Origin: a virus | Direction: 5' to 3' (one strand) | IMG/VR virus record: IMGVR_UViG_3300007351_000574 | Span: 1 to 41,639 of that record | Length of the DNA stretch: 41,639 nt | Shown here: positions 1 through 41,639 of the stretch, piece by piece | Numbering within the stretch: the stretch's first letter is position 1 | Layout: each line of letters starts with the position of its first letter | The notes under the pieces: generated by a model | Databases searched by the model: none | Told to the model about the DNA's origin: nothing | What the model saw: the letters and a program-made list of their open reading frames with translations, nothing else | Position numbers and translations under genes: made by a program

Positions 1-312
1 TCATTTCATCTTGCTAAATTCGCTTATCACTCCCCAAGCGATCCCAAGGATTCCCACAAGCAGCAGAGTGATCAGATACCATTGGTTTTTAACCTGCGTA
101 CACAGGCTGCTCATCTTGGTTTTAGTGCTTACGATAAACCCGGTTTCGGTATGGAAGATGCTGTCATCAACCTTATTGATGAACGCCTTGACGGTTTCGT
201 TTAAGTTTTGCGCATCCCGGCATTGAGCAGTGTACGCAAGCTTGACCTCGTTGATCAGTTTGTGGGTCTCGTCTATCCTGGCGTGGATACGCTCAGCTGT
301 CTGATCGTCCAT
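1..312 (-). CDS. Holin-like / XhlA-like membrane protein
   Basis: This 103-residue protein has a hydrophilic, helix-prone N-terminal part of about 75 residues followed by one transmembrane segment (about residues 78-97) and a short charged tail (SKMK). That architecture is typical of XhlA/haemolysin-like lysis accessory proteins and some holins, which sit in the inner membrane and help release the endolysin. It is the last gene of the leftward late operon, after the tail fibre, which is a common place for lysis genes. No sequence motif proves the role, and the endolysin is far away at 33880-34386. It could equally be a membrane protein of unknown function. The stop codon is at the first base of the window and the start is ATG. 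Confidence 0.55.
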   Translation of the reverse strand: MDDQTAERIHARIDETHKLINEVKLAYTAQCRDAQNLNETVKAFINKVDDSIFHTETGFIVSTKTKMSSLCTQVKNQWYLITLLLVGILGIAWGVISEFSKMK

Positions 313-320
313 TGTGCCCT

Positions 321-815
321 CTATCTGTTACCTGGGTTGATGGATCCTACTATATATGCCTGTACACTCATCGTATCGCTTGCGGTGGAATTAACAGCTA
401 CCATGTTTATCCTGCTATAAGGAACTACGGCTGCATCCGGAAACCAGAAATAATAGGTGCTGTTTGAAGCTATCGTTTCTCCTGTCTGCAAGGTTGCGCC
501 GCCGGCGATATCGTAAAACGTCATATTGATCCAGTTAGAATTGTCGTACGATATCTGCGGAGTGACGGTCAGCGACAAATTTGCTACGGCCCCTGATTCC
601 ACATACTTCACGAAGAATGCTGTTTTTTCGTTGATTAAAGTCAGGTATCCTGTCGTATTCGTCGCGGTAGTCACGTTGTTAAAAGTAGTATTGCTCAGTA
701 GTTCGGCGTATCCCCCGAGTTGCTGAACGGCGGTTGCAATTTTCGGCTGGACGAAGGCAAACGCTAAAACCAAAACTACCAAATTCATTGCTACAAAACT
801 CAATCCTTTTTTCAT
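321..815 (-). CDS. Exported sequon-rich protein of the tail operon
   Basis: I place the start at the ATG at 815, because a strong ribosome site (GAGGAGGAGTAAG) precedes it. A longer reading to 860 has no such site. The 164-residue product begins with a signal peptide or anchor (MKK..., hydrophobic to about residue 24, possible cleavage after ATA at 29). The rest is a beta-rich, Thr/Ser/Asn-rich domain. About 7 of its 15 asparagines lie in N-X-S/T sequons, far more than in the cytoplasmic capsid protein of the same phage. The family is not recognised. It lies between the holin-like gene and another exported protein downstream of the tail fibre, so it may be a surface-exposed or secreted accessory protein. 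Being a virion component is only inferred from position. Confidence 0.7.
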   Translation of the reverse strand: MKKGLSFVAMNLVVLVLAFAFVQPKIATAVQQLGGYAELLSNTTFNNVTTATNTTGYLTLINEKTAFFVKYVESGAVANLSLTVTPQISYDNSNWINMTFYDIAGGATLQTGETIASNSTYYFWFPDAAVVPYSRINMVAVNSTASDTMSVQAYIVGSINPGNR

Positions 816-877
816 CTTACTCCTCCTCTGTTTTATGTACTCGATTAAAGTAATTATCAATCAAAGGTAAAACACTC

Positions 878-1429
878 TCATTCTTTAGACGCTTTGTAAA
901 ATATTGTCATTGTTCCAGTCGGCGAATTTGTTTTTGTCCAGTTGATTACAAATCCATCAGAATTGAACTCAAACACATATCCTATTTTATAGTTGCTAAT
1001 CCCATCAAATAGATATAACGAATTGCTGGTATTGGTGGATAGGGTGTTCCCATATCCAAACACAGAATATCTGTTTGTGCCATCATCGTAACCATTAAAA
1101 AGCTTGAAATAATCGTCTCCGCGAGAACCCGAAAACATTACCATCTCAGGCGTGAACCCTACGCCAGTGATTGTTTGCGTTCCACTCGCAGAAGATAAAT
1201 CGTGAGAGAATGAGCCTATTTTTCTCAATGATACTTGCGCATCGACGTATGCCTTCCGCGCCGCCTGATTATCGGTCGTCGGGTCAGAGGCGGGCAAGCT
1301 TGGTATGTTGTCGAAGGTGGCATTCCCCTCAAACGTCGAGTTTCCCTTGACGGTAAGCGTGCCTGTCGTCCATGCAAATGCAGATACAGGCAGCAGGCAA
1401 ATCAAAATTGCAGTTATTATTTTTTTCAT
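878..1429 (-). CDS. Exported protein next to the tail fibre
   Basis: The start chosen is the second of two adjacent ATGs (1429), five bases after an AGGAGG site; the ORF can be extended upstream but without a ribosome site. The 183-residue product has a clear Sec signal peptide (hydrophobic stretch, cleavage predicted after SAFA, residue 19). Mature residues 25-65 resemble the repetitive linker seen in tail or head-fibre proteins (GNSTFEGNATFDNIP, then an alanine-rich AYVDAQVSLRK segment). The C-terminal ~110 residues look like a compact beta domain ending in IFYKASKE. This last part resembles knob domains of phage fibre proteins, but I cannot name the family. It directly follows the tail-fibre gene, so an association with the tail or cell surface is plausible. 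The signal peptide is unusual for a virion protein. Confidence 0.7.
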   Translation of the reverse strand: MKKIITAILICLLPVSAFAWTTGTLTVKGNSTFEGNATFDNIPSLPASDPTTDNQAARKAYVDAQVSLRKIGSFSHDLSSASGTQTITGVGFTPEMVMFSGSRGDDYFKLFNGYDDGTNRYSVFGYGNTLSTNTSNSLYLFDGISNYKIGYVFEFNSDGFVINWTKTNSPTGTMTIFYKASKE

Positions 1430-1439
1430 CATTTCCTCC

Positions 1440-2249
1440 TTATAGATATATATATCCCCACGTGCCGGTGATCGCCCCCCAGGGCGAGAAGTCATAGATA
1501 TGCGCATTCGCTCCTGCGGTATCGATGTCCGGCTTGACTTCCTTTCCGTTATTATCGAAGAACTGTATAAGCAATGGATAGGGAGCTGATAAGCCTTTGT
1601 TGTGAGTAATGGTCAGTTTGCCGGAAGAAAGGTCCGTGTTGGTAAAGGTGCCGCGGACCGACTGTTCAATGCTTGCTACAGCTGCTTCTGCGGCGGCTTG
1701 AGCTGCTTCTGCGGCGGCTTGAGCTGCTTCTGCGGCGGCTTGAGCCAATTCGGCGCCTTCTTGAGCTATCTGTGCTGCAAGAATAGCAGCCTCTATGTCG
1801 CTTAATCCCTCGATGGAAGCAATAAATTCGCTTATCTCTGTTTCAGTAGGAGTTTTGTCAACAGCGTATTTTATGACACGCGCAAGCTCTTCCTTCTGTT
1901 GTTGAGCAACCGCTGTAAGCTTATCAATGGCAACCTCAACGGTTTCCGCATTAAAAGGCCCCTGATTTTTCCAATCCGCTGCTTGCGATAAAGGCTCAAT
2001 GCGCAACAGGGTAATTTTTTCCCCCGTTGCTAATAAAGGAAGCCCGGACACTATCGTCGGATAGGTAACAAAACACCCGCCTACGTCTACAGAATAATTA
2101 CTGGTGATTTCGGTGATAATGCCATCAGCCGATGTCTTATACAATTTAATATCGCTTCCGTTGGTAGTAAATATCTGAAAAATAAAATCCCAATCCCTCG
2201 TCGTCCCGTTTCCGCTATAAATATGCCTATTCGTTGCATCTGGAAGCAT
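1440..2249 (-). CDS. Tail fibre protein with T7 gp17-type N-terminal anchor
   Basis: The first ~130 residues follow the pattern of the T7 tail-fibre N-terminal domain that docks fibres on the tail (aromatic beta strands, VDVGGCFVTYP, ITLLRIEPLSQ, then FNAETVEVAIDKLTAVAQQQKEELAR). In T7-like phages this domain joins the fibre to the gp11/gp12 tail. Next comes an alanine-rich coiled-coil shaft made of the heptad AQAAAEA repeated three times (residues about 169-190, encoded by a 21-bp tandem repeat). It ends with a short beta-rich tip (~70 residues) that should contact the host. At 269 residues it is much shorter than T7 gp17 (about 550), so the tip may be extended by a separate protein such as the neighbouring exported ones. 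Start ATG; the gene follows the 2277-residue ejection protein by nine bases. Confidence 0.8.
   Translation of the reverse strand: MLPDATNRHIYSGNGTTRDWDFIFQIFTTNGSDIKLYKTSADGIITEITSNYSVDVGGCFVTYPTIVSGLPLLATGEKITLLRIEPLSQAADWKNQGPFNAETVEVAIDKLTAVAQQQKEELARVIKYAVDKTPTETEISEFIASIEGLSDIEAAILAAQIAQEGAELAQAAAEAAQAAAEAAQAAAEAAVASIEQSVRGTFTNTDLSSGKLTITHNKGLSAPYPLLIQFFDNNGKEVKPDIDTAGANAHIYDFSPWGAITGTWGYIYL
1680..1742 (-). repeat. 21-bp tandem repeat, three exact copies
   Basis: Three perfect head-to-tail copies of a 21-bp unit (AGCTGCTTCTGCGGCGGCTTG on the plus strand, quoted as 1680-1700, 1701-1721 and 1722-1742) encode three heptads of the alanine-rich coiled coil in the tail fibre. Exact nucleotide identity suggests recent slippage, so the copy number and shaft length may vary between related phages. 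Confidence 0.95.
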
Positions 2250-2258
2250 GCGTCCTCC

Positions 2259-5200
2259 TTATTGGAGTTCTTCTATGATATCGTTTATCGTGTTTAAAGG
2301 CGCTATGTAGGTTTCTTCGATTCCTTGCTGAATTTTAATCTTGCTGGGCTTTCTGGCTCCTGGAACGCGCAGATATTTAACGACAGCTTGAACGGTAAAG
2401 AAGAATTCATTCATAACTGAGAGCGTCGGATTATCGGTTATCATCCTTGACAAATCACCTTGAGAGATAAGGCTAATTAAACTATTGATTACTTCGGCCA
2501 TGGATTGTGCTATTTGGGAGGCTTTCTTGAGACCCGCCTTACTCGCCTCATAGCTTAAATACATCCCTAAGGCGTAGAAAAATATAGCCTTGCTTAATCT
2601 TTGTGAATCTTTGCCTTTATAATTACCCTGACTCCATTCTTCTTTTGCTCCGTTCACTATCCGACGCAGAAGCATCGCGTCGGTTATGCGCCATCGATTC
2701 ATCTGCATGATAGTACGGCCCAAAATCGTCTGCACCCAGAGAGGGCTTTCTGTCTTTGAGAATACTCCTTGAGTTATAGCAACGACGTCTCGCAATTTTC
2801 TTGATTTAACCGGAGATATATTTTCGGTTTCCCATTCTTGATCAGTTAGTTCACTAACAAATAAACAAGTCCTTATTTCTACCTCACCAGCTTGCTGTCC
2901 TATCATAGCAATGTCTTGAAGCTTCTTAAATTTTCCTATACCTCTTTGGGTATAGTCTGCATACGTTCCGTCGAGCACTCCATGCTCGACGGCTATTTTA
3001 TATGCCTTCTTTGGATGAGATACAAATCTTTGTTTTCCTTTCAGATATGTTGAGAAATCTTGCCAGATTATGCTGTTTGTTTCTCCTGCGACAATGTTTT
3101 TAATAGCAGAATAGTAATTTAATGATAATAATTTTATATATCCTAAATCTACAATGGCGTTGCCTACCTTAGTAAGCCAACCCATCTTGCCGGACCGGAA
3201 TTCGTAGTCTAAACCGCGGCCTTTCAGATTTTGTAGAAATTTCTTAAGCCACAGGGCACTCCTGCCCTTGATGATCAGCTGCGTTGCCACCTGGCCAAGC
3301 GGCAGGACCCGGTCAAGAGCCATCTTGGTCTCAAATAAAGACGAGTATTCATGCACTATCTTGCGGATGTTTGTCGTCGGTTCTATGCCGCCTTTTCGCT
3401 GCAGGGCAAAACGGAAGAACTTCTCGCTGCCGATGATGTTATCAAGCTCAAGCATTATGTCTGTAGGAATTCCTTCCTCTGCAGAGCGTTCATCAAAATA
3501 TTGCTTCAATGCTCCTATAACTCCCCTTTCCAGTATTTTTTCGGTTAAGGGCTGTTCAAGATACGTGATATAATTCTTGCGGAATTTCTGCAGGCCGAGT
3601 TTTTCTTTCACCATCACGAAGAAGTTCTTAAGATATGCTACTACGGCTACTTCTTCTTTGGTGAGCTCTACCTTTTCACCGCTTAAGGCCCGGAAGATCT
3701 CTTTATTCTGAGAGGTAAAGAACCTTTTTGTCTTTTCTCCCGCAGGAAGTTTTCTTGATTTCTCAGCCTTGGTCAACATCTCCTCGAGCTGATTATCGCG
3801 CCGGCGCACTTCCTCTTCTGCAAATTCTGACCTTTCGTCTATCTCATTTAAAATTTTCCGCACAAGAGGATTTCCTTCTTTTATATCTACCGTCGGGATG
3901 AGTTCGTTGGCTACCCTGCTCATGATCAGACCCTCAAGGAGCTGTGGGTCGTTACCAAACTGCTCTATGGCGATACGTTTCGGCATGATGGCGAGATCCT
4001 TTACGTCTTCTAAAAGGCCCTGCAGCACTTCTATTTGCTTTTTCGATAGCAACTTGTCGCCTGCTTTAAGACCCTCGAGATAATCAACCACTTTTTGTAT
4101 CTGAGGGATATCGGTATTTTTCCATTCTTTGATACCGAGATAACTCTTGATCCTCGATACTGTGATGTTGGAGAGCATCTTGCTTTTGGCGATCAGTTTT
4201 ATCTTGGCTATCAGATCCTGCTTTCTCGCTTCCTCCTGGAGTTTCAGCTCATGCTCTCTGAGCCATTCAATAAATCTTGCACTTTGTCCTGTAACTCTTT
4301 CGGTAACGTATTGCTGTCCTTGCTCAACAGCTCCTGCTCCTTCTGGTCCAACTTGTCCCAGAGTCCGTTCAGCACTAACACCTGCGCCAGAAACATATTG
4401 CTGGGGGAATTTGAAGTTAATAAAGCTGATGATTTCATCTCGACCGCTCCTTTCGGCTACTGCGCCTATCGCCTTATTAATGTTGTAAGGAAGTTTATGG
4501 GCGCGCAGCCAGTTTATCAATTCATAGTCCGCGTTATTGGTATATATTATCTTGACGCTTGTTTTTACTAAGGGCATTAGATGCTTCTCTAAATTCTCCT
4601 TGTGCCCTTTCCAGGTTATATCGCTTAAACCTACTGAATATGTCCCAGCAGCTTCTGTTGGACTCAGGTATTGCGGATCCACGAGCACTACCACCGTTTC
4701 TTCCGCATTTACCTTGCCGGATTTTATGTCACCAGTGAGCGTATCCATCGCATCCCAGGCATCGCTTTGCATAACCGGCATCCCCTGATCTCTTTTTAAC
4801 TCGCTATCTAATTGACCATTAAAGTCGATTAACTTGCTTACGATGTTCTTTATTGCCGATTCGCCCTTACTGGTCCGGATAATACCTTGCGTCCATTGGT
4901 ATCCGCTTTCAGTTTTGCTTATAGAGAATATGCTGGCATTCTCCAAAAAGTAATACTTAGCGCTTGATTCCGGGCTGGCGAATTTATCGGCCGCGGCTTC
5001 CTGCAGCAGATTATCTCCGAATTCCTGGATTACTTCCCGGGTAAAATAATAGCGTTCTTTTCTCAGGCCCATCTTCAGCCAAGAATTAAGCATATCGAGA
5101 AAGTCTTTATTGTCTTTTGCGGGCGGGAGATTAAAAGCATCCTTCATCAGGACGACAAAATTGTTCATGATAGCTACCAACGTCTGCTTCATCACCTTCT

Positions 5201-8200
5201 GTTTCTCGGGATCCTGGATGTTTTTATAATAGTTATATCGCTCGTCGCTGAGTTCATTCAAAGTATAGTTCTCTGCAGGGATATCCCAGAACAGGCCTAC
5301 GCGATAACCCTTTGCACCACCCCAGAGGTCAAATACTTTCTTGATACCTTGCCTTAATACTGCTTTAAATTTTTCCGGGAGCCGCGCCAGAACCTCGGCT
5401 TTATTTCCGAGGAGAGCAAACGGCATGCCCCGGAATATCTTGGCTCTTTCTTCGTAATTTATGTCTTCTTTAGTACTTATGACCGACCCGTTTCCTACTC
5501 CGGTTATCTCTCGCTCAGGCTTAAGCTTCTTTTTCGTTACCGGCGCGCTGATCCCTTTTTGCATCTTAACCCTGGCTGCCTTGCTTATTTTCGCCTCTGA
5601 TGTCGCAGCGCGGCCCTGTATTTCATTGCTAAAATACGCCTTAATTAGATCTAAAACGTCCTGCTCGGTTTCAAGGGGAGCGCCGATTATACCGCCAAGT
5701 TCTGCAGCTAATACATCTGGCCGCTGTCCGCCCTCACCAAACAGCCAAGGTAGAAGTTTTAGATCCGCATATTCTCCTTCCTCTTTCAGGGCCGGATCCA
5801 GCTTTCCTTTAAGGTAATTCTTTATCTGATTTCTTATGAACCCTTCCTCTGCTGCCCCTGCCTCTTCCGTTTCGGCGCGCATCTCATCGACTATTTCCTG
5901 CATGTGCGCGTATGCCCACATCTCGGTTTTCTTCACGTCCTCTATGTCCTCGCCGAACTCTTTAGCGATCTGTTTCAGGCTCTTTTTCTCGTCGATGTAT
6001 TTCTTAAGGAACTCCTTGTCGGACACCGTCAGCCTGTTGATAATGTCTGAAGTATTCCAAAATTCCATCTCAGCCTTGCGCTGTTCAATACGTGGCTTTG
6101 GCTGCTCTTCTTCCGGTGCCGGAGGATGCGTTAGGCCGCCTGCCGCCGGAATATTTTTTTCTCTATAATCATCGAGCCATTTCTGCGCCTGTTTTTCTGT
6201 GGTAAAATTAGGGCTTATGCTTGTATTTACACCATTCTCTTCTTTATAAACACTATATCCTCCACCGCCTAACCCCTTGGGGCCAGTATTCTTCAAAATC
6301 TTTAGATTTTCTTCACCACCTAATACCTTACCTTTAAGCTTATTTAATTCGCCTTCATAGACGGTAATCTGCTTCCCATCCTGCAGCTTAACTTTATTCG
6401 GAACGATATTGCCTTCAGAATCATAGACCGGCAAAGTCCGGTATTCCTCACCTTTGGGTAAAGTCACGATCTCACCTTTTGTATTTACTATCTGCATCTC
6501 TTCATCCATACGGAAGATCTGCATCTGGTCAGGCTCTAACCCAGATACGCCGACTTCTTTTGGCATCTTGCCGAAGACGGGTTGACCTTCCTGCAGGAGT
6601 GCTTGCTTCATCTGGGGGGTGATGGTGATGGATTGCTGGGTTGTTAATCTGGCTTTCTCAAAATATCCTGGCGTTATCTCTTTTACTTCGTCTCCTATTT
6701 CTACCGTCTCAACCTGCGCCCCAAACTTCTTGGCGTAGTCATTAAGCCAGTTGGGAATTTGTTTGTCATAGAGATTCTGCGCCCATTCTCCGCCAACTCT
6801 TAAATCCTCGCCTTTAATACTTCCTGATTTTTTACCGTCTATAATTTTCTGGGCATTATCTTTACCTACAAAATTGCGGAGTTCTTCTGGATTCTGTATT
6901 GCCTTACCCTCAAGAATTTTTCCATCTTTAATAATATCAACACTCCATCCTTGAGCTGGGCCAAAACTTTTATACTTTATCTCGTCTATAATTTTACTTA
7001 AATCATAATACTCCGCCACCTGTTCCCCCGTCGCCCAAGTTATAAAGTCGTATCCATTCTCAGCAGCATAACGCAAGAGACGCTTGAGAATAATTTCGTG
7101 CCAGCGGGTAACGGCGGGATGTTGAGGCACCATCTTAAATCCTTGACCTATAGCTATACCTTTTTCCACTGATGCCTGGAATTTTCTATAATCTATACTC
7201 CACTGGCTCTGGATTTCGTTAACAAATAATCCTTTGCGGCCCTGCTCATCCGTTACATCAGCCATACGCGCATGCGCGAAGACGTTGGGTTCGTCCCAAT
7301 GAGGTTCTTTGTATGCAGAGACATAAGGTATATTTTGTCTTTGCCATTCAAGATATTCTGCTCCATTATATCGAACAGCATATTCTGCATCTTCTTTTGA
7401 TAGTCCTTGTTGCATTAAATCTCTAATTGCATCGGAGGGCCTTAATCTCGAATGTTCATAAGGTACCTTCAACAACATCTCCTTATAATTCTCTGTAACT
7501 ACGTTATATTTGGCGTCGGAGTATTTAGCGGTATCAACTTTTTGTGTTTTAGGATTTCCTACCACGAATTGATTGTAACGCTCTAAGTCATCCTTAGTTT
7601 CTATAGATTCGTATTCGCCTTCACGACTAATGCCATGCACCTGCTTACCTTCATCAAAAGCTTCCGTGGCTCTATCTGCTTCTACAACCTCAAGTTCTCC
7701 TACGCCCTTTACCATCTCCTCAATCGTCATCTGGTTCTTTTGTAGGTAGTCAAGGAGTTCGGGCTTCGATATCTTCTCCTTGCCTTTCAGAAATCCCTCT
7801 ATTCCAGACCACTCGATTTCTTCATTAGGTATCTGTGCACTCTGCAGGATGCCGCGCACCTGCTCTATTGGAGCGGATTCCGGCATCTTCTCTGCCAGGG
7901 CGCTTGTCATCTTAGAATAAAAAACAGGGGCTTTTTGGGGCTTTACAGCCATTCCGCCGGCTTTAGGCTGGGTAGTAGTAGTGGTGGCTGGAGCCCAGAT
8001 TGCCCTGCCTGCCTCGCCTGGTGCTTGTTTTGAGGGTGTTTTAGGGGTATATGTCAATCTGTCATAAGTAGCCTGTTTGGCTGGGTCTATAGGGCCAGCT
8101 GGCTTTTCTATCTTGGTGCGCATCAAAGTATAGAAATCCTTGATCATCCTAAATAAACCTACCCGCGTTGATGCTGCATCTAAAGCATCTACATCAAGGG

Positions 8201-9092
8201 TTATCTTTCCTTCTGGAAGACCTTTTTCGCTGGCTATCCTGTTTGCTTGAGCTATAATGCCCCTGCCAAGAGCCGTTTTTGCCAATGTTGGAGCTTCAAA
8301 AATAAGCGATAAAGCCGTAATCATACCGCCTTGCTTTAAGGCCTGTTCGAGATCTGTTCCGAATACTGTCTCAAGGCCTGCAGTGCCTGCCCCTCTTGCT
8401 CCGGCCCGGGCTATTGCCGAAAGATACGGCCGTCCTATGAATCTAAGCGCTCCGGAATAATGCCATATTGGAGCCATTGCCCCGCTCTTTATGGCTTCAA
8501 CCCCAAGTTCTTTTGCTTTTTCTCCCGCAGGCATAAGCAGGCTTTCATCGGTTCTGATCTCTCCTACTTTTCTTGTTAAACCTACAGTCTCAAAGGTAGC
8601 CAGCGTTCCTAACAAGCTCTGTGGGAATAATGGCGCTGTGGCTATAAATGGCGCTACTCCGGAAACTATCTGGCCTAAAGTAAAGGCAACCGGATGCTCT
8701 TTCTGCATGGCTATGTCTTGCTCAACTTCAGCTTGCGGTTTAGGGCCTTTCTCTAATCCAAACGGCCTTGATAAATCAGGCCGGTATCCAAACGGCTTAG
8801 TGAAAAATCCCACGACTCCTTCGGTATACGGGATTAAAAAAGATTGCAGGGCGCCAGGGTCATTAGTTTCCGCGTCTTGAATAAACCTTACTTCTCCTGC
8901 GCTCAGCGGCCGGTTGATGTTGTCCTTGATCTGCTGATGGAATTGCGAGCGCACAAACCCCTCATATCCTTCTCCTCCGTCGATAGGCTCAGTTACTTTT
9001 AAAGCCGTGTTGATGTCAAATTCCGGCTCTTTGGTAGGTTGGCCGTTTTCTTCTGCAATAGGAATTGCCGTCTTGATATCAAACGCTGGCAT
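2259..9092 (-). CDS. Giant polyvalent ejection protein with embedded D12-type DNA adenine methyltransferase
   Basis: This 2277-residue protein sits where T7-like phages keep their large ejected core protein. The N-terminal ~300 residues include Ala/Gly-rich helical, possibly membrane-active segments (about 210-290). Residues ~520-840 match a domain common in large phage 'polyvalent' proteins (FVNEIQSQWSIDYRKF, ENGYDFITWATGEQVAEYY, closing MKQALLQEGQPVF). Residues ~1015-1060 look like a helix-turn-helix. Residues ~1220-1560 read as a D12-class N6-adenine methyltransferase: MPFALLGNKAEVLARLP, VFDLWGGAKGYR (motif I), LNELSDERYNYYKNIQ, then LVDPQYL (motif IV, normally DPPY) and IIYTNNADYELINWL. 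The C-terminal ~450 residues are helical and of the type found at the end of such proteins. Its role is probably to enter the host with the DNA and protect or modify it. The start overlaps the upstream stop (TAATG). Catalytic activity is uncertain because of DPQY. Confidence 0.82.
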   Translation of the reverse strand: MPAFDIKTAIPIAEENGQPTKEPEFDINTALKVTEPIDGGEGYEGFVRSQFHQQIKDNINRPLSAGEVRFIQDAETNDPGALQSFLIPYTEGVVGFFTKPFGYRPDLSRPFGLEKGPKPQAEVEQDIAMQKEHPVAFTLGQIVSGVAPFIATAPLFPQSLLGTLATFETVGLTRKVGEIRTDESLLMPAGEKAKELGVEAIKSGAMAPIWHYSGALRFIGRPYLSAIARAGARGAGTAGLETVFGTDLEQALKQGGMITALSLIFEAPTLAKTALGRGIIAQANRIASEKGLPEGKITLDVDALDAASTRVGLFRMIKDFYTLMRTKIEKPAGPIDPAKQATYDRLTYTPKTPSKQAPGEAGRAIWAPATTTTTQPKAGGMAVKPQKAPVFYSKMTSALAEKMPESAPIEQVRGILQSAQIPNEEIEWSGIEGFLKGKEKISKPELLDYLQKNQMTIEEMVKGVGELEVVEADRATEAFDEGKQVHGISREGEYESIETKDDLERYNQFVVGNPKTQKVDTAKYSDAKYNVVTENYKEMLLKVPYEHSRLRPSDAIRDLMQQGLSKEDAEYAVRYNGAEYLEWQRQNIPYVSAYKEPHWDEPNVFAHARMADVTDEQGRKGLFVNEIQSQWSIDYRKFQASVEKGIAIGQGFKMVPQHPAVTRWHEIILKRLLRYAAENGYDFITWATGEQVAEYYDLSKIIDEIKYKSFGPAQGWSVDIIKDGKILEGKAIQNPEELRNFVGKDNAQKIIDGKKSGSIKGEDLRVGGEWAQNLYDKQIPNWLNDYAKKFGAQVETVEIGDEVKEITPGYFEKARLTTQQSITITPQMKQALLQEGQPVFGKMPKEVGVSGLEPDQMQIFRMDEEMQIVNTKGEIVTLPKGEEYRTLPVYDSEGNIVPNKVKLQDGKQITVYEGELNKLKGKVLGGEENLKILKNTGPKGLGGGGYSVYKEENGVNTSISPNFTTEKQAQKWLDDYREKNIPAAGGLTHPPAPEEEQPKPRIEQRKAEMEFWNTSDIINRLTVSDKEFLKKYIDEKKSLKQIAKEFGEDIEDVKKTEMWAYAHMQEIVDEMRAETEEAGAAEEGFIRNQIKNYLKGKLDPALKEEGEYADLKLLPWLFGEGGQRPDVLAAELGGIIGAPLETEQDVLDLIKAYFSNEIQGRAATSEAKISKAARVKMQKGISAPVTKKKLKPEREITGVGNGSVISTKEDINYEERAKIFRGMPFALLGNKAEVLARLPEKFKAVLRQGIKKVFDLWGGAKGYRVGLFWDIPAENYTLNELSDERYNYYKNIQDPEKQKVMKQTLVAIMNNFVVLMKDAFNLPPAKDNKDFLDMLNSWLKMGLRKERYYFTREVIQEFGDNLLQEAAADKFASPESSAKYYFLENASIFSISKTESGYQWTQGIIRTSKGESAIKNIVSKLIDFNGQLDSELKRDQGMPVMQSDAWDAMDTLTGDIKSGKVNAEETVVVLVDPQYLSPTEAAGTYSVGLSDITWKGHKENLEKHLMPLVKTSVKIIYTNNADYELINWLRAHKLPYNINKAIGAVAERSGRDEIISFINFKFPQQYVSGAGVSAERTLGQVGPEGAGAVEQGQQYVTERVTGQSARFIEWLREHELKLQEEARKQDLIAKIKLIAKSKMLSNITVSRIKSYLGIKEWKNTDIPQIQKVVDYLEGLKAGDKLLSKKQIEVLQGLLEDVKDLAIMPKRIAIEQFGNDPQLLEGLIMSRVANELIPTVDIKEGNPLVRKILNEIDERSEFAEEEVRRRDNQLEEMLTKAEKSRKLPAGEKTKRFFTSQNKEIFRALSGEKVELTKEEVAVVAYLKNFFVMVKEKLGLQKFRKNYITYLEQPLTEKILERGVIGALKQYFDERSAEEGIPTDIMLELDNIIGSEKFFRFALQRKGGIEPTTNIRKIVHEYSSLFETKMALDRVLPLGQVATQLIIKGRSALWLKKFLQNLKGRGLDYEFRSGKMGWLTKVGNAIVDLGYIKLLSLNYYSAIKNIVAGETNSIIWQDFSTYLKGKQRFVSHPKKAYKIAVEHGVLDGTYADYTQRGIGKFKKLQDIAMIGQQAGEVEIRTCLFVSELTDQEWETENISPVKSRKLRDVVAITQGVFSKTESPLWVQTILGRTIMQMNRWRITDAMLLRRIVNGAKEEWSQGNYKGKDSQRLSKAIFFYALGMYLSYEASKAGLKKASQIAQSMAEVINSLISLISQGDLSRMITDNPTLSVMNEFFFTVQAVVKYLRVPGARKPSKIKIQQGIEETYIAPLNTINDIIEELQ

Positions 9093-10753
9093 TATTTCTG
9101 TCCTTCAGTTTTGGTTTTCTCTTTGTACGTTACTACCGGTTCAATAGTACCGTCAGGATACACTATCGCCTTGTTACCGTACGCATCCATCATCAGCTGG
9201 CCTTTGGGAGATATCGTGTCTATTTCGGGAATCTTACTGCGTAGGTGATCGTTCATAATCGCTTTTACCGCTTCCTGCGGATTCGCCTGCGGGTCCTGCA
9301 ACGTGCCTAACAGTTGCTTGATTCGAAAAGTTATCTCTTCATCACTGGCGTTATTTTTCCCCATCCACGATTTGAATCCTTTTATGGCCGAGTTTATTGG
9401 TCCCGAATAACGATTAAATTCTATATGTTTCAAGTTTTTCTGAAGGGCATTTAAAAACCTCGTTTCCTGCGAGTTTATAATCCCGTCGGCGTATGCTTCG
9501 GCGAGTTTTTCCCTGGCATGCCATTTATCAGTGTCTTCACTTACAAAGGCATCTATCAATTTTAAGTATTCTTTAACTTCCTTTGCGCGCTTGGTTGGGT
9601 CTTTGTCGGAATCTTTCTCCGTAAGCATCCTATTCAAATCTCTTTGAATACCGTTCTGTATTGCTCTTTGATAATTCACCAAGATTTTTTTCTTTAATCC
9701 TCCAGCTTCCTCCGGGATCTGCATTTCATTCTCGATATCGCGCAGAGTAAGTTTTTCCGTGGCGAGATTATCAAGCAACTTGTTATGCCTCGTTTCCTGG
9801 CCGTCGGCAATCATCTTTTCGGCAAGCGTATTGGTAAAGTCATACGCGGCTTTGCGCTTGACCGGGTCTTTTATGTTATATGCGTTTTCTTCTATCTTCT
9901 TGCGGGTGGTAATAGGATCAAGGAATGCGTCGGTTATCGCGATATTGTACGGGATACCGCTCTCGACTTCCTCTTTCATTTTTTGCTCTATTTCGGCCGG
10001 CACTTTTCCTTTTATCGCGTTGTAGATTGACTGTGCTTTTATGAGATTATTCTCTGCCATGGCGGATGCAAACGCGCTTTTTGCCACCTTACCTGTTATC
10101 TTTACACGCTCTGCTTCGGCAGTTTTCTCGTCGAAGCCGCTTATCTTGCTAAGCGAATTTTGGGTCACGATAGCCTGCTCTATAGCCCGTATCACCGATG
10201 GCCCATCCTGCAGCTGCGCGGCATCGTTTACCTGGATATCAAGGTTAGACTTAAATGAATTCTGGATGCTTTCGTCTACCTGTTGGCGCTCATGGCGTAT
10301 GATGGTATCGCGGCTCGATAAATATGTCTGGTCAAGCCTTCGCGCCAAAGCTTCTTTTTGCTCGGGGGCCGCTACGTTATTCAGATAATGCTTCCGGATG
10401 GTATAGTATGTATTATCAAACTCCGGGGTGACGTTCTGTGCCTGATCGAGTTTTCTGTTCAAAAAACCGACAGGCTTTCCTTTATCATCCACTTGGTCGT
10501 TATAGAGTACATTTTGTAGGTCCTTCCTGAACGAGGTATCCTGTTCGATGAGCTCCTTTTCCATCAGTTCTTTTTTGCGCTCGGCTGCCCTCTTCATCAG
10601 GGCATTCGCTATCGTAAGGCCGGTTTCTCCGAGCCGCGTTGCAGCATCAGCCATTTCCGCGCCGAAAGCCGCAGAAGGCGGCCTTAATTCCTGAGGAGTC
10701 GATACTGTAGGCACTACTCTGCTTGTCTGTTTCTCATATACAGGAACTCTCAT
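9092..10753 (-). CDS. Putative internal virion (ejection core) protein, gp15-like position
   Basis: A 553-residue, almost wholly alpha-helical, charged protein with no signal peptide. The N-terminus (MRVPVYEKQTSRVVP, then a FGAEMADAATRLGETG helix) is of a kind that recurs in uncharacterised internal proteins of podoviruses. It lies between a gp14-like protein and the giant polyvalent protein, the order expected for the gp14-gp15-gp16 ejection proteins of T7-like phages. These form the inner core and then a trans-envelope channel. The family assignment rests on gene order, size and composition, not on a motif I can point to. A clear ribosome site (TAGGAGAAAACGCG) precedes the ATG, and the stop overlaps the next gene by one base. 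Confidence 0.65.
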   Translation of the reverse strand: MRVPVYEKQTSRVVPTVSTPQELRPPSAAFGAEMADAATRLGETGLTIANALMKRAAERKKELMEKELIEQDTSFRKDLQNVLYNDQVDDKGKPVGFLNRKLDQAQNVTPEFDNTYYTIRKHYLNNVAAPEQKEALARRLDQTYLSSRDTIIRHERQQVDESIQNSFKSNLDIQVNDAAQLQDGPSVIRAIEQAIVTQNSLSKISGFDEKTAEAERVKITGKVAKSAFASAMAENNLIKAQSIYNAIKGKVPAEIEQKMKEEVESGIPYNIAITDAFLDPITTRKKIEENAYNIKDPVKRKAAYDFTNTLAEKMIADGQETRHNKLLDNLATEKLTLRDIENEMQIPEEAGGLKKKILVNYQRAIQNGIQRDLNRMLTEKDSDKDPTKRAKEVKEYLKLIDAFVSEDTDKWHAREKLAEAYADGIINSQETRFLNALQKNLKHIEFNRYSGPINSAIKGFKSWMGKNNASDEEITFRIKQLLGTLQDPQANPQEAVKAIMNDHLRSKIPEIDTISPKGQLMMDAYGNKAIVYPDGTIEPVVTYKEKTKTEGQK

Positions 10754-10764
10754 CGCGTTTTCTC

Positions 10765-11397
10765 CTAATAGAGTTTATAGGGAGACCATGTCCTCCCATA
10801 CTGCTGCGTATCGATAACTTGCCCGCCTCTGCCGCCGACGACCGTTGATCCCTTTGAAGATCCCATTCCGCCAAACCCTCCGGCGACAGATGAAGCTGTC
10901 CCTAATAAGGTCGTAGTCATGTTTATCTCCGCTGTCCTCTTCGCTGCCTTTCCTGCAAACCGGTATAGCGTTGATTGATTCCTTAATGCAATCGCTCGTT
11001 CGTTCGCTTCTTTATTTACTGCCCAGGATTGGATATCGGCATTGTAGCGTATATTCGTTTCATCAAGCTTTGCTCTATTCGCCGTATCGTTAAGAATATC
11101 TTCTGCAGTAACACCGGTTAGGCCCATAGCGGCCATCGCCGCTTTCTGCGCTCCTTTTACCCTTGAGACATCGCCTTTCAGCTCCTTCGCTCTTTGCGCG
11201 GCTTCGCTTTGTATAATGCTTGTCTGCTCTTCTGCGGTTTTCTGTATTGCCTCAGCTTCACGTTCATTCTGGTCAGCTAAATAGCGGTAATACTTATTCT
11301 GAGACTGGCCAGCCTGGTATTGGCCGTACGCAGTCATTCCGCCGCTCGCCGCGGCTAATACTACTCCGGTTATAGTAAGGCTGACAGGGTCGCACAT
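10765..11397 (-). CDS. Internal virion protein, gp14-like
   Basis: A 210-residue protein with the pattern of podovirus internal virion protein B (T7 gp14 type). It starts MCDPVSLTITGVVLAAASGG with a short hydrophobic helix, continues with GQYQAGQSQNKYYRYLADQN and a long Gln/Ala/Glu-rich coiled coil, and ends in a Gly-rich C-terminus. In T7, gp14 is ejected first and lodges in the outer membrane. The gene starts immediately after the stop of the gp13-like gene (TAA then ATG), so translation is coupled. It is followed by the gp15-like gene. Identification is by sequence style plus gene order, without a database comparison. Confidence 0.75.
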   Translation of the reverse strand: MCDPVSLTITGVVLAAASGGMTAYGQYQAGQSQNKYYRYLADQNEREAEAIQKTAEEQTSIIQSEAAQRAKELKGDVSRVKGAQKAAMAAMGLTGVTAEDILNDTANRAKLDETNIRYNADIQSWAVNKEANERAIALRNQSTLYRFAGKAAKRTAEINMTTTLLGTASSVAGGFGGMGSSKGSTVVGGRGGQVIDTQQYGRTWSPYKLY

Positions 11398-11880
11398 TTA
11401 GTTGGTCCTCCCAAAATAAAAATAATGAAAAGGTAATTGTTCTACGCCGTACGGCTTGGCTTCCTCTATTACCGCGCCGCACCACTTAAGCCAGCGTATT
11501 GATTCTACGTTTCGCGCATCCACGTAATTTTCCAATACCGGATACCTTATTAACATCATGTCTATATAATGCTGGCATTCCTTTACGAAAGATTTGCGGA
11601 TATGCCGTATTTTTTCAGTCGCAAGCATCCACACGGTCGCGCTGTTGTCTAATAACGTCTGCGGCGTTATGCCGAATATCACCGCCGGCATGCCCTTGAC
11701 GTCTACGGTAAGACACAACTCCGAAACAGCAAAAGATAATTCCAGCGCTTTCTCGGGAGTATGGTGATGGCTTGCCCATACTTCTTGCACATCTGAAAGG
11801 CGCAGATGGTTTTTCATCATCTCTATGTCAAGTCTCGTTGTCGTCCTCACCACATTCCCGTTCTTATTGTAATAAACCAT
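11398..11880 (-). CDS. gp13-like virion protein with GNAT acetyltransferase-like fold (DUF2833)
   Basis: The 160-residue product matches the layout of the T7 gp13 / DUF2833 family. It has an N-terminal LRLSDVQEVWASHHHTPEKAL, a middle MPAVIFGITP followed by SATVWMLATEKIRHIRKSF, and a C-terminal YPVLENYVDARNVESIRWL that resembles the acetyl-CoA-binding half of GNAT enzymes. In T7, gp13 is needed for assembly of the core. In many related phages the protein is annotated as an acetyltransferase of unknown substrate. It overlaps the nozzle-like gene stop by one base (TAATG) and abuts the gp14-like gene, giving the conserved gp12-gp13-gp14 order. Enzymatic activity is not shown by the sequence. Confidence 0.8.
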   Translation of the reverse strand: MVYYNKNGNVVRTTTRLDIEMMKNHLRLSDVQEVWASHHHTPEKALELSFAVSELCLTVDVKGMPAVIFGITPQTLLDNSATVWMLATEKIRHIRKSFVKECQHYIDMMLIRYPVLENYVDARNVESIRWLKWCGAVIEEAKPYGVEQLPFHYFYFGRTN

Positions 11881-14528
11881 TATCCACCTACGGTCACTTT
11901 AGGAATAATCGCCAATATCGTCACCGGGAGCGGGTCTATCTGCCTGAAGAATACGTTCCCGCCCTCTTTATAATCACCGGTGATTGGTTGCTTATGCGGC
12001 CCTGTATAAAGCACAATCGGCGAACCCATCGGTTCATTGGTGCGCTGCACTATTTCATCAAGATGGTCTTTATCCGGGCCGATCCATCCGCCCCTTGAGT
12101 TAAGGAAATAGAATTGTACCTGCGCTACTTTTAAAAGCTTCCCTTGCGTTGTCCCGGAAGCAAGATTAAATTCAATGTTAAGAGTCTCCAAGTCGGCCGT
12201 GTATGGCAATCCCACATGCACAATAGATGCGTAGACCGGAAGAGTAATGCTTCCGCTCTCTACCGTGATGCCGTCTATTACATTCCCATCAGCTAATATA
12301 GCCACTTCCTTATCTTCAAGGTGGTCAAGCCCAGAAAAAGTGTTTTCCGCCTTCCGCACTTCCCCGCCCGATTCGTAGGCAGAGAATGCTGTCCCGTCTA
12401 TATCTGTATCGTCCTCTTCATCCGTAAGCTCAAAGGTATACGTCGTGGCATTCGCTACCTTATATCGAAGATCGTTTATTTCAGCCATTCCCTGTACGTC
12501 ACGTATGTCGACAAGATCTCCATTGCTAAATCCGTGCGCTTCTGAAGTGGTGATCACCACCGGTTCTGCTTTCGTGGCCCCGGTTATTGTCTTTGGCGAA
12601 TCATAACTTATCCCGCAATCCACGAAGAATTGGTCCCGCGGGTCGGTTGATACCATGCGCTGCGTGAGGCGTTCAATAAATCTCTGGCTCCCTCTTTTCA
12701 CTATAAACCATACCTCGTCATACGTATCTCCGGGGATACAGGCTACCGATTCAAAGTCGCCATCGGTATCATGCCATGCCCAGGCGACCACTTCTTGCTC
12801 TCTTAAATAGGTAAGGGATAGTAAGATGCCATCATTCCTGAGACACCATAAAATGCTATCCGGTTCTGCCTGATACGCCATGGCTACGATTGAATGATTC
12901 TGAAATAAATGATTTGATAACAGGCTCAGTGGATCACCCGTATAGCCGTCGGTCGCGTAGTCATACACAAGGTCGCGCACAATAGAGCCTTTGGGTTGTA
13001 TGAATATTATCCGATTCCCTATGATCTCGGGGGTTACCTCTGAGCTTCCCCTGCTCCCCTGGAATTGCTGGCTTATGGAAGTAGGTGTTATTATCCCGCT
13101 TAAAGCCGGTCCTATACTCCATTCACTTGACGAAGTAAAAGCGATAATTTTACCAAGAGACACAAGATGCCTGATGGCATTCATCTTCCGGCTTGGAAGA
13201 TTAACAGTGATTCCATCCGAGTCAACGAGTGGATCGCTTCGTCCGAAGTTCACATAATTGCTGGTTTTTGTACCCCATGTCGTCTGAGGTTCTGCTTTAG
13301 TTGAAGCAAAAACTACCCTATCTTGATAAAAATTGACAGTTGCGGGATATCCTCGATAATCAGACCATGCACCTTCTGACCAATCAGCGGTTGCGGAAGC
13401 AAGCCCTATCTCTTCCTGCACCTCTGCTTCTACTTCTGTGGCAGAAGTATAGTCAGATATCTTTGCGATACCTACGTGAGTATATGCATCGGTGGTAAGA
13501 TCTACGTTGATCGTGCCGCTTGTATAGCTGTGGCAATTTATTCTTACCAGAAACGGCCGTTCTTCATCTTCTTCCCCGTACGTGTTGGGATTATAGTCAT
13601 CGGCTGACGAGAATGACCGTATGGTCGTCCAGGTAGTGCCTCCGTCGGTTGACTTCTCTACTTTTATTTTTCCCGTCCATGTACCATGAGTGATAATACG
13701 CCACGTCCCGCCGCATTTTATGGCTGTCCCCTGCCCTGTGCCGGTAAATGCACCTGTATATGATTGCCCTTCTATATAGTGGTCAAACTTAAATAATGCT
13801 CCTACATGCAGGATGTCAAATAAACCCTCTGATGCGGTTAAGGTTATCGTGCCGGTCGTGGCTGAGGGGGTAATGGTTTTTACTGTCACATTCTGCGACA
13901 TGAACGGACCGTCTTCAAAAGGATATAATTCAAGGCGCCAGGAAATATGAGAATATCTCGAGAGAGTGCGGGGATAAAAATCAGAACTGGTGATGTACAA
14001 TACATCGGCTGACTGCACAAATTTAAGCCCTACGAGATCTGTTTCTGCGTATGGCGTTTCTATCTCATAGACGCTTGATTCTTCCCAATCAGTGGTATTC
14101 CCTGGAGGAGTATTGTGATCGGTCCCGTTTGAGGTATGGTTAGTCTTGGAGCGATAGATAACATCGCTTACTTTGACAAAATCGCCTATGTAATAATCAA
14201 CGCCTGATGCCCAGGCGGCCGTAGACGTGGGGGCGATAATCTGCCCACCGTTCATATAAAAACGGCAGTAGTACTCCCCAAACTCTATCATGTAGGCTTG
14301 CTCTTTTGAAAATTCAAAAGGCACAAGCCGCCCATACTTGTTGCCGTATTTTGCGGAGGCTATATATTGTAGGCCGGGGCGGTTCGATGCTCCGCCATGC
14401 GGATGCACGAAGAAATTGCGCAGAGTCTTGCAGCCTGAATTATAGCGCTGCAGGTCAACGCGCTCCCATAAACTCGGGGCAAATTCACCACCGGTAAACG
14501 CAGGTTTTAATGCGCTGATAGGCTGCAT
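11880..14528 (-). CDS. Tail tube/nozzle-like protein (gp12-type)
   Basis: At 882 residues this is the large beta-rich tail protein found next to the gp11-like adaptor in podoviruses. The N-terminus is characteristic: LKPAFTGGEFAPSLWERVDLQRYNSG, then RNFFVHPHGGASNRPGLQYI and a LVPFEFSKEQAYMIEFGEYY strand pattern. Further motifs are the VNFYQDRVVFASTKAEPQTTW region (about residue 400) and a C-terminal beta domain. Proteins of this type form the distal tail tube, or nozzle, through which DNA leaves. The central part (about residues 215-345) contains an inserted beta domain with a Thr-rich CGGTWRIITHGTWTGKI segment, which may be surface exposed. Gene order (gp11-like, small protein, gp12-like, gp13-like) supports the call. 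Confidence 0.82.
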   Translation of the reverse strand: MQPISALKPAFTGGEFAPSLWERVDLQRYNSGCKTLRNFFVHPHGGASNRPGLQYIASAKYGNKYGRLVPFEFSKEQAYMIEFGEYYCRFYMNGGQIIAPTSTAAWASGVDYYIGDFVKVSDVIYRSKTNHTSNGTDHNTPPGNTTDWEESSVYEIETPYAETDLVGLKFVQSADVLYITSSDFYPRTLSRYSHISWRLELYPFEDGPFMSQNVTVKTITPSATTGTITLTASEGLFDILHVGALFKFDHYIEGQSYTGAFTGTGQGTAIKCGGTWRIITHGTWTGKIKVEKSTDGGTTWTTIRSFSSADDYNPNTYGEEDEERPFLVRINCHSYTSGTINVDLTTDAYTHVGIAKISDYTSATEVEAEVQEEIGLASATADWSEGAWSDYRGYPATVNFYQDRVVFASTKAEPQTTWGTKTSNYVNFGRSDPLVDSDGITVNLPSRKMNAIRHLVSLGKIIAFTSSSEWSIGPALSGIITPTSISQQFQGSRGSSEVTPEIIGNRIIFIQPKGSIVRDLVYDYATDGYTGDPLSLLSNHLFQNHSIVAMAYQAEPDSILWCLRNDGILLSLTYLREQEVVAWAWHDTDGDFESVACIPGDTYDEVWFIVKRGSQRFIERLTQRMVSTDPRDQFFVDCGISYDSPKTITGATKAEPVVITTSEAHGFSNGDLVDIRDVQGMAEINDLRYKVANATTYTFELTDEEDDTDIDGTAFSAYESGGEVRKAENTFSGLDHLEDKEVAILADGNVIDGITVESGSITLPVYASIVHVGLPYTADLETLNIEFNLASGTTQGKLLKVAQVQFYFLNSRGGWIGPDKDHLDEIVQRTNEPMGSPIVLYTGPHKQPITGDYKEGGNVFFRQIDPLPVTILAIIPKVTVGG

Positions 14529-14530
14529 CG

Positions 14531-14800
14531 TTATCCTAAAAGGCTGGGTTCTTTTTCTTTCTTCTTGTCTTTCCCTACGATCTCGCCTTCTTTGAGCTCA
14601 AAGGTTACTATCTTGCGCCATTCATTATCCTCAAAACCGCAGATCTTGCCCTTAAGCCTTATCTCTACCTCATCGTTACGCTTCACATCTTTATCGATGA
14701 TAAACGAAAGTGGCAAGTCTACTTTTGGATATGTTACCTTTGGGCCATTATCCGGGTGGTCGTATATCTTTTCATCGCGCTTAGTACCTAAATCTTTCAT
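14531..14800 (-). CDS. Small acidic/basic hypothetical protein between tail genes
   Basis: I start this gene at the ATG at 14800, which has an AAGGAGACAG ribosome site and lies just after the stop of the gp11-like gene. The longer ORF would overlap that gene by about 50 bases. The 89-residue product is hydrophilic (DLPLSFIIDKDVKRNDEVEIRL reads as a small beta domain) with a Lys/Glu-rich end. The family is not recognised. The order between adaptor and nozzle genes and the tight spacing suggest it is co-translated with the tail proteins. Confidence 0.7.
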   Translation of the reverse strand: MKDLGTKRDEKIYDHPDNGPKVTYPKVDLPLSFIIDKDVKRNDEVEIRLKGKICGFEDNEWRKIVTFELKEGEIVGKDKKKEKEPSLLG

Positions 14801-14810
14801 CTGTCTCCTT

Positions 14811-15731
14811 TCACCTCGCGTCTTCAAAAGACGAGGATTCCGTTGGCTTGATGTTTTTTTCAATATCGTTTATCCTGGCGGCGTCGCTTACCATCGAGCC
14901 GTATATTTGAAGCATCGTTTTTGCAATGGTGTCGTCGCCGGTAAGAGGTTTTGCAATTTGCGCAGCAAGCAAAAAAGAAAACGCCATCACAAAAGACACG
15001 TCGAATAAAGTAGCATCTACGACCTGATAGGTATATTCGGCGTAGGCATCCTCATAATCACAAGCAATTACCTTCCTATTGATTGAAGGAAGAAGCAAGG
15101 TTTCGTATTCTATGGGCGGTGGATTCTTGTTCCCGGTGTCCACGAATATCTTACGTATACAAAGGCATTTTACTGGATAACCGTATACATATCCCCATCC
15201 GGAACATGTTTGGTCCGCTAATTCCGCGAGAGGCGCCTTCACCGAAGCAAATCTCCAAGCTTTTGCCCTTAAAACCGCGTCCCTGCTGATTTCGTATATC
15301 CTGTTTAAAGCACGCGCACTCTCCAGTTCATCGGTAAGAGACACTATCGGACTTACACCAATATGCGCTAATGCAAGGTTGCAAATAGCAATGTCAGAAG
15401 TAGATGTCCTTCCGAGTATCGCGGTAGGATAATCATCCGAGCTCACCGCTATGAATGCCTGCGGATACTTTACGTCAAGCGTAGAATCTTCTATCAACAC
15501 CATATATGTATCTTCTGTAGGCGGAGTAAAACTCTGCTTCCAGAAAATATCATAATCCCACGTCATAGATCCGCTCGCCTCTGCTACCTGGAAGGCAAGG
15601 GTGCTGAAATTCCAGTAATACCCATCTAAAAGACGGCGTATCGTAATTGTCACTGTGTCGGTAGATACACTTTCCGGAATGGCCTCAACAATGGGAAAAT
15701 ATTGATTGGCTACGATTATCATATATTTCAT
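14811..15731 (-). CDS. Tail adaptor, gp11-like, with extra N-terminal beta domain
   Basis: Residues ~115-306 carry the signature of podovirus tail tubular protein A (gp11-like head-tail adaptor): SDIAICNLALAHIGVSPIVS, LTDELESARALNRIYEISRDAVLRAKAWRFA split over about residues 128-162, then ALFDVSFVMAF-type helices near the end. This protein forms the ring under the portal and carries the fibres. The first ~110 residues are an unrelated beta-rich domain (TVTITIRRLLDGYYWNF, then a YMVLIEDSTLDVKYPQAFI strand) not present in T7 gp11. It resembles the small beta domain at the start of the exported protein encoded at 15741-17249. The start ATG has an AAGGAGACAAT ribosome site. The fusion may add a fibre- or accessory-binding surface. 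Confidence 0.8.
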   Translation of the reverse strand: MKYMIIVANQYFPIVEAIPESVSTDTVTITIRRLLDGYYWNFSTLAFQVAEASGSMTWDYDIFWKQSFTPPTEDTYMVLIEDSTLDVKYPQAFIAVSSDDYPTAILGRTSTSDIAICNLALAHIGVSPIVSLTDELESARALNRIYEISRDAVLRAKAWRFASVKAPLAELADQTCSGWGYVYGYPVKCLCIRKIFVDTGNKNPPPIEYETLLLPSINRKVIACDYEDAYAEYTYQVVDATLFDVSFVMAFSFLLAAQIAKPLTGDDTIAKTMLQIYGSMVSDAARINDIEKNIKPTESSSFEDAR

Positions 15732-15740
15732 ATTGTCTCC

Positions 15741-17249
15741 TTACCTCTGTATTCTGATCATCCTTTCAATACCTGTATAATTTCCGGCTTCTTTTTCGCC
15801 GTTTGTATAGTTGCCGATTTGCTGCAACGTTGAGGTGGTAGCGTTGTTTATGATCCCCAATGCCCCCTTGATCGCCACTTTCTCTGCCTCGCCCCAGTCA
15901 CCGGTCCCCGATGTCGGCAGCACGTTCATTTTATTCCCCATGGTGCCGGTGCCGTTGTAGGAAGCCATAGTCGCGTTCCACACTCCGCCGGTGATGTTGG
16001 CGATATCCCCCGCGCCGATAGTGGCATTTATCGATTGCGTGAGCGTCCTGGTCGCATAACCCCATACGTCAGAGGCGCCTAATGTCGAGCGCGAGGATAC
16101 GGCCGCGTCAAGATATCCGGCCTTGGTTGCATTCCAGGTAGTATCTGATGTCATATTGCCGGCTGGTTTCTTGTCCCACAGGCCTTTTAAGTAAGTCCCT
16201 GCGTAGCCTGCGCCGCTATATCCAGAGATATCCTTATTCCAGATGTTCGTATATTCGCCTGAGTCAAGTGTAACGCCTGTCTTGTTGGTAATATTCGTTA
16301 CTAACGGAATGACTGCGCCGGTATGGGCGTTATTGGAAAGAATAACCTTATTATCTGTGCCAAGCACCCAGTCGGCGAGTTTCTTGCCGATTGAGCCGGC
16401 AGTTGTCAGCGCTGAGGTAAGCGCGTCCCAAATGGACTGTATCGCGGCAGCTGAGAGGCTCCCTATCGATCCGCTTAGGTTGCCGGTGATATTGCCTGTC
16501 AGGTTGAACGCTTGCGCGCCTGAGAGGCTGTAACCGGCCTTATCTGACACGGTAGAGGCGGTATATCCGGTTTTGTCGTCATTCGTGCCTACCGTGACCT
16601 TCCCTGCGCTCGTGATGAGCAGACTTGAGAAGTTGCCCGGGAATGACTGGCTTAAGGTATAACCTGTCTTGTCATTATTGGTCGTGACAGTTACGCCGGT
16701 CTGCGGCGTTGACTTGGTATAATTTGAAGCGTCGAATTGGATTTTGTCGGTCTGTGCCTTGATAGCTACGGAAGTACCATTGATTGATGTAACTGTGCCG
16801 TTGATTATTCCCGTGTCGTTCTTGATTGCCTCAAGCCCGAATGTGGCGTTGTTTATAATGGCATAAGAATCGCTCTCGAGTTTCGAAACGATATCTATTG
16901 TTTTTCTGAACGTCCGTACGCCAGCCTTATCCACGTATACTATTAATTCACCTTCTGTATCTGTCATTACTGAGGTAGTATTAAGCCTATACAATCCTGG
17001 CATATTAGTTGCATTAATCTCAGTCCATTCAGGCGATGTAAGGTTTATCGCTTCACCACCCGCCTTTGAGTAATATACTATTGGGGAAGTAACTCCGACC
17101 GTCCCAGTGTATCCATCGGTGGAATTGACCAGGAGGATAGCAATAGGCGTGATCGAGTTCTGTTTTATCTCAAGCGCAAAGGCGCTTGTAACAAGCATGA
17201 CACACAAGAATAAAGACAGCAACTTTTCGATAATGGACAGTTTCTTCAT
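15741..17249 (-). CDS. Exported sequon-rich tail-associated protein
   Basis: A 502-residue protein with a textbook Sec signal peptide (cleavage predicted after TSAFA, residue 25). The mature part starts with an Ig-like beta domain (about 27-125, with EWTEINATNMPGLYRL and GELIVYVDKAG). It is followed by degenerate repeats around DKTGYTLS / DDKTGYTAS / DKAGYSLS (about 190-245) and an Ala/Gly/Thr-rich fibre-like region. Such NDKTGY repeats occur in tail-associated proteins of many uncultivated phages. By my count about 24 of 39 asparagines are in N-X-S/T sequons. The start overlaps the previous stop by four bases (ATGA), so it is translated with 17246-18418. Whether it joins the virion or is displayed by the infected cell is unknown. 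Confidence 0.75.
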   Translation of the reverse strand: MKKLSIIEKLLSLFLCVMLVTSAFALEIKQNSITPIAILLVNSTDGYTGTVGVTSPIVYYSKAGGEAINLTSPEWTEINATNMPGLYRLNTTSVMTDTEGELIVYVDKAGVRTFRKTIDIVSKLESDSYAIINNATFGLEAIKNDTGIINGTVTSINGTSVAIKAQTDKIQFDASNYTKSTPQTGVTVTTNNDKTGYTLSQSFPGNFSSLLITSAGKVTVGTNDDKTGYTASTVSDKAGYSLSGAQAFNLTGNITGNLSGSIGSLSAAAIQSIWDALTSALTTAGSIGKKLADWVLGTDNKVILSNNAHTGAVIPLVTNITNKTGVTLDSGEYTNIWNKDISGYSGAGYAGTYLKGLWDKKPAGNMTSDTTWNATKAGYLDAAVSSRSTLGASDVWGYATRTLTQSINATIGAGDIANITGGVWNATMASYNGTGTMGNKMNVLPTSGTGDWGEAEKVAIKGALGIINNATTSTLQQIGNYTNGEKEAGNYTGIERMIRIQR

Positions 17250-18418
17250 TGGTCAAATCCCCCGTTAAATTTATAATCACCATAATAAATCGTTCCATTG
17301 CCGCCGCCGGATGTAGTATTCACTCCGGTAACAAGCAGTGAACCAATATATACCTTCGTTTTATTATCTACCCATGCGCCTTCGTCAGTGCGTTGTGTTG
17401 CATACATAAAATCACCGAATTCAGAAGATTGGTTCTTTATAATTTCGTCCGGATACGCGTAATACTGCCACGTCATTGTTTCTGTTGTTTGGTTAGTGAA
17501 TATAATAAACCGATATGTTTCTCCCTGGTTTAATGTAATTGTAGGCCAGCCTACTCTATAAGGCCCGTGGTTATTTGATTGGCGTACACCTATATTAACC
17601 GTGGTATTGGAAAGTACTACATTCGTTGCATTCAGTATTTTTATGAAGCCAAAATTAGTATCACATTTAAGTGCAAGATACGCACCTGACACGTTCATCG
17701 TAAACGGCGGAATAATGACATTGCCTATTTCATCGGGGTCAAGATTGCTTCTTACGGTATCTTTTCCTTGTTGTGCAATCGAAGAAAGCCCAGTAACAAA
17801 TGGCGTTGAACCGTCGCTATACTCCAGTCCACCAAGCCCTTGACTAACTCCCCTTGCCCAGGAAGTGGTATATAGGGCGGTATAGGGGTGCAATCCGCCA
17901 AAATATGCTGATACCCGAGATACAGTAAAATTGCCATAGTCGCTTCCAGGATTTTTTATAGTAAGTGCTGCCACACTGCCTGCAAGCCCTGTTACATTCA
18001 CAGGCTGATTGAGAGAGACAGTATGATAAGTATTATTATGTGTATCGGCAATAAGCCTATATATTGCTTGCGAATCAGCGCCAAGCAATGAACCGGAAGG
18101 ATCTCCTGACGATAAATTAACCGTTTCTAAAGCTACCGTTGCATTTGCACCGGTGCTTACGCCAGTAGTTCTAAAAGATACTTTAGAGATAGTGCCATTT
18201 TTAGGGATATAAAATATAAAAGCTGCTGTCTCATCGGCGGCATCAACCAACATCGTAGCGATTGCAGGCTCTCCCGCGGCATTAGTAGCTTCGATAGGGA
18301 AAAGGAACGCCCCGCTTATCATTGCGCTATAACCGACTTTTAAAATCAGCACTATGGACAATGCCAATGGACATAATATACCAGATGCTTTAATTTTATT
18401 CCGCACTCCACGCCTCAT
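17246..18418 (-). CDS. Exported sequon-rich beta protein
   Basis: The 390-residue product has an N-terminal hydrophobic export signal (about residues 12-32) after a basic start. The mature part is a beta sandwich-rich protein with carbohydrate-binding or adhesin-like composition (FIFYIPKNGTISKVSF, an aromatic TTSWARGVSQ region, GETYRFIIFTNQT). No family is recognised with certainty. About 14 of 28 asparagines are in N-X-S/T sequons. The annotated ATG overlaps the previous gene by 23 bases and has only a weak ribosome site (AAAAAG), so translation probably depends on coupling. It overlaps the following exported gene by ATGA. Three consecutive exported genes (15741-18710) form a unit between the head accessory genes and the adaptor. 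Confidence 0.7.
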   Translation of the reverse strand: MRRGVRNKIKASGILCPLALSIVLILKVGYSAMISGAFLFPIEATNAAGEPAIATMLVDAADETAAFIFYIPKNGTISKVSFRTTGVSTGANATVALETVNLSSGDPSGSLLGADSQAIYRLIADTHNNTYHTVSLNQPVNVTGLAGSVAALTIKNPGSDYGNFTVSRVSAYFGGLHPYTALYTTSWARGVSQGLGGLEYSDGSTPFVTGLSSIAQQGKDTVRSNLDPDEIGNVIIPPFTMNVSGAYLALKCDTNFGFIKILNATNVVLSNTTVNIGVRQSNNHGPYRVGWPTITLNQGETYRFIIFTNQTTETMTWQYYAYPDEIIKNQSSEFGDFMYATQRTDEGAWVDNKTKVYIGSLLVTGVNTTSGGGNGTIYYGDYKFNGGFDQ

Positions 18419-18710
18419 CTTTTTGAATATCTACTTTTGTGCTAATGGTATAATTTAATAAAGATTGTGCTTTTGATTTTTTGAAAAAAACTTTGATTTG
18501 TTTAAGCGCTTCGCTGTCATTATCAGACTGAGGTTCCTTTACCTCATCCTTAGTGGTGATTTCCACAACTTCGCCCTTCTCATTCTCGATATTGATATGT
18601 CTGCACGTATTTCCATTAGGCGCAATGACGATAGTATAATTTTCTCCCCACGCCCTTCCACCTACCGCCAATCCCAGCACCAGCGCCATTGCTATAATCA
18701 GTTTTTTCAT
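18396..18710 (-). CDS. Small exported protein
   Basis: A 104-residue protein with a clear Sec signal peptide (MKK, hydrophobic to residue ~18, cleavage after RA at 20 or WG at 22), then a short beta hairpin (NYTIVIAPNGNTCRHI), an acidic linker and a Lys-rich tail. A strong AAGGAG site precedes the ATG. The family is not recognised. It is the first of three linked exported genes and overlaps the next by 23 bases. One cysteine remains after cleavage. Its function is unknown; a periplasmic or surface location is inferred from the signal alone. Confidence 0.7.
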   Translation of the reverse strand: MKKLIIAMALVLGLAVGGRAWGENYTIVIAPNGNTCRHINIENEKGEVVEITTKDEVKEPQSDNDSEALKQIKVFFKKSKAQSLLNYTISTKVDIQKDEAWSAE

Positions 18711-18728
18711 AGGGTTACTCCTTAAATA

Positions 18729-18754
18729 GCGGGCCCGCCGTAGGACGGACCCGC
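18729..18754 (-). terminator. GC-rich hairpin before the exported-gene unit
   Basis: On the transcribed minus strand an 11-bp stem (18744-18754 pairing with 18729-18739, two G-U pairs) closes a 4-base loop. It lies between the stop of the 111-residue gene and the ribosome site of the first exported gene. No long T-run follows, so partial termination or an mRNA stability element is more likely than a strong terminator. Confidence 0.5.
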
Positions 18755-18760
18755 GATTGC

Positions 18761-19096
18761 TTACTTCTGCTGGCGCTTCTTAGCCTTGGCAACAATAGCC
18801 CTTATTTTCTGCTGGCTGATGTCTCTGGCTAACACTTCCAGTAATTCTTCTTGATTCAGTACCTCGGCATCTTTAATACCGTGGCTCTTGGCTTCAACCA
18901 ACAGCTCTTCGCGTGCTACAGCAGCTGCAGTCGTTGGTTCTTCCTGCTTCTGCTCTTTGACTGCTGCGGATTCTGCTTTTATCTTTTTAAAATGCTTAGG
19001 AGGATTCATTTCAGGGTCTATCTCTACAATCTCCCCCTTCTCCCAGTACCTGTTTTGGAATCCGTAACAGTCTCTTAAAACTTCGTACTTAGCCAT
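18761..19096 (-). CDS. Small head/tail accessory protein
   Basis: A 111-residue protein in two parts. An N-terminal ~40-residue beta segment (MAKYEVLRDCYGFQNRYWEKG, EIVEIDPEMNPPKHF) is of a type often found in small proteins of phage head-completion regions. The C-terminal half is helical and rich in Glu, Ala and Lys and resembles a SAP-like or coiled segment (ELLVEAKSHGIKDAEVLNQE). The function is not known. It follows the head-fibre-like gene by about 15 bases and has an AAGGAG site. It is cytoplasmic in style, unlike its exported neighbours downstream. Confidence 0.65.
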   Translation of the reverse strand: MAKYEVLRDCYGFQNRYWEKGEIVEIDPEMNPPKHFKKIKAESAAVKEQKQEEPTTAAAVAREELLVEAKSHGIKDAEVLNQEELLEVLARDISQQKIRAIVAKAKKRQQK

Positions 19097-19110
19097 GTTT
19101 TCCTTTCTCC

Positions 19111-19866
19111 TTACGCGTCAGCAATGGTAAAAGTAACCTGCAGCATAAATGCCGGCGGGTTAGCAGTAGATCCATTGGTTACGGCAAGGACTAATTTTTC
19201 CCCAGCTGCCAATACTTTGTATGTTCCGCTTAATGCTCCTAAGCTGCCGGAAGCATTTTCATCCGGGAACGGAGTTTCGTTATCATAGGTTGCCGTGGCA
19301 ATAGCGTTTGAGCCGTTCTTAATGGCTACTGCGCAGGTGTTACCGGCATCAATACCGGCCGCTGTGCCGTGCGAGATGATCCTGGCATCGGTAATGGTAA
19401 AGACCATCCCCGTGGGTACTTCGAGTAAGGCTTTAGCCGCGATATCCGCACCCGCTGCGAGATCTTCTACCTGATAATTAACTACCCTGGTGTTTGCCGT
19501 TGCCGTCATCTTTGCAGGCGGCAAGAAGCCGTCGGCAAACAATGCTCTGGTAGAAGCATCTGCAACAAAAGCGCCGTCTGCGATAAGAAGAAGCAGTACG
19601 GCGTTTGTGAAGCTGTCGGCATCAAACTTAGCCAAGACCGTAGCAGCATCGAAGAAATCATCTGCTATCTTGCCTCTGCCTGCAGCGGAAGCTGCCAAGG
19701 CCCCGGCAAGTATCTTGGCTGTCGTCACCGCATCATCTGCGGGCGTGCCGGTGGTTACCGCTTTGGAATTCGTTCCGTCATGATCATGCCCATTCGCCGT
19801 GTCAAAGACAAGGCAAAGTAGGTCGACCAGTTCGGCCACGTTTTTGAAATTGTAATATACGCTCAT
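19111..19866 (-). CDS. Putative head fibre / decoration protein
   Basis: The 251-residue product contains the HDHDGTNSKAV motif (about residues 27-37), widely seen in phage head- or tail-fibre proteins. This is followed by an Ala/Asp-rich helical region with repeated IADxFFD / ADGAF / ADGFLPP segments, and a C-terminal beta domain of ~115 residues (VNYQVEDLAAGADIAAK to VTFTIADA). It lies directly downstream of the capsid and cement genes, which fits a capsid-bound fibre or decoration protein. That role is inferred from motif and position. The ribosome site is AGAGGAG. Confidence 0.65.
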   Translation of the reverse strand: MSVYYNFKNVAELVDLLCLVFDTANGHDHDGTNSKAVTTGTPADDAVTTAKILAGALAASAAGRGKIADDFFDAATVLAKFDADSFTNAVLLLLIADGAFVADASTRALFADGFLPPAKMTATANTRVVNYQVEDLAAGADIAAKALLEVPTGMVFTITDARIISHGTAAGIDAGNTCAVAIKNGSNAIATATYDNETPFPDENASGSLGALSGTYKVLAAGEKLVLAVTNGSTANPPAFMLQVTFTIADA

Positions 19867-19886
19867 GGTTCTCCTCTCTGGTTAAT

Positions 19887-19915
19887 AAGGGGCCTGCTTT
19901 ATGGGCAGGCCCCTT
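19887..19915 (-). terminator. Strong hairpin after the capsid cement gene
   Basis: A perfect 11-bp inverted repeat (19887-19897 and 19905-19915, AAGGGGCCTGC and its complement) with a 7-base loop lies between the cement protein and the head-fibre-like gene. On the minus strand it is followed by TTATTAACC, too short a T-run for full termination. It probably acts as an attenuator that keeps capsid and cement expression above the downstream tail genes, or as a 3' stabiliser. Confidence 0.65.
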
Positions 19916-19925
19916 GGTTACCTAC

Positions 19926-20336
19926 TTAGGCTATGTTCACATCCGGTGTTAAAAACGCATCGATGGTGCCGGAAGTTATGGCTTCTCCGCTTTCAGTGTA
20001 ATAAAGCCTGATATATCTCTGCAGGCCCGGAGGAAGCTTAATCTTCCAGACGATTGTGTTGACAGTCAAAGCTGCTTGCGCGAACGTCTTTGAGACATGG
20101 ACTATTTTGGTGCTGTTTGTGGAAAAATCTTCCACGCTGTCGCTTTCCAAGGCGATATTCAAAGAAGCTCCGTGCCCTGAAGAGTCTATAGCCGTACCTA
20201 TCCTCACTACGAGGTAAAGCTCAGCTCCGGCGACTGCGTCACCGGCTTTCGTCATGTCTATGACATTGGTGCTTGCGCCTGTAGCATCCGTGGCAGCCTG
20301 AAGCGCGGAAAATAAAAGATGTGCATCTTTAATCAT
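19926..20336 (-). CDS. Capsid cement protein, Bbp16-like
   Basis: This 136-residue protein matches the Bbp16 capsid-cement family of Bordetella phage BPP-1. It has an N-terminal DAHLLFSALQAATDATGAST, then NVIDMTKAG, a central beta stretch with SLNIALESDSVEDFS, and the closing LPPGLQRYIRLYYTESG followed by GTIDAFLTPDVN. In BPP-1 this jellyroll protein clamps capsomers on the outside of the head. The gene lies immediately downstream of the major capsid gene, as in BPP-1. Length and gene order agree with the family. Ribosome site GAAGGAGAG. Confidence 0.85.
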   Translation of the reverse strand: MIKDAHLLFSALQAATDATGASTNVIDMTKAGDAVAGAELYLVVRIGTAIDSSGHGASLNIALESDSVEDFSTNSTKIVHVSKTFAQAALTVNTIVWKIKLPPGLQRYIRLYYTESGEAITSGTIDAFLTPDVNIA

Positions 20337-20373
20337 GGTATCTCTCCTTCGTTTAGTTTCGGTTAAACTACGT

Positions 20374-21381
20374 TTACGATACTAATGATTCGGTGTTGAG
20401 GATCTTGTCGCACCGACGGATAGGAATGCCGAAGAAGCGCGTAATCGGCTTTCCGTTCTCAAGGCTGTCGATGGTAAGATTTACATTGCTCTTGTTGTAC
20501 GCCTTGATGTCGAGGGCGGTTTTCACCGTCTTGTTGCAGTACCACGCTACGCGCCCTACGTTGAGAGTGGGTACTTTGTTCAAGGCCTGAATCATGAGCT
20601 TGATGAGGTTCGCTGAGACATCAGAGGTGTCGCCGGCTGTGGCCAATGCAGACACTTCCAGGTTGCAGATACGCACGGCATATCTCCAGTCTCTCACTGC
20701 AAGACCCAAACGGGTCTTGTACTGATCGATGTAGGCGCGGAACTGCCCTGCCGGGGTCTGGTCGTCGTTCACGAGCTGCTTGCCTAAATCTTCATGCTCG
20801 ATGCCTGCCTTGGTGCCGCGGGGATAAAATGCATGGATGGTATTCTCGCCCCATACCACTAACCAGATCGAGGTATTATCTGTATCTGCGCTGCCGCCCA
20901 AGATCACGTTTTCGCCTGAGGCTGCAGTCGTAGATGAGTAATACGCGGAAAGGCCGGTGAATCTCTCAGGGTTCGTTTCTACGTTGCCGTAGAAAAACGT
21001 GGTGGCCATGGTCTGAGAGATTGCCTCAATGAACGGGGCATTCTCAGAAAGCCTGAAGGCTGCTTTGTCAACTGCAATGTTGACGAGCTCTTCGTCAACG
21101 CGGCCCAAGCCTTCGATGATACCGGCAGTAAACAACTGCTGCTTGGTTTGAGACTTAGAGGGCTGCACGCCTCTGTTTATCTGTCTCCAGGCGACTGTCG
21201 GCAAGCCTGTTCTTATGGTACTCTTATGGCCGGTCGTGGTGTTTCCTTCGATGAACACGAGATCGCTCAATATCTCGTTGACCTCGTTCATCATTTCTGC
21301 GATGCGGGCAATTTTCCCGTTCGGATCAAGCCGTCTTGCATGATCCATCAGGGTTAAATTTGTATTCGCGATAGTAGGCAT
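20374..21381 (-). CDS. Major capsid protein, BPP-1 (Bbp17)-like
   Basis: A 335-residue major capsid protein of the type found in BPP-1-like podoviruses. Diagnostic segments are NLTLMDHARRLDPNGKIARI at the N-terminus, TTGHKSTIRTGLPTVAWRQI followed by NRGVQPSKSQT, DVSANLIKLMIQALNKVP near residue 255, and a C-terminal GIPIRRCDKIL. These proteins have the HK97 fold and build the icosahedral shell. No N-terminal cleavage propeptide is evident; scaffolding is provided by the separate upstream gene. The ribosome site is AAAAGGAGCAG. Neighbours (scaffold upstream, cement downstream) confirm the head module. Confidence 0.92.
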   Translation of the reverse strand: MPTIANTNLTLMDHARRLDPNGKIARIAEMMNEVNEILSDLVFIEGNTTTGHKSTIRTGLPTVAWRQINRGVQPSKSQTKQQLFTAGIIEGLGRVDEELVNIAVDKAAFRLSENAPFIEAISQTMATTFFYGNVETNPERFTGLSAYYSSTTAASGENVILGGSADTDNTSIWLVVWGENTIHAFYPRGTKAGIEHEDLGKQLVNDDQTPAGQFRAYIDQYKTRLGLAVRDWRYAVRICNLEVSALATAGDTSDVSANLIKLMIQALNKVPTLNVGRVAWYCNKTVKTALDIKAYNKSNVNLTIDSLENGKPITRFFGIPIRRCDKILNTESLVS

Positions 21382-21413
21382 GGTTCTGCTCCTTTTTTTA
21401 GATTGAGGTTAAA

Positions 21414-22220
21414 TTACTTTGTTTCATTCATCCCGGGGTAAAACAAATCGGCGTCGGTCTTCTTGCCGCTTCGGTCAACGCCATGCACGAACGTATCTTC
21501 GCCTATGGCCTTGCCTACTTTTATGAAGAACCTCACCATCTCTTTGTGGTTAGCGACTCCTGTTTGCTTAAGAAGTACCCGCAATTCAGGCGTGCCGAAT
21601 TGTTCGATGGCTCTCCCCGCATGCACCAACTCTTTCTTGTAATCAGCCCCTAACTCCTGGACGGTCTCTTTCTTCCAGGCAGTTACGGTCTCATTAAAGT
21701 TTTTCAGCAAGCCATCGCTTATCTGCTGCGTGTACTTTACCTGAAGGTCTACTAACTTCTGAGCTGCCTCTTGGCTGAGATTAGCTTCCTTGGCCACTGT
21801 CTTGAATTCATCAAGCATCAGCTGGTTGATCTCTATGCCGTCAGGCAACTTGAATTCAGCATACGTTTCAGGCGCTCCTTTTTCTTGCGCTGCTTTCTTT
21901 GCATCATCCTGGGCTTTTATTAAGGCTGTTTTTTTGACTTTATCTTCAGCAGACAGATCCTCATCTTTAGCCTCAAGAAGCCTTTTCTCTTCCTTGGTCT
22001 TGACGATACCAGATTTCTTCTCCTTGTCCTCTGCGGACAAGTCTTCATCCTTTGCTTCCAAGAGTCTTTTCTCTTCTGCTTCCTGCGTTTGTTTAGCTGC
22101 GGCAATCTCTTCCGGAGTCTGTGCTGCCCTCTCTTTCCCGGCTTCAACATCTCCGCCGTCAAGAAGGCTTGATACTTCCTCTGATTCCTGAGGTTTTACT
22201 GTTCCGTTTGGCTCTGGCAT
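21414..22220 (-). CDS. Capsid scaffold protein with a duplicated acidic segment
   Basis: The 268-residue protein is very rich in Glu, Lys and Ala and mostly helical, and lies just before the major capsid gene, as expected for a scaffold that guides shell assembly and then leaves. Residues 49-76 and 77-104 are a tandem duplication of a 28-residue segment (core EEKRLLEAKDEDLSAEDK identical in both). The C-terminal half (ELGADYKKELVHAGRAIEQF, TPELRVLLKQTGVANHKEMV, then RFFIKVGKAIGED) is the part conserved in podovirus scaffolds and likely binds the capsid protein. No protease motif is seen. The ribosome site AAGGAGTTAAAG precedes ATG. Confidence 0.8.
   Translation of the reverse strand: MPEPNGTVKPQESEEVSSLLDGGDVEAGKERAAQTPEEIAAAKQTQEAEEKRLLEAKDEDLSAEDKEKKSGIVKTKEEKRLLEAKDEDLSAEDKVKKTALIKAQDDAKKAAQEKGAPETYAEFKLPDGIEINQLMLDEFKTVAKEANLSQEAAQKLVDLQVKYTQQISDGLLKNFNETVTAWKKETVQELGADYKKELVHAGRAIEQFGTPELRVLLKQTGVANHKEMVRFFIKVGKAIGEDTFVHGVDRSGKKTDADLFYPGMNETK
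21909..22076 (-). repeat. 84-bp coding duplication, codon-diverged
   Basis: Two adjacent 84-bp units in the scaffold gene encode nearly the same 28 residues, with an identical 18-residue core. The DNA of the two copies differs at many third positions, so the duplication is old and the peptide has been kept by selection, unlike the recent 21-bp repeat in the fibre gene. Confidence 0.75.
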
Positions 22221-22266
22221 CTTTAACTCCTTTGTTTATGCTCCTCTTAGCCGATACGCGCTGTCC

Positions 22267-22566
22267 CTACAGCTCATCTGGGTCAGGAGGAAATTCTTTT
22301 TTTAAACTCTCTTGCTCGGACCTATATTCCCTTTGCATCTGCAAAAACATTTCAGGGGCAACCAGCATGATGTCGTTAAACAAGCGCATTCCGACTATCT
22401 GCTTCTCGGTAGCTGGAGCGATAAATGTTTCAGCTTCGGTCAGAATACGCCACAGAAGACGGCGGCCCTCGGGAGTCTTAAGAACCTTGCTGATATCGTT
22501 GAGTTCACGTTCCCTCAGCCGCTTAGAACGCTCCGCTAATTTCTTTTGTCTCTCTTCTGAATCCAT
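22267..22566 (-). CDS. Bbp19-like head module protein
   Basis: I use the ATG at 22566; the longer reading begins with TTG and has no ribosome site. The 99-residue product resembles the Bbp19 family of BPP-1-like phages: NDISKVLKTPEGRRLLWRIL, then ETFIAPATEKQIVGMRLFND, and a Gln/Glu-rich helical end. The role of the family is not established. It is always found between portal and scaffold or capsid genes, so a part in assembly or packaging is likely. The upstream site AAGAAG is weak, and translation may rely on coupling to the portal gene that ends 72 bases before. Confidence 0.75.
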   Translation of the reverse strand: MDSEERQKKLAERSKRLRERELNDISKVLKTPEGRRLLWRILTEAETFIAPATEKQIVGMRLFNDIMLVAPEMFLQMQREYRSEQESLKKEFPPDPDEL

Positions 22567-22638
22567 TATTTTTTCTTCTTTGCACCGGCCATACTTCGAT
22601 GTTATGATCAATATTCTTTTTACCTTTCAGTAGGGGCA

Positions 22639-24381
22639 TTATTTCGCTCCTGCAGGCTGCGTAGCCGGCTCCTGCTTCTGCGGCATAGATTTCCCTGTCA
22701 TGGCAGCGATTACTGCGTCAAGGGCGCTATTCTCGCCTATTCTGGCTTCAGATAGAGTCTTTGCGCCTTGGGCTGCTATCATACCTGACTGCGCTTGTTG
22801 CACACGAAGCTGCGCTTCTTGTTTTGCTTTACGGATTACTGCAACCATCTCAGCGCTTCTTAATAGCCGCGCAGGAATTCCTTTCATCTCAGCGTAGGTT
22901 TCAACAGCCTCATCAAAATCAAATTTATCTATCACGTTTGCGTCAATTTTTGATAAATCGCCTACGAAGCCGCATACTTGCTCTATTGCGCTTGTCCCTA
23001 CCATCTTCTGCGCTTGGGCAAGAACGGAGATATACTCCACCTTTATGTCCTGCCCCTCAAGTTCTACGGGCGGTTCCGGTATAAGCCCGGCTCGCAACAT
23101 CTTGGCGAAGGTAATGTCTATACAAGGATCAAACAGCTGAGTCTCTAATCCATCGAGTATCGAGCCAAGCATAAGCAGTTTCTCTTCATGGCGTTCTGCT
23201 ATTTCCCGTGCGGTAATGTCGGTGCGATCTAAATTCTGCAGCATCAGGAATAAGTCAACATAGAACGTGCTGCCGATATCCTGCTTGGTGATATTAATGG
23301 TTTCCTCTAACTCTTTGAAATTAATCTGTACCTGATAGACCGCGCGTACTCCTGCGTTCGGCACAGAGGCGGAGCTTGTGTTCACTCCCCCCGGCAAAGT
23401 ATTGACTTCGCCGCTCACCGATGCGTCTTTCTGAACGGCCGGGTCTACTGTTTTATCAAGGCCCAACAGCTTCTTCCTCTGCAGTTTCTGCAACATCTTG
23501 CAGTCGCCTAATGCGTCCCAGCCCGGTCCTTTCCCATAGATGTCGCTTGTCGTGGTGGTTGCCCAACGCGGGGCCAATATAGAGAATTCCCTAAATCCCC
23601 CTACTCTTAAGAAACAATCCTGAGGAGATCCTTCTTCCCATTGGATGGAACGATAGGGCATGTTCTTGAAATCTTCCCTGTGCGGTATTCTTTTATCGTT
23701 CTCTTCCACAAGGTGAATTACTGAAATCCACTTATCAACATCTTTCGATAAGTCGTAGGCGTCCTTTACGGTAGGGCTGACGTTATCGATCCCGAACTCC
23801 TTTACCAACTGTCCTGCGGTCATCCAGTACCTTCTGGCAAACCCATTTACCCTGCCGTCAGGCCCAATACTGAGCCAATATTCGCCGCAGGTAAAGTTAT
23901 AGCCGCGGATTACCGTATCATAATCATCGACAATAATCGCAGCTGCGGTGGCGAACGATCCAAGTTCTTCGTAAATTGAATAGAAAATCTCGTAAATATT
24001 AGACCGAGAGAACACGTTCAGCATTCTCTCCTGGACTATATCGAGCCATAGCTTTACGTTGTCGTTCTCCATAAGATCCGGATCATCGACACCAAGCCTG
24101 AACCATGGCCGCGTAGGGCTCGTCATTCCGTTCAGCATTCCTGAAGCTAATGTGCGCACGCATCTTCTCGGATAGCCGGACAGCATCGTCTTGTGATCTA
24201 TGGCCTGCCCTTTATTCGGTTGGTCGTCAAAAAAGCCGCGCGTGGGGATTTCGTATAATTTGATATCTTTCCAGGTTGGAAGCCAAGACTGCGCCTCATT
24301 CTTCATAGCGCTTACGCGGCGCTCGAATTCTTTCCTGTCAAGACCTACGCCTATCTTCTCTTTAGTTTGTTCTGCCATCAT
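22639..24381 (-). CDS. Portal (head-to-tail connector) protein, podovirus type
   Basis: At 580 residues this has the length and motifs of podovirus portal proteins: WLPTWKDIKLYEIPTRGFFD near the N-terminus, LASGMLNGMTSPTRPWFRLG at about 78-97, IYEELGSFATAAAIIVDDYD at about 140-160, and TARE-IAERHEEKLLMLGSIL near 425. The dodecameric portal forms the DNA channel and packaging motor base. The C-terminal ~70 residues are Ala/Gln-rich and helical (barrel-like). It overlaps the small upstream gene by four bases, and begins MMAEQ. Neighbours (terminase upstream, scaffold and capsid downstream) fit. Confidence 0.92.
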   Translation of the reverse strand: MMAEQTKEKIGVGLDRKEFERRVSAMKNEAQSWLPTWKDIKLYEIPTRGFFDDQPNKGQAIDHKTMLSGYPRRCVRTLASGMLNGMTSPTRPWFRLGVDDPDLMENDNVKLWLDIVQERMLNVFSRSNIYEIFYSIYEELGSFATAAAIIVDDYDTVIRGYNFTCGEYWLSIGPDGRVNGFARRYWMTAGQLVKEFGIDNVSPTVKDAYDLSKDVDKWISVIHLVEENDKRIPHREDFKNMPYRSIQWEEGSPQDCFLRVGGFREFSILAPRWATTTTSDIYGKGPGWDALGDCKMLQKLQRKKLLGLDKTVDPAVQKDASVSGEVNTLPGGVNTSSASVPNAGVRAVYQVQINFKELEETINITKQDIGSTFYVDLFLMLQNLDRTDITAREIAERHEEKLLMLGSILDGLETQLFDPCIDITFAKMLRAGLIPEPPVELEGQDIKVEYISVLAQAQKMVGTSAIEQVCGFVGDLSKIDANVIDKFDFDEAVETYAEMKGIPARLLRSAEMVAVIRKAKQEAQLRVQQAQSGMIAAQGAKTLSEARIGENSALDAVIAAMTGKSMPQKQEPATQPAGAK

Positions 24382-24632
24382 TGCCCCAGCTTTTCTTTAA
24401 GCGTCGAGCCGACGACCGCGGGCAACAGAAGGTTCACCGAGGAGGTATCTCCTGTGCCTGATGTTTTCACGGTGCTGGCTATGCCATACTTTATTGCGGC
24501 GAGCTGCTTTCTTTTTTTCTCTGCGATGCTTGAAGCGGTTTCTTCTGCAGGTTCCGGAGCTGAAGGCGTGGGTGCTGGCGAGACGGTAGTGGTGGCGGGT
24601 GATTCTATCCTTGGCGTTCCTCCAAAGCACAT
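24378..24632 (-). CDS. Small Pro-rich protein at the start of the head operon
   Basis: An 84-residue protein with start MCFGGTPRIESPATTT, a Pro/Ala/Thr-rich linker, a short helix (EKKRKQLAAIKYGI) and a conserved-looking tail (SSVNLLLPAVVGSTLKEKLG). Similar small proteins lie next to podovirus portal genes, but their function is unknown. A good AAGGAG site precedes ATG, and the stop overlaps the portal start. It is the first gene after the promoter-hairpin-terminator leader at 24682-24804. A competing ORF in another frame lacks these features. Confidence 0.7.
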   Translation of the reverse strand: MCFGGTPRIESPATTTVSPAPTPSAPEPAEETASSIAEKKRKQLAAIKYGIASTVKTSGTGDTSSVNLLLPAVVGSTLKEKLGQ

Positions 24633-24681
24633 AGGACGCTCCTTTGTAGTATGTCAGTTTGTCATTATCGTTGGCATAAAA

Positions 24682-24715
24682 AAGAGGCAACCCGCACGGC
24701 CGCGAATTGCCTCTT
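24682..24715 (-). terminator. Rho-independent terminator
   Basis: A 9-bp perfect stem (24707-24715 with 24682-24690, AAGAGGCAA and its complement) is followed on the minus strand by a run of T residues (CTTTTTT including the stem end). It stands between the HEPN cassette and the head operon, about 50 bases before the head operon's first start codon. Confidence 0.8.
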
Positions 24716-24769
24716 AGATATGCCTAAAACGAATTGAGTGATCAGCTCAATTCACAAATCGTCTATGTG
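24682..24769 (-). ncRNA. Candidate small RNA or regulated leader of the head operon
   Basis: A promoter-like element (24776-24804) would start transcription near 24769. The next ~90 bases contain a perfect 8-bp inverted repeat (24746-24753 with 24731-24738, 7-base loop holding TGATCA) and then the terminator at 24682-24715. No ORF fits inside. The unit therefore looks either like a discrete structured RNA or like a leader that must be antiterminated before the head genes are expressed. The inverted repeat could instead be a protein-binding operator. This is an inference from layout only. Confidence 0.4.
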
Positions 24770-24775
24770 ATTCTA

Positions 24776-24804
24776 CCAATAACACGATTATGTCATTTTG
24801 TCAA
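24776..24804 (-). promoter_or_regulatory. Putative late promoter element, copy 1
   Basis: TTGACA (24799-24804), 17 bases, then TATTGG (24776-24781) on the minus strand. The stretch 24783-24805 shares 18 of 23 bases with 28067-28089 before the terminase genes, including TTGACA, TGACATA and GTG at fixed spacing. The -10 is poor, so a phage activator or unusual sigma contact is likely. Confidence 0.45.
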
Positions 24805-24817
24805 GTATTTTTGTGAA

Positions 24818-25294
24818 TTAATTCAGGGAGGGATTCTTAAATGCGGTAGAGAACTTTTTATTGCACCAGGTTATTATCGTTTGAAGATTAGTAGTAACCA
24901 TCCCTTCTGCGATCCTTCTATTCCAGATATACTGTCTATACCGAGCCGTCTCGCTCGCATTATATAGTCTTTTGTATTGAGCAGACACCTCCGGATAGTT
25001 TAAATACACAATAAGTAATCTGGCTGCATGGTCGCTTTTAGATTTGCAATAGTTCGGAAACGGCAATCCGGAAGTTTTTATCTGAATAAAAAATTCTTTA
25101 GGATGCGCCACTTGAAGCGCCTTACCCCGGTATATTACTCTTTTCCTTTTAAATACGACGCATTCAATAATATGGACGGAGGAATAAAAAGCCGCGGTAA
25201 CAATCCAATCATTGAAGTCTTGCTGGGGATAAATATAACTTAAGAAGTCGATGTTGTGATTCCCATGGATCAAATGCTCAGCATCGGTAGGCAT
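24818..25294 (-). CDS. HEPN-like protein (second gene of an autonomous cassette)
   Basis: The 158-residue protein follows the layout of a HEPN-like helical family seen in many genomes. HGNHNIDFLSYIYP at the start is followed by FNDWIVTAAFYSSVHIIECV at 27-46, a DHAARLL segment near 89, and YKRLYNASETARYRQYIW at 107-124. HEPN proteins are often RNases in toxin-antitoxin and antiviral systems. However, the classic R-X4-6-H active motif is not obvious here (the nearest is R56 and H64), so nuclease activity is uncertain. The ATG directly abuts the stop of the upstream gene (TAGATG), so the two are translated together. The cassette lies between terminase and portal genes, where these phages normally have nothing. 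It has its own promoter and ends before a terminator, the hallmarks of a moron. Confidence 0.65.
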   Translation of the reverse strand: MPTDAEHLIHGNHNIDFLSYIYPQQDFNDWIVTAAFYSSVHIIECVVFKRKRVIYRGKALQVAHPKEFFIQIKTSGLPFPNYCKSKSDHAARLLIVYLNYPEVSAQYKRLYNASETARYRQYIWNRRIAEGMVTTNLQTIITWCNKKFSTAFKNPSLN

Positions 25295-25849
25295 CTATGA
25301 ATTCCTTACAAAAGGGAAATCGTACCCAATAGCTTGCTGGTCAAGTGTCGAATCTCTGCTATTTAAGTACAAAATATCCGCCAGGTAATTCTCTCGATTC
25401 AACACAAACAGCTCGGAGGCAATAACAAACTCAGAGAATTCTTTCTCGCCTTTCTCATCTGCATCAATAACAAACAAGATCTTAATCTCTTTGGTAATAA
25501 AATCAAAGCTTGTGCGGGCCTCTACTATCTTGATGTCGATTTTCTCTTCAGCCATTTGAGTCCTTACCACTTCATAAGCGACCTCAACGATTTTTGTAAC
25601 TATCAAAATATACTCATGCGCTTCTTTTTTGGCACGCTCTTTTAGCCTTTCCAATGCCTCACTCTCACCTTGCCTCTTGGCTTCCCTAAGCACATATTCA
25701 AGATGGTGGGCCATCGCCTCCCTAATTGACTTGACGTTGTTGAATAAATTAATGGGGTCTTCTACGGAAGTTTGCGCTGAGAATAACGAGGAAATTTCCG
25801 CGGACATGCCTGACAACCGATCCTCTACTCTGTTTTTAAAATTAAACAT
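25295..25849 (-). CDS. Coiled-coil partner protein (first gene of the HEPN cassette)
   Basis: A 184-residue protein of unrecognised family. Residues ~30-100 are a charged helical bundle or coiled coil (EYVLREAKRQGESEALERLK, then ERAKKEAHEYILIV). Residues ~104-184 are an alpha/beta part with a hydrophobic strand (IKILFVIDADEKGEKEF), FVLNRENYLADILYLNSRD and the closing YDFPFVRN. I see no nucleotidyltransferase GSX10DXD motif, so it is not a classical MNT antitoxin. It could still be the antitoxin, sensor or regulator of the HEPN-like protein that follows. The ATG lies only about 17 bases downstream of the likely transcription start of a strong promoter, and no ribosome site is visible, so the message may be nearly leaderless. 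Confidence 0.65.
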   Translation of the reverse strand: MFNFKNRVEDRLSGMSAEISSLFSAQTSVEDPINLFNNVKSIREAMAHHLEYVLREAKRQGESEALERLKERAKKEAHEYILIVTKIVEVAYEVVRTQMAEEKIDIKIVEARTSFDFITKEIKILFVIDADEKGEKEFSEFVIASELFVLNRENYLADILYLNSRDSTLDQQAIGYDFPFVRNS

Positions 25850-25872
25850 ACTTTTGGTGGTTTGCGGGTATA

Positions 25873-25901
25873 AGTATAGCGTTGGAGGGGTCGAAAGTCA
25901 A
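25873..25901 (-). promoter_or_regulatory. Near-consensus sigma70 promoter of the HEPN cassette
   Basis: On the minus strand TTGACT (25896-25901), exactly 17 bases, then TATACT (25873-25878), ten of twelve consensus positions. It lies in the 58-base gap between the terminase large subunit stop and the ATG at 25849. It should work with host polymerase alone, so the two genes can be expressed from the prophage. Confidence 0.75.
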
Positions 25902-25907
25902 TAATTT

Positions 25908-27389
25908 TTAGCTTAACGGGTCGTATTCTTTCTTCTGACCGAAATTCTCTTCATTGCTCTTTTTTTTCACGACGGGGAATGCGAATGTTAAAGCGAGGGC
26001 ATCTGCGTTGCTGGGTGAAGCTAATCCTCTATCTTTCATCTGCTTCTTTGATTCCAGAACGATTTCTCCTTTTAAATTCGGGTATGCTTCCGGCCCGGTT
26101 AAATCATCTACTAAACGTTGATCATCAGGAATACATCCACCTTCTTCGAGCCATTTCTTTGTCTTAGCCCAGATCTCTGCGCGCTTATTCGCGAATCCTG
26201 GCGTACTGGATTTTGAGCCGAAAGAACAAAGCAGCCATTGCCGATTCATTGACTTGCCGATAGAATAAACTCCTGTGCCGTAGCCTAAGTCAATGATGAC
26301 GCCGTCTGCTTTTTCTTGGTCTTCCCACTTTGCTACTGCAGCAGCAATGACTGTATCATCATCGTTCTTTGCGAATTTCTGTAAGCGCCTGTAGACTAAC
26401 CCTTGCCTGATACCGATCAGGACCTCATCGCCGCCGGTCCAGGCCATGTCTACGCCGATGATCTTGGGTGCAAACACGTACTTATGCGCTTCTATCTGCT
26501 TGCCTTTTGCGGATTCAGCTAAGTCCGTAGGAATAAACTGCAGATCCCCTGCTTTGGGAAATAAACCAAGAACATGCACACGTACCCAGTCACTATCTAT
26601 GCCAAGATCTTCTATCCATTCCTTAACCTTCTGCTGGTTAACTAATATTGACTTACGGATATCAAGCTGCCATTGCTTCCAGCGATGCCGTAGTTTGGCG
26701 AAGCATTCTTTAAAGCGGCCGGTATTGCGGGTAGGGTTACCGAAGACAAGCCATAAAATCTGCGTACCGGTATCGGTTAATGCGCCTTCTGTAACTTCCC
26801 AGATTGTATCCGGAATAGCTGAGGCTTCATCGAATATTACCAGAATGCGTTTGCCCTTATTGTGAAGGCCCGCGAATGCCTCAGTCTTATGTTCGCTCCA
26901 AGGCACCTGATCTATACGCCACGTTCTTTCATGCTCAGGGTCTTTTGCGTAGATAGCTGTGGCTGTCAGTTCAAACCAATGCTTTATTATGCATAGACGA
27001 TACCATTTGCTTAGCTCTGCCCATGTCTTGGTTTTAAGCTGAGTCTCTGTATTGGCGGTTACCGTTCCCCTGGTGTCTTCAAAAGTAGACAGGCCCCAAA
27101 GGATGATCCAAGCTACAAGCGCACTTTTCCCCGGACCATTGCCTGAAGCTACGGCAATCTGAATCACATAGTTTATGGCGCCTTGGGCATTAAGCTTACC
27201 GGCCTGCAACTGATCGCGGATATACTGCAAGACTTCGCTCTGCCATCTATCCGGGCCTTTATAGCCTATGAGTTCTTCTTTGCCCCACTTGAAAGCATAA
27301 AGGACCCAACCGTAAGGGTCCTTCTCGTATGAGGCTATGTCTTCTATAAGGGCTCTCTCAGCCTTTACGTCCTCTTCGGTTGTGAGCAT
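25908..27389 (-). CDS. terL: Terminase large subunit
   Basis: A 493-residue packaging motor. The ATPase domain has Walker A SGNGPGKS (82-89) and Walker B ILVIFDE (182-188), with the coupling motif region VFGNPTRNTG (215-224). The C-terminal RNase H-like nuclease shows the acidic residues in IIGVDMAW (D314), GVIIDLGYGTG (D367) and SNADALALTF (D463). The enzyme cuts concatemers and pumps DNA into the head through the portal. It overlaps the small subunit gene by 32 bases and is followed by the HEPN cassette, then the portal module. All key residues are present. Confidence 0.93.
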   Translation of the reverse strand: MLTTEEDVKAERALIEDIASYEKDPYGWVLYAFKWGKEELIGYKGPDRWQSEVLQYIRDQLQAGKLNAQGAINYVIQIAVASGNGPGKSALVAWIILWGLSTFEDTRGTVTANTETQLKTKTWAELSKWYRLCIIKHWFELTATAIYAKDPEHERTWRIDQVPWSEHKTEAFAGLHNKGKRILVIFDEASAIPDTIWEVTEGALTDTGTQILWLVFGNPTRNTGRFKECFAKLRHRWKQWQLDIRKSILVNQQKVKEWIEDLGIDSDWVRVHVLGLFPKAGDLQFIPTDLAESAKGKQIEAHKYVFAPKIIGVDMAWTGGDEVLIGIRQGLVYRRLQKFAKNDDDTVIAAAVAKWEDQEKADGVIIDLGYGTGVYSIGKSMNRQWLLCSFGSKSSTPGFANKRAEIWAKTKKWLEEGGCIPDDQRLVDDLTGPEAYPNLKGEIVLESKKQMKDRGLASPSNADALALTFAFPVVKKKSNEENFGQKKEYDPLS

Positions 27390-27936
27390 GTTTTGTCCTC
27401 ATTCGCGCCTCTTTTATTCTATCCGCAAGGCCTTCAAGGCCCCTGTGTTCGGTTACATCGGTAAACATCTTTAGATGCTTGCCTAAGAGCTCAAGCGTTT
27501 TTGTTTTGTCGCAAAGCTTAATCTTCTTAGTGTAGCCGATATGTTCTCTATCTTCTCCGCGACCTTCAAATAACTCTTCTGTTTCTATAGCAATAATTGC
27601 CTTCCGCAATGGTTCAGGCATATCTTGGATATCTTTGAGCTCGCCGTTCTCATCATAAGCATCCGCAATATCTATTGTGGCGTGCTTAAGCAGTTCTTTA
27701 ATAACAAGGTCAGTGTTTAATTTAAGCCGGTTAATTTGCGCTGCTATCAATTCATTCACCCGCGCTTTAATCATAACATTTGATAACAAACGCGAAGCTT
27801 GCTCTTGGGCTGTCTTGCGTGAGTATTTAGCGCGGATTGCTGCTTGAGTGCCGTTGCGGTCTTTTAAGTATTCATGACAAAACCGCTCTTGCTGCGGAGT
27901 AAGTGGCCTAAGCTTGTTTTCTTCTTTTATTTCCAT
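27358..27936 (-). CDS. terS: Terminase small subunit
   Basis: The 192-residue protein begins with the Terminase_2 type helix-turn-helix: LTPQQERFCHEYLKDRNGTQ, then AAIRAKYSRKTAQEQASRLL, then IKARVNELIAAQ. Next come an oligomerisation region with TLELLGKHLKMF and a basic C-terminal tail (RTKHAHNRRGRKG). It recognises the phage DNA and recruits the large subunit. Its end overlaps the large subunit start by 32 bases. It is preceded by a possible 37-residue membrane protein and a promoter-like element. Confidence 0.9.
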   Translation of the reverse strand: MEIKEENKLRPLTPQQERFCHEYLKDRNGTQAAIRAKYSRKTAQEQASRLLSNVMIKARVNELIAAQINRLKLNTDLVIKELLKHATIDIADAYDENGELKDIQDMPEPLRKAIIAIETEELFEGRGEDREHIGYTKKIKLCDKTKTLELLGKHLKMFTDVTEHRGLEGLADRIKEARMRTKHAHNRRGRKG

Positions 27937-28040
27937 GTATAGATATGCGTAGTTAATAGGGTATTTACTGCTGCTACCGCTAACAGCGCGCCTACCGCCG
28001 CTAATATTGAATACCCTATAAAGTCAATAACCTTCACCAT
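27927..28040 (-). CDS. Possible 37-residue membrane protein
   Basis: A short ORF that starts at ATG 28040 behind AAGGGG (7-base spacing) and ends inside the first codons of the terminase small subunit gene. The product is one hydrophobic helix (IGYSILAAVGALLAVAAV flanked by short polar ends). Ribosome site, strong hydrophobicity and coupling to the next gene support it, but it is short and has no recognised homologue. It could be a small holin-like or regulatory membrane peptide. Confidence 0.5.
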   Translation of the reverse strand: MVKVIDFIGYSILAAVGALLAVAAVNTLLTTHIYTWK

Positions 28041-28059
28041 AGCTCTACCCCTTGGGTTC

Positions 28060-28088
28060 CATTTACCACAAATATGTCAAAATGTCAA
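28060..28088 (-). promoter_or_regulatory. Putative late promoter element, copy 2
   Basis: TTGACA (28083-28088), 17 bases, TAAATG (28060-28065) on the minus strand, just before the packaging genes. It contains a second TTGACA eight bases on (direct repeat). It is closely similar to the element before the head operon (24776-24804). The -10 is weak. Confidence 0.45.
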
Positions 28089-28276
28089 GTTCTATCTTGG
28101 GGACCTCTATTTAGTATTCTGAATGCCCACTCAATCTCTAATATTAAAAGTTGTTCTTCAACCGTACGCTCTGCTTCTTTTAGCCAGGCTCTTACGAGTG
28201 GGTTTTTTAACAACTTACGGTCTTTTGGTATTATCTTTATCTTCATCTCTGGATAATAAGCTCTGCTCCAATTCAT
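28085..28276 (-). CDS. Small helical hypothetical protein
   Basis: A 63-residue basic/acidic helical protein (NPLVRAWLKEAERTVEEQLL is the central helix) whose ATG overlaps the stop of the GroES-like gene (ATGA), the usual sign of a coupled phage gene. The nearest GGAGG is about 18 bases upstream, so translation probably depends on that coupling. The family is not recognised. The end overlaps the putative promoter element before the terminase genes. Confidence 0.55.
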   Translation of the reverse strand: MNWSRAYYPEMKIKIIPKDRKLLKNPLVRAWLKEAERTVEEQLLILEIEWAFRILNRGPQDRT

Positions 28277-28539
28277 CGTATCACTACCGCGATCCTCCCT
28301 TCCGGAAGCGCAAAATAATGCTGGCCAGCGTAGTCAAACTCGGTTGTGGCCGGCGCGCTGACAATTATCTGGTCGTTCCGTTTTATTCCACTCTTGCATT
28401 GGCTGCCTACGTCTATCACCCGAAACACCGAGTCAGCCTTGACTACTCCTTTAACAACATCAGGCACTACTATCTGACCGTTCTCTTTTTCTTGCAACTG
28501 CACGATTACGAATTCCCCTATTGCTCTTGGTCTTGCCAT
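28273..28539 (-). CDS. GroES-like co-chaperonin
   Basis: The 88-residue protein has the strand order of co-chaperonin GroES. GEFVIVQLQEKENGQIVVPD corresponds to the first strands and mobile-loop start, VFRVIDVGSQCKSGIKRNDQ to the conserved LAVG...VGD segment, and the end is YFALPEGRIAVVIR. The mobile-loop region (about residues 22-36, VPDVVKGVVKADS) is where GroES and T4 gp31 contact GroEL. Phages such as T4 use their own co-chaperonin to fold the capsid protein in the host GroEL chamber. Here the gene lies before the terminase and head genes, which fits. No groEL gene is in the window, so it would act with the host's. The match is by eye. Confidence 0.65.
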   Translation of the reverse strand: MARPRAIGEFVIVQLQEKENGQIVVPDVVKGVVKADSVFRVIDVGSQCKSGIKRNDQIIVSAPATTEFDYAGQHYFALPEGRIAVVIR

Positions 28540-28581
28540 GTACTACTCCTTTCTTTTATTCTTCCTCGCTGGTTTTTTTTA

Positions 28582-28665
28582 TTGCGGGGGTGGGATTCGA
28601 ACCCACGGTGTCCTTTCGGATACATGGTTATGGGCCATGCGACCTCGCCACTGGTCAACCCCGCG
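28582..28665 (-). tRNA. Initiator-like tRNA, anticodon CAU, long variable arm
   Basis: Minus-strand 84-nt gene without encoded CCA. The acceptor is CGCGGGG/CCCCGCA with a C1-A72 mismatch and A73, exactly as in bacterial initiator tRNA. The D arm GACC-AGTGGCGA-GGTC gives A11-U24, the second initiator hallmark. The anticodon arm is CATGG-CCCATAA-CCATG (CAU at 34-36), with C33 instead of the nearly universal U33 and only two of the three initiator G-C pairs (29-41 is T-A). The variable region is 16 nt with a small TCC-GAAA-GGA stem, a class II feature not found in ordinary initiators. The T arm is GTGGG-TTCGAAT-CCCAC. It lies between the HTH gene and the GroES-like gene. It could be a divergent initiator tRNA that feeds phage translation, or a decaying or repurposed one. 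Confidence 0.85.
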
Positions 28666-28681
28666 ATTGATTTATCTTTTC

Positions 28682-29110
28682 TTATTCCTGCTCTTCCTCT
28701 ACCTCAGGCGCCTTATATTCTTCTACTTCTTCCCCGAGATCGATGCGCTTTCTTCTTGCTTCGCCGATTGCCTTCACCAGCTCAACGCGGATTTTCCTAA
28801 TAACGAATTTCGAATATGCCTCAAGTTCCGCGCGCAGCTGATCAACCAGGTTTTTGATGTTATCAGACGAAACCTTTTCCGTACCCCCCCCTAAAGCTTG
28901 ACGTTTTTTATAGAGTTTTAATTTAGAAACTCCAGCTGCGACGCTTCCTCCGGATTTCTTCTGGTGGCCGTGCAAGATATAATGCAGCACCGAAGAAGCA
29001 ACTTTGATTTGATACTGGTCTTGAAAAAATTTAATAATCTCACAAGGCCTCTTTCCGTCCTTAGCCATCGCCCTGCATTGTTCTTTCTGACCCTCTGTTA
29101 ACTTCGCCAT
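28682..29110 (-). CDS. HTH DNA-binding protein
   Basis: The 142-residue protein starts with a homeodomain-like helix-turn-helix (LTEGQKEQCRAMAKDGKRPC, EIIKFFQDQYQIKVASSVLH), a form common in resolvases and phage regulators. A glycine-rich linker and a long charged helix follow (ELEAYSKFVIRKIRVELVKA), with an acidic tail. The function is unknown; a regulator of the late genes or a DNA-organising protein is possible from its place at the early/late junction. The ribosome site AAGGAGGG is strong. It is followed by the initiator-like tRNA. Confidence 0.65.
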   Translation of the reverse strand: MAKLTEGQKEQCRAMAKDGKRPCEIIKFFQDQYQIKVASSVLHYILHGHQKKSGGSVAAGVSKLKLYKKRQALGGGTEKVSSDNIKNLVDQLRAELEAYSKFVIRKIRVELVKAIGEARRKRIDLGEEVEEYKAPEVEEEQE

Positions 29111-29199
29111 TTTACTACCCTCCTTAGTTTGGCCAGGCTGCCGGCTGGCTGACTGCTTGGGAATACCGCGGATCCCCTCATACCAACCGGCGCGCTGGG

Positions 29200-29379
29200 T
29201 TATAATTGTTCGTTAACGCACAACATCAATTCCGTAAAATCAACCTTTTCGCTGTTTGATAAATCGCGCAGCCATTCCGTTAAATTCATTACTCGGCACC
29301 ATTCATCCGGAGTAACAGCTGCCTCCGGATCGGTGAGGCGATAGATCTTGCCTTCCTTGGTTTTAAGTACGAGTCTCAT
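29200..29379 (-). CDS. 59-residue protein coupled to the ParB-like gene
   Basis: A short gene whose ATG overlaps the ParB-like stop as ATGA. The product (start MRLVLKTKEGKIYRLTDPEA, middle TPDEWCRVMNLTEWLRDL, acidic end) has balanced composition and no hydrophobic segment. The family is not recognised. The coupling suggests it works with the ParB-like protein, for example as a small partner. The 90 bases that follow up to the next gene are GC-rich with short inverted repeats and no ORF. Confidence 0.65.
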   Translation of the reverse strand: MRLVLKTKEGKIYRLTDPEAAVTPDEWCRVMNLTEWLRDLSNSEKVDFTELMLCVNEQL

Positions 29380-31013
29380 TTCACCAGCTCCTTCGGCACC
29401 TTGCCCTTTGGCGCATTCTTAAGGATAAACGCCACAAGCGCGCTTTTCTTATCTTCTGTCGTATCGATGTTAACATTCAGCTCCTTGGCCAGCTTCGCCA
29501 GCTGGTCCTTAGTCATGGCCTGTAGATAACTTTCAGCGATCACATAATCCTTAGCCATGGAGAAACCGAGTTTGGTGGAGAGAAAATTAAGATCTTCGTC
29601 ATCAATAACTTTGGGTTTTTCCGCGATAACTTTTCCGATAAGTTCTTGCACCACCGTATCTCCAAGTTCATAAATCTTTGGAATACTGTACGGCCTACCG
29701 TATTCTTTACCGCCTTTTATCTTATCTTTAACGATCGCCTGAGACTCACTCCAACCCATATCGTTTAACAATATGAATAACGTAAGCACATTCCTGCAAC
29801 GCTGATCCTTGGTAACTGATACCTTGCTAATCCAGAAACCACGCTTTGCTTCCCGGACCCGGTTCTCTGTTTTGGATTTGGCGAGATCCTTTACCCGAGG
29901 GCCCTCACTGGCGTTAAGTTTAATCCCGGCTTTCCTTAGGATTTTAGGCACGTCTGCATTATTCACCATTTCAATAATCTTTCCAGAGAATGGATGCACC
30001 GCAAAAACCGTTTTAACGTCTTTGCTTGCCTTAAACAACTGTCTGAGGGAAAGATATTTATGGTTATAGTAATTCCTTTCATCCACGTTAGAATATTTAC
30101 GCTCCGGCGTGGTATCGCTTTCATACTCAAAGAGTTTCTTCGCTTCCTCTTGAGATACCACTTCTTTGCCCTGGGCTTTCAGCCTGGTAATTGTCCGCTG
30201 GGTACGCGCCTGTTTCTTCGCTTCAAAGCATCCCGGATCCGTACAAGTATCCGCTGCGCTTACGTCCGCGAATAATTCTTTTTGATTCCCGGTCCTTTTA
30301 GGACAATCCACGCAGGATCCTTTTCCGGCCAGGCCTTTTTCTTTAGTATCGAATTGCGCCTCCTTAAGCTGCAGCATAAAGTTTTTGTGGATATACTCCT
30401 GGGCTTCCCGATAACTATAAGGTTCCTTACCCCACTGTCCTCCCTTGGCCACCTGGACGCCGGCTTCTTTCTGCAGATCCTTAGGTACCCTGGCCACCAG
30501 GAGCGCAACCGATGGGCTGAATTTCCCATCATAGAACAACTTGCGATTCTCCGGGATCAGCTCGCAAAGCTTAAGCCGGCCGTAAATATATGTCGGGCTC
30601 TTGCCGACTTTAGCCGCGATATCCTTGACGTCTTTATATCCGTGCTTTTTCATTAAGGCTTCGTATCCCTCGGCTTCTTCCAGGGGATGCACGTCCTCGC
30701 GCTGCAGGTTTTCGATCACCATGCACTCCAGGGCCTGCTGATCCGTAAGCTGTCTGATCACGGCCGGGATCTCTTCAAGGCCTGCCGCGGCAGCTGCGCG
30801 CATGCGCCGCTCACCGCAGACCAGCTCATAAACATCTCGGACAGCCGGTCCACGTTGTGTCGTTTTGCCTAACAGCCTTACCAGGATCGGGTTAATGATT
30901 CCTTTCTCTTTAACCGACGCGGTCAACTCTTTCATCTTTGCTTCGTCAAAAGTCTGGCGCGCATTACGGCCAGATGTTTTGATGTCTTTAAGGCTTATCG
31001 ATTTCATGTCCAT
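29376..31013 (-). CDS. ParB/Spo0J-like protein with a zinc-type cysteine cluster
   Basis: A 545-residue protein. Residues 1-105 form the ParB N-terminal (CTP-binding) domain with GERR at 67-70 and ENLQRED at 101-107. Residues 110-150 are the KorB/ParB helix-turn-helix (DIAAKVGKSPTYIYGRLKLC). A cluster C234-x2-C237 and C257-x4-C262 is likely to bind zinc. The C-terminal ~270 residues are of unknown fold. Such long ParB-like proteins occur in many phages without a ParA and may organise or regulate phage DNA rather than partition a plasmid. No parA is in the window. The ribosome site AGGAGG is seven bases before ATG, and the stop overlaps a 59-residue gene. Confidence 0.8.
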   Translation of the reverse strand: MDMKSISLKDIKTSGRNARQTFDEAKMKELTASVKEKGIINPILVRLLGKTTQRGPAVRDVYELVCGERRMRAAAAAGLEEIPAVIRQLTDQQALECMVIENLQREDVHPLEEAEGYEALMKKHGYKDVKDIAAKVGKSPTYIYGRLKLCELIPENRKLFYDGKFSPSVALLVARVPKDLQKEAGVQVAKGGQWGKEPYSYREAQEYIHKNFMLQLKEAQFDTKEKGLAGKGSCVDCPKRTGNQKELFADVSAADTCTDPGCFEAKKQARTQRTITRLKAQGKEVVSQEEAKKLFEYESDTTPERKYSNVDERNYYNHKYLSLRQLFKASKDVKTVFAVHPFSGKIIEMVNNADVPKILRKAGIKLNASEGPRVKDLAKSKTENRVREAKRGFWISKVSVTKDQRCRNVLTLFILLNDMGWSESQAIVKDKIKGGKEYGRPYSIPKIYELGDTVVQELIGKVIAEKPKVIDDEDLNFLSTKLGFSMAKDYVIAESYLQAMTKDQLAKLAKELNVNIDTTEDKKSALVAFILKNAPKGKVPKELVK

Positions 31014-31054
31014 GTTATTTCCTCCTTTTGAAATATTAAATTGTCAAACCGTCA

Positions 31055-31489
31055 TCACTGGCAAGAGCGGACGGGCCGCACATAGCTATGGCCACTCCGG
31101 TCGAAGTTGTAAACGTTGCCGTTGTAGGAATTCACGCACCACGCGGCATCTTTGTTCCAAGCGCAAGGATCCCCACTCCAATACCAATCATCAAATTTGC
31201 CCTTGAAGATGTTTGTATCATAGCAAGGATTATATTTTGTCCTATCCGTCATACCACAGAGTTCTTCGACTGTGGGTAAACGCCAGTCTTTGAAACCGTA
31301 AAATTCCAGAGCGGCGCAGGCTTTTTCGGCTTCTTTATGCGTCATTGCCGCCTTGAACACGCCTCCTAAGAGTGTTGGGTCTTGAATGATTTGTAGACCT
31401 GTTTTACGGTCAGTAATGATGTTCTTCGCTGTTACTACAAATCTTGATTCTCCCTTCGCCTCTTCTTTTGTTGCCTTTTTTCTTCCCAT
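31055..31489 (-). CDS. DUF1566 lectin-fold protein, possible diversity-generating target
   Basis: The 144-residue product has an N-terminal basic tail, TDRKTGLQI, a KDWRLPTVEELCGM motif (about 87-100) and a C-terminal YWSGDPCAWNKDAAWCVNSY followed by NGNVYNFD and YVRPVR. This is the DUF1566 (Lcl C-terminal type) C-type-lectin fold. Proteins with this fold, ending in YVRPVR and rich in Asn/Tyr/Ser/Trp codons, are often the variable targets of diversity-generating retroelements. No reverse transcriptase or template repeat is visible in the window. There is no signal peptide. Its place just upstream of the ParB-like gene, among early genes, is unusual for a receptor-binding protein. The start overlaps the previous stop (TAATG). 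Confidence 0.75.
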   Translation of the reverse strand: MGRKKATKEEAKGESRFVVTAKNIITDRKTGLQIIQDPTLLGGVFKAAMTHKEAEKACAALEFYGFKDWRLPTVEELCGMTDRTKYNPCYDTNIFKGKFDDWYWSGDPCAWNKDAAWCVNSYNGNVYNFDRSGHSYVRPVRSCQ

Positions 31490-31797
31490 TATTTCCTCCT
31501 TTTAGCTTTAAATTGTACTGCCCTTTTGAGTTCTTCTATCTTACTCCTTATGGCATGGACTATGCGCTGTCCAGGCTCCTGTTTTATTGAATGCTTCTCA
31601 ATAAATTGCGCTCGATCATGTTTACCCACGCATTTCCAACAACCGTACCCTACCAATACCGGTAGTACCCCGAGAGATTTCTTCTTCCTGCCCTTTCCCT
31701 CAAATACCTCCTGGCGATCATAAAACGCCACGGGGAAGTATTTTCCCTTCGCCGCATGTGCTCCTCCACATAGTTTGCAATATAATAATAGCCTCAT
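31489..31797 (-). CDS. Small zinc-finger-like protein
   Basis: I use ATG 31797, five bases after AAGGAG; a GTG six bases upstream is also possible. The 102-residue basic product has two CxxC pairs (CKLC near residue 7 and CWKC near 52) likely to bind one zinc ion, with GGAHAAKGKYFPVAFYD between them, and a Lys/Arg-rich helical tail. The family is not recognised. It overlaps the neighbours on both sides by a few bases within the early operon. Nucleic-acid binding is a reasonable guess only. Confidence 0.6.
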   Translation of the reverse strand: MRLLLYCKLCGGAHAAKGKYFPVAFYDRQEVFEGKGRKKKSLGVLPVLVGYGCWKCVGKHDRAQFIEKHSIKQEPGQRIVHAIRSKIEELKRAVQFKAKRRK

Positions 31798-31799
31798 CC

Positions 31800-31973
31800 T
31801 CACTCCTTTCGTTCTACCCCTAATATCCTGACCTGATGCCCTTTCGGTATCTCACATATAAACTGCGGCCTGAATGGATTCTCAAATGCTTTCTTGACTG
31901 GCAGTTCCACGTCACGAACCATCCACTGACCGGTGTTGATATCAATGAGTAGAATAGTTAATATGGATTTCAT
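31800..31973 (-). CDS. 57-residue hypothetical protein
   Basis: A short early gene. Its ATG overlaps the stop of the endonuclease gene (ATGA), and its TGA lies within the ribosome site of the next gene. The product is MKSILTILLIDINTGQWMVR at the start and ends HQVRILGVERKE. It looks like a small beta-rich protein; the first ten residues are hydrophobic but too short for a membrane helix. The family is not recognised. Tight packing on both sides makes it likely to be real. Confidence 0.65.
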   Translation of the reverse strand: MKSILTILLIDINTGQWMVRDVELPVKKAFENPFRPQFICEIPKGHQVRILGVERKE

Positions 31974-32275
31974 CGTTTAAAAAATATCTTCAAATCTTTC
32001 CCTACTTCATCTATCATATCCGACGAATATCTTAAAACTTTCCACCCTAACAGTTGCGCTGCGTTGTATTTCTGGCAGTCTCCGATAAACCCTGCCCCCC
32101 TGGTATGCCTGCCGCGGGTCCAGACAGCTCCTTCGCACTCAATAGCGATTTTTTTATCAGGATAAGCAAAATCAAATCGCCACTTCCTCTCGGGATGGAA
32201 ATGGTATTCTTTTCTGGGTATGGGCAAGCCCGCGCGCTCGATCCTGTTAAGCACGATCATTTCAAGACGCGTCAT
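31970..32275 (-). CDS. Vsr/DUF559-like PD-(D/E)XK endonuclease
   Basis: I place the start at 32275, where ATG overlaps the stop of the upstream gene (ATGA); the longer ORF runs antisense-free into that gene without a ribosome site. The 101-residue protein has the small very-short-patch-repair/DUF559 nuclease layout: WRFDFAYPDKKIAIECEGAV (D35, E46 and E48 as likely metal/catalytic residues), a HTRGAGFIGDCQKYNAAQ stretch and LLGWKVLRYS. Such enzymes nick or cut DNA; in phages they may process recombination or replication intermediates. It lies next to replication genes. The substrate is unknown. Confidence 0.75.
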   Translation of the reverse strand: MTRLEMIVLNRIERAGLPIPRKEYHFHPERKWRFDFAYPDKKIAIECEGAVWTRGRHTRGAGFIGDCQKYNAAQLLGWKVLRYSSDMIDEVGKDLKIFFKR

Positions 32276-33036
32276 TGTACCTCCCTTATTCTCATCCCTG
32301 CCAATAGCTTCGCTATTGCCGGCGCTACTGGCGCCTTCTTCCATTGCTGGCCTTCTTTGATCTGCTGCTCTGCATTCCAGAATTCCCATTCCTTTTTTGT
32401 AGTTATTAAAAACCATGGCCAAGGCTTCTTTACTCCAGGCTTATTTCGTGTATAGCTTGCGCATATCCTGTTGATAACTGCTTCCGGTATCTCTACTTCT
32501 TTTTTTTTAAGCCTTCCTAAGAGCTGATAAATATTGAATTCCTTACTGACAGTTTTTAGTTCTTCCTGAGTTTTATCTGAAAAAGCAGCCCAATAGGGCT
32601 GTGTTTCTTTATTCTTCTCTACTCTACTCAACTCTACTCTACTCAGAGGTAGTACTAACTTACCACTACGGTAGTCCTCTTGTAGTGATACTGGAGGATC
32701 AGGGTATTTTCCTTTTGAGGGATGATTAATAGTCTGATGTTTCGGCATTGTAGGGCACCACAACCACTGCTTCCCCTCAGCTTCGAATGGGAAGTATCTG
32801 CGTAAAGCAATAATCTCCGCCACGATGGGGGCGATATCAATGCCTTCTTCCGGGAAGATATTATTCTTAAGGAAGAATAAATCGTACGGCATTACCCCTC
32901 CAATCTTCTTTGTTTCTTTATTTGGGTCACTCATGTGGCACCAGCTCAAGATATAAAAATAACGTGCTGGAATAGAGAGCGCCCGGATTTCTTTCTCAAA
33001 CGGGTAACATGGATCTATTTGCCGCGTGCGGGCCAT
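32272..33036 (-). CDS. Phage replication (primosome-like) protein
   Basis: A 254-residue protein with the plan of phage O/DnaT-like replication proteins. The N-terminal winged-helix-like domain has RALSIPARYFYILSWCHMSD and the conserved MPKHQTINHPSKGKYPDPP, followed by a Ser/Glu-rich linker and a C-terminal helical part with WPWFLITTKKEWEFWNAEQQ. The N-terminal domain would bind the origin, the C-terminal part the helicase loader or helicase. No helicase or DNA polymerase is encoded in the window, so host replication enzymes are probably recruited. It lies just after SSB, which supports a replication role. Confidence 0.65.
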   Translation of the reverse strand: MARTRQIDPCYPFEKEIRALSIPARYFYILSWCHMSDPNKETKKIGGVMPYDLFFLKNNIFPEEGIDIAPIVAEIIALRRYFPFEAEGKQWLWCPTMPKHQTINHPSKGKYPDPPVSLQEDYRSGKLVLPLSRVELSRVEKNKETQPYWAAFSDKTQEELKTVSKEFNIYQLLGRLKKKEVEIPEAVINRICASYTRNKPGVKKPWPWFLITTKKEWEFWNAEQQIKEGQQWKKAPVAPAIAKLLAGMRIREVQ

Positions 33037-33037
33037 A

Positions 33038-33397
33038 TTACTCTCCTATTTCTTCTTCCGGCGATGTGCCTGCCTTTACCCTATCCAGGAATTGAATATT
33101 CTCGATTTGCATCTCTATCACCGACCGCTTCTGACCATCTTGTTCCCACGAGCGCGTCACAAGACGCCCCTCTACGAATACATTGCTTCCTTTTTTTAGA
33201 TATTGAGTGCAGTTCTCTGCGCGCTTGGCCCAAAGCGTCCCGGTGATAAACAACTTGTCTTCGCGATCCTCATTATCTTTCCCCTTGAATATATGGCTCG
33301 ATGCAAGCCGCAGGTTACACACCGCAGTGCCCTGAGGCGTATAGCGTAATTCGGGATCCTTGGTAAGATTTGCAATCAAGAGTATTTTGTTCAGCAT
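33038..33397 (-). CDS. ssb: Single-stranded DNA-binding protein
   Basis: A 119-residue OB-fold SSB: NKILLIANLTKDPELRYTPQ at the start, TAVCNLRLASSH, then LFITGTLWAKRAENCTQYLK, KGSNVFVEGRLVTRSW and ENIQFLD. It ends in an acidic tail (PEEEIGE) that lacks the classic DDDIPF tip but is acidic as in other SSBs. It coats single strands during phage replication and recombination and would work with RecT and the YqaJ exonuclease encoded upstream. The ribosome site is GGAAGAAGC. Confidence 0.93.
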   Translation of the reverse strand: MLNKILLIANLTKDPELRYTPQGTAVCNLRLASSHIFKGKDNEDREDKLFITGTLWAKRAENCTQYLKKGSNVFVEGRLVTRSWEQDGQKRSVIEMQIENIQFLDRVKAGTSPEEEIGE

Positions 33398-33599
33398 AGC
33401 TTCTTCCTTTCGTTTTCCAGAATATCAGTAGCCACTTGTCCCAGGCCAGCCAACGGCCGTCTGTCCTGTTTTGATGATTCTTGCGGCGCCTTAATTTTCT
33501 ACGCAATGACGGCGAGAGCGGTATAAATTCAGTAGTGCCGTCATAAACCCTCTGCCGGTCAAAATCCAAATAAAGGCCCCCTTCTCCCATGACAAACAT
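33315..33599 (-). CDS. Uncertain small ORF overlapping ssb
   Basis: Fills the 200-base space between the SWIM protein and SSB. The ATG (33599) follows the previous TAA by one base. The 94-residue reading (LYLDFDRQRVYDGTTEFIPL, then basic SLRRKLRRRK) has a credible composition for about 65 residues. However, it runs 83 bases into ssb and has no ribosome site. It may be a real small gene with a long overlap, a frameshifted remnant, or not coding. Confidence 0.35.
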   Translation of the reverse strand: MFVMGEGGLYLDFDRQRVYDGTTEFIPLSPSLRRKLRRRKNHQNRTDGRWLAWDKWLLIFWKTKGRSYAEQNTLDCKSYQGSRITLYASGHCGV

Positions 33600-33600
33600 A

Positions 33601-33876
33601 TTATGCAATATGTAGTTGTACTTCGCGCGAGTGCTCTACTCTTTCTTGATAAATGCGCACCGCCTGAATATGGCTGCATTCTCTCCCCTTGCGCCCTGCC
33701 TGGCAGTTACAGAGAAGCTTCCCGAAATATTCCTTTATGGTGTACGTACTGATGTTATATCCGGGGATGGGGAGGCATTGGTAAATGCCGTCAGTAACCC
33801 TGGATATCTTATTCAACTCAATGAGTTTCTTGACTTTTTGATTCATAAATGCCTTCGTACCCATTTCGTATCCCAT
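33601..33876 (-). CDS. SWIM zinc-finger protein
   Basis: The 91-residue protein carries a SWIM-type zinc site: LCNCQAGRKGRECSHIQAV gives C-x-C-x(n)-C-x-H (about residues 55-73). It is preceded by a beta strand pair (YQCLPIPGYNISTYTI), as in SWIM domains. SWIM domains bind DNA or proteins and accompany recombination proteins such as Sws1/Shu2-type Rad51 cofactors and bacterial SWI2/SNF2 proteins. Here it stands alone between the lysin and SSB genes in the recombination/replication region, so a role with RecT or SSB is possible. Ribosome site AGGAG, seven bases before ATG. Confidence 0.75.
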   Translation of the reverse strand: MGYEMGTKAFMNQKVKKLIELNKISRVTDGIYQCLPIPGYNISTYTIKEYFGKLLCNCQAGRKGRECSHIQAVRIYQERVEHSREVQLHIA

Positions 33877-33879
33877 GCG

Positions 33880-34386
33880 TTATCTCCTTTCTTTAAAAAA
33901 GGTATGCTCGCCTATCTTAGCCGTTTTTATCATTCCTTTGGCCCATCGGGGAATCCCGTAACGCTCGACTGCTTCGTAGTGGGTTGCGCCGTTGGTAAAA
34001 TCTGGCGAATTCTCTACAAACACGCGCCGGACGATCTCTTTGGCTATGAGTTCCTGTTTCCTTCCTTCGCGTTGAACGAACACGTCAAGATTTTTTCTTT
34101 TTAACCCGCAAAGGCCTGTATTCATTCCTTTATTCAGGCGATTCCTCACACAGCAGGCCACGGCATACATGCCTTGGTAACCTTCCCCGGTTGCTTCCGC
34201 AATCAGTCCTTTCCACAGATCTTCGGGAATTCGCTGTTTCGCGTAGGCAGGCGTTGAGAGAAGCAATACGGTTATCAAAATTATGGGCCAGCACGGGATT
34301 AGACCCTGTGAAGGAAATTGCGTTCTTGAATTAACCGGTTTCTGAATTGTCCTAAGAGCAACGCGTACTGCGTATGCTGGTCCCAT
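33880..34386 (-). CDS. SleB/CwlJ-type cell wall hydrolase (endolysin)
   Basis: The C-terminal ~115 residues match the cell-wall hydrolase family of SleB/CwlJ: LIAEATGEGYQGMYAVACCV (E64 the likely catalytic Glu), RNRLNKG, then DFTNGATHYEA and IGEHTFFK. The enzyme cuts peptidoglycan glycan strands. Residues ~33-49 form a hydrophobic signal or signal-anchor (LITVLLLSTPAYA), so export by Sec without a holin pore is likely. The first ~32 residues are odd for a signal peptide, and their DNA (34284-34385) forms a long terminal inverted repeat. The true start may thus be internal (for example a TTG) or the leader may be a later insertion. It lies in the early region between RecT and the SWIM gene, away from the holin-like gene. 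Confidence 0.8.
   Translation of the reverse strand: MGPAYAVRVALRTIQKPVNSRTQFPSQGLIPCWPIILITVLLLSTPAYAKQRIPEDLWKGLIAEATGEGYQGMYAVACCVRNRLNKGMNTGLCGLKRKNLDVFVQREGRKQELIAKEIVRRVFVENSPDFTNGATHYEAVERYGIPRWAKGMIKTAKIGEHTFFKERR
34284..34385 (-). other. tRNA-like inverted-repeat structure in the lysin leader
   Basis: The ends of this 102-base stretch pair as TGGGaCCAGC with GCTGGCCCA (9 bp, one bulged base). Immediately inside the 3' arm, ACAGG-GTCTAAT-CCCGT forms a T-arm-like 5-bp stem (one A-C mismatch) with a 7-base loop holding T55, C56 and A58. The middle can form further stems (GCGTT with AACGC), but I find no convincing D arm or anticodon arm. It may be a decayed tRNA or another structured RNA that became part of the lysin ORF. 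Confidence 0.35.
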
Positions 34387-34388
34387 AG

Positions 34389-35495
34389 TTACCCTTCCTG
34401 TCGTGCTGAATGCTCCTTGCTTAGATCGGCAAGCAGCTTATTTGCGGTAGCGATATCGGGTATTTCTTCCATCCTGGTAAGTCCCAAACCGCCCAAGATT
34501 TTCTGGTATATCTGATCCCCTACCTTTGACCTGGTTTTTGCAATGGTTTCCTGAATATGCTTCGGAAGGGAAGACTTTATTTCAGGCGGCGGCAACTGCT
34601 GTTTTGCTGGCGAGGCGCCGTTTTTATCTGCCGCCGTTGCCTCTACTTCAATCGGAGGCTCTTCCCAACTGGTGGTATCCGGAAGATCCATGGCGCTGTC
34701 TATCCCCTTGCGGTATTCCCGGCTGGTTTCATCAACCGCAATGGCGCGCTGCAGCTCTACCGATAAAGGCAGGAGCTTGGCAAGCTGAATCAATACCGTC
34801 TTCATACACATTGCGTCCGGGTCTTTATTCCAGGGAGAGGATTCCGCAAAATGTGGAGTTTGCAGCTTTACCATCCTCTTTTCTTTGTTGTCCCATTCCT
34901 GTGTGATCCAGGTCTTGCTATGTTTCCGGCCGTGTTCCATGGCCTCTGCCTTTGACATAAACCTGAATATGCAGCCACCGCCTTTCATTTTGGCGATGGC
35001 GTAGTAGCCGATAACTTCTCCACGATCTCCCAGCGCCGGCTTGTGCCGTATAAAACTACTGGTCCCGTACTCGTAGGCAAAATCGTCGTGTGTATGCACA
35101 GTCTGCATCTCTATTGAGAGAGCGGCTTCATGCCGGTAGAATAACTCTGCCAAGCCCTTGTATCCTATTAAGGCCTGTACTTCCGGCACAGTTACCCATT
35201 CATTTCCTACCTTGCGCTTATTCTTAAACGGCAGAAGGTATGCGCGGCCGGCAATAGGTTCAAGGCCTATCTGCGCCAGCACAAATAAACTGCCCAAGAA
35301 ACTCTCCGGCGTGCATTTCGCGAGATCCGGATTCGTCCTTATCGACGTCAACGCGATCCGTACCAGCCTCTCCGGATTCAGATGTGCCGGCAGAGCTTGC
35401 CCAAGCTCTTTTGCCGACTGCTTAATCAATGTTGTGAGACTTTTCTGCTCTGGCGAATTCTCTAATGCTTTCCCCACTTCTCCTTGTTTTGCCAT
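34389..35495 (-). CDS. recT: RecT single-strand annealing protein
   Basis: The 368-residue protein has the RecT core at about residues 15-270: HLNPERLVRIALTSIRTNPD, LAKCTPESFLGSLFVLAQIG, LEPIAGRAYLLPF, VPEVQALIGYKGLAELFYRH and GEVIGYYAIAKMKGGG. It anneals complementary strands and acts after the exonuclease encoded immediately upstream (ten bases between genes). The variable C-terminal ~100 residues contain a Pro-rich linker (APAKQQLPPPEIKSSLP) and a helical domain that may bind SSB. All core segments are present. Confidence 0.93.
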   Translation of the reverse strand: MAKQGEVGKALENSPEQKSLTTLIKQSAKELGQALPAHLNPERLVRIALTSIRTNPDLAKCTPESFLGSLFVLAQIGLEPIAGRAYLLPFKNKRKVGNEWVTVPEVQALIGYKGLAELFYRHEAALSIEMQTVHTHDDFAYEYGTSSFIRHKPALGDRGEVIGYYAIAKMKGGGCIFRFMSKAEAMEHGRKHSKTWITQEWDNKEKRMVKLQTPHFAESSPWNKDPDAMCMKTVLIQLAKLLPLSVELQRAIAVDETSREYRKGIDSAMDLPDTTSWEEPPIEVEATAADKNGASPAKQQLPPPEIKSSLPKHIQETIAKTRSKVGDQIYQKILGGLGLTRMEEIPDIATANKLLADLSKEHSARQEG

Positions 35496-35505
35496 AACTT
35501 CCTCC

Positions 35506-36540
35506 TTATTTCTTCACCGATATCCTCAGTATTCTTTTATCCTTTGGTTTCGCATACTTCTCGTATAACCCGGGTTCCTCTTTCTTGAATAACTCGACGT
35601 CTATCCTCCTTTCCTGCTGATTCTTCCACGTAATTTTATACTTCGGGGTTACGCCGGTTTCGTAAGTCTTCAGCATCGCCCGCAGCGTATTCTTTTGTTC
35701 ATCAATTTCTTTTTCAAGAACGGCATAATCTGCCTGCATAGAATCAAGGCTCTCACATACACGACTGGCATCATCTCCAAGTTCTATGATGCTTTCATTG
35801 GCTGCCTTTGGGTATAGCCTGTAAAGGACGCCATCATCTTGAGAGGTTATGGTCATCGGCATCACTTTCGGAACGATGAAATTGTTCCAGAAATGAACCT
35901 CTTTGGCGATCATGTTATCGAGCGTCTTGGGATCAACAAGATTTATGTGTTCTTTTGGCATCTTAGGCAGGTCTGTTTTAGTATCGTAATCAGATCGAAC
36001 AAATACCTTCCAGAGGAACGACATATTTCCGATTAATACGGCAAGGTACCATATCGGAAGGCCAGTCACAGCCATATAGTGCAAACACTGCACTTGATAT
36101 TCTTGAGGAATTTCTTCGCCTTCCCACTCCCTCATCTTAAACTGGTTAGCAGTTTTGGCTTCAAACCCTGCCTGTTCTAACATTACCCTTCGGTCAATGT
36201 TTGCCCCAATAAAGGAATACCGTGGATGAAGTATGGTTATCCTGTTTGGGTCATCGTGGGATACTACGTATGGACGACGTATCTCTTCACAAAATTCTTT
36301 AGTCACCATAGCTACTCTTTTACCCGTATCTTCCATAAAAAATTCAGCTACGGTTTGCTCAAGCTTAATGCCGAGCTTTACCGCGACTCTGTCAGAGATA
36401 TCTTCCGGCGCAACTTGGCCGGTTTTTATAGCCCAAACTTGCAAAGGCGTTCTGTAGCGAGAGAGACCGAGGATCGCCGCGGCATCTGAGCCGCCAATAT
36501 AAAACTTCCTTGCCTCAACCTGTTCTTTTGTCCAGTCCAT
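35506..36540 (-). CDS. YqaJ/lambda-exonuclease family nuclease
   Basis: The 344-residue product has the YqaJ viral recombinase pattern: RKFYIGGSDAAAILGLSRYR, TPLQVWAIKTG, VKLGIKLEQTVAEFFMEDTG, SFIGANIDRRV (metal-binding Asp), GFEAKTAN (catalytic E and K) and IPQEYQVQCLHYMAVTGLPI. It resects double-strand ends 5' to 3' and hands the 3' strand to RecT, the next gene. The C-terminal ~100 residues are helical with DSMQADYAVLEKEIDEQK and form the cap common in these phage enzymes. The start overlaps the upstream ATPase stop (TAATG). Confidence 0.92.
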   Translation of the reverse strand: MDWTKEQVEARKFYIGGSDAAAILGLSRYRTPLQVWAIKTGQVAPEDISDRVAVKLGIKLEQTVAEFFMEDTGKRVAMVTKEFCEEIRRPYVVSHDDPNRITILHPRYSFIGANIDRRVMLEQAGFEAKTANQFKMREWEGEEIPQEYQVQCLHYMAVTGLPIWYLAVLIGNMSFLWKVFVRSDYDTKTDLPKMPKEHINLVDPKTLDNMIAKEVHFWNNFIVPKVMPMTITSQDDGVLYRLYPKAANESIIELGDDASRVCESLDSMQADYAVLEKEIDEQKNTLRAMLKTYETGVTPKYKITWKNQQERRIDVELFKKEEPGLYEKYAKPKDKRILRISVKK

Positions 36541-38123
36541 TATTTCGTCTCCACCTGTAGGTCTCCGTCAGTTACTACGGTAATAAAGAATTGAAATTCC
36601 TGATCCCCTTCTATCTGCTGCAGGAATTCTGCCCGGACGGTTTCATCAAGGTGTTCAAGCTTGTCTACACAGATCAGTTTAAGCGGGTTATCCTTAGCCA
36701 GTACCCTGGCGATATCCAAGCAGATCCTTACTTGCTGGGCAGTGGATAGATTCGATAACGGCAGGTCTTTTATAGTTACGATCCCGCGGCCGTCTACCCC
36801 GAGATCCTTAATGGGCAATTCTACTGTGGCGAGTAACTCGTGAGGCTTAAGCCGAGCGGTCTCTACGCATTTGTCATAGTGTTCAGCCGTTGCCTCTTCT
36901 TCTTTTAACCGGTCCTGCAGAGCCCCTACTTCCCTGGCCAAGGGGATAAAGGACTTCATGCGTTCTGCTTCTATACAGCGGTTCTTTATCGGAGCCGTAT
37001 CAATGAGCTGGTGAACGTCGAGGAAAAACTCAGCTTGTTTCTTTTTGACTTCAAGACGGGTGAGTTCCTCTTTCTTGCGCTCGGCGATAGTCTTCAATCT
37101 TTCTTTAGTTACTTTAACAAGAGCTGCTTTTCTCTCGGCCAAGGATATTTCGTCAAGAGCTTTTACCTTAACCCGCAGGGATTCTTTCTCATTGATGAGT
37201 TTCTGAATCCTATCCTGCAGTAATTTGATTTCTTCGTCTACCATGTCTATCTGGACGATTAAATCTTTCTTGTCGCCCTCTATGGCCTCCTTGGCTTGTT
37301 CATATTCCGTTTTTTCGTTCTCCTGGGCCTCTTTTTCCTGCAGGGCATACTTATTGCGTATGGCTTCTACGTCTAACGGAAATGCCTCAATCACATTATG
37401 GCATTCCACAATGTCCCTGTTTGTTTCTTGGGCGTCGTTGAGTTCTGCGAATAATGCTCCGAGGTTTATCTGCTCCCAAGCCTCTACTTCGTAGTTATCC
37501 GGAAGCCTCTTGGCTACGGCTGCGCTCTCGTCCTCTGTGGCCTTAACCCTGGCGTTTGCCTCGCGCCTGGCGTCATAGAACCATTCTTCCAACGCCTTTA
37601 ATACCTGCAGGCCATGGTTCTCATAGTTGACTTTTGGTGCTTCTCCGAACCATTCCAACGCTTGCTTCGCGGTCACCATAATTGGCATAAGACTGAACAA
37701 AATACTGGTTTGTTCGGTATCTTTCTTCTGCATAAAATCTACGGGATTGAAGACGAACACATCGCGATGTGTTCCTTTGTTTACTTGATACCCAAATAAT
37801 TCCTTTAGAAAAGTCTCGGGAGACTTCACCGGAACACCCGCTTTAGTTACCTTAACCGATCCCTCATCCAGTCCTGCTTCATCTTCTTTTACGGTCCGAC
37901 GTATGCTTATGCCGTCATCAGTTTCAAGCTCTATATAAGCTTTATCTGCTCCTGTCCTCACAAAGCGCGCGCGCCGTTTGGTGTTATAAAGTGCTTTTTC
38001 TATGGTCTCGAGTATCGATGTCTTACCCCGTTCGTTGCCGCCGCTTATCACATTGACTTTGCCCGGGTTGATAGCGAGTTCCTCTATGCCCAAACAATCT
38101 TTAATTACTAATCTCTTTATCAT
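36540..38123 (-). CDS. RecF/SMC-like ABC ATPase
   Basis: I start at ATG 38123, which follows AGGAGGAGTA; the extended reading has no site. The 527-residue protein has an N-terminal ABC half (KDCLGIEELAINPGKVNVIS, Walker A GGNERGKTS with K34), a long central coiled coil (about 185-420), and a C-terminal half with signature LSTAQQVRICLDIAR and Walker B KLICVDKLEHLD. The usual Walker B Glu after Asp is Lys here (VDK), followed by E two residues later. RecF/Rad50-like proteins of this size next to YqaJ and RecT are common in phages and probably assist end processing or repair. The start lies in the 3' end of the preceding 53-residue gene's neighbourhood (17 bases away). Confidence 0.85.
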   Translation of the reverse strand: MIKRLVIKDCLGIEELAINPGKVNVISGGNERGKTSILETIEKALYNTKRRARFVRTGADKAYIELETDDGISIRRTVKEDEAGLDEGSVKVTKAGVPVKSPETFLKELFGYQVNKGTHRDVFVFNPVDFMQKKDTEQTSILFSLMPIMVTAKQALEWFGEAPKVNYENHGLQVLKALEEWFYDARREANARVKATEDESAAVAKRLPDNYEVEAWEQINLGALFAELNDAQETNRDIVECHNVIEAFPLDVEAIRNKYALQEKEAQENEKTEYEQAKEAIEGDKKDLIVQIDMVDEEIKLLQDRIQKLINEKESLRVKVKALDEISLAERKAALVKVTKERLKTIAERKKEELTRLEVKKKQAEFFLDVHQLIDTAPIKNRCIEAERMKSFIPLAREVGALQDRLKEEEATAEHYDKCVETARLKPHELLATVELPIKDLGVDGRGIVTIKDLPLSNLSTAQQVRICLDIARVLAKDNPLKLICVDKLEHLDETVRAEFLQQIEGDQEFQFFITVVTDGDLQVETK

Positions 38124-38139
38124 TACTCCTCCTGTTTTA

Positions 38140-38301
38140 TCATCCGCCCACAAGCGCTGTTTCAGAAAAACGCTCTATTGCCGCGTTGATCCGCCTCAGC
38201 CTATCCTCGATTTCATTCCTGGTTGTTTCCGACCAGTACTGCTCCAGGGTTTTCTCAATCGTGTGTTTTGCCTCAAATAACCTCTTAAGTGTAATATTCA
38301 T
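38140..38301 (-). CDS. 53-residue helical protein
   Basis: A short early gene from ATG 38301 (AGAGG six bases upstream) to TGA 38140, ending just before the ATPase ribosome site. The product is a single charged amphipathic helix or coiled coil (RLFEAKHTIEKTLEQYW, then RNEIEDRLRRINAAIERF). The family is not recognised. It could pair with the coiled coil of the ATPase that follows, but this is only position-based. Confidence 0.6.
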   Translation of the reverse strand: MNITLKRLFEAKHTIEKTLEQYWSETTRNEIEDRLRRINAAIERFSETALVGG

Positions 38302-38310
38302 AAAGACCTC

Positions 38311-38490
38311 TTATTTAGGTTGAAGTAAGAGTTTTTCTACGTCGTCCCAAAAAAACCTCAGTGCCCGATTAGCCCCCAGCTTTACCGGCCTAATGCCCAT
38401 TAACAACTCCGGCCATTTGTTGCGCAGGTAGTTTTCCGAATACCGAAGACGGCTTGCTATCGTTTTAATATCTACTACTTCCCTTATCAT
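38311..38490 (-). CDS. Small excisionase/MerR-type HTH protein
   Basis: The ATG at 38490 follows AGGAGGGGGT, so I prefer it over a longer reading that would overlap the neighbouring gene. The 59-residue product is a winged-helix DNA-binding protein of the HTH_17/AlpA/excisionase kind: VVDIKTIASRLRYSENYLRN, KWPELLMGIRPVKLGANRAL, then RFFWDDVEKLL. Such proteins act as excisionases or activators. Placed in the leftward early operon of a phage with a tyrosine integrase, an Xis-like role is attractive but not shown. Confidence 0.7.
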   Translation of the reverse strand: MIREVVDIKTIASRLRYSENYLRNKWPELLMGIRPVKLGANRALRFFWDDVEKLLLQPK

Positions 38491-38498
38491 ACCCCCTC

Positions 38499-38693
38499 CT
38501 ACAAGCGCTCTAATTCCTCCTGTACTACCTTCGACTTCTTCCAATAATCCTGTACCTTTACTTTTAATTCTTCGCGCGACATATTACTTTCGAGATCTTC
38601 GTGTAGGAGTTCATTAAGTAATATCTGTACGTCCAGCACGAAATTTATTGCCTGCCCCTTGATTGACTTCCTGCCCGATCCGTGTCCCCCCAT
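38499..38693 (-). CDS. Small early protein
   Basis: A 64-residue protein with a basic start (MGGHGSGRKSIKGQ), a hydrophobic/amphipathic helix (AINFVLDVQILLNELLHEDL) and a charged C-terminal helix. The ribosome site AGGAGG lies within the end of the Cro-like gene, whose stop directly precedes this ATG. The GGHGSGRKS start is often seen in small phage and host proteins of unknown function. No role is assigned. Confidence 0.65.
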   Translation of the reverse strand: MGGHGSGRKSIKGQAINFVLDVQILLNELLHEDLESNMSREELKVKVQDYWKKSKVVQEELERL

Positions 38694-38930
38694 TTAGTCC
38701 TCCTGTTCTATCTCGCGGTCTAACGTTAATAGCTCAGAAGCGTCAAGCCCGGTCAGTAGGCAAAGCTTGCGGAGCATCTGCCATGACGGATGCTTCGGTT
38801 TTTTTTCGTCAAGCCATTGCGATATGAGGCTATCATCGCAGCCAAGCTCCAGCGCAAGCTGCCGTTGATTCCACCCCTTGAGTTCCATCCACTTATTCAG
38901 TTTTCCTGTGATTCTAAACGCTCCCTTCAT
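38694..38930 (-). CDS. Cro-like XRE family regulator
   Basis: The 78-residue protein is a single XRE helix-turn-helix domain: KGWNQRQLALELGCDDSLIS, QWLDEKKPKHPSWQMLRKLC, then LLTGLDASELL. It is the first gene of the leftward early transcript and faces the CI-type repressor across the control region, the position of Cro. It would bind the TAC-N5-GTA sites or parts of them and shut off repressor synthesis. A good GGAGG site lies five bases before ATG. The dimer partner and operator preference are inferred. Confidence 0.8.
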   Translation of the reverse strand: MKGAFRITGKLNKWMELKGWNQRQLALELGCDDSLISQWLDEKKPKHPSWQMLRKLCLLTGLDASELLTLDREIEQED

Positions 38931-38999
38931 GCGATCCTCCGATTTACTTTATGTATCACTCGTTGGTTAAAAAAAATTGCTCCCTGGCGTTTCAAGGCA

Positions 39000-39027
39000 A
39001 TGATACTACTTTTTGTAATCTTGTCAA
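39000..39027 (-). promoter_or_regulatory. Leftward early promoter with operator in the spacer
   Basis: On the minus strand TTGACA (39022-39027), 16 bases, TATCAT (39000-39005). The spacer consists almost wholly of operator-like site 1 (39006-39017), so repressor bound there would block polymerase directly. The transcript would start near 38993, about 60 bases before the Cro-like ATG. Confidence 0.7.
39006..39017. promoter_or_regulatory. Operator-like site 1
   Basis: CTACTTTTTGTA, containing the partial palindrome TAC-N5-GTA. It lies between -35 and -10 of the leftward promoter. The extended 15-mer 39004-39018 recurs inverted at 39036-39050 with one mismatch. Confidence 0.6.
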
Positions 39028-39036
39028 GCGTTTTTT

Positions 39037-39048
39037 TACAAAAAGTGG
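39037..39048. promoter_or_regulatory. Operator-like site 2 (inverted copy)
   Basis: TACAAAAAGTGG, the inverted copy of site 1, 31 bases away (three helical turns), just upstream of the leftward -35. The spacing would let two repressor dimers bind one DNA face cooperatively. Confidence 0.6.
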
Positions 39049-39087
39049 TATTCATATTTTTATGTTCTAAAAATTCCGTCGGTAATG

Positions 39088-39099
39088 CTACTTTTTGTA
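39088..39099. promoter_or_regulatory. Operator-like site 3
   Basis: CTACTTTTTGTA, identical to site 1, 51 bases from site 2 (about five turns) and 14 bases upstream of the repressor promoter's -35. It may serve autoregulation of the repressor. Confidence 0.55.
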
Positions 39100-39112
39100 T
39101 GACTTAAAATAT

Positions 39113-39141
39113 TTGACTAAGCCTACTTACTGTAGTATAAA
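39113..39141 (+). promoter_or_regulatory. Repressor (lysogeny operon) promoter
   Basis: TTGACT (39113-39118), 17 bases, TATAAA (39136-39141) on the plus strand, upstream of the repressor ATG at 39200. It would drive the repressor, lipoprotein, XRE, membrane protein and integrase as one coupled transcript. Confidence 0.7.
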
Positions 39142-39199
39142 AGTTGTCAAGTATGGTTTTTCCCCACAAAAAAAATCGGTATGCTAAAATCGCATAATC

Positions 39200-39784
39200 A
39201 TGCTGCTTAAAGACCGCATCAGACAATTAAGGGAAGATAAAAAACTCCTACAGAAAGAATTCGCCAAAAAGCTCGGCGTATCTAAGCCTACGGTGTCAGC
39301 CTGGGAGCAGGGATCAAGGTATCCTAACTCTACCCAACGCAAAAAAATATGTGAGTTCTTTGGAATCAGCGAAGCAATGCTTTTTGGTTTGCCGAAGGTG
39401 GAGATTGAAGATGCTATCATCCCTATCGTTTCTTCCGTAGGTGCCACGGACGATCTTGGACGCGCGGCATTTGAGGCGTTCGATCCACCCTATAAAACGA
39501 TATCTTTTAAAGATTGCAAAGCGGTCGTGGTAGACTCAAACAGTATGGCGCCGATTGCGTATAAAGGACAGAAGATTATTTACTGCGAAACAGAGCCGGT
39601 TCACAACGGGGACCTCGTGTTTATAAAACTCAAAAAGGGGGCGCAGCTGTTCAAACGCTTTCACAAAAATCACGATAACATTATCACGCTCCAGAGCGTT
39701 AACCCTACAGAATCCTTTGATCCTATTCCGGTACACGAAAAGGAGATTGAATTCTGCTACAAGGTCATGGGAGTGAAGTTTTGA
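39200..39784 (+). CDS. CI/LexA-type phage repressor
   Basis: A 194-residue repressor. Residues ~5-60 are an XRE helix-turn-helix (LLQKEFAKKLGVSKPTVSAW, EQGSRYPNSTQRKKIC). Residues ~75-194 are an S24/LexA peptidase domain with the nucleophile in VDSNSMAPIAYKGQ (S115) and the general base in LFKRF (K152). A cleavage site may lie near VSSVGA (about 77-82), although the usual Ala-Gly pair is not clear. It should keep the early promoter silent in the lysogen and be cleaved when RecA is activated by DNA damage. It is divergent from the Cro-like gene. The next gene starts with TTG inside its stop codon. Confidence 0.9.
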   Translation: MLLKDRIRQLREDKKLLQKEFAKKLGVSKPTVSAWEQGSRYPNSTQRKKICEFFGISEAMLFGLPKVEIEDAIIPIVSSVGATDDLGRAAFEAFDPPYKTISFKDCKAVVVDSNSMAPIAYKGQKIIYCETEPVHNGDLVFIKLKKGAQLFKRFHKNHDNIITLQSVNPTESFDPIPVHEKEIEFCYKVMGVKF

Positions 39785-40290
39785 AAAGGCATACCTTAAT
39801 ATATATTTTTCTCTTGCTTCTCTCCGGATGCGCAACGCTTTCTTCCCTGCCGCAGACTATCGATGGTGTCGATTTCAATTCGCTTAAGACCGGTCGGACC
39901 GCCATGTGGACGTACGAAGACGAAACAGTCTTTAATAATATGGATAAAGAAATGATCTTCCTTGCGGCAAAGCATGGTCTTTCCGCAAGCGGATTCGTGA
40001 TCAGAAAAGCCTCGTTCGAAGATGGGGTATTGCTTGGGTACCACGATACGACAGCCCACGACTGGAACGTCGTTGCCGGAGTCTACATTAAGCAATCCGG
40101 AGAAAAAACGGCAGTCAAGGTTATCGCAAAAACCTCAAAGGATTTTTCATTGGTCGGTAATATCGGGGATACTACTTCCGCAAGCTGGCCGCAGCTCATT
40201 ATCAGCGCAATGCAGGATTATATAGTAAAGGAGTCTCTTACTGCTAATAAACCTGCCAAGCACTTAAAGGTGAATGGAACTGAAAGATAG
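39781..40290 (+). CDS. Prophage-expressed lipoprotein
   Basis: The 169-residue product has a lipoprotein signal (MKRHTLIYIFLLLLSGC, lipobox LSGC, Cys17) followed by an alpha/beta domain (GRTAMWTYEDETVFNNMDKE, then GFVIRKASFEDGVLLGYHDT). The start is TTG, overlapping the repressor stop as TTGA, so it is co-expressed with the repressor in the lysogen. The style resembles small bacterial outer-membrane lipoproteins (DUF3568-like), but the family is not certain. A cell-surface lipoprotein made by a prophage is a classic position for superinfection exclusion or lysogenic conversion. Function is inferred from location. Confidence 0.75.
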   Translation: MKRHTLIYIFLLLLSGCATLSSLPQTIDGVDFNSLKTGRTAMWTYEDETVFNNMDKEMIFLAAKHGLSASGFVIRKASFEDGVLLGYHDTTAHDWNVVAGVYIKQSGEKTAVKVIAKTSKDFSLVGNIGDTTSASWPQLIISAMQDYIVKESLTANKPAKHLKVNGTER

Positions 40291-40471
40291 AATTAAGGAA
40301 TTAAGGGGAAAAAAGCGTCTTACGCAGGCCCAGCTGGCCGAAGGGACAATGGTTGACCAGTCTACTGTCTCTTATTGGGAAAAGGGCCGCCAGGAGCCTA
40401 ACGCGGCGCAAAGGAAGCAACTCTGCCGATTCCTGGGAATCACCCAATCAGAACTCTTTAAGGGTTTATGA
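40274..40471 (+). CDS. Small second XRE regulator
   Basis: A 65-residue protein that is only an XRE helix-turn-helix (LTQAQLAEGTMVDQSTVSYW, EKGRQEPNAAQRKQLCRF). It is clearly related to the N-terminus of the repressor at 39200, with the same DRI(R/K)(Q/E)LR start and RK(K/Q) ending, but lacks a peptidase domain. It overlaps the lipoprotein gene by 17 bases. As a non-cleavable relative it could modulate the same operators or form mixed dimers, or control the integrase. This is inference. Confidence 0.8.
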   Translation: MELKDRIKELRGKKRLTQAQLAEGTMVDQSTVSYWEKGRQEPNAAQRKQLCRFLGITQSELFKGL

Positions 40472-40629
40472 AAACCGGCATCAAGCTTATCCTGAAACTT
40501 ATCGGTTATGGTTTCCTTATCTACTATCTTGTTATCTGCAGCATCGCTAATTGGACCGGCAAGACTCAATATCTCCGCTTCCCCTGGGGTAACACTCCCA
40601 TTCGATCATACCAAGACGTAGATCCATGA
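40468..40629 (+). CDS. 53-residue single-span membrane protein
   Basis: A small gene coupled on both sides by ATGA overlaps (with the XRE gene stop and the integrase start). The product has a basic start (MKTGIKLILK) and one transmembrane helix (about 6-28, LIGYGFLIYYLVICSIA), then a polar 25-residue tail. Small lysogeny-expressed membrane proteins often exclude related phages or control integration indirectly. No family is recognised. Confidence 0.65.
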   Translation: MKTGIKLILKLIGYGFLIYYLVICSIANWTGKTQYLRFPWGNTPIRSYQDVDP

Positions 40630-41639
40630 GTTCTCTCTACCGCCGCAGTGGTATCTACTGGCTCTCTTACCGTCAATATGGGAAGGGCCATTGTATGAGT
40701 CTTGAAACCCGGGATCGGTCTACCGCACTCTATAAAAAAGCCGAAAAAGACAAAGAGCTGATTGAGGGTAGAAGCGTGATCCCTAAAGCGAATGCCACGT
40801 GCGCTCCCCTATTGGAAGAATTTCACAACTACAATCTGCACCGCAAGACAAAAGACGCCAATTCAGATGATTGCAGCAGGATTAAGAAGTTTCTTTCCTG
40901 GGCCGGTATCTCATCGTTTAATCAAATCACTGAACAGCGACTGCAGGAATACCTTAACCATCGCTTCTCTACAGAAAAAATAGCCCCGCGCACGGCGAAT
41001 ATGATCATCACCAATCTTAAAACTTGGCTCAATTTTTGCGTTAAGAATAGGAGGATACCGGAAAATCCCCTGGCGCGCATGAAGAAGTTTAAAGAACCGG
41101 TTAATCCTAAGCGATTCCTCAGCCGCGAAGAGATCAACTCTTTGCTCAAAGAGACTCAAAACGATGAGCATTACTGTAACGGGGACGCTTCACTGTATCC
41201 GGTAATTGCGATGGGGATATACGCCGGGTTGCGTAAGCAAGAAATATTCAGCCTGGACTGGCAGGATATCAATTTCAAACGCGAGGAAATAACGGTCAGG
41301 AATAAAGCTAACTTTGCTCCAAAATCGAGGAATTTCAGGGTTGTGCCATTGCACGAGAATCTCAAGAAGATACTGAAGCCTTTGGTCAAGAATAGCGGCC
41401 GGTGCTTCGATGTTACGAATCAACGCAGGATATTCGGCAGGATTACAAAAAAAGCCAATCTTACAGGGATTGGCTGGCATACCTTGCGACACACCTTTGC
41501 TTCTCAGCTTGTCATGGCTGGGGTTGACCTGGCTACCGTGGCTAAACTGCTGGGCCACTCAAGCATCACCACTACGATGATCTACAGCCACCTTTCTCCG
41601 GACCATGTCCGGGGGGCTATAGATAAACTCAGCTTCTAA
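40626..41639 (+). CDS. int: Tyrosine recombinase (phage integrase)
   Basis: A complete 337-residue integrase. The N-terminal arm-binding-like region (SGIYWLSYRQYGKGHCMSLE) is followed by a SAM-like core-binding domain (about 60-150) and the catalytic domain with R203 (AGLRKQEI), a Lys near 228-233, H285-x2-R288 (HTLRHTFAS), H311 (LGHSS) and nucleophile Y320 (MIYSHL). It inserts and, with an excisionase, removes the prophage. The stop is the last base of the window. No attP site could be identified; with the present ends there is no sequence after the gene. Confidence 0.95.
   Translation: MSSLYRRSGIYWLSYRQYGKGHCMSLETRDRSTALYKKAEKDKELIEGRSVIPKANATCAPLLEEFHNYNLHRKTKDANSDDCSRIKKFLSWAGISSFNQITEQRLQEYLNHRFSTEKIAPRTANMIITNLKTWLNFCVKNRRIPENPLARMKKFKEPVNPKRFLSREEINSLLKETQNDEHYCNGDASLYPVIAMGIYAGLRKQEIFSLDWQDINFKREEITVRNKANFAPKSRNFRVVPLHENLKKILKPLVKNSGRCFDVTNQRRIFGRITKKANLTGIGWHTLRHTFASQLVMAGVDLATVAKLLGHSSITTTMIYSHLSPDHVRGAIDKLSF

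Follow-up and report, generated by a model that had tools for sequence, protein, structure and literature searches.

The analyzed stretch of 41,639 nt (hereafter the window) corresponds to positions 8520-50158 of a 109-kb contig within a bacterial assembly of 1.46 Mb. It encodes a terminase, a portal-like head-tail connector, a major head protein, a tail protein, ParB, RecT, a RecE-like nuclease, SSB, a repressor, and a tyrosine integrase, a combination of packaging, structural, recombination, and integration genes that identifies it as a prophage. Between its protein genes lies an intact tRNA gene with a CAU anticodon. The tRNA gene, its parts, and its neighbors are the following:

40626..41639, plus strand: tyrosine integrase of the prophage
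29376..31013, minus strand: ParB-like protein, upstream of the 142-aa ORF
28682..29110, minus strand: 142-aa ORF without family match, directly upstream of the tRNA gene (16 bp gap)
28582..28665, minus strand: initiator-like class II tRNA gene, positions 1-73, no CCA encoded (ARAGORN, Rfam, RNAfold)
28659..28665, minus strand: acceptor 5' strand CGCGGGG, with C1 opposite A72 and the pairs G2-C71, C3-G70, and G4-C69 (sequence; as in the host initiator)
28641..28656, minus strand: D arm GACC-AGUGGCGA-GGUC, with A11-U24 and with G15 opposite C48 as Levitt pair (sequence, RNAfold; the Levitt pair covaries across the family)
28623..28639, minus strand: anticodon arm CAUGG-CCCAUAA-CCAUG (sequence, ARAGORN, RNAfold)
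28632-28630, minus strand: anticodon CAU, preceded by C33 at 28633 (sequence, ARAGORN, RNAfold); in the stem, 29:41 is U-A, 30:40 and 31:39 are G-C (sequence)
28607..28622, minus strand: 16-nt class II variable arm UAUCCGAAAGGACACC, stem UCC/GGA and GAAA loop (Rfam, RNAfold; kept in the relative L034 as UAUCCGUAAGGACAUC)
28590..28606, minus strand: T arm GUGGG-UUCGAAU-CCCAC (sequence, RNAfold)
28583..28589, minus strand: acceptor 3' strand CCCCGCA (66-72), followed by discriminator A73 at 28582 (sequence; as in the host initiator)
28273..28539, minus strand: GroES-like (Cpn10) gene directly downstream of the tRNA gene (42 bp gap)
27358..27936, minus strand: terminase small subunit
25908-27389, minus strand: terminase large subunit, after the small subunit

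ARAGORN called a tRNA-Met(CAT) at 28581-28666 on the minus strand, the sole tRNA found in the window, and the Rfam model RF00005 matched exactly 28582-28665 on this strand with 47.9 bits (cut-off 29), placing the long insert in the variable region. Unconstrained folding with RNAfold resulted in a full cloverleaf of -35.4 kcal/mol (z = -3.0) with identical MFE and centroid structures, an open 1:72 position, and a variable-arm stem UCC/GGA. Read on the minus strand, the gene comprises CGCGGGG UU GACC-AGUGGCGA-GGUC G CAUGG-CCCAUAA-CCAUG UAUCCGAAAGGACACC GUGGG-UUCGAAU-CCCAC CCCCGCA A. The original prediction of a phage-borne, initiator-like tRNA with a C1-A72 mismatch, A11-U24, CAU, C33 in place of U33, and a 16-nt variable region with its own stem is borne out on all these points by the sequence, the gene caller, the Rfam insert, and the fold, as well as by the surrounding prophage genes and a core sequence close to initiators.

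Like bacterial initiators, the window tRNA has no stable 1:72 pair (C1.A72; sequence, RNAfold). Formylation depends on such a mismatch, aided by position 73 as A and by positions 2:71, 3:70, 4:69, and 11:24 (PMC9976931, PMC7949028), and all helpers (A73, G2-C71, C3-G70, G4-C69, and R11-Y24, here A11-U24) are present by sequence, next to the CAU anticodon followed by A37. The acceptor strands, initially noted as matching those of E. coli tRNA-fMet, are even identical to those of the host's own initiator (cgcgggg...ccccgcaa), a stronger relation than the one quoted. While C1-A72 and A11-U24 stand as initiator hallmarks, a third one, which the original prediction did not mention, is incomplete: within the three-G:C motif 29-31:39-41, pair 29:41 is U-A and only the other two are G-C. 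In E. coli, these three anticodon-stem G:C pairs are required for efficient entry into the P site; the host's own initiator likewise lacks the full motif (A29-U41). Because neither a short variable loop of class I nor U33 nor the complete motif is present, we refer to the gene as an initiator-like variant and not as a canonical tRNA-fMet. The long variable arm with its own stem is a class II trait (Rfam, RNAfold), in bacteria taught to be confined to Leu, Ser, Tyr, and Sec tRNAs. A further CAU tRNA, tRNA-Ile2, carries lysidine after modification by TilS, which recognizes an acceptor of the C4-G69 plus C5-G68 type; the window tRNA has G4-C69 and G5-C68 in its sequence.

The prophage is bracketed by a perfect 38-bp repeat outside the window (contig C3:7014-7051, L031:7014-7051; and 50235-50272, L032:236-273), the left copy of which is the 5' half, including the anticodon loop, of the host's elongator tRNA-Met(CAU) gene. 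Thus, the phage integrates in one Met tRNA gene, whose 5' half it donates, and carries another. Given this location of the repeat, we also rejected that the window tRNA is a remnant of the attachment site. The host genome contains an Fmt gene. Among the 33 Rfam tRNA matches of the host assembly (G000), ARAGORN identified no tRNA-Ser, Asn, His, or Pro, probably owing to assembly gaps or divergent genes.

A DNA search of 98 relatives with the tRNA revealed one full-length close copy (83% identical) on contig 7 of genome G034, which belongs to the same bacterial family as the host; the copy lies in a second prophage. Its D, anticodon, and T stems are altered on both sides in a compensatory manner, the variable arm is kept as UAUCCGUAAGGACAUC, and position 33 is U. 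A ParB gene directly precedes the tRNA gene in G034, the protein being 40% identical to the window ParB over 171 aa. A pattern search across 384 genomes of the phylum found the long-arm form only in the window and in G034, a third match being due to chance.

When the viral contigs of IMG/VR were scanned by pattern for long-variable-region tRNAs with a CAU anticodon, matches were obtained in 15 contigs with the acceptor CGCGGG/CCCGCA fixed, at least 120 with only GCGGG/CCCGC fixed, and 97 without acceptor constraint. From the matches listed, ARAGORN defined 149 unique long-arm CAU tRNAs (about 150 distinct), a few of which are artefacts and were left out of later counts. All counts refer to sequences and not to independent events, and since most scans fixed GCGGG/CCCGC, acceptor statistics from them are partly given by design. 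Among the matches listed, 1:72 was unpaired in 95 of 147 long-arm CAU tRNAs, with U.U as the commonest combination, compared with 3 of 237 class II tRNAs of the same loci (Leu 2/117, Ser 1/77, Tyr 0/43). In the subset with 1:72 not fixed, again among the matches listed, 60 of 83 were unpaired, 14 had U-A, and 2 had G-C; with no acceptor constraint at all, 29 of 57 were unpaired. Mismatched long-arm CAU tRNAs outside the GCGGG pattern carried G2-C71 (15/15) and mostly C3-G70 (12/15). Within the matches listed, A11-U24 occurred in 73 of 113 mismatched or U-A members versus 7 of 29 paired ones, and the complete three-G:C motif in just 24 of the 113. With CAU, a variable region of at least 11 nt, a weak or mismatched 1:72 position, and a phage context, the window tRNA is by sequence comparison one member of this recurrent family and not a one-off. 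Well over a hundred other phage sequences with this combination suggest that phages keep an initiator tRNA of their own that is structurally distinct.

The conservation is also seen at the level of base pairs. Across 48 aligned members that had been selected because their 1:72 position is mismatched, 250 double-change cells were counted versus 66 +/- 8 in shuffles (0/500 shuffles), with covariation in all four helices, and the Levitt pair covaries as well (G15-C48 in 72, A15-U48 in 16). Together with the compensatory changes in G034, this supports the claim that the gene is no chance resemblance. The variable-region stems are longer than in shuffles, with a mean of 3.70 compared with 3.08 and no shuffle mean above 3.24, which is a modest effect. 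Among the matches listed, C33 appears in about 3-4% (4/100) of the long-arm initiator-like tRNAs and U33 in about 96%; on these counts, C33 of the window tRNA reads as a local, incidental change and not as a family trait.

Two further observations concern the family. Among the matches listed, about a third of the long-arm initiator-like tRNAs (34/100) end the anticodon stem, on its loop side, with U31.G39; initiators normally have G-C at this position, which adjoins the VapC cleavage region. Furthermore, the phages at L125, L178, L194, and L054 (L150 by pattern) each carry two long-arm CAU tRNAs differing in D-arm subtype, e.g., one of the U11-A24 type, whose variable arm resembles AGACAnnAAUGCUUGU, next to another of the A11-U24 type. 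In only a few of the 55 loci that combine a mismatched or U-A long-arm CAU tRNA with at least eight tRNAs, a short-arm mismatched CAU tRNA is found too, indicating that the long-arm form usually takes the initiator place of the array.

The assumption that phages seldom carry an initiator tRNA did not hold. Once the pattern was set to the normal variable loop of 5 nt and otherwise left unchanged, IMG/VR yielded at least 120 short-arm initiator-like tRNAs, of which 89 of the 120 listed are unpaired at 1:72, and a prophage tRNA-fMet is on record (PMC12429752). With U.U and A73 fixed, the long-arm form was found in 73 contigs in total and the short-arm form in at least 120. Since short-arm phage initiator-like tRNAs are common, it is the long arm that is unusual. 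The mixture of traits highlighted in the original prediction is therefore unusual with respect to a long arm on an initiator, although it recurs as a family and includes C33 only incidentally.

Outside phages and mobile elements, the combination hardly occurs in bacterial chromosomes. Among the roughly 85,000 species genomes of GTDB, CGCGGG long-arm forms were verified at six Prevotella loci, where the gene lies within a tRNA array; the remaining matches are chance hits, class I initiators with internal insertions, or unconfirmed. Together with the result for the 384 genomes of the phylum, these Prevotella island arrays led us to reject a bacterial chromosomal family. The array (L070, L073, L074, L076, L077, L086) reads Ser-Ser-Phe-Tyr-Trp-Met(long-arm)-His-Cys, or parts thereof; calcineurin-like phosphoesterase genes lie nearby in the two Prevotella genomes checked, and L070 additionally has integrases and a HipA-like gene. 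Insertions mimic a long arm in the bacterial initiator genes L080:3046-3142, L081:6198-6288, and L084:5367-5464, being internal duplications in L080 (Pseudomonas brassicacearum) and L084 and apparently unrelated sequence in L081.

Among cultured phages, the Bacteroides crAss-like phages PhiCrAssBcn22/23 carry a long-arm relative (82% to the query used; fold checked for PhiCrAssBcn22) at the end of an array of 23 tRNAs; a gene for a 10-kDa chaperonin and the large terminase gene lie downstream of it. The PhiCrAssBcn22 copy has no annotated feature, showing that annotation can miss such a tRNA. Apart from these crAss-like matches, searches of the phage collection with other representatives returned short-arm initiators in Vibrio phage nt-1 or nothing. 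A GroES-like gene between an upstream long-arm tRNA and a downstream terminase is common to a crAss-like locus (L280:3998-4082, 5685-6095) and the window (28273-28665), though these genomes have no evident relationship. A common phage lineage of the window and the viral loci was likewise rejected, as the protein comparison was almost empty except that the window ParB matched G034 (40%) and L268 (29%) and that L260 showed an SSB-like match.

Taking these data together, we consider it likely that the gene encodes a temperate phage's functional initiator tRNA, of a class II type encountered repeatedly among phages. It would be transcribed from the minus strand together with the genes for ParB, the 142-aa protein, GroES, and terminase, and released from the transcript by RNase P and 3' nucleases of the host, whereupon the host would add the CCA end, as none is encoded. 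Host MetRS would charge it with methionine through CAU and A73, and host Fmt could formylate it given the open 1:72 position, G2-C71, C3-G70, G4-C69, A73, and A11-U24. It may then enter the ribosomal P site and start translation of phage, or all, mRNAs. Counted against this sequence-based reading are the incomplete three-G:C motif, C33, the scan design, and the host's own initiator, because of which the phage's need for another one is not evident. Our best guess is that the phage keeps an initiator of different appearance as a safeguard, should host factors attack the host's own initiator or limit it. The broader proposal that many kinds of phages evolved a long-arm initiator class, charged and formylated by the host, invisible to its tRNA-targeting factors, and controlling or protecting initiation, appears rather unlikely to us.

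A special purpose inside the initiator reading, and not a separate machine, is that of a spare initiator resisting tRNA-targeting defence such as VapC-type cleavage, with the arm, C33, or the anticodon stem as escape changes. VapC is described as cleaving initiator tRNA (Winther and Gerdes, as cited in PMC10264068 and PMC12482277), and phage tRNAs have been argued to evade nucleases through anticodon-loop changes (PMC10264068). Occurrence of C33 in 4/100 long-arm and 8/120 short-arm forms and the frequent U31.G39, both among the matches listed, agree with this idea. However, U33 is retained in nearly the whole family, cleavage at the anticodon takes place far from the long arm, and a Pfam search of the host genome returned just one PIN protein, in a 329-aa frame that does not look like a small VapC. 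A backup against tRNA attack is plausible; a spare initiator with such escape changes is possible but less likely than not.

It is quite unlikely that the gene is an elongator-type class II tRNA of Leu, Ser, or Tyr identity whose anticodon changed to CAU, so that AUG would be misread with another amino acid. The long arm is otherwise typical of these tRNAs, the 3' half resembles a phage tRNA-Ser in BLAST, and A73 fits Leu and Tyr. Yet Ser identity needs G73, Leu A15-U48, and Tyr G1-C72 plus U35 (partly PMC9976931, partly general knowledge), and the window tRNA has A73, G15-C48, C1.A72, and CAU instead; the 1:72 mismatch is almost absent from class II tRNAs of the same loci (matches listed). 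The core without the variable arm scored 42 with a lineage initiator as well as with the G034 copy, and none of the non-Met tRNAs among about 3200 compared exceeded 23. When the core was reduced to its D/T arms by leaving out the acceptor and anticodon arms as well, the four closest tRNAs were other long-arm CAU phage tRNAs, and for 108 mismatched long-arm tRNAs the nearest other type was a CAU tRNA in 63 and a class II Leu/Ser/Tyr tRNA in only nine. L137, L182, and L407 resemble ordinary initiators with an expanded variable loop. The arm therefore appears, by these distances, to have been gained on an initiator scaffold, perhaps more than once, and not by an anticodon swapped onto a Leu/Ser/Tyr tRNA. 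A tRNA-Ser/initiator chimera, suggested by the 3' half, was discarded in view of the much closer initiator core and the absent G73. The outcome named at the outset as refuting, scoring as an ordinary class II elongator or pseudogene, was not seen: the core is far closer to initiators than to Leu/Ser/Tyr tRNAs, and the structure is intact.

A decoy or regulatory RNA that binds initiator partners (Fmt, IF2, nucleases) without starting translation is highly unlikely: the incomplete three-G:C motif and C33 could reduce P-site use, but a decoy need not keep its anticodon, whereas conservation, with covariation, extends over the entire cloverleaf, CAU, A73, and the Levitt pair, and in arrays the gene sits among many ordinary tRNAs, usually as the sole initiator-like one. 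A decaying pseudogene or integration scar, for which C33 might speak, as might U-A at a pair for which initiators favor G-C, is hardly credible in view of the strong fold, the Rfam score, the compensatory changes versus G034, and an attachment repeat located elsewhere, in the elongator tRNA-Met gene.

An initiator with a long arm tests how much MetRS, Fmt, IF2, and the P site tolerate. If long-arm tRNAs work, phages would supply their own machinery for the start of translation, and the arm and the U.U or C.A at 1:72 would offer a handle to tell phage from host initiation. Cultured crAss-like phages carrying one make this question accessible to experiment now.

Compared with bacterial tRNA-fMet, the window tRNA shares CAU, the open 1:72 position, A73, G2-C71, C3-G70, G4-C69, and R11-Y24, with an acceptor stem identical to that of the host tRNA-fMet, but differs by a variable arm of 16 nt instead of 5 nt, C33, U-A at 29:41, and a shorter D loop; the host initiator copy encodes CCA, which the window tRNA does not. 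Judged by sequence, it represents a variant of tRNA-fMet for which we found no description: the literature searched on phage tRNA arrays does not describe an initiator with a class II arm (PMC10264068, PMC7824862), and the literature searched on long-arm phage initiator tRNAs, mostly without subscription papers and bioRxiv preprints and thus no proof of absence, contains none either. With the class II tRNAs (Leu, Ser, Tyr, Sec), it has the long variable arm with its own stem in common and differs by CAU, the 1:72 mismatch, and the lack of G73 (Ser), A15-U48 (Leu), and G1-C72 plus GUA (Tyr). C33 is shared with the metazoan cytoplasmic initiator tRNA-Met(i), in which it replaces U33 (PMC9023262); the eukaryotic tRNA-Met(i) has A1-U72, is unformylated, and has a short variable loop (general knowledge and PMC11231383), whereas the window tRNA is phage-borne with C1.A72 and a 16-nt variable arm. 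As in arrays of phage tRNAs proposed to substitute for host tRNAs that were cleaved (PMC10264068, PMC7824862), a phage tRNA could here back up a host species; many long-arm relatives sit in such arrays, while the window tRNA is a lone tRNA among structural genes.
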